A DNA stretch of 64,000 bases from Poseidonibacter lekithochrous (GCF_018861145.1 NZ_JAHKQT010000041.1:1-64000), one strand, 5' to 3'; numbered from the stretch's first letter, positions 1 through 64,000 are shown. Program-made: numbers and translations. The notes: generated from the letters alone by a model not told the origin.

Positions 1-44
1 TATGACATACCAATTCTTAAAGTTAGATTAATTATAATTGTTGT

Positions 45-1166
45 TTATATCTTTTTTAAAATTAATCCAGATTCAATATGATGTGTATATGAAAACTGAT
101 CAAATAGTGCGAAGTTTTCAATAGTATGCGTTTTTGTTAATTCTTCTAAATCTCTATGTAATGTTTCAGGATTACATGAAACATATATAATTTGATCAAA
201 ATCTTTTACTAAAGCTCTTGTTGTATCATCAAGTCCTGCTCTTGGAGGATCAACAAAAATAGAATCAAAGTCATAATCTTTTAAATTTATATCTTTAAGT
301 CTTGAAAATACTCTTTTTTCTTCTAAAGCTTCTACGAACTCTTCTGCACTCATTCTTATAAATTCTATTTTTGTATTGTTATTTAGCTCGCAGTTTACTT
401 TTGCTGATTTAATTGATGTTTTTGATATTTCAGTTGCTAAGACTTTTCTAAATTTTGATGAAAGAGGAATAGTAAAGTTCCCACCACCACAATATAATTC
501 ACATAAATCTTTTGAAGAATCTTTGATATTATTTAAAACCCATTCAATCATTCCTATATTTACTTTTGTATTTGGTTGCGTAAAGCCACCTTCTATGTAT
601 CTGAAGTTATAAGTAGAATTGTTAATACTTAGTTTTTCATTTATGTAGTCATTTTCAAGTATTACTTTTTGTTTTCTAGATCGCCCAATTATTTTGATAT
701 TAAATTTATCTGATAATTCAAGTGCTAAAGTATTCCAATCTTCTTCAAGTTTTCTGTGATAAATAAGAGTTACTAGCATATCGTTTGTAGTTGAGTTTAA
801 AAACTCTATTGCAAAGAGTTTAAATGAAAGTATTTTGTCTTTTTGTATTTCTTCTAATAGTTTTGGCATTAATTTTTGTATGTCAACGCTAACAATTTGG
901 CATGAGTTTATTTCTAATACATTTTTATCAACGCTAGTCATTGCATAAGATAATGTGGCATTATCATCTTCATCAAAGTTTTTCCATATTTTAAACTCAG
1001 CTCTGTTTCTAAAGTTTTGCTCATCACCTCTTACAATATCAAAATCAATATCTGTAAAGTTTGAAAAACGTTCTTTTTCTCTTTGTATTTTTAAGTCTAA
1101 TTGACCTTCATATCCAATATCATGTATTGTACATGATCCACATTTACCAAAATATTCACAATTCAT
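45..1166 (-). CDS. trmA: tRNA (uracil-5-)-methyltransferase TrmA
   Basis: This enzyme makes 5-methyluridine at position 54 of tRNA using S-adenosylmethionine. The SAM-binding segment LCELYCGGGNF lies near residue 223, followed by FVDPPRAGLD, and the nucleophilic Cys is in VSCNPETLHRDL near residue 332. The C-terminal THHIESG carries the general-base Glu. The body resembles the E. coli enzyme closely. I start at the ATG at 1166, not the TTG at 1169, because AAGGA sits 6 bases upstream of the ATG. The N-terminus carries Cys 3, 9 and 12 (CX5CX2C) and a fourth Cys near residue 90, a pattern known from the Fe-S cluster of the related RlmD and absent from E. coli TrmA. It is divergent from the helicase gene. 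Confidence 0.95.
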   Translation of the reverse strand: MNCEYFGKCGSCTIHDIGYEGQLDLKIQREKERFSNFTDIDFDIVRGDEQNFRNRAEFKIWKNFDEDDNATLSYAMTSVDKNVLEINSCQIVSVDIQKLMPKLLEEIQKDKILSFKLFAIEFLNSTTNDMLVTLIYHRKLEEDWNTLALELSDKFNIKIIGRSRKQKVILENDYINEKLSINNSTYNFRYIEGGFTQPNTKVNIGMIEWVLNNIKDSSKDLCELYCGGGNFTIPLSSKFRKVLATEISKTSIKSAKVNCELNNNTKIEFIRMSAEEFVEALEEKRVFSRLKDINLKDYDFDSIFVDPPRAGLDDTTRALVKDFDQIIYVSCNPETLHRDLEELTKTHTIENFALFDQFSYTHHIESGLILKKI

Positions 1167-1193
1167 CAACTATCCTTAGCTATTTAATGCGAT

Positions 1194-1215
1194 ATTATAT
1201 TCAATTGATTATAAT
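1194..1215. promoter_or_regulatory. Divergent -10 elements for trmA and the helicase gene
   Basis: Two TATAAT hexamers stand back to back between the genes: 1194-1199 reading leftward to trmA and 1210-1215 reading rightward to the helicase. Neither has a clear -35 box, which is usual for Campylobacterota sigma70 promoters. The rightward -10 ends only 6 bases before the helicase ATG. Confidence 0.6.
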
Positions 1216-1221
1216 ACGCAC

Positions 1222-2841
1222 ATGAAAGAAAATTGGCAAGAACAACTACACACTTTATTAAACTGTGATTTAAAAGAATTATATCCGTTAGCTCGAAGCT
1301 TAAACAGAAAACTAGAGTTTTATGTGGGACCTACAAACTCGGGTAAAACCTATAATGCAATGCAAGAATTAAAGCAAGCAAATTCAGGACTTTATTTAGC
1401 ACCTCTTAGATTATTAGCACTTGAAGGATATGAAGGCTTAAAAAAAGATGGCATAGAAGCTTCTCTTATTACTGGTGAAGAACAAATGTTAAATGATGAC
1501 GCAGCTCATGTATGTTCAACTATTGAAATGATTGACTATGATTTAGATGTTGACGTGTGCGTTATTGATGAAGTTCAAATGTTAGCTGATATTGATAGAG
1601 GCTGGGCATGGGTTAATGCAATTATAGGATGTCCTGCTAAAAGAGTAATAATGACAGGTTCAGTTAATGCACTTGAGGCTATTAAAAAAATAGCTACTTA
1701 CTTAGGAGAAGAATTAGAAGTAGTAAGACATAAAAGAAAAACAGAACTAAAAGTAAATGAGAAATATACTTCTTTAGATAATCTAGAAGAAGGAACTGCT
1801 CTCATAGCTTTCTCACGTGCTGATGTTTTAAAGCTAAGACATAGATTAAAAAAGAATTATACAGTATCTGTAATTTACGGAAACCTTTCTCCTGAAGTAA
1901 GACGTGATGAAGCTAGAAAGTTTAGAGAAAAGAAAAGCCAAGTTTTAATAGCAACTGATGCAATTGCAATGGGATTAAATCTTCCTATTAAAACTATTTT
2001 ATTCACAACTGATACAAAATTTGATGGAATTTCAAGAAGAAAAATCAATGTTAATGAAATAGTTCAAATTGCAGGTCGTGCTGGAAGATATGGACATTTT
2101 GAAGCTGGATTCTTAGGAGCTACAAGAAGAGATATTTTAAAACATATAAGTGAAGAATTTAAGCAACCTATTAAAACAATAAAACCACCTTTTAGAGTTA
2201 AGATAAATGCACAACAATTAGAGTCTCTGTCTTCACATATAAAAACAACTTCTTTAACAAAGATACTAAAGTTTTTTGCTGAGAATATGTCTTTTAGTGG
2301 TCCTTTTGTAGCTGCAAATATTTCATCTATGATTACAGCTTCAAAAATAGTTGATACAAGGTTTTCTATGAAACTTGAAGATAAGTATTTACTTGCACAA
2401 GCTCCAATTACAACTAAATCTCCTATTATTTTGCAAGCTTATGAAGCTTATATTGCAGCTGTTGTAAAACAAAAAGTATGTAGGTACAAACCTTCTATTA
2501 CTCTTCCTAAAAAAGCTATAACTCAAAAAGATTTACTTTTAGTTGAAGATGAAGTGAAAAAAATATCATTATATTTATGGTTATCATATAAGCTTCCTGA
2601 AATTTTCCCTGACCACGATAAAGCATATATTTTAAGAAATACCTTTAACTCTTTTATTGAAACGTCTTTAAAAGGTAAAATTATTCAAATAGAAACTCCA
2701 AGACGAAATGATTTTAAGAAAAGGACCGATGAAAAAAGACCAAGAAGAGATAATAGAAGTTCTTCATCAAAAGATGAAAAAGAGTTAAGACCAAGACGAG
2801 CTAGAAGTGAATTTAAACCTAGAAGAAGAAGGCGAGATTAG
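1222..2841 (+). CDS. SUV3-like ATP-dependent RNA helicase
   Basis: This is a superfamily 2 helicase of the SUV3 type, the family of the mitochondrial RNA degradosome helicase, so a role in RNA turnover is likely. Walker A GPTNSGKT is at residues 36-43 and the box II sequence is DEVQ at 116-119 instead of DExH, which is diagnostic for SUV3. Motif VI reads QIAGRAGRYG near 290. The last 40 residues are rich in Arg and Lys and probably bind RNA. There is no ribosome binding site before the ATG and the -10 box is 6 bases upstream, so the mRNA may be leaderless. No exoribonuclease partner is in the window. Confidence 0.85.
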   Translation: MKENWQEQLHTLLNCDLKELYPLARSLNRKLEFYVGPTNSGKTYNAMQELKQANSGLYLAPLRLLALEGYEGLKKDGIEASLITGEEQMLNDDAAHVCSTIEMIDYDLDVDVCVIDEVQMLADIDRGWAWVNAIIGCPAKRVIMTGSVNALEAIKKIATYLGEELEVVRHKRKTELKVNEKYTSLDNLEEGTALIAFSRADVLKLRHRLKKNYTVSVIYGNLSPEVRRDEARKFREKKSQVLIATDAIAMGLNLPIKTILFTTDTKFDGISRRKINVNEIVQIAGRAGRYGHFEAGFLGATRRDILKHISEEFKQPIKTIKPPFRVKINAQQLESLSSHIKTTSLTKILKFFAENMSFSGPFVAANISSMITASKIVDTRFSMKLEDKYLLAQAPITTKSPIILQAYEAYIAAVVKQKVCRYKPSITLPKKAITQKDLLLVEDEVKKISLYLWLSYKLPEIFPDHDKAYILRNTFNSFIETSLKGKIIQIETPRRNDFKKRTDEKRPRRDNRSSSSKDEKELRPRRARSEFKPRRRRRD

Positions 2842-2922
2842 TTTAAGTAAAATATTTTAATTAAAAATTAGTTAAAATAAAACTAATACTGCAAAGTCTT
2901 ATCTTTAATATAAAGGAATCTA

Positions 2923-4872
2923 TTGTTTAAATTATTCAGAAATAGTACAAATGAAGCATTTCAAAAAGAACTATTTAGTGATGATATAAATATAAATCAA
3001 ATCCAAAAAGATATTGATAACGGTATTGATATAAACACAATAGATGAAGATGGAAGAACACTTCTTTTCCCTCTTTGTCTAAAGAAAAAACTTAAAGCAA
3101 TAAAAATTCTAATAAAAAATGGCATTGATTTAAATATTGAAGATAAATATGGACGAACTGTTCTTGATGATGTAGTTCATCGTTCAGATGGTGTAATGAT
3201 TAGGTATTTACTAGAAAATGGCTTTGATATTAACCATAAAAACTCAAGTAATAGAACAATCCTCCAAAATGTAGCCTTAGAAGGTAACTATAAAATATTT
3301 CAAATTTTAATGTCTTATCATCCAAATTATGATGCAGTTGATAGTTATGGTAGAACTGTATTATTTGATGCCGTTGAGGGTGGGAATGTAAGAATAGTAA
3401 GAGAATTAGTAAATCATATATCAGACATTGATATTCTTGATGAAGATAATGAAACACCTCTTTTTAAAGCTGTTTTAAAAGAAAATAGTAAAATGTCTGA
3501 AGTTTTAATTCTCTTTGGGATGGACTTAAATATTTTAGATAATCATGGAAGAAATGCTTTATTTAATACAGTGCTATTAGGGGATAATAATATTGATATT
3601 TTAAAGTTGATGATAAAAAAGAAAATAAATATCAATCAAACAGATATAAATGATGAAAATATTTTAGATGAAATTTTATATATCTTAGAACTACAACTTC
3701 AACCTGCAAAAAAATTATTGCAGTTGGAAGGTAACTACTCTTTAATCACAAAACAAACACAATATTTAAACCTAGCAAAAGTTTTAATAGAAAATGGACT
3801 TGAAATAAATAAAATGGATGATTATGGTGTTACAACTTTAAGTAAAGAAGTTGAAAAGAAAAACTATGAACATATAGAGTTTTTAATAAATTGTGGTGCG
3901 GATGTTAATCTTAAAAATATAAATGGAAAGACTTTATTACTAAATGAAGTGATGAAAGGAAACTCAAACTATAAAATGATTAACTTCTTAATTAATCATG
4001 GAGCTGATATTGATTTAGAAGATGCAGATGAAAAGACAATAATTGATGATTTAGTAGATATTATACTAATTCAAAAAGGCTTTAAAGAAGAAGATTTTGA
4101 AAAATATCCAGATATCTATGAAGAAGAGGATTATGTATTATTGTTAAAAAAAATGTTATCTTTTAGACCTAAGTTAGATAAGAGAAGATCAGATGGAAGA
4201 AATATACTATTTGATGTAATTACTTATAATGATTTTGATACGATAAGATTACTTTTAAATTATGGGATAGACCCTAATGTTGTAGATAATGAAGGAAATA
4301 CGCCTTTATCAGTTTTAGTAGATGATGGATTAAAATTAGAAGATAGCAAAGAGCGAGAACTTTTTTTAGAACGTTTAGTTTTTTTATTAAAGTTTAGAGT
4401 AAATGTAGATATTCAAGATAAAAATGGTTATACAGTATTTCACAAAACTGTAATAGCAGATGATTTAGGAGTAGTTGAAAAACTTCTTACAAAAAAAGCA
4501 GATTTAACACTTACAGATAATCAAGGAAGAACAGCACTTCATCATACTCAATGGAATGGTAACCATAAAATTGCAAGATGGTTAATAGCAGCAGGTGCTG
4601 ATATTAATCAGATAGATAAATCAGGCTTTACTCTTTTAAATTATGCAGCATTATTTGGACATATAGATTTAGCAGTGACTCTTATTAAATCTGGCGTTCT
4701 AATGTACAATAGAAAGAAAAAAAGTGCAAAAGTTGCAAAACTTTTAAAAGAAAAAGAAAAAAATCTTGATAAATTACTAATAAATAATATTATAGATGAT
4801 AAAATGCAAAATGCATTAAAAGAAGTAGTAGAAAATACTAGAAGAGAAATTAACGAAGCATTAGAAGGATAA
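2923..4872 (+). CDS. Ankyrin-repeat protein
   Basis: A 649-residue protein made almost entirely of ankyrin repeats, recognisable from recurring units such as DNQGRTALHHTQWNGNHKIA and GADINQIDKSG. I count well over a dozen, several degenerate. There is no signal peptide or membrane segment, so it is probably cytoplasmic. The C-terminus (from about 590) is Lys-rich and possibly coiled-coil. It starts with TTG, with AAGGA at 2913-2917. It lies 2 bases before glmU, so the two are probably cotranscribed. Ankyrin repeats bind proteins; the partner cannot be deduced. Confidence 0.85.
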   Translation: MFKLFRNSTNEAFQKELFSDDININQIQKDIDNGIDINTIDEDGRTLLFPLCLKKKLKAIKILIKNGIDLNIEDKYGRTVLDDVVHRSDGVMIRYLLENGFDINHKNSSNRTILQNVALEGNYKIFQILMSYHPNYDAVDSYGRTVLFDAVEGGNVRIVRELVNHISDIDILDEDNETPLFKAVLKENSKMSEVLILFGMDLNILDNHGRNALFNTVLLGDNNIDILKLMIKKKININQTDINDENILDEILYILELQLQPAKKLLQLEGNYSLITKQTQYLNLAKVLIENGLEINKMDDYGVTTLSKEVEKKNYEHIEFLINCGADVNLKNINGKTLLLNEVMKGNSNYKMINFLINHGADIDLEDADEKTIIDDLVDIILIQKGFKEEDFEKYPDIYEEEDYVLLLKKMLSFRPKLDKRRSDGRNILFDVITYNDFDTIRLLLNYGIDPNVVDNEGNTPLSVLVDDGLKLEDSKERELFLERLVFLLKFRVNVDIQDKNGYTVFHKTVIADDLGVVEKLLTKKADLTLTDNQGRTALHHTQWNGNHKIARWLIAAGADINQIDKSGFTLLNYAALFGHIDLAVTLIKSGVLMYNRKKKSAKVAKLLKEKEKNLDKLLINNIIDDKMQNALKEVVENTRREINEALEG

Positions 4873-4874
4873 AA

Positions 4875-6176
4875 ATGAGCAATAAATCAATAATTATATT
4901 AGCCGCAGGTGCAGGTACAAGAATGAAGTCAACAACTCCAAAGGTTTTACATAAAATCTCTGGAAAAGAGATGCTTTATTATTCTATAAAAGAAGCATTA
5001 AAATTAAGTGATGATATTACTGTTGTTCTTTTTCACCAAGCTGAACGTGTACAAGCTGCGATGGAAAAATATTTTTCAAATATAAATTATGTGATTCAAG
5101 ATCATGAAAATTATCCAGGAACTGGTGGTGCGGTTATGGGAATAACTCCAAAATATGAAGAAGTATTAGTATTGAATGGTGATATGCCTTTAATTCAAGC
5201 TACTGAATTAAAAAAGTTTGATATAGATGCAACTATTGTAATGTCTGTATTAGAACTTGAAAGTGCTGATGGTTATGGTAGAGTTATTGTTGAAAATGGA
5301 TCTGTTAAAAAGATTGTGGAGCAAAAAGATGCTTCTTTAGAAGAATTAGCAGTTACAACTGCAAATGCAGGTATTTATCAGTTTAATACAAAATTCTTAC
5401 TTGAAAACTTACCAAAACTTTCAAATGACAATGCACAAGCAGAGTACTATATAACAGATTTAATTGAAATGGCAATTAATCAAGGAAAGGTTTTAAAACC
5501 ACTTGCAGTTAATGTTGAGAACTTTAAAGGTGTTAATTCAAAAGTAGAGCTAGCAGATGCAGAAGTAATTCATCAAAATAGATTAAAACATGAGTTTTTA
5601 AAAGCTGGTGTTATTATGAGACTACCTGATACTATTTATATAGAAGAGGGTGTTACAATTGAGGGTGAGTCTATTTTAGAAAATGGAGTTACACTTTTAG
5701 GTAATGCAAAGATTATAAATTCACATATTAAAACAAATTCTATAGTAGAAGACTCGATTATTGAAGATTCAGATATTGGACCAATGGCAAGAGTAAGACC
5801 AGGTTCAGAGCTTAATGGAACACATCTAGGAAACTTTGTTGAAACAAAAAAAGCAAAATTAAACGGTGTAAAAGCAGGACATTTAACATATCTTGGGGAT
5901 TGTGAAATTAATGAAGGAACAAATATTGGTTGTGGAACAATTACTTGTAATTATGATGGTATTAATAAATACAAAACTATTATTGGTAAAAATGTATTCG
6001 TAGGTTCAGATACACAGTTTATAGCTCCAGTTACAATTGAAGATAATACAATGATAGGTGCAGGAAGTACTGTTACATCTGATGTTAAAGAAGGTGAACT
6101 TTATACAAGTCGTGCTAAAAAAAGAGTAGTTGCTGGATATTATGACAAACACTTTTCTGCAAAAAAAATAAAGTAA
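4875..6176 (+). CDS. glmU: Bifunctional GlmU (UDP-GlcNAc synthesis)
   Basis: GlmU acetylates glucosamine-1-phosphate and then couples it to UTP, giving UDP-GlcNAc for peptidoglycan and lipopolysaccharide. The uridyltransferase signature AAGAGTRMKSTTPKVLHK opens the N-terminal domain. The C-terminal half is a left-handed beta-helix of hexapeptide repeats (GCGTITCNYDG, IGAGSTVTSDV) bearing the acetyltransferase site. At 433 residues it has the usual length. It begins a housekeeping run that continues with coaBC and uppS. Confidence 0.96.
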   Translation: MSNKSIIILAAGAGTRMKSTTPKVLHKISGKEMLYYSIKEALKLSDDITVVLFHQAERVQAAMEKYFSNINYVIQDHENYPGTGGAVMGITPKYEEVLVLNGDMPLIQATELKKFDIDATIVMSVLELESADGYGRVIVENGSVKKIVEQKDASLEELAVTTANAGIYQFNTKFLLENLPKLSNDNAQAEYYITDLIEMAINQGKVLKPLAVNVENFKGVNSKVELADAEVIHQNRLKHEFLKAGVIMRLPDTIYIEEGVTIEGESILENGVTLLGNAKIINSHIKTNSIVEDSIIEDSDIGPMARVRPGSELNGTHLGNFVETKKAKLNGVKAGHLTYLGDCEINEGTNIGCGTITCNYDGINKYKTIIGKNVFVGSDTQFIAPVTIEDNTMIGAGSTVTSDVKEGELYTSRAKKRVVAGYYDKHFSAKKIK

Positions 6177-6200
6177 AAATTTAAAACAAAGATAAATGAT

Positions 6201-7472
6201 ATGCTATTAAAAGATAAAAAAATACTTGTTGGAGTTACTGGCTCAATTGCAATATATAAAAGTTTAGAATTAATTAGACTTTATATAAAAGCAGGTGCAA
6301 AGGTGCGTGTAATTATGACAGAAGGTGCGAAGAAGTTTATCTCACCTATAACTTTTGAAGCAATATCTCAAAGTAAAGTTTTAGATGAGCTAAATGAAAA
6401 TTGGGATAAAAATCAAGATTATAATCACATAGATATTGGTAAATGGTCAGATATTTTTGTAATAGCACCATGTTCTGCTAATACTATTAATAAACTATCA
6501 AATGGTTTAGCTGACAATTTACTTCTTCAAACTGCTTTAGCATATCCTAGAATTAAGATACTTGCACCTGCTGCAAACACTATGATGCTTAAAAACCCAA
6601 TTACGCAAGCTAGTTTAAAAATGTTAAAACTTTGTAATTTTGAAATTATTTCATCAGTTACAAAAGAGTTGGTTTGTAAAGATGTAGGTGATGGAGCGAT
6701 GGCTGAACCTATTGATATATTTAATGCAACAGTTAGAGAATTACTAAAAGATGAGTATTGGGTAAATAGAAAAGTTGTATTAAGTGGTGGTGGAACAATT
6801 GAAAAAATTGATGAGGTTAGATATATTTCAAACTTCTCATCTGGAAAAATGGCAGCATCAATGGCAAAAGCTTTATATTTTAAAGGTGCTGATGTTTGCT
6901 TAGTTAGTTCACGTGGATATGAAGAAATTCCTAAAGATATTCATGTTATTAATGTACAAAGTTCAAAAGAAATGCAAGGTTATCTAGCAGATGCTCTTAG
7001 AGTTGCTAAAAAAGGTACATTGACAAAAACTACACTTATGGATTCTTCAAGACCTGAGTTGATAATTAAACGGCCATTTTTATTTATGGTTGCCGCTGTA
7101 AGTGATTATATTCCATCATTTCCTCAAAGTGGAAAAATGAAAAAAGATATGATAGGAGAAACATGGAATTTAGAGTTAAAACAAAATATTGATATTTTAG
7201 AATCTTTAGATAAAAATGATTTAATAACAATAGGTTTTAAAGCTGAAATGGACAAATCATCTGCTTTAAACTCAGCAACAACAATGTTAGAAAAAAAGAA
7301 TTTAGATGGGGTATGTTTAAATATCTTAGATGATTCAAATAGTTTTGGTACAGATGATAATGCGATTGAATTAATTTTAAAAGACAATTCATATAAATTT
7401 AAAGGTACAAAACTAGATATCTCTATTGAAATTTTAACAAAATTAGAAAAAGAGTTTAATCATTATGAATAA
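6201..7472 (+). CDS. coaBC: CoaBC: phosphopantothenoylcysteine decarboxylase/synthetase
   Basis: This fused enzyme ligates cysteine to 4'-phosphopantothenate (CoaB) and decarboxylates the product (CoaC) in coenzyme A synthesis. The FMN-binding CoaC part begins GVTGSIAIYKSLELIR and has PCSANTINKLSNGLADN. CoaB starts near residue 190 with VVLSGGGTIEKIDEVRYISN, followed by SSGKMA. At 423 residues the length is standard. The stop overlaps the uppS start by 8 bases (7465-7472), suggesting translational coupling. Confidence 0.95.
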   Translation: MLLKDKKILVGVTGSIAIYKSLELIRLYIKAGAKVRVIMTEGAKKFISPITFEAISQSKVLDELNENWDKNQDYNHIDIGKWSDIFVIAPCSANTINKLSNGLADNLLLQTALAYPRIKILAPAANTMMLKNPITQASLKMLKLCNFEIISSVTKELVCKDVGDGAMAEPIDIFNATVRELLKDEYWVNRKVVLSGGGTIEKIDEVRYISNFSSGKMAASMAKALYFKGADVCLVSSRGYEEIPKDIHVINVQSSKEMQGYLADALRVAKKGTLTKTTLMDSSRPELIIKRPFLFMVAAVSDYIPSFPQSGKMKKDMIGETWNLELKQNIDILESLDKNDLITIGFKAEMDKSSALNSATTMLEKKNLDGVCLNILDDSNSFGTDDNAIELILKDNSYKFKGTKLDISIEILTKLEKEFNHYE

Positions 7473-8148
7473 TACGGTACCCGCACATATAGCAATGATT
7501 ATGGATGGAAATGGAAGATGGGCAAAAGAGAGAAATCTGAAAAGAACAGCAGGTCATAGTGCAGGTGCAGAAGTTGTTCGAAAGATTACTATTCATTGTG
7601 GAAATATTGGAGTTAAGTATTTAACTTTATATGCATTTTCAACTGAAAATTGGCAAAGACCAAAATTAGAAGTTGAGTTCTTGATGAAACTTCTTGAGAA
7701 ATATTTAAAACAAGAATTACCAGTATATTTAGAAAATGGTATAAAATTAAAGACAATTGGAGATATCTCAAGATTTTCTAAATCTTTACAAAAAACTATC
7801 AAAGAAACAGAAGATAAAACAGCACATGGTACAAAATTAACACAAGTATTAGCTTTAAATTATGGTTCAAAAGATGAAATAGTAAGAGCTGTAAAAAGGT
7901 TAAACTCAAAAAACCTTGAAGTGAGTGAAGAAAATATAGAAGAGAATTTAGATACAGCTGGTATGCCAAATGTTGATATTTTGATTAGAACAAGCGGTGA
8001 AGTTCGACTTTCAAATTATCTTTTATGGCAAAATGCTTATGCTGAGATGTTCTTTACAAATACATATTGGCCTGATTTCAATGAAAATGAATTAGATGAT
8101 ATTATAAGTGATTTTAACAATAGAGAGAGAAGATTTGGAGGTATTTAG
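7465..8148 (+). CDS. uppS: Undecaprenyl diphosphate synthase
   Basis: A cis-prenyltransferase that builds the C55 lipid carrier for peptidoglycan and other surface glycans by adding isopentenyl units to farnesyl diphosphate. The catalytic motif MIMDGNGRWAKER, with its Asp, is at the N-terminus, followed by TLYAFSTENWQRP and near the C-terminus IRTSGEVRLSNYLLWQ. At 227 residues it is slightly short for the family but complete. It overlaps coaBC upstream and the prepilin peptidase gene downstream. Confidence 0.95.
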   Translation: MNNTVPAHIAMIMDGNGRWAKERNLKRTAGHSAGAEVVRKITIHCGNIGVKYLTLYAFSTENWQRPKLEVEFLMKLLEKYLKQELPVYLENGIKLKTIGDISRFSKSLQKTIKETEDKTAHGTKLTQVLALNYGSKDEIVRAVKRLNSKNLEVSEENIEENLDTAGMPNVDILIRTSGEVRLSNYLLWQNAYAEMFFTNTYWPDFNENELDDIISDFNNRERRFGGI

Positions 8149-8905
8149 CTTCATCTTTGGTGCAGTTATTGGATCATTTTTAAATGTATTAATACTTCGT
8201 CTCCCTTTAAATAAATCTGTTGTAGTTCCTCGAAGTTCCTGTCCTTCTTGTAAGCATATAATTGCATGGTATTATAATATTCCTCTTTTATCATTTCTTT
8301 TTCTAAAAGCAAAATGTGCTTATTGTAAAGAAAAAATATCTTCACAATATTTTATAGTTGAATTATTAAGTGCAGTTTTATCACTTTGTCTTTTTCTAAA
8401 GCTTGGTCTTAGTTATGAATTCTTATATATGAGTTTATTAATTTATGTTTGTATTACTCTTTCATTTATAGATTTTAAATATAAAGCAGTTCCTGATTAT
8501 CTACTTTTAATAGTCTTAATTTTATCTTTTTTTGCTACATCTTTTTCTTTGATGGATTCTTTTAAAAATGCATTTTTATTTGCAGGAGCCTTTGTATTAC
8601 TCAATTTTTTTATAACTTTTTATATCCAAAATATTAAAGCTAAGATTTTAAAAGATGATGCCTTAAAAACTCAAGAGGCTTTAGGGGAGGGGGATATCCC
8701 AATTATTGCAACAATTGCAGTGATTTTAGGAGTAAAAGGTGCACTGTTGGCTATATTTTTAGCAGCAATTTTTGCTATAATACCTTCACTTTATTCTAAT
8801 CTTGTAAAAAAAGATATTCAAACGCCTTTTATTCCATATTTAATTTTAGGAATGATAAGTGTTTATTTTTTTGATTTAGAAAATATTTTAAAGGTACTTT
8901 TTTGA
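8135..8905 (+). CDS. pilD: Type IV prepilin peptidase (A24)
   Basis: A membrane aspartyl protease that cleaves, and usually N-methylates, prepilin-like leaders of type IV pili or type II secretion. A cytoplasmic zinc-type motif with paired cysteines (CPSCKHII and CAYCKEKI) lies in the N-terminal third. The catalytic aspartates are in SFIDFKYKAVPDY and in the GEGD motif. About seven or eight hydrophobic segments are present. I prefer the TTG at 8135, giving LEVFSFIFGAVIGSFLN, over the upstream GTG at 8108; the purine-rich AGAGAGAGAAGA precedes it and this matches the usual N-terminus. It overlaps uppS by 14 bases. No pilin genes are in the window. Confidence 0.9.
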   Translation: MEVFSFIFGAVIGSFLNVLILRLPLNKSVVVPRSSCPSCKHIIAWYYNIPLLSFLFLKAKCAYCKEKISSQYFIVELLSAVLSLCLFLKLGLSYEFLYMSLLIYVCITLSFIDFKYKAVPDYLLLIVLILSFFATSFSLMDSFKNAFLFAGAFVLLNFFITFYIQNIKAKILKDDALKTQEALGEGDIPIIATIAVILGVKGALLAIFLAAIFAIIPSLYSNLVKKDIQTPFIPYLILGMISVYFFDLENILKVLF

Positions 8906-9918
8906 AATTAAAACAATATTTATATTCACAACTATCAATTACATTTTTCCCAATATTCTTAGGACTGTATTTTATTACATCTATAGTTTTTTTAGTGAAA
9001 ATTGCTTCTTTAACCTCTATTATAACTATTAACTTTATTGAGTTATTTACTTTATATGCTTATGTAATTCCTCAAATTTTATTTTATACTATGCCTATTT
9101 CTTTTTTCATATCACTAGTTATTACGCTTTCAAAACTTTCAAGTGAGTATGAACTTACTGTTATTACCTCTTTTGGTTTAAATCCAGTGAAAATATTAAA
9201 GATATTTTTACCTCTAACTCTTATCTTATCAAGTGCACTTTTAGTAATTTCTGTTGGGCTAATTCCAAAGACTAAGTTTTTAACAAAACAGTTCCTAGAT
9301 GTAAAAACAAAAGAAGCAAACTTTAATATTAAAGCTAGCGAGTTTGGACAAAAGTTTGGAGATTGGCTAATTTATATAAATAGCAAAGAAGATAAAATCT
9401 ATAATGAAGTGAAATTATTTAAAACAGAAAAAGGAAAGGAACAATTTATATTAGGTAAAACAGCTGTTTTAAATAATGATAAAGGTGATCTTAGTTTTAA
9501 ACTTAAAGAAGGAAAAGCTTTTTATATCGATGAATCAGAAGTAAATCAAATCAATTTTGAATCAATGTACATTAATGATTCAATAGCAGGAAGTAAATTA
9601 GGAATATTTACTACAACTTATGCTTATTGGAAAGATAGACTAAAAAGAAATGTTGATATTGATGATTTAAGTTTTTTTGTTTTAACATCACTTTTTCCTG
9701 TATTATCACTTTTTTTAGTAATCACATTTGGATACTTTAATCCAAGATATGAGAAAAATAGAGCTGTATCCTATTCTCTTGTTGCAGTTGTTTTATACTA
9801 TGTTTTAATTAAAGCAATAGGAGATTCAATTCTTCTTCATGCACTGTATTTAATACCAATTCTTTGGTTGGCTGGAACTTATTATTTATATACAAAAACT
9901 GTAAAAAAAGAGTATTAG
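8902..9918 (+). CDS. lptF: LptF/LptG-family permease (YjgP/YjgQ)
   Basis: A membrane component of the LptBFG transporter that extracts lipopolysaccharide from the inner membrane toward LptC. The 338 residues show three N-terminal transmembrane segments, a periplasmic domain of about 140 residues and three C-terminal segments, the layout of this family. The TTG start overlaps the preceding stop by 4 bases. LptF and LptG cannot be told apart with certainty by eye; the position between the prepilin peptidase and truA is where the lptF-type gene sits in related genomes, from memory. Confidence 0.8.
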   Translation: MKLKQYLYSQLSITFFPIFLGLYFITSIVFLVKIASLTSIITINFIELFTLYAYVIPQILFYTMPISFFISLVITLSKLSSEYELTVITSFGLNPVKILKIFLPLTLILSSALLVISVGLIPKTKFLTKQFLDVKTKEANFNIKASEFGQKFGDWLIYINSKEDKIYNEVKLFKTEKGKEQFILGKTAVLNNDKGDLSFKLKEGKAFYIDESEVNQINFESMYINDSIAGSKLGIFTTTYAYWKDRLKRNVDIDDLSFFVLTSLFPVLSLFLVITFGYFNPRYEKNRAVSYSLVAVVLYYVLIKAIGDSILLHALYLIPILWLAGTYYLYTKTVKKEY

Positions 9919-9926
9919 AAGATTTT

Positions 9927-10649
9927 ATGAATTTAAAATTTCTTATCTCGTATGATGGCTCTTTATACAAAGGGTCTCAAAAACAACCTAATAAGCAAAC
10001 AATAGAAGATAAACTTTTACAAGCTTTTAAAAGAATAAATATTGATACTAAGATTATATTAAGTGGCAGAACTGATAAAGATGTCCATGCAACTGGACAA
10101 GTTTTTAACTGCATTGTTCCAGATTTTTGGAATAATTTTTCAAAATTAAAAGCTACATTAAATCAACAACTTCCTTCTTCAATAAGAGTGCATCATATTA
10201 AAAAAGTAAAAGAAGATTTTCACTCAAGGTTTCATGCGAAAAAAAGAGTTTATAGATATCTTGTAACTACAAAAAATATTACAGCTTTTAATAATAACTT
10301 TATAACAGAAGTAAAAAGTATAGATGAACAAAAAATAAAAGAAGCAATAAAAGAGTTTATAGGTGTACATGATTTTGAATATTTTCATAAACAAGGGAGT
10401 GATAAAGATATAACAGTTCGAGAAATCTTTGATACTAAGTTTTATAAATATAAAGATATTTATGTATTTAAATTTACTGCAAATTCATACTTAAGATCAC
10501 AAATAAGATTAATGGTTGGTTTTTTACTAAAAATTTCTGAAGGAAAATTAAATCTTGAAGATTTAAAATTACAACTAAAAAAAGAAAAAAATATTCATAG
10601 ATTACCCGCTTTGGCAAATGGATTATATTTAGCAAAAGTGATATATTAA
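9927..10649 (+). CDS. truA: tRNA pseudouridine(38-40) synthase TruA
   Basis: Converts uridines 38-40 in the anticodon arm to pseudouridine. The catalytic Asp is in SGRTDKDVHATGQ, and the N-terminal ISYDGSLYKGSQKQPN is typical. A longer reading from 9864 exists but runs through the end of the lptF gene; the ATG at 9927 gives MNLKFLISYDG, the family N-terminus, and 240 residues. It follows lptF by 8 bases. Confidence 0.94.
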   Translation: MNLKFLISYDGSLYKGSQKQPNKQTIEDKLLQAFKRINIDTKIILSGRTDKDVHATGQVFNCIVPDFWNNFSKLKATLNQQLPSSIRVHHIKKVKEDFHSRFHAKKRVYRYLVTTKNITAFNNNFITEVKSIDEQKIKEAIKEFIGVHDFEYFHKQGSDKDITVREIFDTKFYKYKDIYVFKFTANSYLRSQIRLMVGFLLKISEGKLNLEDLKLQLKKEKNIHRLPALANGLYLAKVIY

Positions 10650-10650
10650 A

Positions 10651-13188
10651 ATGTTTTTTAAAAAGAAAAAGTTTTATACACTAGGGGATATTCAGAATCA
10701 GATAGTTTATACTCCTTTGATTTTCGTAATTTTTCTAGCAATTATCTCTTCTTTGACTGTTTTCTTTTTTTTTAGTTATCAAGAAAAGAGTAAGACTAAA
10801 CTTTTAATTCAAAGTGAAACTTTTTATAAGAAAGAAGAATTAAAAAACTATATCAATAATATCAAATACAATACAAGTGCAAGTTTTGACGATATTGAAA
10901 TCGAACTAAGCAATAACGTATATGAAATAAATGGTTATATAAAGTCTTCTAAATTTGAAAATAAAGAATTAGATTTTGAAAAACTAAAAAATTATATTAT
11001 AAGTATTGAAAAACAAAAAGATATAAAGTTTTTACTTTTTGATACAAAAGATTATAAAGTTTTACATGGAAAAATATTAGTTGAAAATCTTGCAAAACTC
11101 ACTAATTCAAAAATCAATACGAATAGATTTAGAAAGCATATGTTAAATAATATTCAATATATGGGTGACAATAATCTGATGTATTGGATTGATAATTCAA
11201 AAGAAAATATTCAACTAAGTTACTTTAAATATGTAAAGGATAAAGAACTATTTTTAGGAGCTTTTTCAAAAGTTGATGATATGAATCTTTTAACAAAAAA
11301 AGTAATACTTGATACAATCTTAGCTAAAAGTAAAAATATAAATAATGCATATTTTTATTTTTATGATAAAAAGAAAGAAACAGTTTTTAATTTCTATGGA
11401 AAGGGTAAAGAGTTAAAAGTAGAGAAAATTAGAGATTTTAATTTGATAAAAGATAATAGTCTCACTTATACTTTTCAAAAATATGAATATGAAATATTTG
11501 TAAAAGAAACATTTTTAGAAGATGAAATTAAAAAAATAAAAGGTGATTATGAATATAAGATAATAATGAGTTTATTAACCATTATTTTTGTGGCACTTTT
11601 ATTAATTACTACATCAAATATTTTTGCAAGATTTATAAATACTATTTTTAACAGATATAATAAAAGAATTGAAACAAAAAGTATATTATATAAAAAATGG
11701 AAAGATAGATACGGATTAGCTATTATTGCTTCAAATGATGGTTTATGGGATATAAATCTTGAAACCAATGAAATATTTTTTTCAAATAAATGGCTTGATA
11801 TGTTTGGATACAAAAGAGATGATATTCAAAACGTTGATCAATGGCTTGATTTAATACATAAAGATGATAAAGAAAAAGTACTAAAAAAATTTAAATCTCA
11901 TATTAAATCAAAAACAGCTCATTTTATCTGTGAGTATAGATTAAAAACAAAACAAAATCAATTTAAATGGATATTAGTAAGAGGAAAAGCTTTTAAAAAA
12001 GATGATTCCAATAGAATGCTAATGATGTCAATGGATATTGATAATAGAATGAAGTTAACTAAAGAGTTAAGAAATGTTGAATTATTAACAGACTTTGGAC
12101 GAATTGTAGTTTTTAGATGGCTTAATGATGACAAACTTACTGTAAAATTTGTTTCAAACAGTGTTAACTCATATGGTTATACTGCGAGTGATTTTGAAAA
12201 TGGTGATATTGAATATTTTGATTTAGTACATCAAGATGATATTTCAAAATTAAAAGATGTGATTGAAAATGCAATCAAAAATGATGCAAACTCTTTTACA
12301 AATATACATAGAATAGTGGACAGTTTAGGTAATGTAAAATGGGTTTATAATCGAACAATTTTGATTAAAGACGATCACGGTAAAGTTAGAAGTTTATATG
12401 GTTATTTAACTGATATTACAAAGATAAAACTAAATGAAGAGGAGCTAAAACAAAGAGTTGAAATCGAAGTAGATAAAAATATCAAAAAAGATAGACTTTT
12501 AGTTCAGCAAAATAAACTAGCTTCAATGGGTGAAATGTTAGGGAATATCTCTCATCAATGGAGACAGCCTTTAAATAATATAAACTTATTACTATATTTT
12601 ATAAGAGACAATTATAAAAACTTTTCACAAGAAGAGTTAAATGATTCTATTAAAAGTGCAAAGATACAAATTGATTATATGTCTCAAACTATTGATGATT
12701 TTAGAAATTTTTATCAACCGACAAAAGATAAAAAAATATTTGATGTAAAAGATTCAATCATAAGAAGTTCTAAAATTATTCTCTCTTTATTTGAAAGAAA
12801 TAATATTCTTCTTGAAATAAATGGTCTTAATGTTCAAATAAATAGTTATGAAAATGAATTTGAACAAGTAATTGTAAATATTTTAAATAATGCAAGTGAT
12901 GCAAAATTAATAAAAGATAAAGAAGAAAAATTTAAAGCAAAAGTAATAGTAGGTATTTCTAAAGATGATGAATTTATTATTATCTCAATATCAAATAATT
13001 GCGGAAATGCAAAAGAACAAGTTTTGGAAAAAATGTTTGAACCTTATTTTACAACAAAATTTGAAAATCAAGGTACGGGAATAGGTCTTTATATGTCAAA
13101 AACAATTATAGAAAAAAATATGGAAGGAACTATTGATGCATTTAATAAAGATGATGGAGTTGAATTTATTATCAAATTAAAGTGTTAA
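10651..13188 (+). CDS. PAS-domain sensor histidine kinase
   Basis: A membrane kinase of 845 residues. A first transmembrane segment (about 20-42), a periplasmic sensor of about 260 residues (Cache-like by layout) and a second membrane segment near 306-326 are followed by two PAS domains (about 350-480 and 485-605). The phosphorylated His is in ISHQWRQPLNNIN near residue 630, and the ATP-binding domain ends with NNASDAK and GTGIGLYMSK. The next gene, 48 bases downstream, is its likely response regulator. The signal sensed cannot be read from the sequence. Confidence 0.9.
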   Translation: MFFKKKKFYTLGDIQNQIVYTPLIFVIFLAIISSLTVFFFFSYQEKSKTKLLIQSETFYKKEELKNYINNIKYNTSASFDDIEIELSNNVYEINGYIKSSKFENKELDFEKLKNYIISIEKQKDIKFLLFDTKDYKVLHGKILVENLAKLTNSKINTNRFRKHMLNNIQYMGDNNLMYWIDNSKENIQLSYFKYVKDKELFLGAFSKVDDMNLLTKKVILDTILAKSKNINNAYFYFYDKKKETVFNFYGKGKELKVEKIRDFNLIKDNSLTYTFQKYEYEIFVKETFLEDEIKKIKGDYEYKIIMSLLTIIFVALLLITTSNIFARFINTIFNRYNKRIETKSILYKKWKDRYGLAIIASNDGLWDINLETNEIFFSNKWLDMFGYKRDDIQNVDQWLDLIHKDDKEKVLKKFKSHIKSKTAHFICEYRLKTKQNQFKWILVRGKAFKKDDSNRMLMMSMDIDNRMKLTKELRNVELLTDFGRIVVFRWLNDDKLTVKFVSNSVNSYGYTASDFENGDIEYFDLVHQDDISKLKDVIENAIKNDANSFTNIHRIVDSLGNVKWVYNRTILIKDDHGKVRSLYGYLTDITKIKLNEEELKQRVEIEVDKNIKKDRLLVQQNKLASMGEMLGNISHQWRQPLNNINLLLYFIRDNYKNFSQEELNDSIKSAKIQIDYMSQTIDDFRNFYQPTKDKKIFDVKDSIIRSSKIILSLFERNNILLEINGLNVQINSYENEFEQVIVNILNNASDAKLIKDKEEKFKAKVIVGISKDDEFIIISISNNCGNAKEQVLEKMFEPYFTTKFENQGTGIGLYMSKTIIEKNMEGTIDAFNKDDGVEFIIKLKC

Positions 13189-13236
13189 TTTAAGTTTTGA
13201 TATAATCAATATACTATAGAAAATGGAAGAAGAAAA

Positions 13237-13956
13237 ATGAGTAATATAACAACAAGAGTACTTTTAGTCGAAGATGAAGATGTAGCAAGAAAAACGCTTG
13301 CTTTTTATTTAAATACTATTTTTGATGAAGTAGTTTTAGCTTGTGATGGAAAAGAGGGTTTCTCAATTTTAAAAGAGAATATTGATAATGATAAAACATT
13401 TGATTTAGTTTTAACAGATTTAAAAATGCCAAATGTAGATGGTATGGGAATGATTGACTTAATTAGAGAAGTAATACCTAATCAAAGATTTATAATTGTA
13501 AGTGCTCATAAAAATGAAGAAGATTTATTAAAATTAATTAACTTACGAGTTCTAGGGTACTTCTTAAAACCTTTAAATATTGATAATATGATGGAAATGT
13601 TAAAAAAAGCAAAAGAAGAAGTTTTAGAAGATAAGAAAGAGTCTTTTTCTAAAAATAATTTAATAACTTTAAATAAAACATATACATATGATTTATCAAG
13701 TCATAAACTTTATAATAACGAATCAATTGTAAAACTTTCTAAAAAAGAATTAGATATTTTGCAAGTATTAATTAAATCTATTGGTGAAGTAATCTCAGTT
13801 GAGAAATTTAAAGAAGCAGTTTGGAATGATATAAATACAAATGACTCTGCATTTAGAACAGTTATGAAAAGATTAAAAGATAAAGTTATTGATGATGATT
13901 TTATTATTTCTCATAAAGGTTATGGTTATATAATTGAAAAGCCTTTTGTTAAATAA
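13237..13956 (+). CDS. OmpR-type response regulator
   Basis: The receiver domain (about 1-125) has the acidic pair in LVEDED, the phosphoacceptor Asp in DLVLTDLKMPN and the conserved Lys in GYFLKPLN. A winged-helix DNA-binding domain follows (LSKKELDILQVL, and near the end SHKGYGYIIE). It sits directly after the PAS histidine kinase and has its own site AGAAGAAAA before the ATG, so the two form a two-component system. The target genes are unknown; the convergent TAXI gene is the nearest candidate. Confidence 0.9.
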   Translation: MSNITTRVLLVEDEDVARKTLAFYLNTIFDEVVLACDGKEGFSILKENIDNDKTFDLVLTDLKMPNVDGMGMIDLIREVIPNQRFIIVSAHKNEEDLLKLINLRVLGYFLKPLNIDNMMEMLKKAKEEVLEDKKESFSKNNLITLNKTYTYDLSSHKLYNNESIVKLSKKELDILQVLIKSIGEVISVEKFKEAVWNDINTNDSAFRTVMKRLKDKVIDDDFIISHKGYGYIIEKPFVK

Positions 13957-13980
13957 ATAGCATCTTATATAAAATATAAA

Positions 13981-14003
13981 AGCAAGATTATAATAATCCT
14001 GCT
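13981..14003. terminator. Convergent stem-loop between regulator and TAXI genes
   Basis: AGCAAGATTA pairs with TAATCCTGCT around a TAA loop, ten pairs with one mismatch. It lies in the gap between the two convergent genes and overlaps the last codons of the TAXI gene. A bidirectional terminator is plausible, but the U-tract is weak. Confidence 0.45.
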
Positions 14004-14932
14004 TCTTTAAAATACCTTTTTGCACCCTCATGTAGTGGAGCTGATAAACCTTCTAATAAAGATTGTTTTGTTATATTACTATAAGCTGGATGAAGCTTTT
14101 TAAATTTATCAAAATTTTCTAAAATAGCTTTTACCATAGTATATACAGCTTTCTCACTTACATCATCACTTGTAATTAAAACTGCTTTTACTCCAAATGT
14201 TGGAATATCATTAGGATTCCCTTTATACATTCCAGCAGGAACATCTGCTTTTGCAAAGTAAGGATACTTTTTAATAAGAGCATCAATATTTGGACCATTA
14301 AGTGGAGTAATTCTTGCATCCACAGAATTTGTTGCATCTTTAATATTTGCAGTTGGATGACCTACCATATAAAAGTATCCATCAATTTTATTTTCTTTTA
14401 ATGCATCAGGCATTTCAGAAGCTTTTAGTGTTCCTGCAAATTCTAAATCTTCTTTTTTAATACCACTTGCTTCAAATAGAGTTAAAGTAGTTGCTTCATT
14501 ACCAGAACCTGGGTTTCCTAAGTTAATTCTTTTACCTTTAATATCAGTTATATTATTAATATTTGCATCTTTTCTTGTAACTAGTGTTAATAATTCAGGA
14601 TAAATAGCCATAACAGATTTTAATTTTTTAATTGAGTTACCTTTAAAATCTCCAGTACCTTTTGAAGCTTGATAGACAACATCAGATTGTGCAATACCAA
14701 AATCTAAATTGCCATTTTTAATTGTATTAATATTATATACCGAACCAGCCGTTGATTCAACAGAACATCTAATTTTAGTTTCTTTTTTGTATTTATTTAC
14801 GAGTCTGCAGATTGCTCCACCCGTTGGATAGTAAGTTCCAGTAACTCCTCCTGTCCCAATAGTTACAAATTCAGCAGAAAATGAAGGGATTATTAAAGCA
14901 GTTAAAATTGATGTTTTAGCAAATAGTTTCAT
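13988..14932 (-). CDS. TAXI-family TRAP transporter solute-binding protein
   Basis: A periplasmic solute receptor of the TAXI type of TRAP transporters. After a signal peptide (MKLFAKTSILTALIIPSFSA) come the family hallmarks VTIGTGGVTGTYYPTGGAICR and DFGIAQSDVVYQA. I start at 14932, where AGGAGA precedes the ATG, rather than at the in-frame ATG 54 bases upstream, which would put 18 residues before the signal peptide. No TRAP membrane subunits are nearby, so it either works with a distant permease or acts as a sensory binding protein, perhaps for the convergent two-component system. The ligand is unknown. Confidence 0.88.
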   Translation of the reverse strand: MKLFAKTSILTALIIPSFSAEFVTIGTGGVTGTYYPTGGAICRLVNKYKKETKIRCSVESTAGSVYNINTIKNGNLDFGIAQSDVVYQASKGTGDFKGNSIKKLKSVMAIYPELLTLVTRKDANINNITDIKGKRINLGNPGSGNEATTLTLFEASGIKKEDLEFAGTLKASEMPDALKENKIDGYFYMVGHPTANIKDATNSVDARITPLNGPNIDALIKKYPYFAKADVPAGMYKGNPNDIPTFGVKAVLITSDDVSEKAVYTMVKAILENFDKFKKLHPAYSNITKQSLLEGLSAPLHEGAKRYFKEAGLL

Positions 14933-15108
14933 TTTTTCTCCTATTTTCATTTTATAAAATAAATATATTTTATTTAAGTATATCATATTTTTTAATCAAT
15001 TTTATATAAGTTTTGCAAGACAATTTCTTATTATTTAAATAATAGTAAAATTAGTAAGCCCGATATTTAGGAGTTTTGGCAGATAAAAAAACTTTTTATT
15101 AAAACTAC

Positions 15109-15138
15109 TTGACAAATATACACTCAATAGGTTATAAT
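15109..15138 (+). promoter_or_regulatory. Sigma70-type promoter of hrcA-grpE-dnaK
   Basis: TTGACA at 15109-15114 and TATAAT at 15133-15138 are separated by 18 bases. Both hexamers match the consensus perfectly, which is uncommon in Campylobacterota, where -35 boxes are usually poor. The CIRCE-like operator begins 4 bases after the -10 box. Confidence 0.8.
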
Positions 15139-15141
15139 TCT

Positions 15142-15168
15142 TTAGCAGTTTAAGACAATGAGTGCTAA
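15142..15168 (+). promoter_or_regulatory. CIRCE-like HrcA operator
   Basis: The right arm GAGTGCTAA (15160-15168) matches the CIRCE consensus fully. The spacer is exactly 9 bases. The left arm TTAGCAGTT keeps TTAGCA but replaces the last three bases CTC with GTT. The position over the transcription start of hrcA fits autorepression by HrcA, released on heat shock. Confidence 0.78.
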
Positions 15169-15188
15169 TAAATTAAAATGGTTGTAAA

Positions 15189-15980
15189 ATGATTGATAAG
15201 AAAGAGTTTTTATTACAGTCTATTATTAAAGCGTATATAGAACACTTAGAACCAATAGGTTCTACACAGTTAAAATCTATGTATGATATCACTTATTCTC
15301 CTGCAACAATTAGAGGATACTTTAAAAAATTAGGTGATGAAGGTTATCTAGCTCAAGAGCATATTAGTAGTGGAAGAACTCCAACAACTGAAGCTTTAAA
15401 AGAGTATTGGAAAACTAGACTTAATTTTGATGTTTCAGATATAAATTTAAAAGCATTACAATATTTTTCATCTGAAGTAGAAGTATCAGTTTTTATTAAA
15501 AAAGAGAAGTCTGACATATTAAAAGAGATTTTAAATGTTGAAGAAAAATATATGATATTAGAGTTTTCTTCATTTGCAATTTCTGTTAAATTCTCAGATG
15601 CATTATATAGATTCTTACAAGATATGAGAGGTTTAACTCTAAAAGATATTTTAAGAATCTCAAAAGATGTTGGTGCATACGATGTATGTGATGCAATAAA
15701 TCAGACTTTACAAAATTCAGATTTTGAAATCTTTAATTCTAAAGAGTTTTTAAATTTGGCATTAAGTTATGATTTTGATGAATTAACTATAAATAAGTTT
15801 CTAAAAGGACAAATCTTAGATGATTTAGAAGAAGGTTTATATTTTGAAAACTTCTTACCGATTGGATATATAGGAATTTGTCATTATTGCAAAATTGACA
15901 ACGAAGATGTGAAGATGTTAGTAATTGGGCAGCTTCCAAAAAATTATGAATATTTTTATAAAAAAATTACAACTTTATAG
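15189..15980 (+). CDS. hrcA: Heat-inducible transcription repressor HrcA
   Basis: HrcA binds CIRCE operators and represses chaperone genes until heat shock. The N-terminal winged helix shows YIEHLEPIGSTQLKSMYDI and SPATIRGYFKKLGDEGYL, followed by QEHISSGRTPT, the usual HrcA hinge motif. At 263 residues it is shorter than the roughly 340-residue Gram-positive proteins, as I expect for this phylum. It is the first gene of the hrcA-grpE-dnaK operon and lies just behind a CIRCE-like site. Confidence 0.9.
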   Translation: MIDKKEFLLQSIIKAYIEHLEPIGSTQLKSMYDITYSPATIRGYFKKLGDEGYLAQEHISSGRTPTTEALKEYWKTRLNFDVSDINLKALQYFSSEVEVSVFIKKEKSDILKEILNVEEKYMILEFSSFAISVKFSDALYRFLQDMRGLTLKDILRISKDVGAYDVCDAINQTLQNSDFEIFNSKEFLNLALSYDFDELTINKFLKGQILDDLEEGLYFENFLPIGYIGICHYCKIDNEDVKMLVIGQLPKNYEYFYKKITTL

Positions 15981-15989
15981 GAGAAGAAC

Positions 15990-16559
15990 TTGAGTGAAGA
16001 AAAAAAAGAAGAATTACAAACAGATGAAGTTTTAGAAACTGAAACTGAAGTATTAGTTGAAGAAGAAACGCCAGTTGTTGAAGAAACAATTGAAAGTGTA
16101 AAAGCTGAGTTAGAAGCTAAATTAAAAGAAGCAGAAGATAAATATTTAAGAGTTCATGCTGATTTTGAAAATATTAAAAAAAGATTAGAAAAAGAAAAAT
16201 ATAATGCTATTGATTATGCAAGTGAAAAATTTGCAAAAGATTTATTGGCACCAATTGATACTTTAGAAATGGCATTAGCTGCAGAAGAAGCAGCAGCAGA
16301 TTTACCAGCTGATGAATTACTTGGAAAATTAAAAGAAGGTGTTGAATTAACAATTAAAAACTTCTACACAGCTTTTGAAAAACATGATATTACTGAAGTT
16401 GATACAGATGGTGAGTTTGATCCAAACTTCCATGATGCGGTAATGCAAATAGATAGCCCAGATCATGAAGATGGACATATTGTTCAAAGACTTCAAAAAG
16501 GTTATAAGTTTAAAGATAGATTATTAAGACCAGCAATGGTTTCTATTTGTAAGAAATAG
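15990..16559 (+). CDS. grpE: GrpE nucleotide exchange factor
   Basis: GrpE releases ADP from DnaK. The N-terminal 45 residues are acidic and disordered, followed by a long coiled coil (ELEAKLKEAEDKYLRVHADF, then NIKKR) and the C-terminal beta domain with FDPNFHDAVMQ and GYKFKDRLLRPAMVSI. It starts with TTG at 15990 behind AGGAGAAG, 9 bases after the hrcA stop. Confidence 0.95.
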   Translation: MSEEKKEELQTDEVLETETEVLVEEETPVVEETIESVKAELEAKLKEAEDKYLRVHADFENIKKRLEKEKYNAIDYASEKFAKDLLAPIDTLEMALAAEEAAADLPADELLGKLKEGVELTIKNFYTAFEKHDITEVDTDGEFDPNFHDAVMQIDSPDHEDGHIVQRLQKGYKFKDRLLRPAMVSICKK

Positions 16560-16647
16560 ATTTAAAATGATGTTGACCGTAATGTCAAAAAACTAGAATA
16601 TATTAATTAGACAAAAAACAAAAAATAAAACTTGATAAGGAAAAAAA

Positions 16648-18534
16648 ATGAGTAAAGTAATTGGAATTGATTTAGGAACTACAAACTCTTGTATGGCAGT
16701 TTATGAAGGTGGAGAAGCTAAGATTATCCCTAATAAAGAGGGTAAAAATACAACTCCATCAATTGTTGCATTCACTGATAAAGGTGAAGTTTTAGTAGGT
16801 GATCCTGCAAAAAGACAAGCTATTACAAACCCTGAAAAAACTATTTATTCTGTAAAAAGAATTATGGGTTTAATGATGGACGAAGAAAATGCTAAAGAAG
16901 CGCAAGAAAAAGTTGGTTACAAAATTGTAAATAGAAATGGTGCTGCAGCAATTGAAATCGGAGATAAAGTTTATACTCCTCAAGAAATTTCTGCAAAAAT
17001 TTTAGGAAAATTAAAAGCTGATGCTGAAGAATATTTAGGAGCACCAGTTACTGATGCTGTTATTACAGTACCTGCATACTTTAATGATGCACAAAGAAAA
17101 GCAACTCAAGAAGCTGGTACTATTGCTGGACTTAATGTATTAAGAATTATTAACGAACCAACAGCTGCTTCTTTATCTTATGGATTAGATAAAAAAGGTG
17201 AAGAAAAAGTTCTTGTTTACGATTTAGGTGGTGGTACATTTGATGTTACTGTTCTTGAAATTGGAGATGGAACTTTTGAAGTACTTTCAACTGATGGTAA
17301 TGCATTCTTAGGTGGAGATGATTTTGATAATGCAATTATTGATTGGTTAGCAAAAGAGTTTGAATCTGAAAATGGTTTTGATATTAAAAATGACAAAATG
17401 GCATTACAAAGATTAAAAGATGCAGCTGAAAATGCTAAAAAAGAACTTTCGTCTGCTGAATCAACAGAAATTAACTTACCATTTATTTCAATGGGTAATG
17501 CAGGACCAGTTCACTTAGTTAAGTCATTAACAAGAGCTAAATTTGAATCTATGACTGAGCATTTAATTTCAGAAACTTTATCACACATCAAAACTGCACT
17601 TAAAGATGCTGGTCTAGAAAAAGATGAAATTCAAGAAATTATTATGGTTGGTGGATCTACTAGATTACCAAAAGCAAATGAAGTAGTAAGAGAATTCTTC
17701 GGTAAAGATTTAAATAAAGGTGTTAATCCTGATGAAGTTGTAGCTGCTGGTGCTGCAGTTCAAGCTGGTGTATTAAAAGGTGATGTTAAAGATGTATTAT
17801 TACTAGACGTTACTCCATTATCACTAGGAATTGAAACTTTAGGTGGTGTTTTAACTAAATTAATTGAAAAAGGAACTACAATTCCTGTTAAAAAATCACA
17901 AGTGTTCTCAACAGCAGAAGATAATCAACCAGCTGTTTCTATACACGTAGGACAAGGTGAGAGAGAATTTGCTAAAGATAATAAATCATTAGGTATGTTT
18001 GAATTATCAGACATTCCAGCAGCGCCAAGAGGTGTTCCTCAAATTGAAGTAACATTTGATATTGATGCAAATGGTGTTTTAAATGTATCTGCTAAAGATA
18101 AAGGTACTGGAAAAGAAAATAAAATTACTATTTCTGGTTCATCTGGACTTAGTGATGAAGAAATCGAAAAAATGGTAAATGAAGCAGAAGCTAATAAAGA
18201 AGTTGATGCTAAGAAAAAAGAAGTAATTGAAGTTAGAAATCAAGCTGATGCATTATTACATTCAACTAAGAAAACATTAGAAGAAAATCCTGATGCTGTT
18301 TCTGAAGAAGAAAGTAAAGCTATTGTTGATTCAGCTGCTGAGTTAGAAGAATTATTAAAAGACGAAAATGCTACAAAAGAGCAAATTGAAGAAAAAGTGA
18401 AAACTTTAACTGAAAAATCTCATAAATTAGCAGAAGCAATGTATAAAAAAGAAGGTGGTGACCAAGCTGGTGCACAACCAAATCAAAAAGCTAAAAAAGA
18501 CGATGACGATGTTATCGACGCTGAAGTAGAGTAA
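16648..18534 (+). CDS. dnaK: Molecular chaperone DnaK (Hsp70)
   Basis: The Hsp70 ATPase domain begins [17 protein letters not shown] and contains [31 protein letters not shown] and [11 protein letters not shown]. The interdomain linker [16 protein letters not shown] leads to the substrate-binding domain and the helical lid. The C-terminus ends in the typical [11 protein letters not shown]. At 628 residues it is full length. It follows grpE after 88 bases in the heat-shock operon. No dnaJ is in the window. Confidence 0.98.
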
Positions 18535-18545
18535 AACTCTGCTTC

Positions 18546-18845
18546 ATGCAAACTATAATATTTTTATTACTTACTTTTTTAATCGTAATATTTTCAGTAT
18601 TACAATATTTTAAAAGCAAAAAAACAAGAGAAGCAAAGCTAAACAGTGGGGAATGTCCTGATTGTGGAGCAAAAGCGAAAGTTTTTTTTGATGAAACTAC
18701 AAATACAAAATTCAAATCAGAAGTGATTAAATCAAATCTTTTAAAAAATCATGGCTGTTCAGGTGTTAGTGAAATTGAATTTAAGTGCCAAGCTTGTGGA
18801 TTAAAAGAAGTTCATCAAGTTTCTTCTGCTGGATGTAACCTTTAA
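18546..18845 (+). CDS. Small membrane-anchored zinc-ribbon protein
   Basis: A 99-residue protein of unknown function. Residues 2-22 form one membrane helix (TIIFLLLTFLIVIFSVLQYF). The rest has two CXXC knuckles, ECPDCGAKA and KCQACGLKE, plus two further Cys (HGCSG, AGCNL), so a bound zinc ion is likely. It is 11 bases downstream of dnaK and could be read from the same transcript. Confidence 0.75.
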   Translation: MQTIIFLLLTFLIVIFSVLQYFKSKKTREAKLNSGECPDCGAKAKVFFDETTNTKFKSEVIKSNLLKNHGCSGVSEIEFKCQACGLKEVHQVSSAGCNL

Positions 18846-18879
18846 GAGGATATAATCTTAAAAAAAATGGATTTATATC

Positions 18880-19974
18880 TTGAAACATTATTTATTACTA
18901 CTACTATCTTTTATCATACTTGGATGTTCTAATAAAGAACAAACTTTACCTACTAATTTAGCACAAGAAATTACTAAAACTACTATTCCAAAAACTGAAT
19001 TTGATTATTTAAATGGATTTTATGATGATGATTTAGATTTAGCCTTAACTGTATTTAAAGAAGCTTGTACAAAATCTATTAAAAAAGATATGTTTAAAGA
19101 GGTATGTGAAAATTCACAATATTATAATAATGGCCAGATTTTTTTTACAAAATATTTCACACCAAAAGTTTTAGTTTCAAATTCTGGTGATAAAGGTCTT
19201 ATTACAGGTTATTTTGAGCCTTTATTATATGGAAGTAGAATTAAGGATGAAATATATAAATATCCAGTATATAAAACACCAAAAGATTTAATAACAATAA
19301 AAAATAAAAAAAGATATCCAAACTTTAAAAGATTAAGATATAAAGCTAAAATTAAAAATGGAAAATATATACCTTATGATTCAAGGGAAGAAATAGAAAA
19401 GTCAAATAACTTTGAAATAATTTGTTATGTAAGTGATCCTATTGATCTTTTCTTTATGCAAATTCAAGGTTCAGGAAGAGTGCAGTTAAATAATGGTGAA
19501 ACTATAAATATTGGTTATGCAGATCAAAATGGAAGAAAATATTTTGCAATTGGGAAACATCTAATTGATGAAGGATATTTAACAAAAGAAGAAGTATCTT
19601 TACAAAGTATAAAAGAATTTTTAGAATCAAATCCTTCTAAAATGCAAGATATAATGAATTTAAATGAAAGCTATGTGTTTTTTCATGAAAGTCCTAATAG
19701 TGCAACTGGAAGTTTAAATGTTCCATTAATAGCAAAAAGAAATATTGCAGTTGATAGAAACTATATTCCTTTAGGAATGCCAGTATTTTTGGAAACATTT
19801 AATCCAAAAACAAAAGAGCCAATTAACAAACTAGTAGTTGCTGCTGATACAGGTGGAGCTATTAAAGGTGAAATAAGAGCTGATTATTTTATGGGATTTG
19901 GAAAAGAAGCAAAAGAATTAGCAGGTCTTATGAAAGAAGAAGGTCGACTTCATATGCTAATTCCTAAGATTTAG
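18880..19974 (+). CDS. mltA: Membrane-bound lytic transglycosylase A
   Basis: MltA cleaves peptidoglycan to 1,6-anhydromuropeptides. The lipobox LLSFIILGCSN gives an acylated Cys near residue 16. The MltA domain shows ITGYFEPLLYGS and QIQGSGRVQL, and the catalytic Asp sits in the 3D-type segment VVAADTGGAIKGEIRADYFM. It starts with TTG. Length (364) fits the family. Confidence 0.93.
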   Translation: MKHYLLLLLSFIILGCSNKEQTLPTNLAQEITKTTIPKTEFDYLNGFYDDDLDLALTVFKEACTKSIKKDMFKEVCENSQYYNNGQIFFTKYFTPKVLVSNSGDKGLITGYFEPLLYGSRIKDEIYKYPVYKTPKDLITIKNKKRYPNFKRLRYKAKIKNGKYIPYDSREEIEKSNNFEIICYVSDPIDLFFMQIQGSGRVQLNNGETINIGYADQNGRKYFAIGKHLIDEGYLTKEEVSLQSIKEFLESNPSKMQDIMNLNESYVFFHESPNSATGSLNVPLIAKRNIAVDRNYIPLGMPVFLETFNPKTKEPINKLVVAADTGGAIKGEIRADYFMGFGKEAKELAGLMKEEGRLHMLIPKI

Positions 19975-19989
19975 TATTATTTTAGGAAT
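19960..19989. terminator. Stem-loop between mltA and a convergent small gene
   Basis: ATTCCTAA (19960-19967) pairs with TTAGGAAT (19982-19989), eight pairs around a 14-base loop spanning the mltA stop codon. It lies between two convergent genes and is probably a weak terminator. Confidence 0.4.
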
Positions 19990-19997
19990 AATTCTTA

Positions 19998-20237
19998 CTA
20001 ACTACAACAACCATTTCCACAACAATTATCTCTAGCATCACTGTAAAATGAAATAACGAAATTATTATACATTTCCTGTAAATCAAATTCGTGTTTCTTA
20101 CAAAATTCGTTATTCATAGTATTTTTCATTTCGATTGCTTTTAATAATGCTTCATCTTTTGATTGGAATTTTAAATTGTTTTCTAAATCACTTTTTTTAA
20201 AGCATGGGCACTGGTTTGAAACAATAATTTTATACAT
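19998..20237 (-). CDS. Small Cys-rich protein of unknown function
   Basis: A 79-residue protein that begins MYKIIVSNQCPCFKKSDLE and ends DNCCGNGCCS. Seven cysteines, in CPC, FCKKH and the terminal CCGNGCC cluster, suggest metal binding or redox activity. AAGGAC lies 7 bases before the ATG, which supports translation. I do not recognise a named family. Confidence 0.7.
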   Translation of the reverse strand: MYKIIVSNQCPCFKKSDLENNLKFQSKDEALLKAIEMKNTMNNEFCKKHEFDLQEMYNNFVISFYSDARDNCCGNGCCS

Positions 20238-20363
20238 TTAATTGTCCTTAATATTTTTTTAAATTTATTTGTAGAGTAGCTAAAAATCACTTGTTTTTTA
20301 TTAAAGCACTTTAAGAAGTAAAACTAGATAAAATAGATTAATTAATAATATAAAAGGAAAAAA

Positions 20364-21170
20364 ATGCATATTACAAATTTAATTTCTCAGAACTTTGGAA
20401 AGTTTGCTAAAACAGAATTCCCTTCTTATATTCAAAGAATTATTAACGGAGCATACGTTAAGTTCTTAGGATTAAATATGAGTGAATTTAAAAACCCGAA
20501 GTTTTATAAATCATTAAATGCTTTATTTACAAGAGAGCTAGAGATATCAAGAGAAATAAATGAAGAAAGAAATGTAATAATATCTCCAACAGATAGTTTA
20601 ATAACAGAATGTGGAAAGATAGAAGATGATATTGCTTTACAAATTAAAGGCATGGAATACAGTATTGAAGATTTATTAACTTATTATTGTAACGATAAGT
20701 TAGAAAAAATAAAAAATGGGTCATTTATGAATTTTTATCTTTCACCAAAAGATTATCATAGATATCATGCTGCTAGTGATTTTAATCTTAAAAAACTTAT
20801 TCATGTACCAGGGAAACTTTATCCTGTAAATTTAAAATATTTAAATAAAGAACTTGATTTATTTGTTCAAAATGAAAGAGTTATTATTGAGTGTGAAAAA
20901 AATGGGAAACTATTTTATATGGTATTTGTAGGAGCTTTAAATGTAGGTCAAATGGTATTTGAATTTGAACCAAGAGTTGAAACAAATGTAGATACGAGTG
21001 AAATAAAAGTATATGAATACGAAAATGTAAAAATTTCAAAAGGTGACTGTTTAGGTTACTTTAAAATGGGTTCAACTGTAGTGATGTTATGGGAAGAAAA
21101 TAGCGTTGAAATAGAAGATTTATTAAATCAAGATGTAAGGTTCGGTCAAGTAATAGCAAGAGAAATCTAG
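20364..21170 (+). CDS. psd: Phosphatidylserine decarboxylase
   Basis: Makes phosphatidylethanolamine from phosphatidylserine. The proenzyme self-cleaves at a Gly-Ser bond to create the pyruvoyl cofactor; here the site is FKMGSTVVML near residue 235. SPKDYHRYHAASD is the conserved segment with the His of the active site. The length (268) is typical of the short bacterial form. It stands alone with its own AAGGAAAA site. Confidence 0.94.
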   Translation: MHITNLISQNFGKFAKTEFPSYIQRIINGAYVKFLGLNMSEFKNPKFYKSLNALFTRELEISREINEERNVIISPTDSLITECGKIEDDIALQIKGMEYSIEDLLTYYCNDKLEKIKNGSFMNFYLSPKDYHRYHAASDFNLKKLIHVPGKLYPVNLKYLNKELDLFVQNERVIIECEKNGKLFYMVFVGALNVGQMVFEFEPRVETNVDTSEIKVYEYENVKISKGDCLGYFKMGSTVVMLWEENSVEIEDLLNQDVRFGQVIAREI

Positions 21171-21235
21171 TTATTTTAATTTATAATAAAAAATAATTTT
21201 GTTATAATTAATATAATTTAAGAATTGGAAAAATA

Positions 21236-23284
21236 ATGAATAATAAAATATTTCTAAAAATCGGATGGATGCTTATAATAGCATTGCTTGGCTATCTTTT
21301 CTTTGTCGTATTCTTCCTTTCACCTAAAGTAAATAACTACTTAAGTGATACAGAAATTAAAAATGAAAGACTACAGTTTACTAAAGTGGTTTCCATTATT
21401 AACGGTAAATCAAGAAATTTTGAAAATAAAGAATCTTTAATCAAAGAGGTTGAATTATTATTAAGTAGTATCACATTAGCAAAAACAGGACAAATATATA
21501 TTTTTGATAGTTCTGGAAAAGTAATAATTGATGCTAGTAATGAATTTGATTCTAAAGATATTTCTAAATTAATTCTTCCTAATTCAGAAAATAAATTATT
21601 TTTAGATGAAATTAAAAAGTCTCATAATAGTAGAACGGCTTTTGAATATTTATGGAATAAACAATATGATTTATATAATTATGTATATCCAAAAATTTCA
21701 TGGGTTGAATATAATAAAACTTTAGATTGGTATATTGTATCTTCAGTTTATAAAGAAGATTTCTCAACTTATGTTGATGGTATAAATGCTTTAATTTTAA
21801 ATATCTCTATTTTGCTATTTGTAGTACTTGCTATTATTGGAATATTTATTACAGTTAAAGTAATTGCACCTATTAATAAAATGTTTTCAGAAGTTCAAAA
21901 AGCACATGTCGAAACAAATGAATTTGAATCAGCACCAAAATCAAAAGATGAAATTGGTTTTCTTGCAAATCAATTTAATAGTCTTCTTGATCAAGTTGAA
22001 ACTAATAGAAAAACATTAGAAGATCATGTACAAAAGAAAACAAAAGAAATTAGTGATAAGCTTTACTATGATGAATTAACAAATTTAAAAAATAGATATG
22101 CACTTCAAGAAGATATAAAAGATTGTGATTTTGTATCTGTAGCTTTAGTTGATATCGATTCTTTTGATGATATTAATGAACTTTATGGATTCTCAACGGG
22201 TAACTTAGTTTTAATTGAAACAGCAAATATATTAAATGAATTTAGTGCTAAATATAATGTAACAGTTCATCGAATACATGGAAATGTTTTTAGTGTTACA
22301 GATAAAAGAATGATGGGCTTTTCAAAATATGATCAGTTTATAACTGAATTATCTACACTATTTAAAAATAGACCTATTATCGTAGAAGAGCTTGATATTG
22401 AAATTTTTATTGATATTACATTAGGAATATCTATTGCACAAGAAGAACCTTTAAAAACAGCAGGAATTGCACTTAAAAAAGCTAAAAAAACTAATCAAAG
22501 ATTTTTTGTTTATAATAATGAGCTTGATACAAAAGAAATTATTGAGAAATCAATATTCTGGAGAGAAAAAATAAAATGTGCATTAAAAAATAATACTGTA
22601 ACACCTTTTTATCAACCAATTTTTAATAGAAATAAGGAAATTGTTAAATACGAAACACTAATGAGAATAAAAGATGTTGATAAAGATGGAAATGAAGTAT
22701 TCTTACTTCCCTATTTATTTTTAGATGTTGCAGTTAAAACAAAACAGTATTTACAATTATCTAATCATGTTATTTCAAAAGCATTAGCAGATTTAAATAG
22801 AACAGATAAACAAATATCATTTAACTTAAGTTTTAAAGATATTTTAGATTTAGATTTTGTAGAGTCTTTAGATAAAAATTTAGATAAGATTGATAGTGCT
22901 AATAAAGAAAGAATAGTTTTTGAAATATTAGAAAGTGATCATATCTCAGATTATTCTATTTTAGAAGATTTTATTTTTAAATATAGAAAGCAAGGTATAA
23001 AAATAGCAATTGATGATTTTGGAACAGGATATTCTAATTTTGCTCATATTCTAAAAATTAGACCTGATTATATTAAAATTGATGGTTCCTTAATTAAAGA
23101 TATTGACACAGATAAAAATTCATTTGAAATGGTAAAATCAATAATTGAATTTTCAAAAGCTTTAAATATCAGAGTTATTGCTGAGTTTATACATTCACAA
23201 GAAGTCTTCGATTTAGTTATGGGCTTAGGAGTAGATGAGTTCCAAGGTTTCCATTTAGGAAAACCTGATGCACATATTGAGTAG
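21236..23284 (+). CDS. Membrane GGDEF/EAL protein with a degenerate GGDEF motif
   Basis: Residues 7-30 and about 187-210 are membrane segments flanking a Cache-like periplasmic sensor; HAMP follows (about 212-265). In the GGDEF domain (about 278-430) the signature is replaced by HGNVF, so diguanylate cyclase activity is unlikely. The EAL domain (about 440-680) has ETL in place of EAL but keeps FEILE, AIDDFGTGYSNF, YIKIDGSLI and FQGFHLGKP, so cyclic-di-GMP hydrolysis or binding is plausible. No partner gene is adjacent. Confidence 0.88.
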   Translation: MNNKIFLKIGWMLIIALLGYLFFVVFFLSPKVNNYLSDTEIKNERLQFTKVVSIINGKSRNFENKESLIKEVELLLSSITLAKTGQIYIFDSSGKVIIDASNEFDSKDISKLILPNSENKLFLDEIKKSHNSRTAFEYLWNKQYDLYNYVYPKISWVEYNKTLDWYIVSSVYKEDFSTYVDGINALILNISILLFVVLAIIGIFITVKVIAPINKMFSEVQKAHVETNEFESAPKSKDEIGFLANQFNSLLDQVETNRKTLEDHVQKKTKEISDKLYYDELTNLKNRYALQEDIKDCDFVSVALVDIDSFDDINELYGFSTGNLVLIETANILNEFSAKYNVTVHRIHGNVFSVTDKRMMGFSKYDQFITELSTLFKNRPIIVEELDIEIFIDITLGISIAQEEPLKTAGIALKKAKKTNQRFFVYNNELDTKEIIEKSIFWREKIKCALKNNTVTPFYQPIFNRNKEIVKYETLMRIKDVDKDGNEVFLLPYLFLDVAVKTKQYLQLSNHVISKALADLNRTDKQISFNLSFKDILDLDFVESLDKNLDKIDSANKERIVFEILESDHISDYSILEDFIFKYRKQGIKIAIDDFGTGYSNFAHILKIRPDYIKIDGSLIKDIDTDKNSFEMVKSIIEFSKALNIRVIAEFIHSQEVFDLVMGLGVDEFQGFHLGKPDAHIE

Positions 23285-23354
23285 TTTTAATTAAACAAAA
23301 GTTTATTCTTGTAAAATTAAGAAAGAAAAAAAATTTAACAAATAAGGGTATAAA

Positions 23355-23588
23355 ATGTCTACAATTACAGAACTTGGTTCATTACCATTAGCGGGTACAA
23401 AAAAAGGTGTTATTTCAGTTTCAAATGTTACAGAACCTTATGGAAAAGATACAGCTGACATAGTTAGTATTGGTGTTTCTTTAAATGGTCAAGATATTCA
23501 ATGGAAATCACATCTTCCATATGAAAATTTAGATGATGTTATTGCTATTTTACAAAAAGCAAGTGAAGATAAGAAAAACTCACAATAA
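23355..23588 (+). CDS. Small protein of unknown function
   Basis: A 77-residue soluble protein with no recognised motif and no Cys. Its composition and codon use match its neighbours, AAGGG lies before the ATG, and a strong hairpin terminator follows 9 bases after the stop, which together indicate a real monocistronic gene. Confidence 0.7.
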   Translation: MSTITELGSLPLAGTKKGVISVSNVTEPYGKDTADIVSIGVSLNGQDIQWKSHLPYENLDDVIAILQKASEDKKNSQ

Positions 23589-23596
23589 ATATATTT

Positions 23597-23619
23597 AACG
23601 TAAGAATTTTTCTTACGTT
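23597..23619 (+). terminator. Intrinsic terminator
   Basis: AACGTAAGAA (23597-23606) and TTCTTACGTT (23610-23619) form a perfect 10-pair stem with a TTT loop, followed by a short T-rich stretch. It ends the 77-codon gene. Confidence 0.75.
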
Positions 23620-23677
23620 TACTTTCTGGTAACTTTTTTCAGTTATACTTAACTATAATAAATAGAAAGGAAATAAC

Positions 23678-24082
23678 TTGAAAAAAATACTCATAATAAT
23701 CACTCTTCTTTCTTCCTTAATAATTTCTTCAATGGCTCAAGAGTCAAAATCTCTTACAGTAGATGAATTGGAAATTTATATTGAAAAAAATATTATTGTA
23801 ATTGATATTAGAGCTGAAAACAAATGGAAAACTACGGGAACAATCCCAAATTCTTATAGATTAGAATATAATAAAAAAAATGAGAAAAAGTGGTTATATA
23901 CTTTAATTAAACTAATAAAAGATAAAAATAGAGCTTTTGTTTTAATATCAAAAAAAGGTAAGAAAGCAAAAGATTTAGTTTTTAGATTAGATAATGAAAA
24001 AAAATTAAAAAATGGACACTATCTTGATGGTGGAATTGATGAATGGATAAATTCACACAGAAAAGTTATAATGAACTACTAA
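23678..24082 (+). CDS. Periplasmic rhodanese-like protein lacking the catalytic Cys
   Basis: A signal peptide (MKKILIIITLLSSLIISSMA) leads into a rhodanese fold: VIDIRAENKWKTTGTIPNS and HYLDGGIDEW are the conserved ends. The active-site loop, which should read C-x4-R, is here VLISKKGKKAKDL with no Cys, so it cannot carry a persulfide and is probably a binding domain. It starts with TTG behind GAAAGGA. Its stop overlaps that of the convergent active-type rhodanese gene. Confidence 0.8.
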   Translation: MKKILIIITLLSSLIISSMAQESKSLTVDELEIYIEKNIIVIDIRAENKWKTTGTIPNSYRLEYNKKNEKKWLYTLIKLIKDKNRAFVLISKKGKKAKDLVFRLDNEKKLKNGHYLDGGIDEWINSHRKVIMNY

Positions 24083-24100
24083 ATTGTAAATTTAGTAGTT
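24074..24100. terminator. Bidirectional terminator inside two overlapping 3' ends
   Basis: AACTACTAAATT and AATTTAGTAGTT form a perfect 12-pair stem with a 3-base loop. The hairpin lies across the overlapping stop codons of the two convergent rhodanese genes, so it is coding on both strands. Confidence 0.65.
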
Positions 24101-24438
24101 TCTCTTAACTCTTGTTTCCATAAAGCCATACCACCAAATAAATGAGCTGTATTTTTATATCCTTGTTCAATTAAAAAATTTCCTATGCTTCTTGTTCTAT
24201 TTGCATGTGCACATATTAATACAAAAGTTTGATCTTTTGATCTTACTATTTTTTCAAACTCTTTCATCCATTTCTCTATATTATGATTCCCATATTCATC
24301 AAAAAATGTCATAAGGTGTGCATTTTTTATTACACCTGTCCTTTGATATTCATCCTTACGTCTTACATCAATCATTACAATATTATCATCAATCATTTTT
24401 TCTACTATTCTTGGTTGTAAATCCACTAATTCATTCAT
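24079..24438 (-). CDS. Cytoplasmic rhodanese-domain protein
   Basis: A single rhodanese domain of 119 residues without signal peptide. VMIDVRRKDEYQRTGVIKNA and HLFGGMALWKQ frame the fold, and the active loop ICAHANRTRSIG has the Cys expected to form a persulfide. It may act in sulfur transfer; the acceptor is unknown. It converges on, and shares 4 bases with, the Cys-less periplasmic rhodanese gene, to which it is similar. Confidence 0.85.
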   Translation of the reverse strand: MNELVDLQPRIVEKMIDDNIVMIDVRRKDEYQRTGVIKNAHLMTFFDEYGNHNIEKWMKEFEKIVRSKDQTFVLICAHANRTRSIGNFLIEQGYKNTAHLFGGMALWKQELRETTKFTI

Positions 24439-24585
24439 AATTATCCTTAGTTAAAATAGAATCTTAACATAAAATACTTAGATTAAATATAATAAAATCT
24501 TATATTTTGATATATAGAAAAGAGGAATTAACAAACTCTTTACAAAATTTGAATATAATAAGAAAAATATAATATAGGACTTTGA

Positions 24586-26334
24586 ATGAAAAAAATATTA
24601 TTACTACTATTTATAAGCCTTTATGCCTTCTCCTTAGATCTTCAACAAGGTTTTTTAGATCCAGATGATGCATTTAAAAAAGAATTTAAAAAAGAAAATG
24701 ACAAAGTAGTTTTTACTCTGAATCTTGGAAAAGATATCTATTTGTATGATGATAAATTAAAAGTATTTATTAACAAACCTTCTAAAATTGATATAACAGA
24801 AGAAGTAAATATTCCTGAACCTATTGAATATGATGGTTTTATTGTTCACTTTGATAATCAGAAAATCGAAATCCCTTTTTCTTTACTAAAATCAAAAGTG
24901 AATTCTGGTTCGTATGAATTAGAAGTAGAATTTCAAGGATGCTCAAAAGCAGGGCTATGTTATGCCCCAATGAGTGATAAGTATAATTTACAATTAGATT
25001 CATCAAGTTCAACTACAAATGAAGTTACAGATACAGAAATTGATACTAAAAATGATTTAAATGAAACAGATACAATTGCAAATACTTTAAAAAATGGAAA
25101 TATGTTATTAGTATTAGCTACATTCTTTGGCTTTGGATTATTACTTTCATTTACACCTTGTGTTTTTCCAATGATTCCAATCTTATCGTCAATAATTGTA
25201 GGTGCTTCTCAAAATGAGAAAATGACAGCAGGAAAAGGTTTCTTTCTTTCATTAATTTATGTTTTAGCAATGGCGATGGCTTATACAATAGCAGGTGTAA
25301 TTGCAGGCTTATTTGGAGCAAACTTACAAGTTGCACTTCAAAATCCATATGTTCTAACAGTATTTGCAGCTATTTTTATAGCTCTTGCATTTTCAATGTT
25401 TGGCTACTTTAGAATTGAATTACCTCAAAGTATTCAAAATAAGATAAATAAATCAACTGATGGAAAAGAAAAACAAGGTGTTGTGGGAATTGCAATTATG
25501 GGATTCTTATCAGCATTAATAGTTGGACCTTGTGTAGCTCCCCCACTAGCAGGTGCACTTGTTTATATTGGTCAAACAGGTGATGCAGTTCTTGGTGGAC
25601 TTGCACTGTTTGTATTGAGTATGGGAATGGGTATGCCACTATTATTAATAGGGCTTGGTGCCGGAAAATTTATGCCAAAACCTGGTGGTTGGATGGATAG
25701 TGTATCAAAAGTATTTGGTATTATTATGTTAGCAATTGCAGTATGGATGTTAGATAGAGTATTAGATGCAAGTATTGTTATGTTTTTATGGTCTGCTTTA
25801 TTTATAGGAGCTGCTATTTATTTAAATATATACAAACATATAGTAGCACAAGTTATAACTGTGTTAATTTTTCTTTATGGAGTTACTTTGTTCTTTGGAA
25901 CAGTTTCTGGAGCTACAAATCCTTTAAAACCATTTGAGAAATTTACAAATGCTTCAGGAATAGTTACACAAACTCAAGGTTTAAAGTTTTCTTATATTAA
26001 GAATATTGAAGAACTAGATTTGGCAATAAAAGCTTCTTCAAAACCAGTAATGCTTGATTTCTATGCTGACTGGTGTGTGGCTTGTAAAGAGTTAGAAGAG
26101 ATTACTTTTAAAGACCCTGAAGTAATAAATAAGCTTCAAGGTTTTACTCTTTTAAAAGCAGATGTTACTAAAAATAATAATGATGATAAAGCATTACAAA
26201 AAAAATATGGAATAGTTGGACCTCCAGGATTAATTTTTTGGAATGAAGATAACAATGAAATAAAAGCTTCTAAAATTGTAGGATATAAAAATGCTAAAGA
26301 TTTTTTAGAAATTGTAAATAAATATTTTAAATAA
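24586..26334 (+). CDS. dsbD: Thiol:disulfide interchange protein DsbD
   Basis: DsbD carries electrons from cytoplasmic thioredoxin to periplasmic thiol proteins. The signal peptide is followed by the alpha domain with cysteines in FQGCSKAGLCYAP, eight membrane segments with LSFTPCVFPMIP and IVGPCVAPPLAG, and a C-terminal thioredoxin domain with the CxxC DFYADWCVACKELEE. All three cysteine pairs are present. At 582 residues it is complete. It is monocistronic, with the cobamide genes starting 44 bases later. Confidence 0.95.
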   Translation: MKKILLLLFISLYAFSLDLQQGFLDPDDAFKKEFKKENDKVVFTLNLGKDIYLYDDKLKVFINKPSKIDITEEVNIPEPIEYDGFIVHFDNQKIEIPFSLLKSKVNSGSYELEVEFQGCSKAGLCYAPMSDKYNLQLDSSSSTTNEVTDTEIDTKNDLNETDTIANTLKNGNMLLVLATFFGFGLLLSFTPCVFPMIPILSSIIVGASQNEKMTAGKGFFLSLIYVLAMAMAYTIAGVIAGLFGANLQVALQNPYVLTVFAAIFIALAFSMFGYFRIELPQSIQNKINKSTDGKEKQGVVGIAIMGFLSALIVGPCVAPPLAGALVYIGQTGDAVLGGLALFVLSMGMGMPLLLIGLGAGKFMPKPGGWMDSVSKVFGIIMLAIAVWMLDRVLDASIVMFLWSALFIGAAIYLNIYKHIVAQVITVLIFLYGVTLFFGTVSGATNPLKPFEKFTNASGIVTQTQGLKFSYIKNIEELDLAIKASSKPVMLDFYADWCVACKELEEITFKDPEVINKLQGFTLLKADVTKNNNDDKALQKKYGIVGPPGLIFWNEDNNEIKASKIVGYKNAKDFLEIVNKYFK

Positions 26335-26378
26335 GCACATATTTGTTATACTTCCTAAAAATTATATAAAGGGTTCAA

Positions 26379-27443
26379 ATGAACTTTAATACTATTTTAG
26401 GAAGTGTAGATTTCTTAGAACACTTACGAGGTAAAAAAGCTACTTTTTTATTATCTGGTAGTGTTACAAAAACTTGTGAAATTCCCAATATTTCTCAAGC
26501 TGGAATTCCTGGTAAACTATACTTAACTCCCACATTAGATACAGAATTTTTATGTTTAAAAGAAGTTCGATCTTTAAGGGATATTGCACAAACTCCAAAA
26601 GGAGTTCCAACTCCTGCCTTAATTACACGAGCAGTTCACGAATTAAAACCTTTTTCAAATATAGAAATATTGGACTTAGGATTAGAAGTAAAACCTCAAA
26701 TTAACTATTTTAAAATACATGATTTTACAATAAAACCAAGTGCTAGAATTGATGATGGTGCTAAAATTAATGCCATGGAAATATTCCAAAAAGGTGTTGA
26801 ATTTGGAACAAACTATGAATCAAAAGATGAATATGTAATTTTAGGGGAATCAGTTCCAAGTGGAACAACAACAGCCCAAGCTAGTGCCAAAGCACTTGGT
26901 TATAAATGTGATGGTTACTTTTCAAGTTCTTTTAAAGATGCACCAAGCGATATTAAAAATAATACAATAAAAGATGCATTAAAAAGAATTAGAGTAGAAG
27001 ATGATGTTTTTACCAAGCTTTCGGAAGTAAGTGACAATATGCTTATTTTTAATGCTGGGTTTATTTTAGGAAGTACATCAAAAAACTTAAAAGTAATACT
27101 TGCAGGTGGTACTCAAATGGCTACTGTTTTACTAATAGTAAATTCTATTTTAGAAAGTATGCAAGGGGCAATTGACTCTTCAAATATTGCACTTTGTACA
27201 ACAAAATGGATAGATGAAGATGAAAATGCAAATTTAAAAGCACTTTTAGAACAATTAAATTTTCCAATAAATGTATATGCTTCAACTTTTGATTTTAAAG
27301 AGTCTTCTCATCCTGCTTTAAAATTATATGATGAGGGTGAAGCAAAAGAGGGTGTTGGTTGTGGTGCAGCTTTATGTTATGCAGCTATTAATGGAGTTAC
27401 AAAAAAAGAGTTAACTTCAAAAATTGAAAGTTTCTTAGGATAA
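26379..27443 (+). CDS. cobT: CobT-like nicotinate nucleotide:benzimidazole phosphoribosyltransferase
   Basis: Probably activates the lower-ligand base of cobamides by transferring phosphoribose from nicotinate mononucleotide. The sequence resembles the archaeal/cyanobacterial type (TIGR00303 family) more than Salmonella CobT, with GESVPSGTTTAQASAKALGY and LAGGTQMATVLLI as its clearest motifs. It opens a run containing cobU, cobS and cobD, which supports the assignment. The function of this subfamily is less firmly established than that of classical CobT. Confidence 0.8.
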   Translation: MNFNTILGSVDFLEHLRGKKATFLLSGSVTKTCEIPNISQAGIPGKLYLTPTLDTEFLCLKEVRSLRDIAQTPKGVPTPALITRAVHELKPFSNIEILDLGLEVKPQINYFKIHDFTIKPSARIDDGAKINAMEIFQKGVEFGTNYESKDEYVILGESVPSGTTTAQASAKALGYKCDGYFSSSFKDAPSDIKNNTIKDALKRIRVEDDVFTKLSEVSDNMLIFNAGFILGSTSKNLKVILAGGTQMATVLLIVNSILESMQGAIDSSNIALCTTKWIDEDENANLKALLEQLNFPINVYASTFDFKESSHPALKLYDEGEAKEGVGCGAALCYAAINGVTKKELTSKIESFLG

Positions 27444-27447
27444 TAAT

Positions 27448-28047
27448 ATGGAATTATTTATTTCTACTTTTTTAAAAATGTTTTTTATTATGACACCATT
27501 TTTTGTGTTATCAGTTTTTTTAACAGTAACTCATGATGCAACAGCTAAAGAAAGAAAGAAATTAGCTATTAAAGTTACAATATCAGTAATTGTAACTAGT
27601 TTAATTTTATTATTTTTTGGTAAGCACATTTTTGAAGTATTTGGTATAACTTTGGATGCTTTTAGAATTGGAGCAGGGTCATTGATGTTTTTATCAGCAG
27701 TTGAGTTAATTCAAGGAAATAAAGCTACTGCAAAAGTTGGGGATAAAGATATCTTAGATTTAGCAGTAGTACCTCTTTCTATTCCTATTACAATAGGACC
27801 TGGAACTATTGGTATTTTACTAGTAATGGGTGCAACTTTTGAAAATACATCTTCTATGGTAATGGGAAGTTTTGCATTAGTATGTGCTGTTTTAGTAATT
27901 GGATTTATGCTTTATAGTTCAAGTATTATTGAAAAAATTATCGGGAAACAAGGTCTTTTAGTAATCTCAAAAATTACAGGTTTATTCTTAGCAGCTTTAT
28001 CTGCTCAAATTGTCTTTACTGGTATTAAAAACTTTTTAGGATTATAA
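27448..28047 (+). CDS. MarC-family inner membrane protein
   Basis: A 199-residue protein with six predicted membrane helices and the MarC signatures FGITLDAFRIGAGSLMFLSA and VVPLSIPITIGPGTIGILL. MarC proteins have no firmly known function; the early link to antibiotic resistance did not hold. It lies within the cobamide run, 4 bases after cobT and overlapping cobU by one base, so it is cotranscribed with them. Confidence 0.88.
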   Translation: MELFISTFLKMFFIMTPFFVLSVFLTVTHDATAKERKKLAIKVTISVIVTSLILLFFGKHIFEVFGITLDAFRIGAGSLMFLSAVELIQGNKATAKVGDKDILDLAVVPLSIPITIGPGTIGILLVMGATFENTSSMVMGSFALVCAVLVIGFMLYSSSIIEKIIGKQGLLVISKITGLFLAALSAQIVFTGIKNFLGL

Positions 28048-28541
28048 TGAAAGTATTATATTTTGGTGGACAAAAATCAGGGAAAACAAGTGCTGCTTCA
28101 CAAAAAGCATTAGAATTATCAACAAATGGAAAACCATATTATGTAGCAACTTATGATAATTCTTATAATGATAGTTCGATGCAAGATAGGATTGATAAAC
28201 ATTTAAATGAAAGAAGGGATGATTTTCTTACAATTGAAGAGCCAAAGGATTTAACAAAAGTTATAGAAGATAATAATGTATATTTAGTAGATTGTATTTC
28301 AATGTGGCTTTTTAATAATCTAGAATTAGAAGAAGAAGTTTTAAAACAACAATTAAGAGATATTTGTAAAACAAAAGCAAATATAGTTTTTGTTTTAAAT
28401 GATGTATCTTGTGGGGTAATTCCATTTGATAACCAGTCAAGAAGATTTGTTGACTTCTCAGGTTTAATAGGGCAAGAATTAGTAAAACTTTGTGATGAAG
28501 TTTATGAAGTTAAGTATTCACTTTCAAAGAAATTAAAATGA
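28047..28541 (+). CDS. cobU: Adenosylcobinamide kinase / guanylyltransferase
   Basis: CobU phosphorylates adenosylcobinamide and transfers GMP to it. The P-loop FGGQKSGKTSAASQKAL is at the N-terminus, and VYLVDCISMWLFNNLE is the conserved central motif. At 164 residues it is a little shorter than the Salmonella enzyme. The stop overlaps the cobS start by 4 bases. Confidence 0.92.
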   Translation: MKVLYFGGQKSGKTSAASQKALELSTNGKPYYVATYDNSYNDSSMQDRIDKHLNERRDDFLTIEEPKDLTKVIEDNNVYLVDCISMWLFNNLELEEEVLKQQLRDICKTKANIVFVLNDVSCGVIPFDNQSRRFVDFSGLIGQELVKLCDEVYEVKYSLSKKLK

Positions 28542-29284
28542 AACAAATTTTAAATGCTTTTTATTTTGCACTTTCATATTTTTCAATTATTCCAGTTTTT
28601 GTAAAAGAAATGAAAATAGATAATGATACTTATAAATATACTCTTGCATTACTTCCTTTAGTTGGAGCTATTTTAGCTAGCTTAGTGATTGGTTTAAATA
28701 TAGTATTAAATGAGTTTTTTAATCCTTTATATTCTGCTTTTGTAGCTTCTATTTTATATCTTTTTTTATATGGCTTTTTGCACCTTGAAGCAATATGTGA
28801 TGTAATTGATGCATGGTTTGCTTCTTATTCAGGGAAAGATCCTTATGCAATTATGAAAGAACCAACTATTGGTGCAATTGGTGCTTTATATGCTTTTTCA
28901 TTTGTACTTTTAAAAGTAGGTATTTCTACTTATGTTTTATATGAAGAACAATATTCTCTATTTTTTACAGTTTTAATTTTTTCAAGGCTAAATTTTATGT
29001 ATTTATTAGGATTTTTTAAATTTAGTAAAAATAGCTTTTTATCACTAGCTTTTCAAGGTGCAGGAGTAGGAAAAGTGAAAGTTTATGCTTTAATTTATGT
29101 GATTGTTCTTTGGTTTTTATTGCCAAGTGCTTTAGTATTATTATTTATATCAATGGTAAGTTTTTATTTTGTTTTAAAAATATTAAATAAAAAGTTCTCT
29201 TTTGTAAATGGTGATTGTTTAGGGTTTACGCTTGAACATACAGAACTAATACTTTTAAATATTGGTTTGGCACTAGTTCTATGA
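28538..29284 (+). CDS. cobS: Adenosylcobinamide-GDP ribazoletransferase
   Basis: CobS, an integral membrane enzyme, joins AdoCbi-GDP to alpha-ribazole phosphate. The metal-binding motif HLEAICDVIDAWFAS corresponds to the family's GGLDGLADxxDA region. About six hydrophobic helices are present and the C-terminus has NGDCLGFTLEHTEL. It is coupled by 4-base overlaps to both cobU and cobD. Confidence 0.93.
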   Translation: MKQILNAFYFALSYFSIIPVFVKEMKIDNDTYKYTLALLPLVGAILASLVIGLNIVLNEFFNPLYSAFVASILYLFLYGFLHLEAICDVIDAWFASYSGKDPYAIMKEPTIGAIGALYAFSFVLLKVGISTYVLYEEQYSLFFTVLIFSRLNFMYLLGFFKFSKNSFLSLAFQGAGVGKVKVYALIYVIVLWFLLPSALVLLFISMVSFYFVLKILNKKFSFVNGDCLGFTLEHTELILLNIGLALVL

Positions 29285-30294
29285 AAGTTTATGAACATGG
29301 TGGGCAAATAGAAAATTTTGCAGCTGAATTAGATTGTGAAGTAAAAGATATAATTGATCTTTCTTCAAATATAAATTTTATTAAGCCAGAAATAAATATT
29401 GATTTTAATAATATTGATATTTCAGCCTATCCAATATATGACAAGTTATATGAAAAAATTGCAACTAATTATAAAATAAGTTCAAAACAAATAGAACTTT
29501 TTAATGGCGGTAGTTCTGCTATTTTTACTCTTTTTAGACACTTGAATTTAAAACATTGTACTATTTACTCTCCTGCATACTTAGAATATAAAAAAGCCTG
29601 TGTAAACTTTGGATATCAATTAAGAACTATTAACAGATTTGAAAATATAAATTTACCTATAAAAGATGGAAGCTTAGTAATCTTTGTAAATCCATCAACT
29701 CCTGATGGGACATATTATGACTTAGATGTTTTAATGAATTACTGGATTGAAAAAGGTTGTACTATTTTGATTGATGAAAGTTTTTTAGACTTTTGTGATG
29801 GAAAATCAGCTATTGAATATCTTAAGAAATATGATAAATTATATATATTAAAATCAATGACAAAGTTTTACTCAAGTGCAGGAATTAGAGTTGGTACTAT
29901 TGTTTCAAATGAAACAAATATTGATTCCTTAAAAAGATTTGAGCCTATGTGGAAACTATCACAATTTGACTCAAATTATTTGCAAGCGGCACTTGATGAT
30001 AAGAATTTCAAAAGAATCTCAAAAGCAATAAATATAAAAAATAGAATAGAGTTAGAAAATATTTTAGAAAACTCATCTTTAATAGAGTCTATATATCAAA
30101 GTAGGGCAAATTATGTACTTGCAAAGTTAAGAACTATTACAGCAATGCAACTACAAGAAAAACTAAAAGTATATAAAATAATGATTCGTGATTGTTCAAA
30201 CTTTGATTATCTAGATGAATATTATATAAGATTAGCTGTAAAATCAAGAACTTCAATACAAATACTAAAAAAAGCATTAGAAGAGATATGTTAG
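29281..30294 (+). CDS. cobD: CobD-type PLP decarboxylase (threonine/serine phosphate)
   Basis: A pyridoxal-phosphate enzyme of the histidinol-phosphate aminotransferase fold that in this context makes the aminopropanol (or ethanolamine) phosphate linker of the nucleotide loop. YEHGGQIENFAAELD is the usual CobD opening, VFVNPSTPDGTYY is the cofactor loop, and the PLP Lys is in KSMTKFYSSAGIRVG. In Sulfurospirillum, a relative, the homologue prefers serine phosphate and supports norcobamide synthesis, so the substrate here is open. Confidence 0.88.
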   Translation: MKVYEHGGQIENFAAELDCEVKDIIDLSSNINFIKPEINIDFNNIDISAYPIYDKLYEKIATNYKISSKQIELFNGGSSAIFTLFRHLNLKHCTIYSPAYLEYKKACVNFGYQLRTINRFENINLPIKDGSLVIFVNPSTPDGTYYDLDVLMNYWIEKGCTILIDESFLDFCDGKSAIEYLKKYDKLYILKSMTKFYSSAGIRVGTIVSNETNIDSLKRFEPMWKLSQFDSNYLQAALDDKNFKRISKAINIKNRIELENILENSSLIESIYQSRANYVLAKLRTITAMQLQEKLKVYKIMIRDCSNFDYLDEYYIRLAVKSRTSIQILKKALEEIC

Positions 30295-30893
30295 TTCAAA
30301 ACAAGTTTTTAAAATACTTCTCTTTCTTATTAACTTTTATATTTCTTGGATATTTAATATATATGATAATAAGTTCATTTTATATAGTAAAAAAACAGTT
30401 TATAGACATAGGTGACTTAACTTATGTAAATCAAGTAAGAAGAGATGACTATACTTTAAAACTAGCAAGTTTTTTAACAAAAAACTGCCAAGACAATGAA
30501 ATATGTGAAGTACAATCAATGCTAGACTTCGTAACAAAAATACCTTATAAAGTAAATGAAAGTATAGCAAGAAGCTCAAAACAAGTCGTAACTCAAAACT
30601 TTGGAGACTGTGACGATAAATCAAACCTATTAATTTCAATGTTAAAGATGAAAGGTTATGAAGCATACTTTGTACTAGTTCCAAAGCATATATTTGTAAT
30701 AGTTAATCTAAAAACAAAACTAGCAAATAAAAAAGCACTATACATAGATGGCAAACGCTTTTACAAATTAGAATCAACAGCAACACTTTCAAAAATAGGC
30801 TTTCCTTTAAAATACACATTTGATGAAATAGAAGCAATAATTGATCCATTTAAAAATAAACAGTTGGTATATGATAAGTTGGAGTATAAATAA
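30288..30893 (+). CDS. Membrane-anchored transglutaminase-like protein
   Basis: An N-terminal membrane helix (about 9-32) is followed by a transglutaminase-like cysteine-protease fold. The catalytic triad is visible: Cys in NFGDCDDKSNLL, His in VPKHIFVIV and Asp in LYIDGKRF. The active domain should face the periplasm. It overlaps cobD by 7 bases and ends the first cobamide block, although nothing in cobamide synthesis is known to need such an enzyme. A peptidase or amidase role on periplasmic substrates is my best guess. Confidence 0.75.
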   Translation: MLVQNKFLKYFSFLLTFIFLGYLIYMIISSFYIVKKQFIDIGDLTYVNQVRRDDYTLKLASFLTKNCQDNEICEVQSMLDFVTKIPYKVNESIARSSKQVVTQNFGDCDDKSNLLISMLKMKGYEAYFVLVPKHIFVIVNLKTKLANKKALYIDGKRFYKLESTATLSKIGFPLKYTFDEIEAIIDPFKNKQLVYDKLEYK

Positions 30894-30908
30894 TTAATAT
30901 TAAAGGAT

Positions 30909-30941
30909 TATAAAGATTCTCTATTGTCAAGAATCTTTATA
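30909..30941. terminator. Bidirectional terminator, cobamide block / phoD
   Basis: TATAAAGATTCT (30909-30920) and AGAATCTTTATA (30930-30941) make a perfect 12-pair stem with a 9-base loop, between the end of the plus-strand block and the end of the convergent phoD gene. Confidence 0.8.
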
Positions 30942-30952
30942 TTTTAATGATT

Positions 30953-32737
30953 TTATACTATTTCAAGTGATGAAGTAGTATTTTGCACAGTAATTGTTTT
31001 TTCTCTATCCTTATTTACATTATAATCAGTAGAATCACAATTATCTATGAATTGCCATTTTGCCTCTACATCATCTTTTGTAAAAGTAACTGTTATAAAT
31101 CCTCTATCATAAGCATTCAAATATTGTAGATCATCTATAAGAAGTTTTATTGCACTTTCAAATTGTATTGCTGTTTTTGTATCTCTTAAGCCTGCATACT
31201 CTTCAAGACCAGGTGAACTTATAGAAGGGCTTGCAAATTCTACGCCTATTTGATTTCCCTTTGCATCTCGAAGATTACTTGACCATGCATTATGTGTGTC
31301 TCCAGCTAAAATAACAAGCTTTTTATTTAATGCTTTAACTGTTCCAAAAATAACTTCTCTTTCATAGTAATATCCATCCCATGCATCAAGATTATATGGG
31401 ATTACAGTGTACAATCTTGTTTTCTCTTCATCTGTAACTGAGGTATCGCCTAATAATATTTTGGTTTTTATTGTAGTGAGTTCTATTAGTTTAGTATTTA
31501 ATGATGTTAATAAAGTGTTTTTTGAGTCATCATCTGCATTTTCAAGTTGTGAAATTATTGCTAATAATTCAGAGGGCAAACTCATTTTTCCCATTAATAC
31601 CTGTTGTCCTAATACTTGCCAAGTTGCAGAAGAATTTGAAAGTTGGCCTTGTAGCCAATTTAATTGTTCACTTCCTATCATAGTTCTAGTACTTGATGTT
31701 AAGTCACTTGTAAACGTAGTTGTATCAAACTCACCATTTTCATTATAGTAGTCACCATAACTTAACTGTTTATTTCTTCCAAATATCCTAGTTTCCAACA
31801 TATGTAAAGAGACTAATGTTCCAAAATCAAAACTTCTAAATATCTCTTTTTTATTGTCAACTGGTCTTATTGGAAGCCATTCAAAATAAGCTTGAAGTGC
31901 TTCTTGTGTTCTTATTTCGAAATCGCCTTCACTATCATCATGATTTTCGGCACCATCTTTATAAGTATCATTTGCTATCTCATGGTCATCCCAAACTACT
32001 ATCATAGGACAAATAGCATGAATAGCTTGAGTTCCTATATCTGTATGATATAAGGCATATCTTTTTCTATAATCTGATAATGAAATACACTCAGTATTAT
32101 TATCATCTGGTAAGACTCTTCCTATTTCTTTTGCATTAGATGTAGCATAGGCTGGAACTAATGCTTCTAAATCATCATCTTTATACATTCCATATTCATA
32201 TATATAATCTCCCACATGGACAGTAACATCTAAGTCTTCTAATTTTGCAGCTTCGCTATATGCATTAAAGAATCCATTAGTATAGTTTGCACAGGTAAAC
32301 ACTGCCATTTTCACTTGCTCTGGATTCTCTATTGGAAGAGTTTTTGCAATACCTACCTTAGATATAACATTATTTACAAAGAATCTATAATAATATGCTG
32401 TTCCTGAATCTAAATTTTGCACATCTATTTTAATCGTAAAATCTTCTGACTCATTTGCTATATATGTTCCATTGTTAGTTATATTTGTAAATGTATCATC
32501 TGTTGATACTTCAAAACTTACTTCAACATCACTAGTTAAAGAGGAATCATCATGTGTAACTCTTGTCCATATAATTACTTTATCATTAAGTGGATCCCCA
32601 CTTGCAACTCCATGATTAAATGATACATTTACTGTATTTTCACTTTTACCACAACCTGTAATTCCTGTTGATACTATTAAAGTTGTAGCTGCTAATGCCG
32701 ATACTTTTAAAAAACTTCTTCTTGATAGGGTATTCAT
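30953..32737 (-). CDS. phoD: PhoD-type alkaline phosphatase
   Basis: A secreted phosphodiesterase/phosphomonoesterase that releases phosphate from organic esters. The N-terminus MNTLSRRSFLKVSALAATT is a twin-arginine signal, and GITGCGKS could be a lipobox. An N-terminal Ig-like domain (about 35-140) precedes the metallophosphatase domain with HVGDYIYEYG, VVWDDHEIANDTY and LAGDTHNAWSSNL as metal ligands. At 594 residues it is full length. It sits alone between the two cobamide blocks, on the opposite strand. I see no Pho-box. Confidence 0.92.
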   Translation of the reverse strand: MNTLSRRSFLKVSALAATTLIVSTGITGCGKSENTVNVSFNHGVASGDPLNDKVIIWTRVTHDDSSLTSDVEVSFEVSTDDTFTNITNNGTYIANESEDFTIKIDVQNLDSGTAYYYRFFVNNVISKVGIAKTLPIENPEQVKMAVFTCANYTNGFFNAYSEAAKLEDLDVTVHVGDYIYEYGMYKDDDLEALVPAYATSNAKEIGRVLPDDNNTECISLSDYRKRYALYHTDIGTQAIHAICPMIVVWDDHEIANDTYKDGAENHDDSEGDFEIRTQEALQAYFEWLPIRPVDNKKEIFRSFDFGTLVSLHMLETRIFGRNKQLSYGDYYNENGEFDTTTFTSDLTSSTRTMIGSEQLNWLQGQLSNSSATWQVLGQQVLMGKMSLPSELLAIISQLENADDDSKNTLLTSLNTKLIELTTIKTKILLGDTSVTDEEKTRLYTVIPYNLDAWDGYYYEREVIFGTVKALNKKLVILAGDTHNAWSSNLRDAKGNQIGVEFASPSISSPGLEEYAGLRDTKTAIQFESAIKLLIDDLQYLNAYDRGFITVTFTKDDVEAKWQFIDNCDSTDYNVNKDREKTITVQNTTSSLEIV

Positions 32738-32943
32738 ATATTTCCTTATTAGATATATTATTATGTTAGCTTAGAATTATAATAATGTATAATAGTTACA
32801 TAGTGATTGCATAGGTATTATTAATAACAAGCATCGTGGAAATTCAGCCTTCTATTAAGAATTGACTAAATGAATAAAATTGATTATAATAATTTGGAAA
32901 CGATTAAAAGATAAGCTATATAAACATAGAACTAGGATAAATT

Positions 32944-34185
32944 GTGTCTGTAAAAACAAATCAAGAAAGAATAAAAAAGTATTTAGTTGGAGAACAAGGC
33001 TATTTAAAAAGTGACCTTTCAAATGGGAAAGTTATTATGCTTTCTGGAAAATGGGGAAGTGGGAAAACACATTTTTGGCAGAATTACATAGCAAATGATG
33101 AGTTAAAAAAAGAACTAAATGAAAAAAATAGTGCATATTCATATATTAGTTTATATGGGAAAAGTTCAATTGAAGAAATTGAAAATGATATTTTTGGACA
33201 AATCTATTTTAGTGCAATAGGTGGAGATAATTTAGCAACAAAAATCTTCTCAACATTTACAAAATATTCTAAAAGATATGGGAAATTCTTACCCTCTTTT
33301 GATTTATCAAAACTAGCTAATAGTTTACAAGAAGAACAAGCGGATAATAAAGAAAGAACAGCACTAGAAAGATTAAATAATGGTGGAATAATATGCTTTG
33401 ATGACTTTGAAAGAAAATCAAAAGATATAGATTTAAATGACCTTTTTGGATTTATCACTCAATTAACTTTAAATTTTAAATGTAAAGTAGTGATTATTTT
33501 AAATGATGATGTATTTGAAGGTAAAGAAAAAGATGTATTTTCAAATGTAAAAGAAAAAACTGTATCTAAATTTTTAAAATATGAACCAAGTATTAGAGAC
33601 TTATTCAAGTCAATAGTTTTTGAGAGAGAAGAAGATAATAAAAAGTTTAAATATTCAAAATTAAAAAAACAATTTAAAATCATTTTAAAAACTATCGAAG
33701 AAACAGAAGAACTTAATGCAAGAATTTATATTCAAATTCTGGATAATTTAGTTGAGTGGGTAGATAAAGAACAAAAGATAAATGATGATATTTTAAGATG
33801 TTTAATTTTGGTAAATATTAATTTTATTTTAAATCATAAAGTTTTTGAGTTGAAAAAGGTATTTGAACCTCATGAAGATAGTTTGGATGGTGAAGATGGA
33901 GAATATGTACAAGAATGTTTCGTAAAGTTAGAGAATAGCGAAGATTCTCAATTAAATAGTATAGTCGACTTAACAATTGGCAAAGACACTAATATTGAAT
34001 TAAGTAAAGCTATCTATAAAAATAATCAAATAGAAATGCCAGCTTATGTAGAAAAATTATTAAAAGATAAAGAATTAATTTATAGTATGATTTTTAATAA
34101 ACTAGATATTTCAAGAAAAGTAGATGATAAAACATTCCAAAAAATCAACGACTTCATAGAAACAGGAATCCTAATAGATGAATAA
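32944..34185 (+). CDS. KAP-type P-loop NTPase
   Basis: Walker A is GKWGSGKT (residues 35-42), and a hydrophobic strand ends in GGIICFDDFERK, a Walker B with two Asp and Glu as in KAP-family STAND-like ATPases. The last 200 residues are helical and unrecognised. There is no membrane segment. Many KAP proteins are membrane scaffolds or parts of anti-phage systems, so defence is one possibility. It starts with GTG (AGGA at 32934-32937) and overlaps cobQ by 8 bases, so translation of cobQ is probably coupled to it. Confidence 0.75.
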   Translation: MSVKTNQERIKKYLVGEQGYLKSDLSNGKVIMLSGKWGSGKTHFWQNYIANDELKKELNEKNSAYSYISLYGKSSIEEIENDIFGQIYFSAIGGDNLATKIFSTFTKYSKRYGKFLPSFDLSKLANSLQEEQADNKERTALERLNNGGIICFDDFERKSKDIDLNDLFGFITQLTLNFKCKVVIILNDDVFEGKEKDVFSNVKEKTVSKFLKYEPSIRDLFKSIVFEREEDNKKFKYSKLKKQFKIILKTIEETEELNARIYIQILDNLVEWVDKEQKINDDILRCLILVNINFILNHKVFELKKVFEPHEDSLDGEDGEYVQECFVKLENSEDSQLNSIVDLTIGKDTNIELSKAIYKNNQIEMPAYVEKLLKDKELIYSMIFNKLDISRKVDDKTFQKINDFIETGILIDE

Positions 34186-35569
34186 CATATCAATCCTAGG
34201 AACATCCTCAGACGCTGGAAAATCAACTATAACATTTGTAATAGCAAAGATACTACAAGACTTAGGTTATTCAGTTGCTCCATTTAAAGCACAAAATGTT
34301 TCAAACAACTCTCATGTATGTGATGATGGAAGTGAAATAGCAATAGCTCAGTACTTCCAAAGTGAAGTATTATCAGTAGAGACTTCATATCATTTAAACC
34401 CAGTACTATTAAAATCAGGTCGTGGAAGTTCAGCTTCTTTGATAGTTGAGGGTAAAGTTGTAGCAAACAAAGATGTATTAGATTACTATAGAGATTTAGA
34501 CACTTTAAAACCAGCTGTAAAGAGATGTTATGAGTATTTAGACTCAAAGTTTGATTGCATTGTAAATGAAGGTGCTGGAAGTCCTGTTGAATTAAATCTA
34601 ATGGATAAAGACCTATCAAACATCTTTATAGCAAATGAATACAATACAAAAATCATACTAGTCGCAGATATAGAAAAAGGTGGAGTATTTGCTTCTATTT
34701 ATGGAGTGTATCACTTATTACCAGAAAAACTACGTAATAATATAATAGGTGTAGTAGTAAATAAGTTCAGGGGAGATTTATCACTCTTTGATGAAGGCAT
34801 TAGAATAATTGAAGAAGATTTTAAAATTCCAGTTTTAGGAGTATTACCATATGTTCCATTTAACTTAGGCTTTGAAGATTCTACATCTTTAAAAAACTTT
34901 GTTCAAAATCCTAAAAAGAAAAAACTAGATATTGCAGTTATATCATATCCATATATGAGTAATTACAATGATATAGAACCTTTAATAGCAGATGATGAGG
35001 TATTTGTAGAGTTTGTGGATTATAATATCTCATTAGAAAAGTTTGACTTAGTAATTCTTCCTGGTTCAAAGCTTGTGATAAAAGATTTAAAATGGTTAAA
35101 ACAAAATGGCTTATTTGAGCAAATCAAAAACTACAAAAAAGATATTTGTTGTATTTGTGGCGGATATGAGATGATGTTTGAAACACTTAATGATAAGTAT
35201 GCTTTAGAAAACAATCAGCCATTAGTAGAAGAGGGTTTTGGAGTAATTCCTTCTACTATTACTTTTGAAAAAGAAAAGATACTTAAAAAGCAAGAGTATA
35301 ATTTATTTAGTTGTCAGATAGAAGGCTTTGAAATCCATCATGGAATAACACTAGATTATTCTTTATCATATGAAAAGAAGAACTTTAAAGGTACATTTGT
35401 TCATGGTATATTTGACAATGATGAGTTTAGAACAAAATACTTTAAGTCAATAAATAGCGAATATAAAGGTTATAATTTTAAAGAGTATAAAAGAAACTCA
35501 ATAGATACTTTTGTAGAACAAATGAAAAGTAAATTAGACGTACAAAGAATATTAGATAATGTTTTATAG
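34178..35569 (+). CDS. cobQ: Cobyric acid synthase
   Basis: CobQ (CbiP) amidates side chains b, d, e and g of adenosylcobyrinic diamide using glutamine. The dethiobiotin-synthase-like ATPase begins ISILGTSSDAGKSTI, followed by PFKAQNVSNNSHV. The class I glutamine amidotransferase domain has the Cys in DICCICGGYEMMFE and the His in GTFVHGIFDND. At 463 residues it is slightly short but complete. It starts inside the KAP gene and overlaps cbiB by 11 bases. Confidence 0.94.
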   Translation: MNNISILGTSSDAGKSTITFVIAKILQDLGYSVAPFKAQNVSNNSHVCDDGSEIAIAQYFQSEVLSVETSYHLNPVLLKSGRGSSASLIVEGKVVANKDVLDYYRDLDTLKPAVKRCYEYLDSKFDCIVNEGAGSPVELNLMDKDLSNIFIANEYNTKIILVADIEKGGVFASIYGVYHLLPEKLRNNIIGVVVNKFRGDLSLFDEGIRIIEEDFKIPVLGVLPYVPFNLGFEDSTSLKNFVQNPKKKKLDIAVISYPYMSNYNDIEPLIADDEVFVEFVDYNISLEKFDLVILPGSKLVIKDLKWLKQNGLFEQIKNYKKDICCICGGYEMMFETLNDKYALENNQPLVEEGFGVIPSTITFEKEKILKKQEYNLFSCQIEGFEIHHGITLDYSLSYEKKNFKGTFVHGIFDNDEFRTKYFKSINSEYKGYNFKEYKRNSIDTFVEQMKSKLDVQRILDNVL

Positions 35570-36446
35570 TATTGCTTTAATAGCTTATGTTATTGATAAT
35601 ATCTTTGGAGAGTTTGAGAAACTGAAGTTTATCAAACATCCAATTATATTTATGGGTGATTATATTTCGTGGTTTCAAAAGAAGTTTTACCAAGACTCAA
35701 TTTTAAGAGGTGCAATACTAACAGTTTCATTGCTTTTAATTGTTTATATGATCACTTCATTTCTAGCTAGTTTTGATAATATCTTATTTCAAGGTTTTTT
35801 AGCTTCTTTTGCACTTGCTAGTAAAATGTTATACGATAGTGTAAGAGATGTAATATCAAGTGATAATCTTGAGGTAAAAAGAGAAAAGATATCTATGCTA
35901 GTTAGCAGAGATACAAGGGATATGTCTAATTCAGATGTAAACAAAGCAGCAATAGAAACATACGCAGAAAACTTAAGTGATGGAGTTATTGCTCCTTTAT
36001 TTTATTTACTTTGTTTTGGAATAGTTGGAGCATATATCTATAAAGCTATTAATACTTTAGATTCAATGATAGGATATAGAAATGAAAGGTACGAAAACTT
36101 TGGAAAAGTAGCTGCAATACTAGATGATATAGTAAATTATATACCAGCACGAATAACGGCTGTGCTTATAGCTTTTCTTTTTTTTAGTAAAAAAGCTTTA
36201 TTAGAGTTTTACAAATATGGGTCAAAACATGAAAGTCCAAATGCAGGATTGCCAATTGCTTCTATGTCATTAGCTATAAAAGTAAAACTTGGAGGTCCTA
36301 CCTCATATTTTGGAAAAGTTAAAACTAAACCTTTTTTTGGAATTGGACGTGAAAATATTGAAAATGCAGATGTTTTAAAGACTCTTTCGTTAAAGTATCG
36401 CTTAGATATATTTATAATAATTGTATTAATTTTAGGAGTACTATGA
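35559..36446 (+). CDS. cbiB: Adenosylcobinamide-phosphate synthase CbiB
   Basis: CbiB attaches the aminopropanol (phosphate) linker to cobyric acid. This membrane protein shows LVSRDTRDMSNSDVNKAAIE, ETYAENLSDGVIAPLFYL and the C-terminal ESPNAGLPIASMSLAIKVKL and LGGPTSYFGK, all family hallmarks. It overlaps cobQ upstream and the Cys-rich gene downstream by 4 bases. Confidence 0.94.
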   Translation: MFYSIALIAYVIDNIFGEFEKLKFIKHPIIFMGDYISWFQKKFYQDSILRGAILTVSLLLIVYMITSFLASFDNILFQGFLASFALASKMLYDSVRDVISSDNLEVKREKISMLVSRDTRDMSNSDVNKAAIETYAENLSDGVIAPLFYLLCFGIVGAYIYKAINTLDSMIGYRNERYENFGKVAAILDDIVNYIPARITAVLIAFLFFSKKALLEFYKYGSKHESPNAGLPIASMSLAIKVKLGGPTSYFGKVKTKPFFGIGRENIENADVLKTLSLKYRLDIFIIIVLILGVL

Positions 36447-36868
36447 TGACTTATGACGAATGGTTTATCCAACAGGGTAACCTTCATGCAAATGTAATGA
36501 AAAAATTAGAAGATAAAAGTGTTGATGAGGTAATAGAATATTTTAAATTTGAAAATATGGTTAAAAATGAACCGGATTTCTGTCCTTTATATAAAGATAA
36601 TAAAAAATGTCATGATATGGAAGACTTAAACTGCTACCTTTGCGCCTGTCCAAACTTTAGATTTAAAACAGAAGGTTTTGAAAAAACTGATGAAGGTAAA
36701 ACTTTATTTTCTGTATGTAATATAAAATCAAGAGATGGTGCTCAATATATAGGTGATGATTATATTCATCAAAATTGTTCAGGCTGTATAGTTCCTCATA
36801 GAGCAAAATATATTAAAAAGCACTTTAACCGTTCGTGGTTTGAAGTTATGAAAGATGTAAGAGCTTAA
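36443..36868 (+). CDS. Cys-rich protein of the cobamide cluster (zf-like)
   Basis: A 141-residue soluble protein. The segment FCPLYKDNKKCHDMED plus LNCYLCACPNF resembles the Cys-rich small domain zf-like (PF04071), which in other genomes also accompanies cobalamin genes. Further Cys follow in FSVCNIKS and HQNCSGCIVPH, so a metal site is likely. Its role is unknown; it might handle cobalt or a lower-ligand step. It overlaps cbiB by 4 bases and ends the second cobamide block. Confidence 0.7.
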   Translation: MMTYDEWFIQQGNLHANVMKKLEDKSVDEVIEYFKFENMVKNEPDFCPLYKDNKKCHDMEDLNCYLCACPNFRFKTEGFEKTDEGKTLFSVCNIKSRDGAQYIGDDYIHQNCSGCIVPHRAKYIKKHFNRSWFEVMKDVRA

Positions 36869-36882
36869 GCTTTTACATCTTT
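36851..36882. terminator. Bidirectional terminator across two stops
   Basis: AAAGATGTAAGAGC and its partner GCTTTTACATCTTT pair along 14 positions with one G-T pair and a TTAA loop. The hairpin spans the 4-base gap between the convergent Cys-rich and histidine kinase genes and includes the 3' codons of both. Confidence 0.75.
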
Positions 36883-38090
36883 ATAATAAAGTAGTTTTTC
36901 CCATTTTCGTATTTATAAAGTAATTTGTAACCATGTAAATTTACAATAGTCTTTACAATATATAACCCTAATCCAAATCCATCACTTCTTTTTTCTTCTT
37001 GTGAAAAAGCTTCCGTATAATAATCTAAATCATATTTTAAAGGTTCACCAAGTGAACTAATTTCGATTTGCTCTTTTGATGCATTGATTATTGCTTTATT
37101 ATTAGGAGAGAATTTAATAGCATTATCAATTAAGTTTTTAAGTGCAATTGAAAACATAGATACATCAACTTCAAATTGGAAACCTTTTATTTTAGAAGCA
37201 ATATTTTCAGGAGTAACCATCATTATTTCTAAAGTTTTAGTATAAATATTAAAAAAAGATGTTTGTTCTTTATAAATCATATTATTAGCAGAGGTAAGCT
37301 TTTCAACAGTTGCAAGCTCTTTTATAATATCATCCATCCTTTTAAAAGCTCTTTGAAGATTATCTCTTGTTTGTTCATTGTTTAAAGTTTCTGCAATAAA
37401 CATAGCTTTTGTAATAGGAGTTTTTAGTTCATGCATCATATTTCTCATAAATAAATCTTTGGATTTAGTTTGATTATTTATAAGACTTATTGCTTCATTA
37501 AAACTTTTAGCGATAGTTCCAATTTCATCATTGCTAATTGCTTTGATTTTTATATCTTTATTTCCATTTGAAAACTCGATAATTTGTTTATTTAATAGTT
37601 TAAGTGGTTTTAGTTTTCTTTTTAAAAATGCATATAGGAAAAAGATTGTAATAAGTGATAAAACAAAGGCTGATATGATAATTACCATACTATAGTTGCT
37701 ATTTCTTATATCTTTTAACATCAAGTTATATCCATATTGTTGTACATAAATATAATATTGTTTATCATATCTATAAACTCTATATGTTCCTAAATAGTTT
37801 TGTGTGATTGTTAATTCTTGTGCATTTTTTATAATTTTTAGTTTTTCATCTCTATCTTCTAAGGGTCTTACTTGAAACTTTTTAAATAGATTTATTAAGG
37901 ATTCGGCTGTTGGTAAGTTTTGGAAAGTGCTTAAAAAATTTTCTGCGATAAGCTCATATCTATTTTGTTGGTTAATCTCATGTTTTTGCTTATCAAAGCT
38001 AATAAATAAAGAAAATGTAATTATAGTAGCAACAAAAGCTAATGAAAAAATGATATTAATAAACGTCGAAATAGAGATATTTCTTATCAT
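36873..38090 (-). CDS. Sensor histidine kinase (ArsS-like)
   Basis: A 405-residue membrane kinase: helices at about 8-30 and 135-155 flank a small periplasmic domain, then HAMP and the DHp helix with the phosphorylated His in NMMHELKTPITKAM. The ATP-binding domain has KNLIDNAIKFSP and GFGLGLYIVK. It resembles the ArsS-type kinases of Campylobacterota, which respond to pH or organic acids in Helicobacter and Campylobacter; the signal here is not certain. It overlaps the response regulator by 4 bases. Confidence 0.88.
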   Translation of the reverse strand: MIRNISISTFINIIFSLAFVATIITFSLFISFDKQKHEINQQNRYELIAENFLSTFQNLPTAESLINLFKKFQVRPLEDRDEKLKIIKNAQELTITQNYLGTYRVYRYDKQYYIYVQQYGYNLMLKDIRNSNYSMVIIISAFVLSLITIFFLYAFLKRKLKPLKLLNKQIIEFSNGNKDIKIKAISNDEIGTIAKSFNEAISLINNQTKSKDLFMRNMMHELKTPITKAMFIAETLNNEQTRDNLQRAFKRMDDIIKELATVEKLTSANNMIYKEQTSFFNIYTKTLEIMMVTPENIASKIKGFQFEVDVSMFSIALKNLIDNAIKFSPNNKAIINASKEQIEISSLGEPLKYDLDYYTEAFSQEEKRSDGFGLGLYIVKTIVNLHGYKLLYKYENGKNYFIIKM

Positions 38091-38761
38091 ACTAATTGAT
38101 ATCCAATACCTCTAACGGATTTTATATAAGTTTTACTACTATCAATCTTTGATAATTTTGATCTGATTCTTGAAACAATTACATCAATATTTTTTAATGA
38201 TGAATCATCTTCAATACTATCACTTGCATAGATAAAATCTTCTCTAGCAATCACCCCACCATTTCTTTTAATTAGTAATTTTAAAATATCGTATTCTGCT
38301 AGTGTAAGTGTTAAAGTAGTTCCTTTAAAAGATATTTGCATATCTTCTTCTTTTACAAAAAATGGAGAAGCATTTTCATCTTTTTTTATCTCAGGAAGAT
38401 CTACTCTTTTTAAGATAGTTTTTATTCTAGCTTGAAGTTCCCTTGGATTATAAGGTTTTGGTAAATAATCATCTGCACCTCTTTCTAAACCCATAACTTT
38501 ATCTAAAATATCATCTCTTGCTGAACTTATTATAATAGGAATATCTGATTTTTCTCTAATTTTTGGAAGAAGTTCTAATCCATCAATCTCAGGAAGTGTT
38601 AAATCTAAAATAAGTAATTTAAAATCCTTATCTATACTTAACATAGACAGCCCATTATATGGGCTATCTGTATTTGTAACTTCAATATCAAATGATGATA
38701 AATAGTCTGTTATTATTTGAGCAAGCTCTAAATCATCTTCGATCATTAATACTTTTATGAT
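38087..38761 (-). CDS. OmpR-type response regulator with apparent ATC/ATA start
   Basis: Receiver domain with MIEDD, the phosphoacceptor in LLILDLTLPEIDG, and Lys in YLPKPYN, then a winged helix ending SVRGIGYQLV. The first ATG, at 38746, would remove most of strand beta-1 and has no ribosome binding site in range. In frame upstream the codons read ATC ATA AAA GTA TTA ATG, giving the normal IIKVLMIEDD, and AAGGA at 38768-38772 stands 6 bases before ATC (9 before ATA). I therefore place the start at 38761 or 38758. It partners the kinase that follows. Confidence 0.72.
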   Translation of the reverse strand: MIKVLMIEDDLELAQIITDYLSSFDIEVTNTDSPYNGLSMLSIDKDFKLLILDLTLPEIDGLELLPKIREKSDIPIIISSARDDILDKVMGLERGADDYLPKPYNPRELQARIKTILKRVDLPEIKKDENASPFFVKEEDMQISFKGTTLTLTLAEYDILKLLIKRNGGVIAREDFIYASDSIEDDSSLKNIDVIVSRIRSKLSKIDSSKTYIKSVRGIGYQLV

Positions 38762-38767
38762 AGTAAA

Positions 38768-38772
38768 TCCTT
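38768..38772 (-). promoter_or_regulatory. Ribosome binding site that decides the regulator start
   Basis: AAGGA follows directly on the htrA stop codon. It is 6 bases from ATC and 9 from ATA, but 21 bases from the first in-frame ATG, too far for normal initiation. There is no ATG, GTG or TTG in frame between the site and that ATG. Confidence 0.6.
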
Positions 38773-40191
38773 TTATTTTATAACAAATAGAATAGTTTGA
38801 CCATATCTATTTACATAAACTCTTTTGTGTTTCTTTTTATATTTTGTTAATGCAGATTCAACATTTTGGAAATTCTTAATTTCAATATCTTCAATTTGAA
38901 TTATAATATCTCCAGGTTGGAATCCAGCTTTTTCTGCTTTACTTTTAGGCTCAACATCTGAAATCAAAAGACCTTTTGTATCAGGTGCTAATCTAAATTG
39001 TTTTTGTGCTGCAGGTGTAATTGTATTTAATTTTAATCCACCTAAAACTCTACCACTATTTGATTGAATATGAACTAAACTCGTTCTATTTCCTAAAATT
39101 ATATTAAGTTCAATGTCTTTTTTGTCTCTTTCAACATTTAGTACAATTTTTTGATTTGGTTTAAAAGATGCCACCATATTTTGCAAGGCTGTTCTATCTT
39201 TTATAGGTTTATTATTTATTGCATAGATCAAATCACCTCTTTTTACACCATATTTAGATGCAGGAGTATCAACTGATACATCTAAAACCAATGCACCTTT
39301 TTTATGATTATAAACTTTTGCAGTTTCTTTATCTAAATCACTAATAGCAACACCTAAATAACCTCGAGTTACTTTTCCATCAGTTACAAGTTTTTTAACT
39401 ACGTCTTTTACCATAGCAACTGGAATTGCAAAGCCTATTCCATTATTTCCACCACTTTTAGAAATAATTGCTGTATTAATCCCAATTAACGCACCTCTTG
39501 AATCTACAAGAGCACCGCCAGAGTTCCCTGGATTAATTGAAGCATCAGTTTGAATATAGTTTTCATATCTATTTATTCCAACTTTATTTTTATTAAGTGC
39601 TGAGATAATACCTTGAGTTACTGTACTTCCAATTCCAAATGGATTCCCAATTGCAAAAATCACATCTGCAATTTCTAACTCTTTTGAGTGTCCAAATTTA
39701 ATTGGTTTTAGGTCAGTTGCTTCTATTTTGATTACAGCTAAATCACTATCTGAATCTTTTCCAATTAACTTTGCATTAAATTCAGTAGTATCATTTCCAA
39801 TAGTTACAGTTATTTCATCAGCATTTTCGATTACATGATTATTTGTAACTATATATCCATTTTTAGAAACAATAACACCTGACCCTAAAGATCTTTGTAC
39901 TTTATTTTGTTTAAATTGATTACCAAATTGATCTCCAAAAAATCTTTTGAAGAAGGGATCATTAAACATTTGTAGTGGAAGATTTTCTATTGATGAATCT
40001 ACATGTCTTTTTGTAGAAATATTTACTATAGAGTTCATTGATTGTTTAATAGCACCATTAAAAGATAAAATTTGATTGTTTGTATTTGGAGCTACTCTTG
40101 TTGGATTTTTATCCATCATGTTAAAATTTATAGATTCAGCAAATAATTGAGTTGCAATTAGTGTTGAGGCTAATAAAAGTTTTTTCTTCAC
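38773..40191 (-). CDS. htrA: Periplasmic serine protease HtrA/DegP family
   Basis: Degrades or refolds damaged envelope proteins. After the signal peptide MKKKLLLASTLIATQLFA, the trypsin-like domain carries the triad His in VTNNHVIENAD, Asp in DSDLAVIKIE and Ser in INPGNSGGALVD. Two PDZ domains follow (about 270-360 and 375-465). At 472 residues it has the usual DegP/DegQ length. It is read just before the two-component genes, so envelope stress and this regulator may be linked. Confidence 0.95.
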   Translation of the reverse strand: MKKKLLLASTLIATQLFAESINFNMMDKNPTRVAPNTNNQILSFNGAIKQSMNSIVNISTKRHVDSSIENLPLQMFNDPFFKRFFGDQFGNQFKQNKVQRSLGSGVIVSKNGYIVTNNHVIENADEITVTIGNDTTEFNAKLIGKDSDSDLAVIKIEATDLKPIKFGHSKELEIADVIFAIGNPFGIGSTVTQGIISALNKNKVGINRYENYIQTDASINPGNSGGALVDSRGALIGINTAIISKSGGNNGIGFAIPVAMVKDVVKKLVTDGKVTRGYLGVAISDLDKETAKVYNHKKGALVLDVSVDTPASKYGVKRGDLIYAINNKPIKDRTALQNMVASFKPNQKIVLNVERDKKDIELNIILGNRTSLVHIQSNSGRVLGGLKLNTITPAAQKQFRLAPDTKGLLISDVEPKSKAEKAGFQPGDIIIQIEDIEIKNFQNVESALTKYKKKHKRVYVNRYGQTILFVIK

Positions 40192-40279
40192 AATATATCC
40201 TTTTAGTTTTTTGATTAAGTAATTGTAAAGTAAAAGCGTAAACTATTTTTCAATCAATAGTTAACGCTTTATTAATAAA

Positions 40280-41992
40280 TTATAAGTCAGTTTTTAACAT
40301 AGCACCATTACTTGCATTTGTTACAAGTGCTCTATATTGTCCTAACCAACTTGAAGTAAGAGGTTTTTTAAGAGGTTTGAAATTTGCTTTTCTTCTTGCA
40401 ATTTCTTCATCACTTAAATCTACAGATAAAAGGTAAGCATCAACATCAATATTGATTATATCTCCATCTTGTAATAATCCAATCATTCCACCTTCTGCTG
40501 CTTCAGGTGATACATGCCCAATTGAAGCACCTCTCGTAGCACCACTAAATCTACCATCAGTAATTAAAGCAACAGTATCTCCAAGACCCATTCCCATAAT
40601 AAGTGAAGTAGGTGCTAACATTTCTTGCATACCAGGTCCACCTTTAGGCCCTTCATATCTGATAACAACAACATCACCATGAGTTACTTTTTTACCAATA
40701 ATTCCTGCAATTGCTTCAGCTTGACCGTCAAAACATACAGCTTTCCCTGTAAGTTTTCTAGCTCCAGTGATTCCTGCAGTTTTAATAACTGCACCTTCTT
40801 CTGCTAAGTTACCATATAAAATAGCTAATCCACCAACGTCAGAATAAGGATTATCAATAGTATGGATAATATTTGTATCTTTAATATATGAATCTTTTAT
40901 TTTTTCATATAAAGTTTCACCAGTAATAGATAAATTGTCAAGTAAAATATCATCACCTCTTTTTGTCATTTCTTTCATTACAGCATTAACACCACCGGCT
41001 TTATTAATATCTTCCATATGTACAGTTGATAATGATGGAGAAATTTTTGCAATATGAGAAACTCTTTTAGAAATTTTATTAATATCTTCCAAGTTAAAAT
41101 CAACTTTTGCTTCTCTTGCAATTGCTAACATGTGTAATACTGTATTTGAAGAACCACCCATTGCCATATCAACAGCAAAAGCATTTCTAACAGCATTTTC
41201 ATTTAAAATATTTCTTAATAAGTATTTTTCTCTAGATTGTTTATCTAATGCAATTTCACAAATTCTTTTTGCAGCTTGTCTATATAGTACTTCTCTTTCT
41301 GGAGTTAAAGCTAAAATTGTTCCATTTCCAGGAAGTGCGATACCCATAGCTTCCATAAGTGTATTCATAGAGTTTGCCGTAAACATACCAGAACATGAAC
41401 CACCACTTGGACATGCATTACACTCAATATCATGTAATTCTTCATCACTAATTTCACCAGCTTCATGTTTCCCAACAGCTTCAAATGCAGTTGCTAAATC
41501 AATAGGAGTACCATCTTTAGTATGACCTTTTTGCATAGGTCCTCCAGATACAAAAATAGTAGGAACATTAACTCTTAATGCACCCATAATCATACCAGGT
41601 ACAATTTTATCACAGTTAGGAATGGCAATCATTGCATCTAATTTATGTGCATTCATTACTGTTTCAATAGAATTTGCAATTAATTCTCTTGAAGGTAATG
41701 AAAATAACATACCATCATGCCCCATCGCAATACCATCATCAACACCAATAGTATTAAACTCAAACGGTACACAACCATTCTTTTTTATCTCATCTTTTAT
41801 AATTACAGATACTTTATCTAAGAAAAAGTGTCCAGGTATTAATTCAATAAAAGAATTAGCAACACCAATGAAGGGTTTTTCAAAATCTTCATCTTTTAAT
41901 CCTGTAGCTCTTAATAAAGATCTATGGGGTGCTCTATCAAAGCCTTTTTTTACTTCATCACTTCTCAATTTCAATCCTTTAAATGTAGACAT
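40280..41992 (-). CDS. ilvD: Dihydroxy-acid dehydratase
   Basis: IlvD dehydrates dihydroxy acids in the common pathway to valine, isoleucine and leucine (and pantothenate). Cluster cysteines are in [15 protein letters not shown] and [18 protein letters not shown], and the catalytic region GDGINI-like [20 protein letters not shown] lies near residue 450. At 570 residues it is complete. It is transcribed alone from the tRNA-proximal side. Confidence 0.96.
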
Positions 41993-42081
41993 AATTTATC
42001 TAAACATTATACATTTTTTGCATTTTAACTCTCATTAAAATTGCTAAAAAGTACAAAATTCAATATTTCTTTAAAAAGTAC

Positions 42082-42110
42082 TTGACAAACAATAATTAAT
42101 CTATTATAAT
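42082..42110 (+). promoter_or_regulatory. Consensus sigma70 promoter of the tRNA cluster
   Basis: TTGACA at 42082-42087 and TATAAT at 42105-42110 with a 17-base spacer, 50 bases before tRNA-Leu. Both hexamers are perfect, as at the heat-shock operon. Confidence 0.8.
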
Positions 42111-42159
42111 TCCACTCCAATTTAAGAATAACATCTTAGATTCTACCAATAAAAAATGT

Positions 42160-42246
42160 GCGAGTGTGGCGGAATAGGTAGACGCGTTGGACTTAAAATC
42201 CAATTCCGGTTTCGGAGTGTCGGTTCGATTCCGACCATTCGCACCA
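42160..42246 (+). tRNA. tRNA-Leu(UAA)
   Basis: The acceptor arm GCGAGTG pairs with CATTCGC, followed by discriminator A and encoded CCA. The anticodon arm TTGGA/TCCAA encloses CTTAAAA with anticodon TAA. A long variable arm and the TTCGATT T-loop agree with leucine. Confidence 0.95.
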
Positions 42247-42260
42247 CTTAATATAAAAGT

Positions 42261-42349
42261 AGAGGGTTGCCAGAGTTGGTCGAATGGACCGGTTTTGAAA
42301 ACCGGCGAGGTTCACGCCTCCGAGGGTTCGAATCCCTTGCCCTCTGCCA
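42261..42349 (+). tRNA. tRNA-Ser(UGA)
   Basis: AGAGGGT pairs with GCCCTCT (one G-U), followed by G and CCA. The anticodon stem CCGGT/ACCGG encloses TTTGAAA, anticodon TGA. The long variable arm GCGAGGTTCACGCCTC is that of a serine tRNA. Confidence 0.95.
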
Positions 42350-42404
42350 CTTTTATTTTTACAAATCATTTTCATTTCAATATTAAAATGATTCTTCAAA
42401 CATT

Positions 42405-42480
42405 GGAGCTATAGCAAAGCTGGTAATGCCCCGGATTGCAAATCCGGTATGCGTTGGTTCGAGTCCGACTAGCTCCTCCA
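42405..42480 (+). tRNA. tRNA-Cys(GCA)
   Basis: GGAGCTA pairs with TAGCTCC, followed by T and encoded CCA. The anticodon loop TTGCAAA gives anticodon GCA. The short variable loop and the U discriminator base fit cysteine. Confidence 0.95.
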
Positions 42481-42555
42481 TTTCTTTTAACAATCAAATT
42501 ATTATCTCAACAAATAGAAAACTTTCATAATTTAAATTAAACTTTGAACGTGTTT

Positions 42556-42600
42556 TAAATAGAATAAATTTAGAATCCTTTCATTAATTTATTCTATTTA
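42556..42600 (+). terminator. Inverted repeat after the tRNA cluster
   Basis: TAAATAGAATAAATT (42556-42570) and AATTTATTCTATTTA (42586-42600) are perfect complements, 15 pairs around a 15-base loop. It lies 76 bases after tRNA-Cys and probably ends that transcript, though it lacks a clear T-run and could be an operator for the next gene. The rest of 42481-42744 holds no gene. Confidence 0.5.
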
Positions 42601-42744
42601 TAAATAATATATTTAATATCTTAGTAAATGAAATTATCGTATATTAAAGAACTTATTTTTTGGACTTTATGCTAAAATATAATAAATATTTTAATTAGAA
42701 AAAGTGTTTCTTTTATATTAAGAAGATAAGTAGGGAGATAAACA

Positions 42745-43827
42745 GTGATAAGAGTTATAAAAATAGTTTTTTGTATATTATTTTGTTTCAATTCAATATA
42801 TTTAAATGCAGAAGAAACTCAAAATAGTATTGAGATAAAAGAAACACCTTATGTAATTATTTCAATTAGAACAGATGCCAATGAATTTATGAGAGCTTTA
42901 GTAGAAGGTGCAAAACTATTTGCTAAAAGTATAGGATCGCAAGAAAAAGTTATATCACTTTTTAATTATGGGAACAGTGAGAAACAGATACAAGACTTAC
43001 AATTAACTCTTGAGAAGATAGGCTCAAATGCTATTTTATTTATGGATGCAAATGACGAAAAAGACCTAATTTACTTGGTAAATATCGCCAAAGATTATGG
43101 CATATATTTTTCAACTGTATTTAATAAACCCACAAATCTTTGGCCATGGAATGTTAGTAAATATTGGGTGACACATACAGTTCCAGATTCCTTACTTTCA
43201 GGGAACATAACTACACAAGAGATTATTAAACAAATTGACGGAAAGGGTAATATATTAGTAATTCAAGGAATACTCAATAATTCAACAAATAAAGGTAGAT
43301 TAGAAGGTTTAAATAGAGCTATAAAAAACTATCCTGACATAAAAATATTAGATAGCAAAGTAGCAAACTGGTCAAGAGCTCAAGCATCAATGCTTGTTAC
43401 AAAATGGTTCACTAAATATACAGTTGATGATGTTCAAGCTATTTGGGCTGCAAATGATGAAATGGCATTGGGTGCGATAGAAGTTCTTAAAGAAATGGGT
43501 GTAGAAAAACAAATTGCAGTTTCTGGTGTTGATGGTACCAAAGAATCTGCTAATTCCGTTATATCTAAAGAATTAACTTGTACTGTTTCTACATATCCAT
43601 ATTGGCAATCAGGGATGGGATTATCTTTTGCATATCAAGCATATTTAGGAAATATAGACCCATTAAAACTTACAAAAAAAGAACGTGCCTTTTATACTAA
43701 AACCAAACTGATTACTCGTGAAAATGCTCAAACTTTTCTAAAAAACAATATTATAAATCTTCCTAATATAGATTATTCAAAACTATGGGAAGGGAAATAT
43801 AACCGTCCAATGCAGGAGTTCAAATAA
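42745..43827 (+). CDS. Periplasmic sugar-binding-type receptor paired with a kinase
   Basis: A signal peptide (about 1-22) is followed by a type 1 periplasmic binding fold like that of ribose or autoinducer-2 receptors (Peripla_BP_4): GNILVIQGILNNSTNKGRLEG and AIWAANDEMALGAIEVLKEMG with VSGVDGTKES are the typical hinges. It starts with GTG behind GGGAGAT. The stop TAA shares one base with the ATG of the next gene, a histidine kinase, so it is more likely a sensor subunit in the style of LuxP or TorT than part of a transporter; no ABC genes are adjacent. Confidence 0.85.
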   Translation: MIRVIKIVFCILFCFNSIYLNAEETQNSIEIKETPYVIISIRTDANEFMRALVEGAKLFAKSIGSQEKVISLFNYGNSEKQIQDLQLTLEKIGSNAILFMDANDEKDLIYLVNIAKDYGIYFSTVFNKPTNLWPWNVSKYWVTHTVPDSLLSGNITTQEIIKQIDGKGNILVIQGILNNSTNKGRLEGLNRAIKNYPDIKILDSKVANWSRAQASMLVTKWFTKYTVDDVQAIWAANDEMALGAIEVLKEMGVEKQIAVSGVDGTKESANSVISKELTCTVSTYPYWQSGMGLSFAYQAYLGNIDPLKLTKKERAFYTKTKLITRENAQTFLKNNIINLPNIDYSKLWEGKYNRPMQEFK

Positions 43828-45851
43828 TGATAATGAGCATAAAAACAAAGTTAAATCTTTTTGGTATTATTATTATACTTTTAACTTTATTTTTAGTAAC
43901 AATATCAATCGCTTGGGTTCTTACTGAAAATAATATTGCTAAATCAAAAATAGAACTATACGACAATATAAAAATGATTAAAACTGAACTTGAATATAAT
44001 AAAAAGCAACTTCTTTCTTCATCTCAAAAAACAGCAGAAATGCAAGAACTTGATTTAAAAATAAAACATATCACTCGTAATAAAAATAGATATAATCAAA
44101 ATATTCAGCCTCTATATATCCAACTTGCTAATGCAACTCATGATTCTGCTAAAATTGCTGGAAGTATATGGAAAACAATGATTTATGACAAAGAAGGAGA
44201 CTTAATTTCTTTTTCACATATTGAAAAAAACTACTCAAAGAAAGGGTATGCCTTTGATTTTCCTAATGCTAAATTTAAAATCGCAGATGGAAAAACTTCT
44301 GTTGATCCATTATATAATCCATGGGAAAAACATTCTAAATATAAAGGGTTTGATTCACATTTTAAAGAGATTATTCCTAATAAAGAAACAATAATTTATG
44401 CAAAAGAGGATTCAAAACTTACAATTAGGTCATTTTATCCCATAATGGGACTAAATTTTGACAAAAAGTTACGTAAAATGACACCTTCTGAAGTTGGATT
44501 TGTTCTAACGCAGAACCCTTTAAATTATTCATTTATAGATAAACTTAAAAGATTTATATCAAATAAAGAGATCAATATTTATGCATTTGATAAAAATAAT
44601 ATGCATTTAACAGTTGGTACTTTAAAACAATATAAAATACTATCTAAAACATATTCAGAGAATAGAAAAGTTGATGTTGAAGGGGTAACTTATCTTCAGG
44701 AAACTTTGCCATTATACAACAATGATAAACTTATTGGAGTAATTGCACTTTTACAAATTGAAAAAACAATTAGTGATTATGTTCTAGAGCTTCTTAAAAG
44801 TTTAATTATTGTATTTATAGTTACTCTATTAATAGTAATACCTTTTACAATTATTTTAATACGAAATATTACAACCCCTATTATTAACCTTCAAAGAGGG
44901 ATTAAAGAGCTTTCATCCGGAAATTTAGGTAAACAGCTTGAAATCCATTCTAAAGATGAAATAGGTCAGCTTACTATAAGTTTTAATGATATGTCTAAAG
45001 AATTAGCAAAAACTGATAAGATTAAGATTTTAAATACTCAACTAAAAAAAACTTCTCAACAGCTTACAATCGCAAAAGATGAGTTAGAAACACTAAATAA
45101 TTCTCTAGAAAAGAAAATTGAATTAGAAATTGAAAAAAATATAAAACAACAAGTTGTCCTTATGCATCAAAATAAATTAATACAAATGGGAGAGATGATA
45201 GAAAATATTGCACATCAATGGAGGCAACCATTAGCTCAAATAAACTCTGCTGTATTAATAACTGATGCTACGTTGAATATGCATAATTTCCAAGATCCAA
45301 AAGTAATGGAAAAATTACTAGAAATAGAATCCTTAACTTCATACATGTCAAAAACTATTAATGATTTTCAAGACTTTCTAAATCCAACTAAAATAAAAGA
45401 TGCTTTTTTTATACATGAAGCAATAGAAAAATCGCTTTTTATAATGAAAGGTTCACTTGATTCTTATCATATAGAGATTAGTACAAATATGGATAAATCT
45501 CTTAAATGTAAGTTACAAAAGAATGCTTTACAACAAGTCCTTGTTGTATTATTAAATAATGCCAAAGATGCATTAATGACTCAAAAAATTGTAAATCCAA
45601 AGATTTTTATTAATGTATATAAAAGAAATTCACACTACATAATTGAAGTTATTGATAATGCAAAAGGAATAGATATTAATATAATAGAAAAAATATTTGA
45701 CCCATACTTTACGACTAAAAGAAAAACACAAGGAACAGGAATAGGTTTATATATGGCAACAATGATAATAAATAAAGAATGTAATGGTCAACTCACAGTG
45801 ACAAATAAAGAGGAAGGTGCTTGTTTTAAAATATTATTAAAAAATGAGTAG
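43827..45851 (+). CDS. HAMP sensor histidine kinase
   Basis: A 674-residue kinase with membrane segments near 10-30 and 325-350 enclosing a large periplasmic domain, then HAMP (RGIKELSSGNLGKQLEIHSK), a coiled coil, the His in NIAHQWRQPLAQIN and the ATPase motifs LNNAKDAL and GTGIGLYMA. It is translationally coupled to the preceding binding protein, which is its likely input. No response regulator is adjacent, so the output is encoded elsewhere. Confidence 0.9.
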   Translation: MIMSIKTKLNLFGIIIILLTLFLVTISIAWVLTENNIAKSKIELYDNIKMIKTELEYNKKQLLSSSQKTAEMQELDLKIKHITRNKNRYNQNIQPLYIQLANATHDSAKIAGSIWKTMIYDKEGDLISFSHIEKNYSKKGYAFDFPNAKFKIADGKTSVDPLYNPWEKHSKYKGFDSHFKEIIPNKETIIYAKEDSKLTIRSFYPIMGLNFDKKLRKMTPSEVGFVLTQNPLNYSFIDKLKRFISNKEINIYAFDKNNMHLTVGTLKQYKILSKTYSENRKVDVEGVTYLQETLPLYNNDKLIGVIALLQIEKTISDYVLELLKSLIIVFIVTLLIVIPFTIILIRNITTPIINLQRGIKELSSGNLGKQLEIHSKDEIGQLTISFNDMSKELAKTDKIKILNTQLKKTSQQLTIAKDELETLNNSLEKKIELEIEKNIKQQVVLMHQNKLIQMGEMIENIAHQWRQPLAQINSAVLITDATLNMHNFQDPKVMEKLLEIESLTSYMSKTINDFQDFLNPTKIKDAFFIHEAIEKSLFIMKGSLDSYHIEISTNMDKSLKCKLQKNALQQVLVVLLNNAKDALMTQKIVNPKIFINVYKRNSHYIIEVIDNAKGIDINIIEKIFDPYFTTKRKTQGTGIGLYMATMIINKECNGQLTVTNKEEGACFKILLKNE

Positions 45852-45863
45852 AAAAACTTAGTA

Positions 45864-45977
45864 TTAAAGTTTCTCTATTCTATTTTTTCTTTTTATTAAT
45901 TTTTTAGATGTTTTAGTAATAGTTTTAGCTGTAATTGCAGCTGTTAATAGTGTAGCTAATGGTAATAAAAATCCCAT
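45864..45977 (-). CDS. 37-residue membrane protein of the iron locus
   Basis: An unlisted small gene. The product begins MGFLLPLATLLTAAITAKTI and ends in a Lys/Arg-rich tail (KKLIKRKNRIEKL): one membrane helix with a positive cytoplasmic end. AAAGGA stands 5 bases before the ATG, and two Fur-box-like palindromes lie just upstream, so regulated expression is likely. It follows the ferrosome-like operon on the same strand and may be an extra small component. No family is recognised. Confidence 0.6.
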   Translation of the reverse strand: MGFLLPLATLLTAAITAKTITKTSKKLIKRKNRIEKL

Positions 45978-45990
45978 ATAAATCCTTTTT

Positions 45991-46017
45991 AATAATAATT
46001 ATCAATAATTTTATCAA
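45991..46017 (-). promoter_or_regulatory. Fur-box-like repeat before the 37-codon gene
   Basis: AATAATAATTATCAATAATT followed by TTATCAA contains overlapping ATTATC/GATAAT half-sites typical of Fur operators. It stands 14 bases before the start codon. Confidence 0.5.
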
Positions 46018-46036
46018 AAGTAAACTTATACAATAC

Positions 46037-46055
46037 TGATATTTATTATCATTAT
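46037..46055 (-). promoter_or_regulatory. Fur-box-like palindrome
   Basis: TGATATTTATTATCATTAT carries a good ATTATCATTA core. It overlaps the stop codon of the 82-codon gene and precedes the 37-codon gene by about 60 bases. Confidence 0.5.
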
Positions 46056-46300
46056 ATTGTTTTTATATCTATTTCCAACTCTTCTATATTTTCTTTACTA
46101 TTATTTACACTTTTTTTCTTTTTTGAATCATATAATAATGTATGCCATAATGTAAAACCACAAAAAGCAGCTCCGGCAATAACATGTGCTTTCTTAGAAG
46201 CTTTATTTTTCATAAACATTGAAGTCACTACTGTAACACCAAGAGTTGCTGTCATACCAATCTTTGCAGTTTCTCTTTGTAGTTCTTTATCAAATTTCAT
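46052..46300 (-). CDS. Small membrane protein of the ferrosome-like operon
   Basis: An 82-residue protein with two hydrophobic stretches, IGMTATLGVTVVTSMFM and AHVIAGAAFCGFTLWHTLL, and an acidic tail. The first is rich in small residues as in glycine-zipper helices. It is the last gene of the operon, 2 bases after the P-type ATPase. I recognise no named family. Confidence 0.7.
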   Translation of the reverse strand: MKFDKELQRETAKIGMTATLGVTVVTSMFMKNKASKKAHVIAGAAFCGFTLWHTLLYDSKKKKSVNNSKENIEELEIDIKTI

Positions 46301-46302
46301 AT

Positions 46303-48405
46303 TTACTTTACCCCTTTTATTGAGTTTAATAATAAGCCAATAGTTGTACCATTATGTAAAACTGCTGTTACAATAGGAGAAAAGAAACCAAAAGTAGCAC
46401 CTGCCAAAATTACAGAATTTATACCAACTGTTGCTTTAAAGTTATTATTAATTAATTGCATCGTACTATTTGCTAACTCTTTAGCTTCTACAACTGCTGC
46501 AATATCATCTTTTAATAAGGCAACATCAGCTGTAGCTTTTGCAATATCAGCACCCCTACTCATAGAAATTCCTACATGCGCAGATATTAATGCAGGAGCA
46601 TCATTTATTCCATCACCAATAAAGGCAACTTTTTTCCCTTCATCAATAAATTCTTTTACTATTTTTGCTTTGGCTGTAGGTAAAAGTTCTGCTCTTACTT
46701 CAGTTATACCTAATTCATCAGCTATCATTTTAGCTTTTTTCATAGTATCGCCTGTCAACATAACAATATTTTTTACACCTAATTGTCTTAATCTATTTAT
46801 TGATTCTTTTGCATTAGCTCTTAAATTATCAGCAAGTGTGATTACTCCTAATAACTTTCCATCAAAACCTACATATAGAAGTGTTTCTCCTTTACTTAAA
46901 GACTTATCTATCTTTTCTTTATGTATTGAGAAATCAATTTTTTCATCATCCTCCAAAAAGTGTCTACTTCCAATTATTACTTGTTTTCCATCTACTTCTG
47001 TTTTAACGCCATGAGCTACAATAAATTCAACTTCTTCATGATGCATATGTACAAAACCATTCTCCTTTGCAGCTTTTACAACTGCATCAGCAACGGGATG
47101 AAAGTAATGCTCTTCAGTTGATGCAGTAAGATTTAGTAATTGTTCTTTAGTCCAATCTTTATCATACGATTCAACTGAAATTACTTCTAATTCACCTTCT
47201 GTTAAAGTTCCTGTCTTATCAAAAATAAATGTATCCGCACTATATAAGGACTCAATTGCTTTTGCACCTTTTATCATAATACCTTGATGACCTGCTTTTG
47301 AAATTGTTGATTTAAAAGCTACGGGAGTTGCAAGTTTTAAAGCACAAGAGTAGTCAGCTTGTAGAATTGATGCTGTTCTTTCAAAATCCTTAGTAAAGAT
47401 ATAAGAGACTCCAGCTAAGCCTAAGGTTACAGGAACAAGTTTATCCGCAAGTTTTGTAGCTTTTAACTGCACAGAAGATTTTTCATTTAAAGAGTTTTCA
47501 ATATAATGTTTTATTCTTTGAGTTGCTGTATTAGAACCTACATATTCAGCCCAGATTTTTAATCTTCCATCTTCTACAATAGTTCCAGATATAACTCTAT
47601 TTCCTCTTTGTTTTATAACAGGTTCAGCTTCCCCTGTCATTGAAACTTCATTTACACTAGCACTTCCATCAATAACATGCCCATCAACAGGTACAGTATT
47701 ACCTGTTGCTACTATTACAATATCACCTATTTTAATATCAATACTTTTTATTAAAACTTCTGTAATTTTTCCATCAACTTCTTTTTCAATCCATGCTTCT
47801 TCAACATTTGGTTTTGATAATTCTTTTAATAAATCATCACTTTTATGAACTGTAGTTTCCTCAATATATTCACCAAGTTCAAGCATAGCATTTGTTGAGT
47901 TTGCAGCTAAATAATCTTTTCTATAAATAGATATACCAACAGCAGCACTTTCTAAAACTTTTGATGTTAAGCCTTCAGAAAAAAGTTCCTTCGATCCATC
48001 AATTAACATAGGAAAAGCGGCAGCTGTTGTAATACCAGCTTTTAGCATATCATTTTGAATAAATCGCTCTCCTACTAATGCAGAACTAGCTCTTATAATA
48101 CCTTTGGTACTAGGTTCTTCATCACTAACACAAGAAACACAAACCGCAGCATCTTCACAAGAACTTAATAGTTCTTCTATATCTAAAGTTGATAATTTAT
48201 TCTCTATCTCATCACATGTAGATATATTATCAAAATGAAAAATAATACTATTTGCTTTTTTATTTACTCGTACAGAAGTTACACCTTCAAGTTTTTCTAA
48301 ATTAGTTCTTAAAATATTTTCATCAAGATATTTATCTTTTAATAAGGAAAATTTATATCTAGCTCTATTTGGTGTACTATGTACTTTTATAAATTGATTG
48401 TGCAT
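46303..48405 (-). CDS. fezB: P1B-6-type metal ATPase, FezB-like
   Basis: A heavy-metal P-type ATPase of 700 residues. The N-terminus has TPNRARYKF (residues 11-19) in an HMA_2-like domain, a CVSC pair near 89-92, the actuator loop MTGEAEP (256-262), the phosphorylated Asp in DKTGTLTEG (396), the nucleotide-binding EEHYFHPVADA and GDGINDAPA. The transport motif in the membrane helix is SCALKLATP (353), not CPC; SCA defines the P1B-6 group, to which FezB of ferrosomes belongs. It probably moves iron into a membrane compartment. The assignment to fezB is by motif and context only. Confidence 0.75.
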   Translation of the reverse strand: MHNQFIKVHSTPNRARYKFSLLKDKYLDENILRTNLEKLEGVTSVRVNKKANSIIFHFDNISTCDEIENKLSTLDIEELLSSCEDAAVCVSCVSDEEPSTKGIIRASSALVGERFIQNDMLKAGITTAAAFPMLIDGSKELFSEGLTSKVLESAAVGISIYRKDYLAANSTNAMLELGEYIEETTVHKSDDLLKELSKPNVEEAWIEKEVDGKITEVLIKSIDIKIGDIVIVATGNTVPVDGHVIDGSASVNEVSMTGEAEPVIKQRGNRVISGTIVEDGRLKIWAEYVGSNTATQRIKHYIENSLNEKSSVQLKATKLADKLVPVTLGLAGVSYIFTKDFERTASILQADYSCALKLATPVAFKSTISKAGHQGIMIKGAKAIESLYSADTFIFDKTGTLTEGELEVISVESYDKDWTKEQLLNLTASTEEHYFHPVADAVVKAAKENGFVHMHHEEVEFIVAHGVKTEVDGKQVIIGSRHFLEDDEKIDFSIHKEKIDKSLSKGETLLYVGFDGKLLGVITLADNLRANAKESINRLRQLGVKNIVMLTGDTMKKAKMIADELGITEVRAELLPTAKAKIVKEFIDEGKKVAFIGDGINDAPALISAHVGISMSRGADIAKATADVALLKDDIAAVVEAKELANSTMQLINNNFKATVGINSVILAGATFGFFSPIVTAVLHNGTTIGLLLNSIKGVK

Positions 48406-48410
48406 AAATA

Positions 48411-48755
48411 CTATTCTTGATTTGCTTCCGCAGCAGCTTTAGCATCTTCAAATCTCTCTTTTATTTCTTCCATTCCAGCTTGAAATAATTCACTTCCTTT
48501 AGAAGCTGCTTTCATTAAAGATTCTTGAGTACCTTTATTTGTTAAAAGAAATGTAACAGCTGCACCTATTAGTGCACCTTTGATAAAATCTCCATTATTG
48601 AACCCTGATTGATTTTCTTGAACTAGTGGTCCTGTTTGATTTATATTCATTTCTTGATTTATATAAGGATTTTGGTTTTGATTCATATTTTGATTACTTT
48701 GATTTCTAGTATTTTCAATGTTTGTATCATAGTTTAAATTATTGTTATTATTCAT
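48411..48755 (-). CDS. Asn/Gln-rich glycine-zipper membrane protein
   Basis: The first 60 of 114 residues are a low-complexity stretch of Asn and Gln (NQNMNQNQNPYINQEMNINQ). One short membrane helix with a glycine zipper follows, FIKGALIGAAVTFLLT, then a YtxH-like amphipathic helix. It overlaps the preceding gene by one base and lies 5 bases before the ATPase gene. Such proteins may shape or line the organelle membrane; this is inference. Confidence 0.7.
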   Translation of the reverse strand: MNNNNNLNYDTNIENTRNQSNQNMNQNQNPYINQEMNINQTGPLVQENQSGFNNGDFIKGALIGAAVTFLLTNKGTQESLMKAASKGSELFQAGMEEIKERFEDAKAAAEANQE

Positions 48756-49120
48756 TATTCACCTTCACTAATTAAATCATTATTTGATTCAGAAATAAAC
48801 TCATCTTTTTCTTCAAGTTTATTGTCAATAAGCTCTAAAGCATAAATTCCAGCCATACCAATTGAAGCTGCTGTTAGAGCTTTGAAAAGACCACCTTTTT
48901 GTCCAATATAATTTGCAGTTGCAATTGCAGAACCTGTTGCTATTGCTCCTTGAGATGTTCTTTTTACTGTATCTTTTATTGCATCATTTGGAGAAATTTT
49001 TCTTTCTTGTAATTTTTTATAATTAATCGTACCAGAAACAATAGCAGAGGCTACTGCTCCACTTACAACATGTCCTAGTACGTTTCTAGGTGCACCTGTA
49101 TTAATTAAGGGTTGATTCAT
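48755..49120 (-). CDS. Small hydrophobic protein with two Gly/Ala-rich helices
   Basis: Starting at the ATG at 49120 (MNQPLINTGAPRN) the product has 121 residues. An alternative longer reading from 49189 would overlap the previous gene by 73 bases and add only a Lys/Arg run. AGGTAGAAGA precedes 49120, and the start makes an ATGA overlap with the upstream stop. Helices HVVSGAVASAIVSGTI and GLFKALTAASIGMAGIYALEL are rich in small residues. The tail is acidic. No family is recognised. Confidence 0.72.
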   Translation of the reverse strand: MNQPLINTGAPRNVLGHVVSGAVASAIVSGTINYKKLQERKISPNDAIKDTVKRTSQGAIATGSAIATANYIGQKGGLFKALTAASIGMAGIYALELIDNKLEEKDEFISESNNDLISEGE

Positions 49121-49377
49121 TCTTCTACCTTTTTTATTTTTTCTTGTTTTTCTTCTAGCGCTGCTTTTTCTTTTTTCTCTTTTATACATTCTGCTGTTGC
49201 ATTTATTGTTTGTTTAACCTCATCAACAGTTTCTTTCCCTTTTTCTAAAGAATTATTTGCTACATCTTTTGATTTATTCAAAAAACTTCCTGCAACTTTT
49301 TTTAATTTATCAGACTTATTATAAGCAACTATTGCTCCTGCACCTACTGCTAATCCTAATATAAATGGTAATGCCAT
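49117..49377 (-). CDS. YtxH-like small membrane protein
   Basis: An 86-residue protein: an N-terminal helix LPFILGLAVGAGAIVAYN with a GxxxG pattern, then a long charged amphipathic helix (AAAA-free coiled coil from about 25 to 86). This resembles YtxH-type proteins, and the layout also recalls PacL1, a small partner of the mycobacterial metal ATPase CtpC. It lies between the ferritin-like gene and the 121-codon gene. Confidence 0.72.
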   Translation of the reverse strand: MALPFILGLAVGAGAIVAYNKSDKLKKVAGSFLNKSKDVANNSLEKGKETVDEVKQTINATAECIKEKKEKAALEEKQEKIKKVEE

Positions 49378-49380
49378 AAC

Positions 49381-50055
49381 TTACTCCTTATTTTCTTTGT
49401 TTAAGTAACTATTTAAAAGTGCAACAGATGTACTTCCTAAAGCTCCTCCACTAATCATCGAAATATTTAACTTTGAAAAAAGTTCAGTTAATTTATTTTG
49501 ATCTACATTTCCAGTCATTAAATCATCAAATAAACCTTGATATTCACCAAGTTTTTGCATTAAATCTTCTTGATTAATTCCTTGAGTATTTGATGCAGTA
49601 TAATAATTAATTACACAAGATCTAAAGGTTGGTAAATGATTATTAAAAGAAGCTGCTTGAAGTCTAAATAAAACATCTCTAATATCATCCTCTTTTGTAT
49701 GTAATAAAAGATTATCATACATTGCAATATTTCTAATTTCTGCTGCAACACCTACTTCACAACATTCAACATATGAATTTGGTACTTCAATCTTAGAAGC
49801 CCAATTATTAATTGGTACTTCAACTCCGTATTTTTCTAAAAGTGGAATTAAAGCACTATAATGTCTTGATTCTGCTGCTTTTATATTTACAAAAGGCTGA
49901 ATAAATCCAAATTTTTCTATAACTTTTGTATAAGTTTCATAAGCTTTAAATTCATCATATACTGCAATTCTAAGAACTTGTTCAATTTGTGTTTGTTCGC
50001 TATTTATATCTACTCTTTGAGATAAAAGTAATTGTTCATCAAAATTCTCTTCCAA
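49381..50055 (-). CDS. Ferritin-like (DUF2202-type) protein with hydrophobic tail
   Basis: Residues 20-165 form a four-helix bundle resembling ferritin-like DUF2202: AVYDEFKAYETYTKVIEKFG, KAAESRHYSALIPLLEKYG, VAAEIRNIAMYDNLL and SFNNHLPTFRSC supply the expected Glu and His ligands (ExxH as ESRH). Unusually, the C-terminus ends in a Gly/Ser/Ala-rich hydrophobic stretch, ISMISGGALGSTSVALLN, that may anchor it to the membrane. It could oxidise or deliver iron for the ATPase encoded downstream. Confidence 0.75.
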   Translation of the reverse strand: MEENFDEQLLLSQRVDINSEQTQIEQVLRIAVYDEFKAYETYTKVIEKFGFIQPFVNIKAAESRHYSALIPLLEKYGVEVPINNWASKIEVPNSYVECCEVGVAAEIRNIAMYDNLLLHTKEDDIRDVLFRLQAASFNNHLPTFRSCVINYYTASNTQGINQEDLMQKLGEYQGLFDDLMTGNVDQNKLTELFSKLNISMISGGALGSTSVALLNSYLNKENKE

Positions 50056-50370
50056 TTAAACTACCTCCTTCGCTAATTTATTTATTAACTGTGTTAATTC
50101 ATCTAAGTTTTCATTTTTTACTAAATCTTCCCAAAGTTTTGGAGCAAAAATATTATGATCATAAAGAATAGTAACTGAGCCTATAATCTTTTTAATTTTT
50201 ATATCTTTTATTCCATTTATTCTTGTAGGTAAACTTTCAATATCATTTATTGTTATATTGCCACTTTCTTCTTTTATTTTAGGACTTACTCTAACTCTTA
50301 GTCGTCCAGGAGTGTGGGCAATAATTGAAAAATATTTAGCAATTTTTATAATATCTTCTGTATTTATCAA
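50056..50370 (-). CDS. Small HMA_2-like protein (possible FezC-type)
   Basis: The first gene of the operon encodes 104 residues with an HMA-like alpha/beta fold. Its IAHTPGRLRVRVSPK (residues 18-32) is an Arg-rich counterpart of the TPNRARYKF segment of the ATPase, replacing the Cys pair of copper-binding HMA domains. Residues 37-75 (INDIESLPTRINGIKDIKI) follow the HMA pattern. A metal or lipid-interaction role is possible. It starts at 50370 behind GAAAGGA, with a Fur-like box about 60 bases upstream. Confidence 0.7.
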   Translation of the reverse strand: MINTEDIIKIAKYFSIIAHTPGRLRVRVSPKIKEESGNITINDIESLPTRINGIKDIKIKKIIGSVTILYDHNIFAPKLWEDLVKNENLDELTQLINKLAKEVV

Positions 50371-50430
50371 AGTCTTCCTTTCATCATTCTATTTTCTCTT
50401 TTTCAATCTTAAGTAAGACTTATTATAAAG

Positions 50431-50446
50431 TCATACTCATTATCAA
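50431..50446 (-). promoter_or_regulatory. Fur-box-like site of the ferrosome-like operon
   Basis: TCATACTCATTATCAA, on the coding strand TTGATAATGAGTATGA, matches the GATAATGAT half of the Fur consensus and shares GATAATGAGTAT with the strong box at 51045. It lies between the regulator stop and the first gene of the operon. Confidence 0.6.
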
Positions 50447-50453
50447 AAAGCAA

Positions 50454-50900
50454 TTATTGACAATCTTCACATATCCCATAAATCGTCATAACATGGTCTT
50501 TTAAATCAAAATTATTATCAGAAGCTACTTTTAGTTGTTGTTCTTCAATAATTTCATCTGTAAACTCAATAATCTTGCTACAAGATGTACAAACTAAATG
50601 ATCATGATGTAAAGATAAATTTAATTCATATCTTTTTATTCCATCACCTACATCCAATGACTCTACAATATTAAGTTCTTCAAAAAACTTCATTGATCTA
50701 TAAACTGTAGCAATTCCAATATCTATTTTATATTTAACTTTTACATCATTTGCAATTTGCTCAACGCTCAAATGCTCTTCGGCAAAATATAATATCTTTA
50801 AAATATAATCCTTTTGTATCGAATTCTTTAAGCCTGATTTTGAAACATGTTTTTTAAAGTTTTCTAAAAAAGCATTAAAATCTTTTTTATAATTATTCAT
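50454..50900 (-). CDS. fur: Fur-family metalloregulator
   Basis: A 148-residue repressor. The winged helix has VKYKIDIGIATVYRSMKFFEELNIVE, and the metal sites are HHDHLVCTSCSKIIEF and the C-terminal YGICEDCQ, giving two CxxC pairs for structural zinc. Fur-box-like sites at its own promoter and at neighbouring operons suggest it senses iron; PerR or Zur cannot be excluded by eye, nor can a second Fur elsewhere in the genome. It is translationally coupled to a 44-codon gene (TAATG). Confidence 0.85.
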   Translation of the reverse strand: MNNYKKDFNAFLENFKKHVSKSGLKNSIQKDYILKILYFAEEHLSVEQIANDVKVKYKIDIGIATVYRSMKFFEELNIVESLDVGDGIKRYELNLSLHHDHLVCTSCSKIIEFTDEIIEEQQLKVASDNNFDLKDHVMTIYGICEDCQ

Positions 50901-51034
50901 TAATTAAATCCTTTTACTAAAATTAATAAAATACCTATAGTTAAAGTAAGTGTGTAAATCTTCCATAAATTATTATGTATTTTAATATTCCGCTTATGCA
51001 AAAGAGATCTTTTTGCAATTTTGTTTTTTTTCAT
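50900..51034 (-). CDS. 44-residue membrane protein upstream of the Fur-family gene
   Basis: An unlisted small gene. The product is basic at the N-terminus (MKKNKIAKRSLLHKRNIKIH) and has one membrane helix (LWKIYTLTLTIGILLILV). AAGG is 6 bases before the ATG, and the stop TAA shares its last base with the ATG of the regulator gene, so it may serve in translational coupling. A strong Fur-type palindrome lies 10 bases upstream of its start. Confidence 0.65.
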   Translation of the reverse strand: MKKNKIAKRSLLHKRNIKIHNNLWKIYTLTLTIGILLILVKGFN

Positions 51035-51042
51035 TTTAAACC

Positions 51043-51067
51043 TTGATAATGAGTATCATTATGATAC
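51043..51067. promoter_or_regulatory. Strong Fur box
   Basis: GATAATGAGTATCATTATG (51045-51063) differs from the 19-base Fur consensus GATAATGATAATCATTATC at only three positions, and the match continues with a third half-site, ATGATAC. It lies between the divergent 44-codon gene and the plus-strand gene at 51172 and could control both. Confidence 0.75.
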
Positions 51068-51088
51068 ACACAAAAAACTTAACATAAT

Positions 51089-51110
51089 ATTAATGATAAT
51101 AATTATTAAT
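51089..51110. promoter_or_regulatory. Second Fur-box-like palindrome
   Basis: ATTAATGATAATAATTATTA plus AT is nearly self-complementary and contains ATGATAATAATTAT. It lies in the same divergent region. Confidence 0.5.
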
Positions 51111-51132
51111 TTAATTTATATCTAAGATTTAA

Positions 51133-51158
51133 TTGATATTATGTGATAATAAATATCA
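51133..51158 (+). promoter_or_regulatory. Third Fur-box-like palindrome
   Basis: GTGATAATAAATATCA (51143-51158) together with an upstream TTGATATTAT gives two overlapping half-site pairs directly before the ribosome binding site of the gene at 51172. Confidence 0.5.
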
Positions 51159-51171
51159 AAAAGGAAAATAC

Positions 51172-51558
51172 ATGTTAGCAATGTCATTAGTTAGTACAGC
51201 AACTAATATCGTTATTGGATCAGTTACTACGAAAATATTTGATACAGTTATCACATCAAGACTTACACAAAAACAAGAAAAAAACAAATGGCTAAGAGAA
51301 AAAAAATTAAATCTTTTTTCACAACTTTCAGAAAAAATATTAACTATAAATTGTCAGAATATTGCAGATAATAGAATACATATAAAAGAAATATCATCAA
51401 AAATTATGCTTTTAACAGAAGATATAAACTTACAAAAAAATCTTCAAAACTATACATTTATTCTTGAAGAGTATGAATGTTATGAAAATGATATAAATTT
51501 ACAAAATCTTAATAATGAACTAATTTCAACATTATCAACTTATATGAAGAGAATGTAG
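51172..51558 (+). CDS. Protein of unknown function, divergent from the Fur-family gene
   Basis: From the ATG at 51172 the product has 128 residues (MLAMSLVSTATNIVIGSVTT, and onward). An earlier in-frame start at 51133 would add 13 residues encoded across a Fur-like box and has no ribosome binding site, while AAGGAAAA stands before 51172. The N-terminus is a weakly hydrophobic helix, the rest is a helical, probably coiled-coil domain. Three Fur-type palindromes upstream suggest iron-regulated expression. No family is recognised. Confidence 0.65.
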   Translation: MLAMSLVSTATNIVIGSVTTKIFDTVITSRLTQKQEKNKWLREKKLNLFSQLSEKILTINCQNIADNRIHIKEISSKIMLLTEDINLQKNLQNYTFILEEYECYENDINLQNLNNELISTLSTYMKRM

Positions 51559-51563
51559 TTTTA

Positions 51564-52895
51564 CTACTTCTCTTTATAGTCAAACATTATTGTAAATTTT
51601 GCACCATGCTCATATTTATAAGTAAAAGTACCAAATAATTGAGTTCTTACAATAGTAGAGACAAGTCTTAATCCTAGTGTTTTTGTTTGATTTACATCAA
51701 CATCACTAGCTATGCCAAACCCATCATCATGAATAAGTAAAATGCAATTATTATCTAATTTTTTAAATTCTATTTTTAAATTCCCATTTTTATTTTTAAA
51801 AGCATATTTGTAAGCATTTGTAATACACTCCGTTATGATTAAACCACAAGGTAAGGCATATTCAATATCCATATTAACATCACTAATTAAAGTGTTTATT
51901 TTTATCTCTTTGTCTTTTCCATATGTATTATCTAAATCTTCAATAAGCTCTAAAATATATTTTTTTAAAGAGATAGAGTTTAAATCTTTTGATTCATATA
52001 ACTTTCTATGTAGTAATTCCATAGTAAAAACTCTTTCTTGAATATCAGTTAATGTATTTTTTGTATTTGAATCACTAATCTTTGATTTCTGAAGTTTTAT
52101 TAAATTTATAGTCATTGCAAGATTGTTTTTATTTCAACTTTCTGATCTAAGTCATTAATATTAACTTCAAGTGAATCTAGCATATTATCAAATGTTCTAG
52201 CAAGAATAGAAATATCATCCTCACCTTTGATTTTGCTTCTAAAATGAAGATTTCCTTCATTAACTTGTTTTGCAGTATTTGTTAATATATTAATACTTTT
52301 AAAAAGTTTTTTAAAAAGGAAAAAACCTAATAATACAGCTATTAGTATAGATAAGATAGCGGCTGGTAAAATTTTAAATATAGGAGAATAAAAATCTCTA
52401 TTAAAATCTCTTAAATATACTGTTGTCAAAAATAAAAGTTTTCTGTCTTCCATATCTCAAATAGATTTCACCCAAGTAAAAGCAGGATTTACAAAATCTT
52501 TAAGATTTTCTTTTGAATTTACTAAATGATATATAGGTTCTTTATCTGCTATTTCAATAATTTCTTTTGCGCTAAGAAGACCTGTTTGGGGATAGTTAGA
52601 ACTTGACATTTTACTCAAGCAATATTTATCGTTATATGCATTATCATTAATATTATATAAAGGTTTATTAGCAAATTTCTCATAATCTGAATTTACCCAG
52701 ATAAGATTTATTTTCCCTCTATGGTCTTTATTAGATAATTCAAAACTTTTTTGTAAATCATTTTTTATATCTTCTTCTAAATTTATATGTTTATTTTTAA
52801 ATACATTAGGTTTACATTCTATTACCACTGTTTCGTGGATATCATCTATATCTTTTGAATATAAAATGCTTGATAGTACTTCTGATACTTCATTG
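51564..52895 (-). pseudogene. Decayed Cache-HAMP histidine kinase (HisKA_2 type)
   Basis: Three consecutive reading frames are pieces of one kinase. The sensor piece ends FTWVKSI, an in-frame TGA (52457-52459), then DMEDRKLLFLTT, so a nonsense mutation divides sensor from HAMP. After the HAMP and LDQKVE the reading jumps to KNNLAMTINLIKLQ in another frame: the stretch that should hold the HHRVKNN phosphorylation box is deleted. The ATPase domain (HDDGFGIASD) remains. The 5' end is missing too, cut off at about 52895 where the antisense PepSY gene begins. The left boundary is the stop codon; the right boundary is my estimate. Confidence 0.8.
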
Positions 52896-54079
52896 TTAAG
52901 TAACTTTTTCAATGACTTACATATAAGAAGAAATATTCCTAAAATTGGACAATTATTAATGGGAATTGCATCAATTCTAATTATATTTTTAACTATAAGT
53001 GGAGTAATTTTATATTTAAATAAACATAAAAAAACAATACAGAGTTTAATTTTAAATGGCATAGAAATCTATCTTTACTTTTATTACCCTATATTATTGT
53101 TTTTTCATTAACAGGAGCAGTACTTGGTTTTATGTTATCTTCTGCTTCTGCATTTGCTTATGTTGCTACAAATACTGAAAGTTCAGAATTAAGACCACTT
53201 GTAGGACCTATTATTTTCCCTAGTGAAAGAATTCCTAAAAAAAGTACTGAGTTTAAAAACTTTCAAAACATAGACACTCTTATAGAAAAAGCAAAAATAA
53301 TCATGCCCCATCTTGAAGTTACAAATATAAAGCTTCTTCAATGGAATGATAAAAATGCACAAATAAAAATAGAGGGTTTTTTAAAAAACAATAGAATGCT
53401 AACAGGAAGAATTAATAGAGTTCATGTTCTTTTAAATCCTATTTCAGGAGAATTAATAGATAAAAAAGATCTAAGTAGTTCACACCTTGCAAATAAAACT
53501 TTATCTGCTTTTTACTTTTTTCATTTTATACCAGATGAAACTTTATTTGTAAGAATAATATACTTAATACTTTCTCTTGCTTTTATTGCATCTTTAGCAC
53601 TTGGTTTTCTTATAATAACTAATAAAAAAGCTATAAAAAATAAAGATAATAGAAACTATTTTAATTTCACTGGAAGGTTTTCTATTGCTATTATGTTTGG
53701 AATCATTCCATCATCAGCACTTATATTAGTTTTATATTGGGGAATACCTACTGAATTATTTCAAAGAACTATATGGATTAAAGGTATTTTTTACTCTTTT
53801 TGGGCCTTTACCTTACTTCTTAGCGTTTATTATGATGATATACTAGACATATTAAAAAGTCTTGCCTTATTTACATCTATATTTTTATTCTCTGCTGTAA
53901 TATCACATATTATGGCTACTAGTGTTTATATTGCAAAACTAATCAAAGCAGATTCTATTCATAGTGTTTTATATTTTGATTTAACCTTATTACTCTTAAG
54001 TATAGTTTTTTTCTTATTTTATAAATATTCACACAAAATTACATTTTTAACAAAATACTCAAGGAGATATCATGCTTAG
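52896..54079 (+). pseudogene. PepSY-type membrane protein, 5'-truncated and frameshifted
   Basis: The remaining sequence starts in mid-protein with SNFFNDLHIRRN and a helix IGQLLMGIASILIIFLTISG, which normally follow a first membrane helix and a PepSY domain; those and the start codon are gone. After NKHKK the frame shifts: adding one A to the A7 run at 53028-53034 would continue as KNNTEFNFKWHRNLSLLLLP, the conserved PepSY_TM sequence. The rest, with five more helices, is open to 54079. Relatives act in siderophore-iron reduction. The left boundary is estimated. Confidence 0.78.
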
Positions 54080-54506
54080 TAAAAAAATAGTTTTCTTTAT
54101 TCTAATAACCTTTTTTTCTACTTTATATGCTCACCAAATACCTGGTATATCAGTAGATGTAACAAAACTTGAAAATGATAAGATTAATATAAAAGCTTTT
54201 TTCAAACGTTCAAAGAAACCTCTTACAGGAAATGAAGTTCGATTAATTTCAATGTTTGATAATAGAGTATTAAAAAAAGGAATACTAACTTATCAAGGAA
54301 TAGCTTTAGATATACCTAAAGAGTCATATTGGATTTATGTAATAGTAAGAGATAATGATATTGTTGTAGAAGGAATAGCTCCTGAAAAAGGGTTTGACAA
54401 AACTGTAAAAAAAGAAGAAACAGCAGTTTTATATACAGCACTAATAAGTGTATTTTTTATTCTAACAGCATTTTTTATAGGGTATAAAAGAAGTAAAATA
54501 AAATAG
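54072..54506 (+). CDS. Secreted/membrane protein downstream of the PepSY gene
   Basis: A signal peptide (MLSKKIVFFILITFFSTLYA) leads to a periplasmic domain of about 90 residues with beta-strand character (DVTKLENDKINIKAFFKRSK) and a C-terminal membrane helix (LYTALISVFFILTAFFIGY). AAGGAG stands before the ATG, and the gene overlaps the PepSY remnant by 8 bases. It appears intact, but its natural promoter was probably lost with the front of the PepSY gene. Function is unknown; a role with the PepSY protein is likely. Confidence 0.7.
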   Translation: MLSKKIVFFILITFFSTLYAHQIPGISVDVTKLENDKINIKAFFKRSKKPLTGNEVRLISMFDNRVLKKGILTYQGIALDIPKESYWIYVIVRDNDIVVEGIAPEKGFDKTVKKEETAVLYTALISVFFILTAFFIGYKRSKIK

Positions 54507-54514
54507 TAGTATTT

Positions 54515-54571
54515 AAAGAAGAAATTAGAAATTAAGACATTTCTTGTGTTTTCATATTCTAATACTTCTTT
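54515..54571. terminator. Imperfect hairpin in the convergent gap
   Basis: AAAGAAG (54515-54521) and ATTAGAA (54524-54530) pair with TTCTAAT (54557-54563) and CTTCTTT (54565-54571), two stacked 7-pair stems with a small bulge. It lies between the convergent ends of the iron island and the guanidine operon. Confidence 0.45.
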
Positions 54572-54607
54572 AATATTTTAGTTTTTGACTTTATATATTT
54601 ATTCTTT

Positions 54608-54997
54608 TTAAGAAATAAAGTTTCTCCAAGATTTCATTTCTGTAATTTCTTTTGCATTTTTTATATAATCACTTTCACATAAAAAACCATAAACAATACT
54701 TTCATCTTCTAAATAAACTGTTCCTATACCTAAAGGTGATTGTATCTGTTTCATAAATTTTCCAAAGTTCTCTATAGGCATTGACCATATTTCTACATCT
54801 ATTTGACCTTTACTTGAATTATCATAAATCATTCCTGGACGAATTGGAGTTTTATTTTCTAGTACAAAAAGTCTATAACCTTGTTTTGTTTTAGTTTGTT
54901 TTACAAAAGTTGCATCTAAATCTGTAAGTTGCCAGTTAAGTGATAGTCCACTCATATGAGCACCACAAACTCCTATTAGTATTTCATTTTCCTTCAA
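54608..54997 (-). CDS. Allophanate hydrolase C-terminal domain as a separate protein
   Basis: The 129 residues match the C-terminal domain of allophanate hydrolase (GACHMSG-like GVCGAHMSGLSLNWQL, and SPLGIGTVYLEDES). In full-length AtzF this domain follows the amidase in one chain; here it is encoded by its own gene, 1 base after the amidase gene. It probably associates with the amidase and removes the second carboxylate product, N-carboxycarbamate. Confidence 0.85.
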   Translation of the reverse strand: MKENEILIGVCGAHMSGLSLNWQLTDLDATFVKQTKTKQGYRLFVLENKTPIRPGMIYDNSSKGQIDVEIWSMPIENFGKFMKQIQSPLGIGTVYLEDESIVYGFLCESDYIKNAKEITEMKSWRNFIS

Positions 54998-54998
54998 A

Positions 54999-56327
54999 TT
55001 AAACTCCTAAATATTTTGAAGAATAAGATAACAATTTTTCTTCTTCAAATGCATCAGCAACAATTGTTACACCAAAAGGAAGGCCATTGTCTCTAAATCC
55101 AGCAGGTACTGCAATAGCTGATAAGTCAAGTAAGTTCATATAGTTTGTGTAGTATCCAAGATTAGTATTTAATTGTATTGGGTCATTATTTACTTCATCA
55201 ATTTTATATATAGTTCCAGTTGTTGGTGTTAATAAAAAGTCAAAATCTGTAAATATTTTATTTACATATTTCCTATTTTTCTTTAAAGTATATTCAGACT
55301 CAAAGTAGTTTATAGCATCAATTTTATTTCCACCACTAATAATTGCTCTTACCGTTTTTTCTACAACTTGGGGTGTTTTTGTTATAGTATCTTTTATAGC
55401 TATATATCTTTCCGTTACCCAAGGTCCACTATAAAGTAAATTTGCACTTTCATTAAATGGCTCATAATCAATCTCTATAGCTTTTCCACCCAGAGATTCA
55501 AATTTTTTAATTGCATAAAAAAATAGTTGTTTAGCTTGTTCATCTCCAAAGAATTTCAACTGCGATTTTTGAGGTATTGCAAAAGTAAATTCATTTTTAG
55601 CTTTTTTTGTTGTTGCTGTATATTCACGACTATAAATATCTTCTTCATCATATTTATTTACGATTTCAAATACAGACTCTATATCATCTAAATCTTTAGC
55701 AAAAACTGTAACACAATCTAAACTTCTACAAGCAGGTACTACTCCACTTGTACTAACAACACCTTTTGTAGCTTTAAGTCCAATTAGATTATTAAAAGCA
55801 GCAGGAACACGACCTGATCCAGCTGTATCAGTTCCAAGTGAAAAAGAAACCATATCAAGTGCAACACTTACAGCACTTCCAGAACTTGAACCCCCTGAGA
55901 TATACTCAGGATTAATAGAGTTTTTACACTCACCATAAGGACTTCTAGTACCAACGAGTCCTGTTGCAAATTGGTCTAGATTTGTTTTCCCAATAGGAAT
56001 AGCACCAGCTTCTATAAGTTTTGATACAACAAAAGCAGAATCTTTTGGAGTATATTTATACTCTTTACATCCTGCTGTTGTAGGGATATTTTCTAAATCT
56101 ATATTATCTTTAATAGCAAAAGGGATACCATAAAGTGGTAACTCTTTAGGGTCTTTTGTTTCTAAGTTTTTAATATAAGCTTCTAACTCTTTATCACTTA
56201 AAGTATATATCCAAATATTGTGATTTTTTGTTTCTTTTATTTTATTTTTAATAGATGATAAAACATCTTGTATTGTTATTGTTTTATTAATATAATTTTC
56301 TCTTAAACTATCAATATTTAAATTCAT
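54999..56327 (-). CDS. atzF: Allophanate hydrolase, amidase part
   Basis: An amidase-signature enzyme that opens allophanate to ammonia and N-carboxycarbamate. The Ser-cisSer-Lys triad is visible: Lys in PFAIKDNID, and the serines in EYISGGSSSGSAVSVAL with TDTAGSGRVPAAF. At 442 residues it lacks the C-terminal domain, which the next gene supplies. The start overlaps the carboxylase stop by 4 bases, so stoichiometric production is likely. Confidence 0.92.
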   Translation of the reverse strand: MNLNIDSLRENYINKTITIQDVLSSIKNKIKETKNHNIWIYTLSDKELEAYIKNLETKDPKELPLYGIPFAIKDNIDLENIPTTAGCKEYKYTPKDSAFVVSKLIEAGAIPIGKTNLDQFATGLVGTRSPYGECKNSINPEYISGGSSSGSAVSVALDMVSFSLGTDTAGSGRVPAAFNNLIGLKATKGVVSTSGVVPACRSLDCVTVFAKDLDDIESVFEIVNKYDEEDIYSREYTATTKKAKNEFTFAIPQKSQLKFFGDEQAKQLFFYAIKKFESLGGKAIEIDYEPFNESANLLYSGPWVTERYIAIKDTITKTPQVVEKTVRAIISGGNKIDAINYFESEYTLKKNRKYVNKIFTDFDFLLTPTTGTIYKIDEVNNDPIQLNTNLGYYTNYMNLLDLSAIAVPAGFRDNGLPFGVTIVADAFEEEKLLSYSSKYLGV

Positions 56328-59300
56328 TTCTCATCCTTTTTTAATACAACTAAAACATTACCACTTTCAATATTATCACCCTCTTTATAAAGAATTTGCG
56401 ATACAACGCCAGATACCTCTGTTTCGATTTCTACTTCCATTTTCATAGATTCTAAAATAACTAATACCTCTCCAGCTTTTACTTTATCTCCAACTTTTAC
56501 TTCTATTTTCCAAATATTCCCAGACATAATAGATTCAATAGCTTCTTCATCATCTGCTAATATTAGTTCATCTTTATCTTCAACTGCTACAACTTTTGTA
56601 TCAAAACTATCTAGACCTTTTTCTTTCCACATTAATCTTTCAGTTTCAAAAGCATTAGCTCTTTTTGTTTGGAAAATATTTGATTTCTCTTCATTAGCTT
56701 TTAAAAACTCTTTATACTCTTTTAATTTAAAAGTTTTATCTTCGATTGTCAAAGGAAATTTTCCATATAAAAACTTTTCTCTAATGTCATGTAATTCATC
56801 TGTTGTTACAGGATAAAATTTCACTTGATCAAAAAATCTTAAAAGCCATGGATTTGTAAACTCTTTTGTTTGTCTATAGGTATTCCACATTTGTAAAGTT
56901 CTACCAAATAATTGATACCCACCTGGTCCTTCCATACCATACACACACATATAAGCACCACCAATACCAACTGAGTTTTGAGCTGTCCATGTCCTTGCAG
57001 GATTATATTTTGTTGTTACTACTCTATGTGATGGATTAAGTGGAGTGGCAACAGGAGCTCCTAAATAAACATCTCCTAATCCCATTACTAAATAATCTGC
57101 ATCAAATACTATATTTTTAACTTCATCTTTATTTTGAAGTCCATTAATTCTTTTAATAAAATCAATATTTGAAGGACACCAAGGTGCATTTGGTCGAACT
57201 CCTTGTTGATACTTATCTATCGCAATTTGAATTGATGGGTCATTCCATGAAAGTGGCAGCCAAACAGTTCTTGAATCAACTTCTAAGTTCTCAATGTCTT
57301 TTAAAGAGCTTACTGCTTTTTTTACTAGATTTAAGATAGTATTTCTACTTACAATATTTGTATTAAAATGAATTTGTAAACTTCTAATTCCAGGTGTTAA
57401 ATCTACAATACCACTTAAGTTTTTTTCTTCAATATAAGTCATTAATGCATGGATAAAGAATCTTAGTTCAATATCAAGTTTTAATTCACCTGCTTCTATT
57501 AAAATAAACTCATTCCCAGCTGCTCTAATAGCTATATCGATATCTAGTTCATCATATTTAAAAGTTTCAATAATTGGAGTTGCTTTATTTGCATCAAAAT
57601 CAATACTATAATCATCTAGTTTTGGTAAAACTGTATTATTTTCAATTGCTGTTTCACAAGCTTTTGTCATTAAATCTGCATTTTCTAAACTTACAGCTTT
57701 AAATTTGATGGTATCTCCAGCTTTTAACTGTCCGATTTTATATAACTCACACGAAATAATTGTAGCAGGACATACAAAACCACCAAGACTTGGACCATCA
57801 GGACCTAAAATCACAGGCATATCTCCTGTAAAATCGATAGACCCAAAAGCATAGGCATTATCATGAATATTTGAAGGATGTAATCCGGCATCTCCACCAT
57901 CACTTCTAGCCCATTTCGGAGCAGGACCAATTAATCTTACACCTGTTCTACTTGAATTAAAGTGTACTTCCCAAGAAGCATTAAAGAACTCTTCTATATC
58001 ATCTTTTGTAAAGAAATCAGGACTTCCATGTGGTCCATAAACCACACCTATCTCCCACTCTTTATTTAATGTAGGAACTTCACAAAGTTCTTTAAACTCT
58101 TCTTCTTTAAAAGGGCTAAAACTTAAAACATCTCCAGCTTTTAAAGCTCGACCAGCATGACCACCAAACTCTCCAAGTGTAAAAGTAGAAGAACTACCAA
58201 GATACTTTGCAGTATCAAATCCACCTTGGATTGCTAAATAAGTTCTATTTCCATCTCCTATTACTTTTTTAAATTCTAAAGTATCACCTAGGTTTACTTT
58301 TATAGCTTTAAAACTTTCTATCTCTTCCCCATTTAGTTTTGCAGCCATATTAGCTCCACCAATCGCAATAACACTATCTTGTCTAAACTTATAAGTTGCC
58401 CCAATAAATGTCATCTCTATAAAAGAAGCATCCTCTTTATTATTTAAAAGTTTATTTAAAAGTCTTGGTGTTAAGTTATCCATAGCTCCTGATGGTGGAA
58501 TTCCAACATTCCAAAATCCTTGACGGGCAGGATAATCTTGAATTGTTGTTAATGTTCCAGATTTGATAACATCAACTTTACATGGATTGTAAGAAAAAGT
58601 ATCAAGAACTTTTGTATAAAAGAGTGCTTTTGTGAAAAAATCTTCTTTTGCTATAGCACTAAGATATGAAAGGTTCGATTCAATACCATAAATCTTACTT
58701 TCCTCTAGTGCTTTTTGAAGTTTTAAAACATTTTCTTCTCTTGTAGGGCTTACAGTAATTAGTTTTAATAAAAGTGGGTCATAAAAGGGACTTACTTCAC
58801 ATCCATCTTCTATCCAAGTATCACATCTTGTATTACTTGGCAATTGCACTTTTGTAATAATTCCAGTACTTGGTTGGAAGTTTTTTCCTCCATCTTCTGC
58901 ATAAACTCTTACTTCAATTGCATGACCTTTTGGAGCGTGCTTATAATCTAATAGTGGTTTATTATCTCCAGCTGCAATTCTTATCATCCACTCAACTAAA
59001 TCAACTCCACAAACTTCTTCAGTAATACCGTGTTCAACTTGTAGTCTTGTATTTACTTCAAGAAAATAAAACTTATCTGTTTTTGTATCATAGATATATT
59101 CTACGGTTCCAGCACTTTTATAATCAACCGCCTTTGCTAATTTATAAGAAGCTTCAAATAATTGTTCTCGTAATTCATCTGTAATATTTGGAGCGGGAGT
59201 TTCTTCAATAACTTTTTGATTTCTTCTTTGTATTGAACAATCTCGCTCCCCTAAAGTTTTTATATTTCCTAAACCGTCACCAAATATTTGTACTTCAATA

Positions 59301-59920
59301 TGACGCGCTGTTTGAATATATTTTTCTAAAAAAACTCCATTATTACTAAAGTTTGCACCAGCTAGTTTAATAACTCCATCATAAGCATCAACTAATTCTT
59401 GTTCAGTAAAACATAGTTTCATACCGATTCCACCCCCACCAGCTGTACTTTTTAACATTACTGGGTATGTGATATTCTTTGCAGTAGCTTTTGCTTCTTC
59501 TATATTTGAAAGGAGTTCACTTCCTTCTAATAAAGGAACATCATTATCTTTTGCTATTTGGCGAGCCGTATGCTTTAATCCAAAATCTTCAATATGCTTT
59601 GAATTTGGACCTATAAAAACAATGCCATTATCTTCACAAGCTTGAACAAAATTAACATTTTCACTTAAGAATCCATATCCTGGATGTATTGCATCCACAT
59701 TATATTCTTTACAAATTTTTATAATCTTTTTATAATCAAGATATGTTTCATCAAGTGATGTTCCATTCAAGGCAACTGTAATATCTGAATTCATTACAAA
59801 AGAGGCATGTTTATCTGCTTCACTATAAATAGTTACAGATTCAATTTCCATCTTTTTTAAAGTTTTTATGATTCTATTTGCTATTTCTGCACGATTAGCA
59901 ATTAAAACTCTTTTAAACAT
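56324..59920 (-). CDS. Urea carboxylase-family biotin enzyme, probable guanidine carboxylase
   Basis: An ATP- and biotin-dependent carboxylase of 1198 residues. The biotin carboxylase domain (1-450) has KSTAGGGGIGMKLC, and YIYDTKTDKFYFLEVNTRLQ. KipA-like carboxyltransferase domains (about 470-1050) contain GFWNVGIPPSGAMDN and FGSIDFTGDMPVILGPDGPS. The BCCP domain ends the protein with the biotinylated Lys in ILESMKMEVEIE. Upstream are two hairpins of a guanidine-II riboswitch and two DUF1989 genes, so guanidine is the more likely substrate than urea. Confidence 0.9.
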   Translation of the reverse strand: MFKRVLIANRAEIANRIIKTLKKMEIESVTIYSEADKHASFVMNSDITVALNGTSLDETYLDYKKIIKICKEYNVDAIHPGYGFLSENVNFVQACEDNGIVFIGPNSKHIEDFGLKHTARQIAKDNDVPLLEGSELLSNIEEAKATAKNITYPVMLKSTAGGGGIGMKLCFTEQELVDAYDGVIKLAGANFSNNGVFLEKYIQTARHIEVQIFGDGLGNIKTLGERDCSIQRRNQKVIEETPAPNITDELREQLFEASYKLAKAVDYKSAGTVEYIYDTKTDKFYFLEVNTRLQVEHGITEEVCGVDLVEWMIRIAAGDNKPLLDYKHAPKGHAIEVRVYAEDGGKNFQPSTGIITKVQLPSNTRCDTWIEDGCEVSPFYDPLLLKLITVSPTREENVLKLQKALEESKIYGIESNLSYLSAIAKEDFFTKALFYTKVLDTFSYNPCKVDVIKSGTLTTIQDYPARQGFWNVGIPPSGAMDNLTPRLLNKLLNNKEDASFIEMTFIGATYKFRQDSVIAIGGANMAAKLNGEEIESFKAIKVNLGDTLEFKKVIGDGNRTYLAIQGGFDTAKYLGSSSTFTLGEFGGHAGRALKAGDVLSFSPFKEEEFKELCEVPTLNKEWEIGVVYGPHGSPDFFTKDDIEEFFNASWEVHFNSSRTGVRLIGPAPKWARSDGGDAGLHPSNIHDNAYAFGSIDFTGDMPVILGPDGPSLGGFVCPATIISCELYKIGQLKAGDTIKFKAVSLENADLMTKACETAIENNTVLPKLDDYSIDFDANKATPIIETFKYDELDIDIAIRAAGNEFILIEAGELKLDIELRFFIHALMTYIEEKNLSGIVDLTPGIRSLQIHFNTNIVSRNTILNLVKKAVSSLKDIENLEVDSRTVWLPLSWNDPSIQIAIDKYQQGVRPNAPWCPSNIDFIKRINGLQNKDEVKNIVFDADYLVMGLGDVYLGAPVATPLNPSHRVVTTKYNPARTWTAQNSVGIGGAYMCVYGMEGPGGYQLFGRTLQMWNTYRQTKEFTNPWLLRFFDQVKFYPVTTDELHDIREKFLYGKFPLTIEDKTFKLKEYKEFLKANEEKSNIFQTKRANAFETERLMWKEKGLDSFDTKVVAVEDKDELILADDEEAIESIMSGNIWKIEVKVGDKVKAGEVLVILESMKMEVEIETEVSGVVSQILYKEGDNIESGNVLVVLKKDEK

Positions 59921-59940
59921 TTTTTATCCTTATTAATTAA

Positions 59941-59987
59941 ATTTGGGCCGTCCCAAATGTGTAATCTTATAAGTCGTCTTATAAGAT
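59941..59987 (-). promoter_or_regulatory. Guanidine-II (mini-ykkC) riboswitch
   Basis: Read on the minus strand, hairpin P1 is ATCTTATAAG-ACGA-CTTATAAGAT (59987-59964) and hairpin P2 is ATTTGGG-ACGG-CCCAAAT (59958-59941), with a 5-base linker. Two perfect stems, each capped by an ACGR tetraloop, are the defining architecture of the guanidine-II class, whose loops pair with each other and bind guanidinium. AAGGA of the carboxylase gene follows 11 bases after P2 and the start codon is 20 bases after it, so control of translation is likely: guanidine would turn the gene on. Confidence 0.88.
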
Positions 59988-59993
59988 AGTAAA

Positions 59994-60021
59994 TACCTAT
60001 TTTTTAATTTTATGATAGGTA
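59994..60021 (-). repeat. Inverted repeat upstream of the riboswitch
   Basis: TACCTAT (59994-60000) pairs with ATAGGTA (60015-60021), seven pairs around a 14-base loop, overlapping the stop of the lactonase-like gene. It may be a weak terminator separating the upstream genes from the riboswitch-controlled part, but no U-run follows. Confidence 0.35.
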
Positions 60022-60792
60022 CTTTGGAAAACAATTTTTAGATTCAAAAAATGACATATCATGGTTTGGCCATATTTCAGCACCTGTTTCTAAAGCTAAT
60101 TTCTTTAATTTCTTAATACTTTGTATTGCCATAGATTCATCATTTTTCCAACAAAGTCCAGGAGCAATTTCTTTTTCAATATTTTCACTTAAATCAGCCG
60201 CATCACCTGCTAATAAAATAGGTTTACCTTTTGGTAATTCAATTAATAAAGACATATGTCCAGCTGTATGACCTGGCGTTTCTATGGCTCGTACTCCTGA
60301 TATTAGATCATAATCGCTATCAAATACTTTCCAATTATATGAACCCATAAAATCTTCTTTAAAATATGCTTCATCAGATAAAGCTTTTGCAGCTTCTAAC
60401 TCTTTTTTATGTACATGAATTTCTGCGTTACATACTTCACAAAGTCCTCCTGCATGATCAAAATGTAAATGACTACAAATCACAATATCAATATCTTTAC
60501 TTTGAAGTCCAAGTTGAGATAAACGATTAGGTAGATGTTGTTCCTTTGTCATAGAAGGAGGACCAAAAGGAAAACCATCATGCTCATAAAAATTCTTACG
60601 TTTTTCAATATCTTTTATCTTTTTATAATCACAACCAACATCATATAAAATACGACCATTTTTTGTCTCGATTAAATAAGCTAATATCGGTGCCTCAATA
60701 ATTACTCCATGTCCAATATTACGCGTTGAAAGTGTTTTTTCATAACGATGTGTTCCTGTTAAAATTGGCCAAAATTTCTTTACTTGAGTCAT
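60010..60792 (-). CDS. Metallo-beta-lactamase-fold hydrolase (AHL lactonase-like)
   Basis: A 260-residue zinc hydrolase resembling the AttM/AiiA family. The metal ligands are SHLHFDHAGG (HxHxDH), His in ETPGHTAGHMSLL, Asp in LLAGDAAD and His in WPNHDMSFF. There is no signal peptide. Lactonase activity on acyl-homoserine lactones is one possibility, but its location between the DUF1989 pair and the carboxylase suggests a hydrolytic job in guanidine or allophanate metabolism. Confidence 0.85.
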   Translation of the reverse strand: MTQVKKFWPILTGTHRYEKTLSTRNIGHGVIIEAPILAYLIETKNGRILYDVGCDYKKIKDIEKRKNFYEHDGFPFGPPSMTKEQHLPNRLSQLGLQSKDIDIVICSHLHFDHAGGLCEVCNAEIHVHKKELEAAKALSDEAYFKEDFMGSYNWKVFDSDYDLISGVRAIETPGHTAGHMSLLIELPKGKPILLAGDAADLSENIEKEIAPGLCWKNDESMAIQSIKKLKKLALETGAEIWPNHDMSFFESKNCFPKYLS

Positions 60793-60818
60793 TATATTTC
60801 CTTCTAAAATATTTTGTT

Positions 60819-61439
60819 CTATTTATCCCAAATCATTAATTGAATTGGTGTTGGGTTATAGCCATTACAAGGATTGTTAAGTTGAGGACAATTTGAAATT
60901 AATACTAAAGTATCCATAAGTGCAACCATTTCAACATAATCACCTTTTCCTGATATTCCATCTACAATTGCTAAATGTCCATCTTCTTCAACAGGTACAT
61001 TCATAAAAAAGTTAATATTATTTGTAATATCTTTTGGATTCATTTCTAATTCACCAATTAGAGTTAAATAATTGTCTCTACAAGAGTGCATATATCTTTT
61101 ATCTAAACCAAATCTAACAGAATTACTCTCAGCACTACAATGTCCACCTAAAGTATCGTGATTTCCACATGTATCTTCAACTATTTCCATTAATACATTA
61201 TCATCACTAGATATTAATTTAGTACCTGTTGTAATAAAAATACTTCCTTGTTCTCTTATAGTATCAGTTGGACTGTATCTTTCACTAAAGTTATTATTAT
61301 TATAAAAAAGTGTATCAACAGCTTGACAACCTTCTAAATCCACTATTCTAAATCTTTGACCTTTTTTAACAACTCCAGACCATGGAAGACCTGATAAAAT
61401 TTTTTCATTATAAATTATATTTTCAATATTTTTTGACAT
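60819..61439 (-). CDS. Urea carboxylase-associated protein (DUF1989), probable carboxyguanidine deiminase subunit
   Basis: A 206-residue DUF1989 protein with GVVKKGQRFRIVDLEGCQAVDTLFY, CGNHDTLGGHCSAES and LTLIGELEMNPKDI. It and the next-upstream gene are the pair long annotated as urea carboxylase-associated proteins 1 and 2, shown in other bacteria to form carboxyguanidine deiminase (CgdAB), which releases ammonia from carboxyguanidine to give allophanate. Conserved His and Cys in the GNHDTLGGHC motif probably bind zinc. It lies 10 bases after its partner. Confidence 0.85.
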   Translation of the reverse strand: MSKNIENIIYNEKILSGLPWSGVVKKGQRFRIVDLEGCQAVDTLFYNNNNFSERYSPTDTIREQGSIFITTGTKLISSDDNVLMEIVEDTCGNHDTLGGHCSAESNSVRFGLDKRYMHSCRDNYLTLIGELEMNPKDITNNINFFMNVPVEEDGHLAIVDGISGKGDYVEMVALMDTLVLISNCPQLNNPCNGYNPTPIQLMIWDK

Positions 61440-61449
61440 CTTTTAATCC

Positions 61450-62166
61450 TTACGCAAAGTATCTATTTGTATTTTGAAAGCCTCTTTTAGCTTCATCAGA
61501 AAAGTTCACATAATCTTCATCTTTATAATCCACACTATCAAAGATTGTAATTTCTACATCACTTGGATTATAAGTTCCTTTATCCATTGAATGAGGAGTA
61601 TTTGATAAAACAAGAAGCACATCCATATGAGCTGTTAATTCAATAACATCATCTTTTTTTGCACATCTTGGATTTAATTCTAATCTTGAACCTTCTTTTA
61701 CATCCACTTTTCTAAATAAGTTTAAAGCGGGAATCATATCTTTTTTACCCATTCCATATTTACCAATTTCTATTAAAAAGTTTTCTCTATCTGATTTAAA
61801 ATATCCATTTCTACAGCTTTCATAAGTTGCATCACCTTCAAAGTTTTCTTTAACAATTCGAGGATTACTAATACCACCTAAAATATCAAATAACCCATCC
61901 GTTGTATCTTCTGTAATAGCAAATAAAACTCTTCCCATTTCAGAAAGTAAAACTTTATCTTTTCCTAAAAAAGCATTCCATTGAACTTTTACTGTATCTG
62001 CACTATTAAATCTCTCTGCAACATTTGAAGAGTTATAAAACATTGCACTCAAACTTGAATTATCAGCTAAAGCTTTTAGTTGAATTGTTTGTCCTCTTTT
62101 TATTCTTTTTGACCATTTTACACTTGAATATAAAATTTCATTTAATACTATTTTTTCACTTCTCAT
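61450..62166 (-). CDS. Urea carboxylase-associated protein (DUF1989), second deiminase subunit
   Basis: The 238-residue partner of the DUF1989 gene downstream: KWSKRIKRGQTIQLKALAD, TTDGLFDILGGISNPRI and LNLFRKVDVKEGSRLELNPR align with it, but the GNHDTLGGHC motif is changed. I start at 62166 (MRSEKIVLNEILYSS) with AAGGA upstream; the reading from 62199 adds 11 residues inside the ABC ATPase gene. The start overlaps the ATPase stop by 11 bases. Confidence 0.85.
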   Translation of the reverse strand: MRSEKIVLNEILYSSVKWSKRIKRGQTIQLKALADNSSLSAMFYNSSNVAERFNSADTVKVQWNAFLGKDKVLLSEMGRVLFAITEDTTDGLFDILGGISNPRIVKENFEGDATYESCRNGYFKSDRENFLIEIGKYGMGKKDMIPALNLFRKVDVKEGSRLELNPRCAKKDDVIELTAHMDVLLVLSNTPHSMDKGTYNPSDVEITIFDSVDYKDEDYVNFSDEAKRGFQNTNRYFA

Positions 62167-62896
62167 TATTTTTTCCTTTTTTACTTGCATCAATATCATT
62201 TATAATTGTTGACCCAAATCTATTTGGGTAATCTTTATCTGTTTTTACTTTATCAAATACTAAAACTCTAGTACCTAATTTAAATGCCTCACTAATATCA
62301 TGAGTCACCATTACAACTCCAAAATTTAGTTTTGCATGAATATCTAAAAGTAATTCATGCATATCCTTACTAATTCCTGGATCTAAAGCTCCAAAAGGTT
62401 CATCTAGTAATAAAAGTTTTGGTTCTTTTACTAATGACTGTGCAATAGATAACCTTTGTTTCATTCCACCACTTAATTCATGAGGATATTTAGTACTAGA
62501 ATCATCTAGACCAACTGCTTTTAAAATTTCATGTGCTTTTACATAAGCTTCTTTTTTTTCTTTTCCAAAAAGTTTTCCAAAGAATTTAGATTTTTCAAAT
62601 TCTAATCCAATTACAACATTGTCAATTACATTTAAATGACTTAATGTAGAATATCTTTGAAATACAATTCCTCTTTCATCACTTGGTTCTTGAGGATAAT
62701 CATTTCCTTCAAAAAACAATTCACCTTTTGTTGGATTTTCTACTCCTAAAAGCATTCTTAAAAATGTAGTTTTACCACAACCTGAAGGTCCAACAAGAGT
62801 ACAGAACTCCCCTTCTTTCATCGTAAAATTAACATTTTCTAAAATGATATCTTCACCATAAATTTTCCAAATATTTTTTGCTTTTACTAAACTCAT
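62156..62896 (-). CDS. ABC transporter ATP-binding protein (SsuB/TauB type)
   Basis: The ATPase of an importer of the nitrate/taurine/sulfonate group. Walker A GPSGCGKTTF, the signature LSGGMKQRLSIAQSL and Walker B LLLLDEPFGALD are intact, with the switch His in VMVTHDISEAF. At 246 residues it is complete. It lies 2 bases after the permease gene, in an operon for guanidine assimilation, so it probably energises uptake of guanidine or a guanidine compound. Confidence 0.92.
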   Translation of the reverse strand: MSLVKAKNIWKIYGEDIILENVNFTMKEGEFCTLVGPSGCGKTTFLRMLLGVENPTKGELFFEGNDYPQEPSDERGIVFQRYSTLSHLNVIDNVVIGLEFEKSKFFGKLFGKEKKEAYVKAHEILKAVGLDDSSTKYPHELSGGMKQRLSIAQSLVKEPKLLLLDEPFGALDPGISKDMHELLLDIHAKLNFGVVMVTHDISEAFKLGTRVLVFDKVKTDKDYPNRFGSTIINDIDASKKGKNNEK

Positions 62897-62898
62897 CT

Positions 62899-63717
62899 TT
62901 ACTCCTTACCAAACCAAGGAAATAATCTTTGATTGAATTGTCTTAAAATATAATCAATTACAAATGCTAAAAATGTAATCCATAATACATAAGGTAAAAT
63001 CACATCCATTGCAAGATAACGTCTTACTAAGAATATTCGATAACCTAAACCTTCAGTTGCTGCAATTGCTTCTGCTGAGATTAAGAAAATCCAAGCTGTT
63101 CCTAAAGTAAGTCTCATTGAATCTATAAGTCTTGGTAAAATTTGAGGTGTTATAACCCTAGTAATTATCTGCCAAGTATTTGCACCTAATGTTTGTACTT
63201 TAATAATTTGCTCACTTGGTATTTCTTTTACTCTTTGATAAATTTCTCTTGTTATAATAGGAGCAACACCTAAGATAATAAGTACAACTTTTGAAACTTC
63301 TCCTAGGCCAAAAACAATAAATAAAATTGGTAACATTGCCATCGTTGGAATAAGTGAAATAAACCATATCAAAGGAGATAAAGTTGATGTCATAAATGGA
63401 ATAATTCCAATAGCAATACCTACACATAAAGCAAATACAGCACTAATAACTACACCCATAGCAAGTCTTTTTAAACTTGATATTGTGTCATTTAGGAGGA
63501 TATATTCACCACTTCTTTTACTTGGTTCAAAAGCCATCTTACTCATAGAATGTATACTCTTTTCTATTGAAGGTAAAAGTTTATCATTAGGGTTTTGTGC
63601 TAATCTATCAGTAGAACTACTAACATAAAGTATTACAATCAATAAAAAAGGTAATAATCCTAGAAATAAATTTATTGGTTTTGATGGGACTTGGTTAATT
63701 AATCTTTTCATGTTCAA
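62899..63717 (-). CDS. ABC transporter permease (SsuC/TauC type)
   Basis: A 272-residue membrane protein with about six helices (the first LFLGLLPFLLIVILYVSS). The coupling loop that contacts the ATPase is EAIAATEGLGYRIFLVRRYL. It is the permease partner of the adjoining ATPase and the solute-binding protein. Confidence 0.92.
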   Translation of the reverse strand: MNMKRLINQVPSKPINLFLGLLPFLLIVILYVSSSTDRLAQNPNDKLLPSIEKSIHSMSKMAFEPSKRSGEYILLNDTISSLKRLAMGVVISAVFALCVGIAIGIIPFMTSTLSPLIWFISLIPTMAMLPILFIVFGLGEVSKVVLIILGVAPIITREIYQRVKEIPSEQIIKVQTLGANTWQIITRVITPQILPRLIDSMRLTLGTAWIFLISAEAIAATEGLGYRIFLVRRYLAMDVILPYVLWITFLAFVIDYILRQFNQRLFPWFGKE

Positions 63718-63729
63718 TCCTTATTCTAG

Positions 63730-64000
63730 TTATAATTTACCTTCTACGGCCATCTTTACATATGTGTCATCAAATCTTAATTTTATATTTTTTTTATTTC
63801 CAATTACTTTTCCATTTGGAAACTGCATACCAACAAAACCGTAATCATTTGCACCTTCTCCATATAAACCATGGTCAAATGAAAATTTAGCTACAAACTC
63901 CATAGTTTCTATAAGTTTTTTTGAATTTATAAACTCTATTGCTGTCTCAGGTTTATAATACATATTTGTAGTACTAAGTTGATTTTCATATCCATTTAAA
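63730..64000 (-). CDS. ABC transporter substrate-binding protein, C-terminal part
   Basis: The reading frame is open to the window edge, so the gene is partial; the ATG at 63963 is internal (upstream codons read LNGYENQLSTTN). The visible 90 residues include YKPETAIEFINSKKLIETMEF and VGMQFPNGKVIG, fitting the C-terminal lobe of a nitrate/taurine-type binding protein. Together with the next two genes it makes a complete importer. Confidence 0.75.
   Translation of the reverse strand, partial: LNGYENQLSTTNMYYKPETAIEFINSKKLIETMEFVAKFSFDHGLYGEGANDYGFVGMQFPNGKVIGNKKNIKLRFDDTYVKMAVEGKL

Follow-up and report, generated by a model that had tools for sequence, protein, structure and literature searches.

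A ferrosome-like (fez) operon with an added ferritin-like gene in Poseidonibacter lekithochrous and other Campylobacterota

Operon organization and Fur-type operators

The window is the whole 64-kb stretch of DNA analyzed here (contig C11 of a 3.0-Mb genome), and gene calls and profile searches delimit a single operon on its minus strand, running from 51034 to 45864 (Table 1). In 5' to 3' order it codes for a 44-aa microprotein, a Fur-family regulator, a small HMA_2 protein, a ferritin-like protein, YtxH-like and MamC-like membrane proteins, an Asn/Gln-rich protein, a P1B ATPase, a FezC-like protein, and a 37-aa microprotein; the genes from HMA_2 through FezC overlap or are only a few bases apart. 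All of the minus-strand genes named in the initial annotation were recovered, but its count of four small Gly/Ala-rich membrane proteins was too low: such proteins are present, and there are six small hydrophobic proteins when the 37-aa and 44-aa microproteins are included. The start of the MamC-like gene, placed earlier at 49189, is corrected to 49120, because homologs begin there and the longer frame overlaps the preceding gene.

Table 1. Genes and candidate regulatory sites of the operon, with positions counted from the first base of the window
Feature	Position	Strand	Evidence or remark
Fur-box-like operator	51045-51063	.	precedes the 44-aa ORF and the fur-family gene
44-aa predicted membrane microprotein	50900-51034	-	stop overlaps the start codon of the fur-family gene
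Fur-family regulator	50454-50900	-	PF01475, E 2.6e-33
Possible further Fur site (GATAATGAGTATGACTTTA)	50426-50444	.	HMA_2 promoter region; 13/18, weak
Small HMA_2 protein, Arg-rich, H-x-P-G-R-L-R-V-R motif	50056-50370	-	PF19991, E 1.4e-6
DUF2202 ferritin-like protein, C-terminal Gly-zipper membrane segment	49381-50055	-	PF09968
Short membrane protein, N-terminal Gly-zipper segment (YtxH-like)	49117-49377	-	MALPFILGLAVGAGAIV
MamC-like membrane protein	48755-49120	-	NCBIfam MamC, E 8e-7
Asn/Gln-rich protein, one Gly-zipper membrane segment (KGALIGAA...LLTN)	48411-48755	-	hhalign, homologs
FezB-type P1B ATPase, HMA_2 N-terminus, SCA in TM4	46303-48405	-	TIGR01525, E 9e-147
FezC-like half-cytochrome (DUF4405-like)	46052-46300	-	DUF4405, E 0.018 (weak)
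Fur-box-like site	46038-46056	.	FezC-like gene on one side, 37-aa ORF on the other; differs from the 19-mer at 3 positions
37-aa membrane microprotein (MGFLLPLATLLTAAITAKT...)	45864-45977	-	conserved in relatives

The two microproteins recur in relatives. Short-query BLAST places the 44-aa protein, which contains a hydrophobic segment, upstream of fur in a further 14 Arcobacteraceae loci (best E 9e-12), and the 37-aa protein is kept in most Arcobacteraceae loci, either before or after FezC, and is fused to FezC in an Arcobacter plasmid. Elsewhere in the window, at 51564-53062, three neighbouring minus-strand ORFs (one with HisKA_2/HATPase, one with HAMP, and an N-terminal part without a match) resemble one broken sensor kinase gene.

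The initial annotation placed Fur-type operators and a Fur-family gene at the flanks of the operon, and both are found there. A scan of the whole 64 kb with the 19-base GATAATGATNATCATTATC, allowing up to 3 mismatches, returned two matches only, both at the operon edges, where 0.21 are expected and two are reached in 3 of 100 shuffles. The upstream box matches GATAATGATNATCATTATC at 16 of 18 positions, which none of 100 shuffles equals, and close relatives have a 14-16/18 box at about the same place upstream of fur. The candidate site in the HMA_2 promoter region is not significant alone (shuffling p about 0.13), and a GATAAT-like element 62-89 bases upstream of HMA_2 recurs in many relatives. 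The Fur-family protein is one of four paralogs in the genome and is not the best match to canonical Fur (122.7 bits to the NCBIfam Helicobacter-type Fur, under its cut-off of 200); its gene adjoins the operon in many relatives. The Fur boxes suggest that the operon is expressed under iron limitation.

Relationship to six-gene fez operons

The ATPase is of the P1B type, with an HMA_2 N-terminus that exceeds the Pfam cut-off, and its TM4 motif is QADYSCALKLATP (DYSCALKLATP), with SCA in place of CPC; DYSCALKL is present in the ATPase of every Campylobacterales locus read. In a careful tree of 51 ATPases, with Azospirillum and Shewanella operons standing in for the strains with experimentally proven FezB, the window ATPase falls in a 100/99 clade with those of Campylobacterota, Azospirillum (L114), Azoarcus, Dechloromonas, Comamonadaceae, Ectothiorhodospira, and Shewanella (L205), and a wider SCA clade that takes in Vibrio, Shewanella, Chromatiaceae, and Desulfarculaceae is likewise 100/99. 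The two other P1B ATPases of the host genome, both CPC-type, lie outside the clade of the window ATPase, and a quick tree of 77 ATPases agrees. Among the ATPases sampled, the window ATPase groups with those of six-gene operons and not with Cu, Zn, or Mn exporters, the grouping that the initial annotation had set against its own reading.

Two other ATPase arrangements were seen. A second P1B ATPase, about 30% identical and with TM4 MSCPCATVLAAS, is absent from the window and is the first operon gene in about 10 Campylobacterales loci (L062-L067, L070, L103, L105, and L113), raising the question of a role in iron release. Plasmid pORIO2 of Cereibacter azotoformans (L115) carries a divergent fez-like cluster with TM4 DYACPVKLTTP among genes for TonB receptors and FeoA.

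The six-gene operon was found in Shewanella (L205), Azospirillum (L114), and six Rhizobiales loci (L223-L228), in the order HMA_2 fused to a FezC-like tail, HMA_2, short Gly-zipper protein, MamC-like protein, Asn/Gln- or Gly-rich protein, and ATPase. In profile-profile comparisons with hhalign, all five small window proteins match their own six-gene counterparts best: HMA_2 (99.3%, E 3e-20), YtxH-like (86%, E 5e-6), MamC-like (96%, E 5e-9), Asn/Gln-rich (98.8%, E 7e-17), and FezC-like, which matches the FezC-like tail (96.7%, E 3.5e-10). There is also resemblance between the two Gly-zipper proteins (81% and 58%), which their similar short segments would lead one to expect. Matches of the window proteins to DUF4405, HMA_2, and MamC are singly weak, or near or below curated cut-offs, with the HMA_2 protein just below the Pfam cut-off for PF19991. 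G22, R23, R25, and R27 of the HMA_2 protein are invariant within the Arcobacteraceae, and the MALPFILGLAVGAGAIV segment of the YtxH-like protein has invariant G8 and G12. The Asn/Gln-rich protein, which the initial annotation had set outside the known fez genes, is matched by proteins of Vibrio, Shewanella, Azospirillum, and Rhizobiales operons; it is therefore a standard, core part of such operons, and its candidacy as a novel component is rejected.

FezC is a heme b cytochrome of the ferrosome, related to DUF4405 and modelled as a homodimer (PMC11334425). The window protein resembles it as a short membrane protein with DUF4405 similarity and two conserved histidines, H39 and H53, which are 14 residues apart and invariant in 66 of 66 homologs across phyla; it differs in that its own Pfam match is weak (homologs range from E 2.9e-5 to 0.004) and its heme binding is putative. 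Four loci (L063-L066) encode a fusion of the FezC-like protein with a SpoIIAA-like domain at its C terminus (PF11964, E 1.2e-19 in L064).

Ferrosomes are made from six fez genes in Rhodopseudomonas palustris CGA009 (PMC12016538), which, judging from their number, order, taxon, and FezC content, are probably the same six as those compared here. With the R. palustris (RPA2333-2338) and Shewanella putrefaciens operons, for which the Azospirillum, Rhizobiales, and Shewanella operons stood in for the genes of the proven strains, the window operon shares an SCA FezB-type ATPase with an HMA_2 N-terminus, the HMA_2, short Gly-zipper, MamC-like, Asn/Gln- or Gly-rich, and FezC-like half-cytochrome proteins, and the relative order from HMA_2 to the ATPase. 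It differs in having a DUF2202 ferritin-like gene after HMA_2, a FezC gene that is separate from its HMA_2 domain and located at the 3' end, and, in Arcobacteraceae, the 37-aa and 44-aa microproteins. S. putrefaciens, too, reportedly has six fez genes, and such operons are said to be sufficient in foreign hosts, both as described by Grant et al. in 2022.

Two other systems are more distant. The fez-like operons of Vibrio, Shewanella, and Enterobacterales (L116, L120-L153) share HMA_2, MamC-like, Asn/Gln-rich, and SCA ATPase genes, but carry a divergent HMA_2 gene and code for a large membrane protein, rich in Pro and Gln, that contains an EFWKGA segment; no ferritin-like gene was detected in them, and their ATPases form a separate clade. 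The MamC-like proteins of the window and of L116, L125, and L165 match magnetosome MamC, with profile similarity of E 9e-9 to 2e-6 in several fez-like operons, whereas the window protein, at 29 bits, is far under the NCBIfam equivalog cut-off of 100, and no magnetosome genes were seen; an evolutionary link between ferrosomes and magnetosomes is possible.

Fifty-nine loci, drawn from the family of the window and from further Campylobacterales families, were scored, and the same gene set, which the initial annotation had proposed to look for across Arcobacteraceae, is widespread among them. The HMA_2, ferritin-like, YtxH-like, MamC-like, Asn/Gln-rich, and ATPase genes follow one another in one direction in 57 loci, which is far beyond chance; the exceptions are L068, cut by a contig end, and L100, in which no ferritin-like gene is detectable. 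With five exceptions, FezC was detected downstream of the ATPase in the scored loci. An ATPase of the window's clade is present in 102 of 298 sampled Campylobacterota genomes, representing 21 of 59 genera, and such an ATPase is also found on Arcobacter plasmids. These plasmids are the nearest named relatives and, with the initial annotation, are the basis for placing the window in the Arcobacteraceae. The operon is also found in a Campylobacter genome.

Taken as a fez operon of the six-gene class, the locus is very probably correctly assigned. Both the ATPase clade and the gene-by-gene match favor the ferrosome-like locus of the initial annotation, from which we infer the organelle itself.

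The ferritin-like protein

The DUF2202 gene is absent from the six-gene set and inserted after HMA_2, and in this respect the locus is a distinct variant, as the initial annotation had supposed from the ferritin-like partner. The protein scores 27.6 bits against PF09968 (cut-off 22) and is modelled by AlphaFold as a four-helix bundle (pLDDT >90 in the bundle), for which the best PDB matches in Foldseek are MJ0754 structures (E 1.9e-4), one of them with Zn2+. It shares with MJ0754 (DUF2202, PDB 3q4n) the bundle and the aligned ExxH, E, and H positions, but the fez form carries a C-terminal extension with a Gly-zipper membrane segment at about residues 198-218. This segment is of low confidence in the AlphaFold model; its G203 and G207 are invariant, it is hydrophobic in 64 of 66 homologs, and it resembles the segments of the YtxH-like and Asn/Gln-rich proteins. 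The protein appears to be tied to the membrane; no signal sequence was seen in it, and anchoring by a C-tail would leave the ferritin domain in the cytosol. Descent of the C terminus from the EFWKGA protein of gamma- and alphaproteobacterial operons, suggested by a weak profile match in Cereibacter (E 3e-4), is not upheld: Chromatiales carry both genes, and shared Gly-zipper composition can explain the match.

The gene occupies the same operon position in Azoarcus, Dechloromonas, and Comamonadaceae and lies directly before the ATPase in Chromatiales, so that its range extends beyond Campylobacterota. In whole genomes most fez-type copies escape the Pfam DUF2202 model, which is therefore unusable for counting them. 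Among five free-standing plasmid DUF2202 proteins, three are only 139-141 aa long, too short for the C-terminal extension, and the other two are 185 and 206 aa. A free-standing DUF2202 gene on a Methylotuvimicrobium alcaliphilum plasmid (L230) is followed directly by feoB and a P-type ATPase gene, which is another link between DUF2202 and iron. Elsewhere, the host genome also encodes an ordinary ferritin and another, weaker member of the ferritin family.

Five putative metal ligands (E35, E62, H65, E106, and H140) are conserved in 38 or 39 of 39 Arcobacteraceae sequences, are aligned in MJ0754, and are kept in most betaproteobacterial copies and in Chromatiales and Methylocystaceae, which implies selection for metal binding in these groups. 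A complete canonical diiron site with two ExxH motifs, which defines ferritins and rubrerythrins and not DUF2202, was not found, there being no Glu three residues before H140 in helix 4. Nine Campylobacteraceae-like loci keep E35 and E106 but have K or R at E62, G or A at H65, and Y at H140, and Azoarcus Aa7 has lost four of the five ligands; catalysis is therefore not essential everywhere. The persistence of the gene, its position, and its membrane segment in these loci would fit a mainly structural protein, a membrane-bound scaffold or size determinant instead of an iron-oxidizing enzyme. For this one component such a role is less likely than not, as the near-invariance of the ligands in Arcobacteraceae and their retention in the other groups point to metal binding. 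That the domain binds iron at the ferrosome in Arcobacteraceae has a little under an even chance. Somewhat less likely than not is a fuller scheme that unites ferritin chemistry with a membrane-bound iron organelle in a single machine, in which an anchored subunit binds or oxidizes iron at the ferrosome membrane in one Campylobacterota branch and some proteobacteria, and in Campylobacteraceae has become a structural part through loss of the metal site.

Proposed function and implications

P1B ATPases generally export metal out of the cytosol, and Fe exporters of the PfeT/FrvA type are known. The locus could accordingly code for iron efflux at the plasma membrane, with the ATPase exporting excess Fe2+, the small and ferritin-like proteins serving as accessories, and no organelle. 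This is improbable, as the Fur boxes suggest expression in iron limitation, contrary to what an efflux pump needs, and the small membrane proteins as a set correspond to those of six-gene fez-type operons, for which ferrosome formation has been reported (PMC12016538). Handling of another metal (Cu, Zn, or Mn) is highly improbable: the best curated NCBIfam matches of the ATPase are generic heavy-metal and Cd/Cu ATPase models, but it has no CPC motif and its clade leaves out the CPC-type ATPases of the genome, the operon has Fur boxes and codes for both a Fur paralog and a ferritin-like partner, and related loci are accompanied by FeoA and TonB receptors in Cereibacter and by TonB receptors and a ChaN lipoprotein on an Arcobacter plasmid.

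The best explanation of the whole is a Fur-controlled ferrosome operon that belongs to the six-gene class and has a form shared across Campylobacterota; to this, together with the mechanism outlined below, we assign a probability of about 0.8. It is built on gene content, homology of the parts, phylogeny, conservation of ligands and histidines, and Fur boxes, and it proposes a vesicle, iron as the substrate, electron transfer, and a side and role for the ferritin-like domain. That the operon makes iron granules is probable.

In this ferrosome model, iron limitation would lift Fur-type repression, as the operators suggest, and the operon would be expressed. The YtxH-like, MamC-like, Asn/Gln-rich, and HMA_2 proteins would be inserted in the membrane or work at it, giving a vesicle its shape or budding it off, and into this vesicle the FezB-type ATPase would move Fe2+ from the cytosol. 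The FezC-like cytochrome b, probably dimeric and holding heme through two histidine pairs, may carry electrons across the vesicle membrane, so that iron is deposited as Fe3+ or released as Fe2+. The DUF2202 protein, anchored at the vesicle membrane by its C-terminal Gly-zipper, may bind Fe2+ at a diiron-like site and either supply iron to the pump or oxidize iron and remove peroxide beside it.

The six-gene kind of fez operon is known, and what appears to be new is the addition of a DUF2202 ferritin-like protein, apparently membrane-tied, to the gene set. Literature searches for ferrosomes with Campylobacter, ferrosomes with ferritin-like proteins, and DUF2202 found nothing relevant, in a search that excludes two Nature ferrosome papers, which limits the claim of novelty. 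Ferrosomes have been demonstrated in few species only, and a 2025 review asks which further bacteria have them (PMC12574912); about one-third of the sampled Campylobacterota genomes have the ATPase of this operon, and a Campylobacter genome carries the operon. The operon would join two modes of iron storage that are usually separate, membrane-bound stores and a ferritin-like protein. With every small gene matched to the six-gene class, it offers a parts list for the organelle, and the ferritin-like subunit, with natural versions that have and lack the full metal site, offers a handle on iron entry into the ferrosome.
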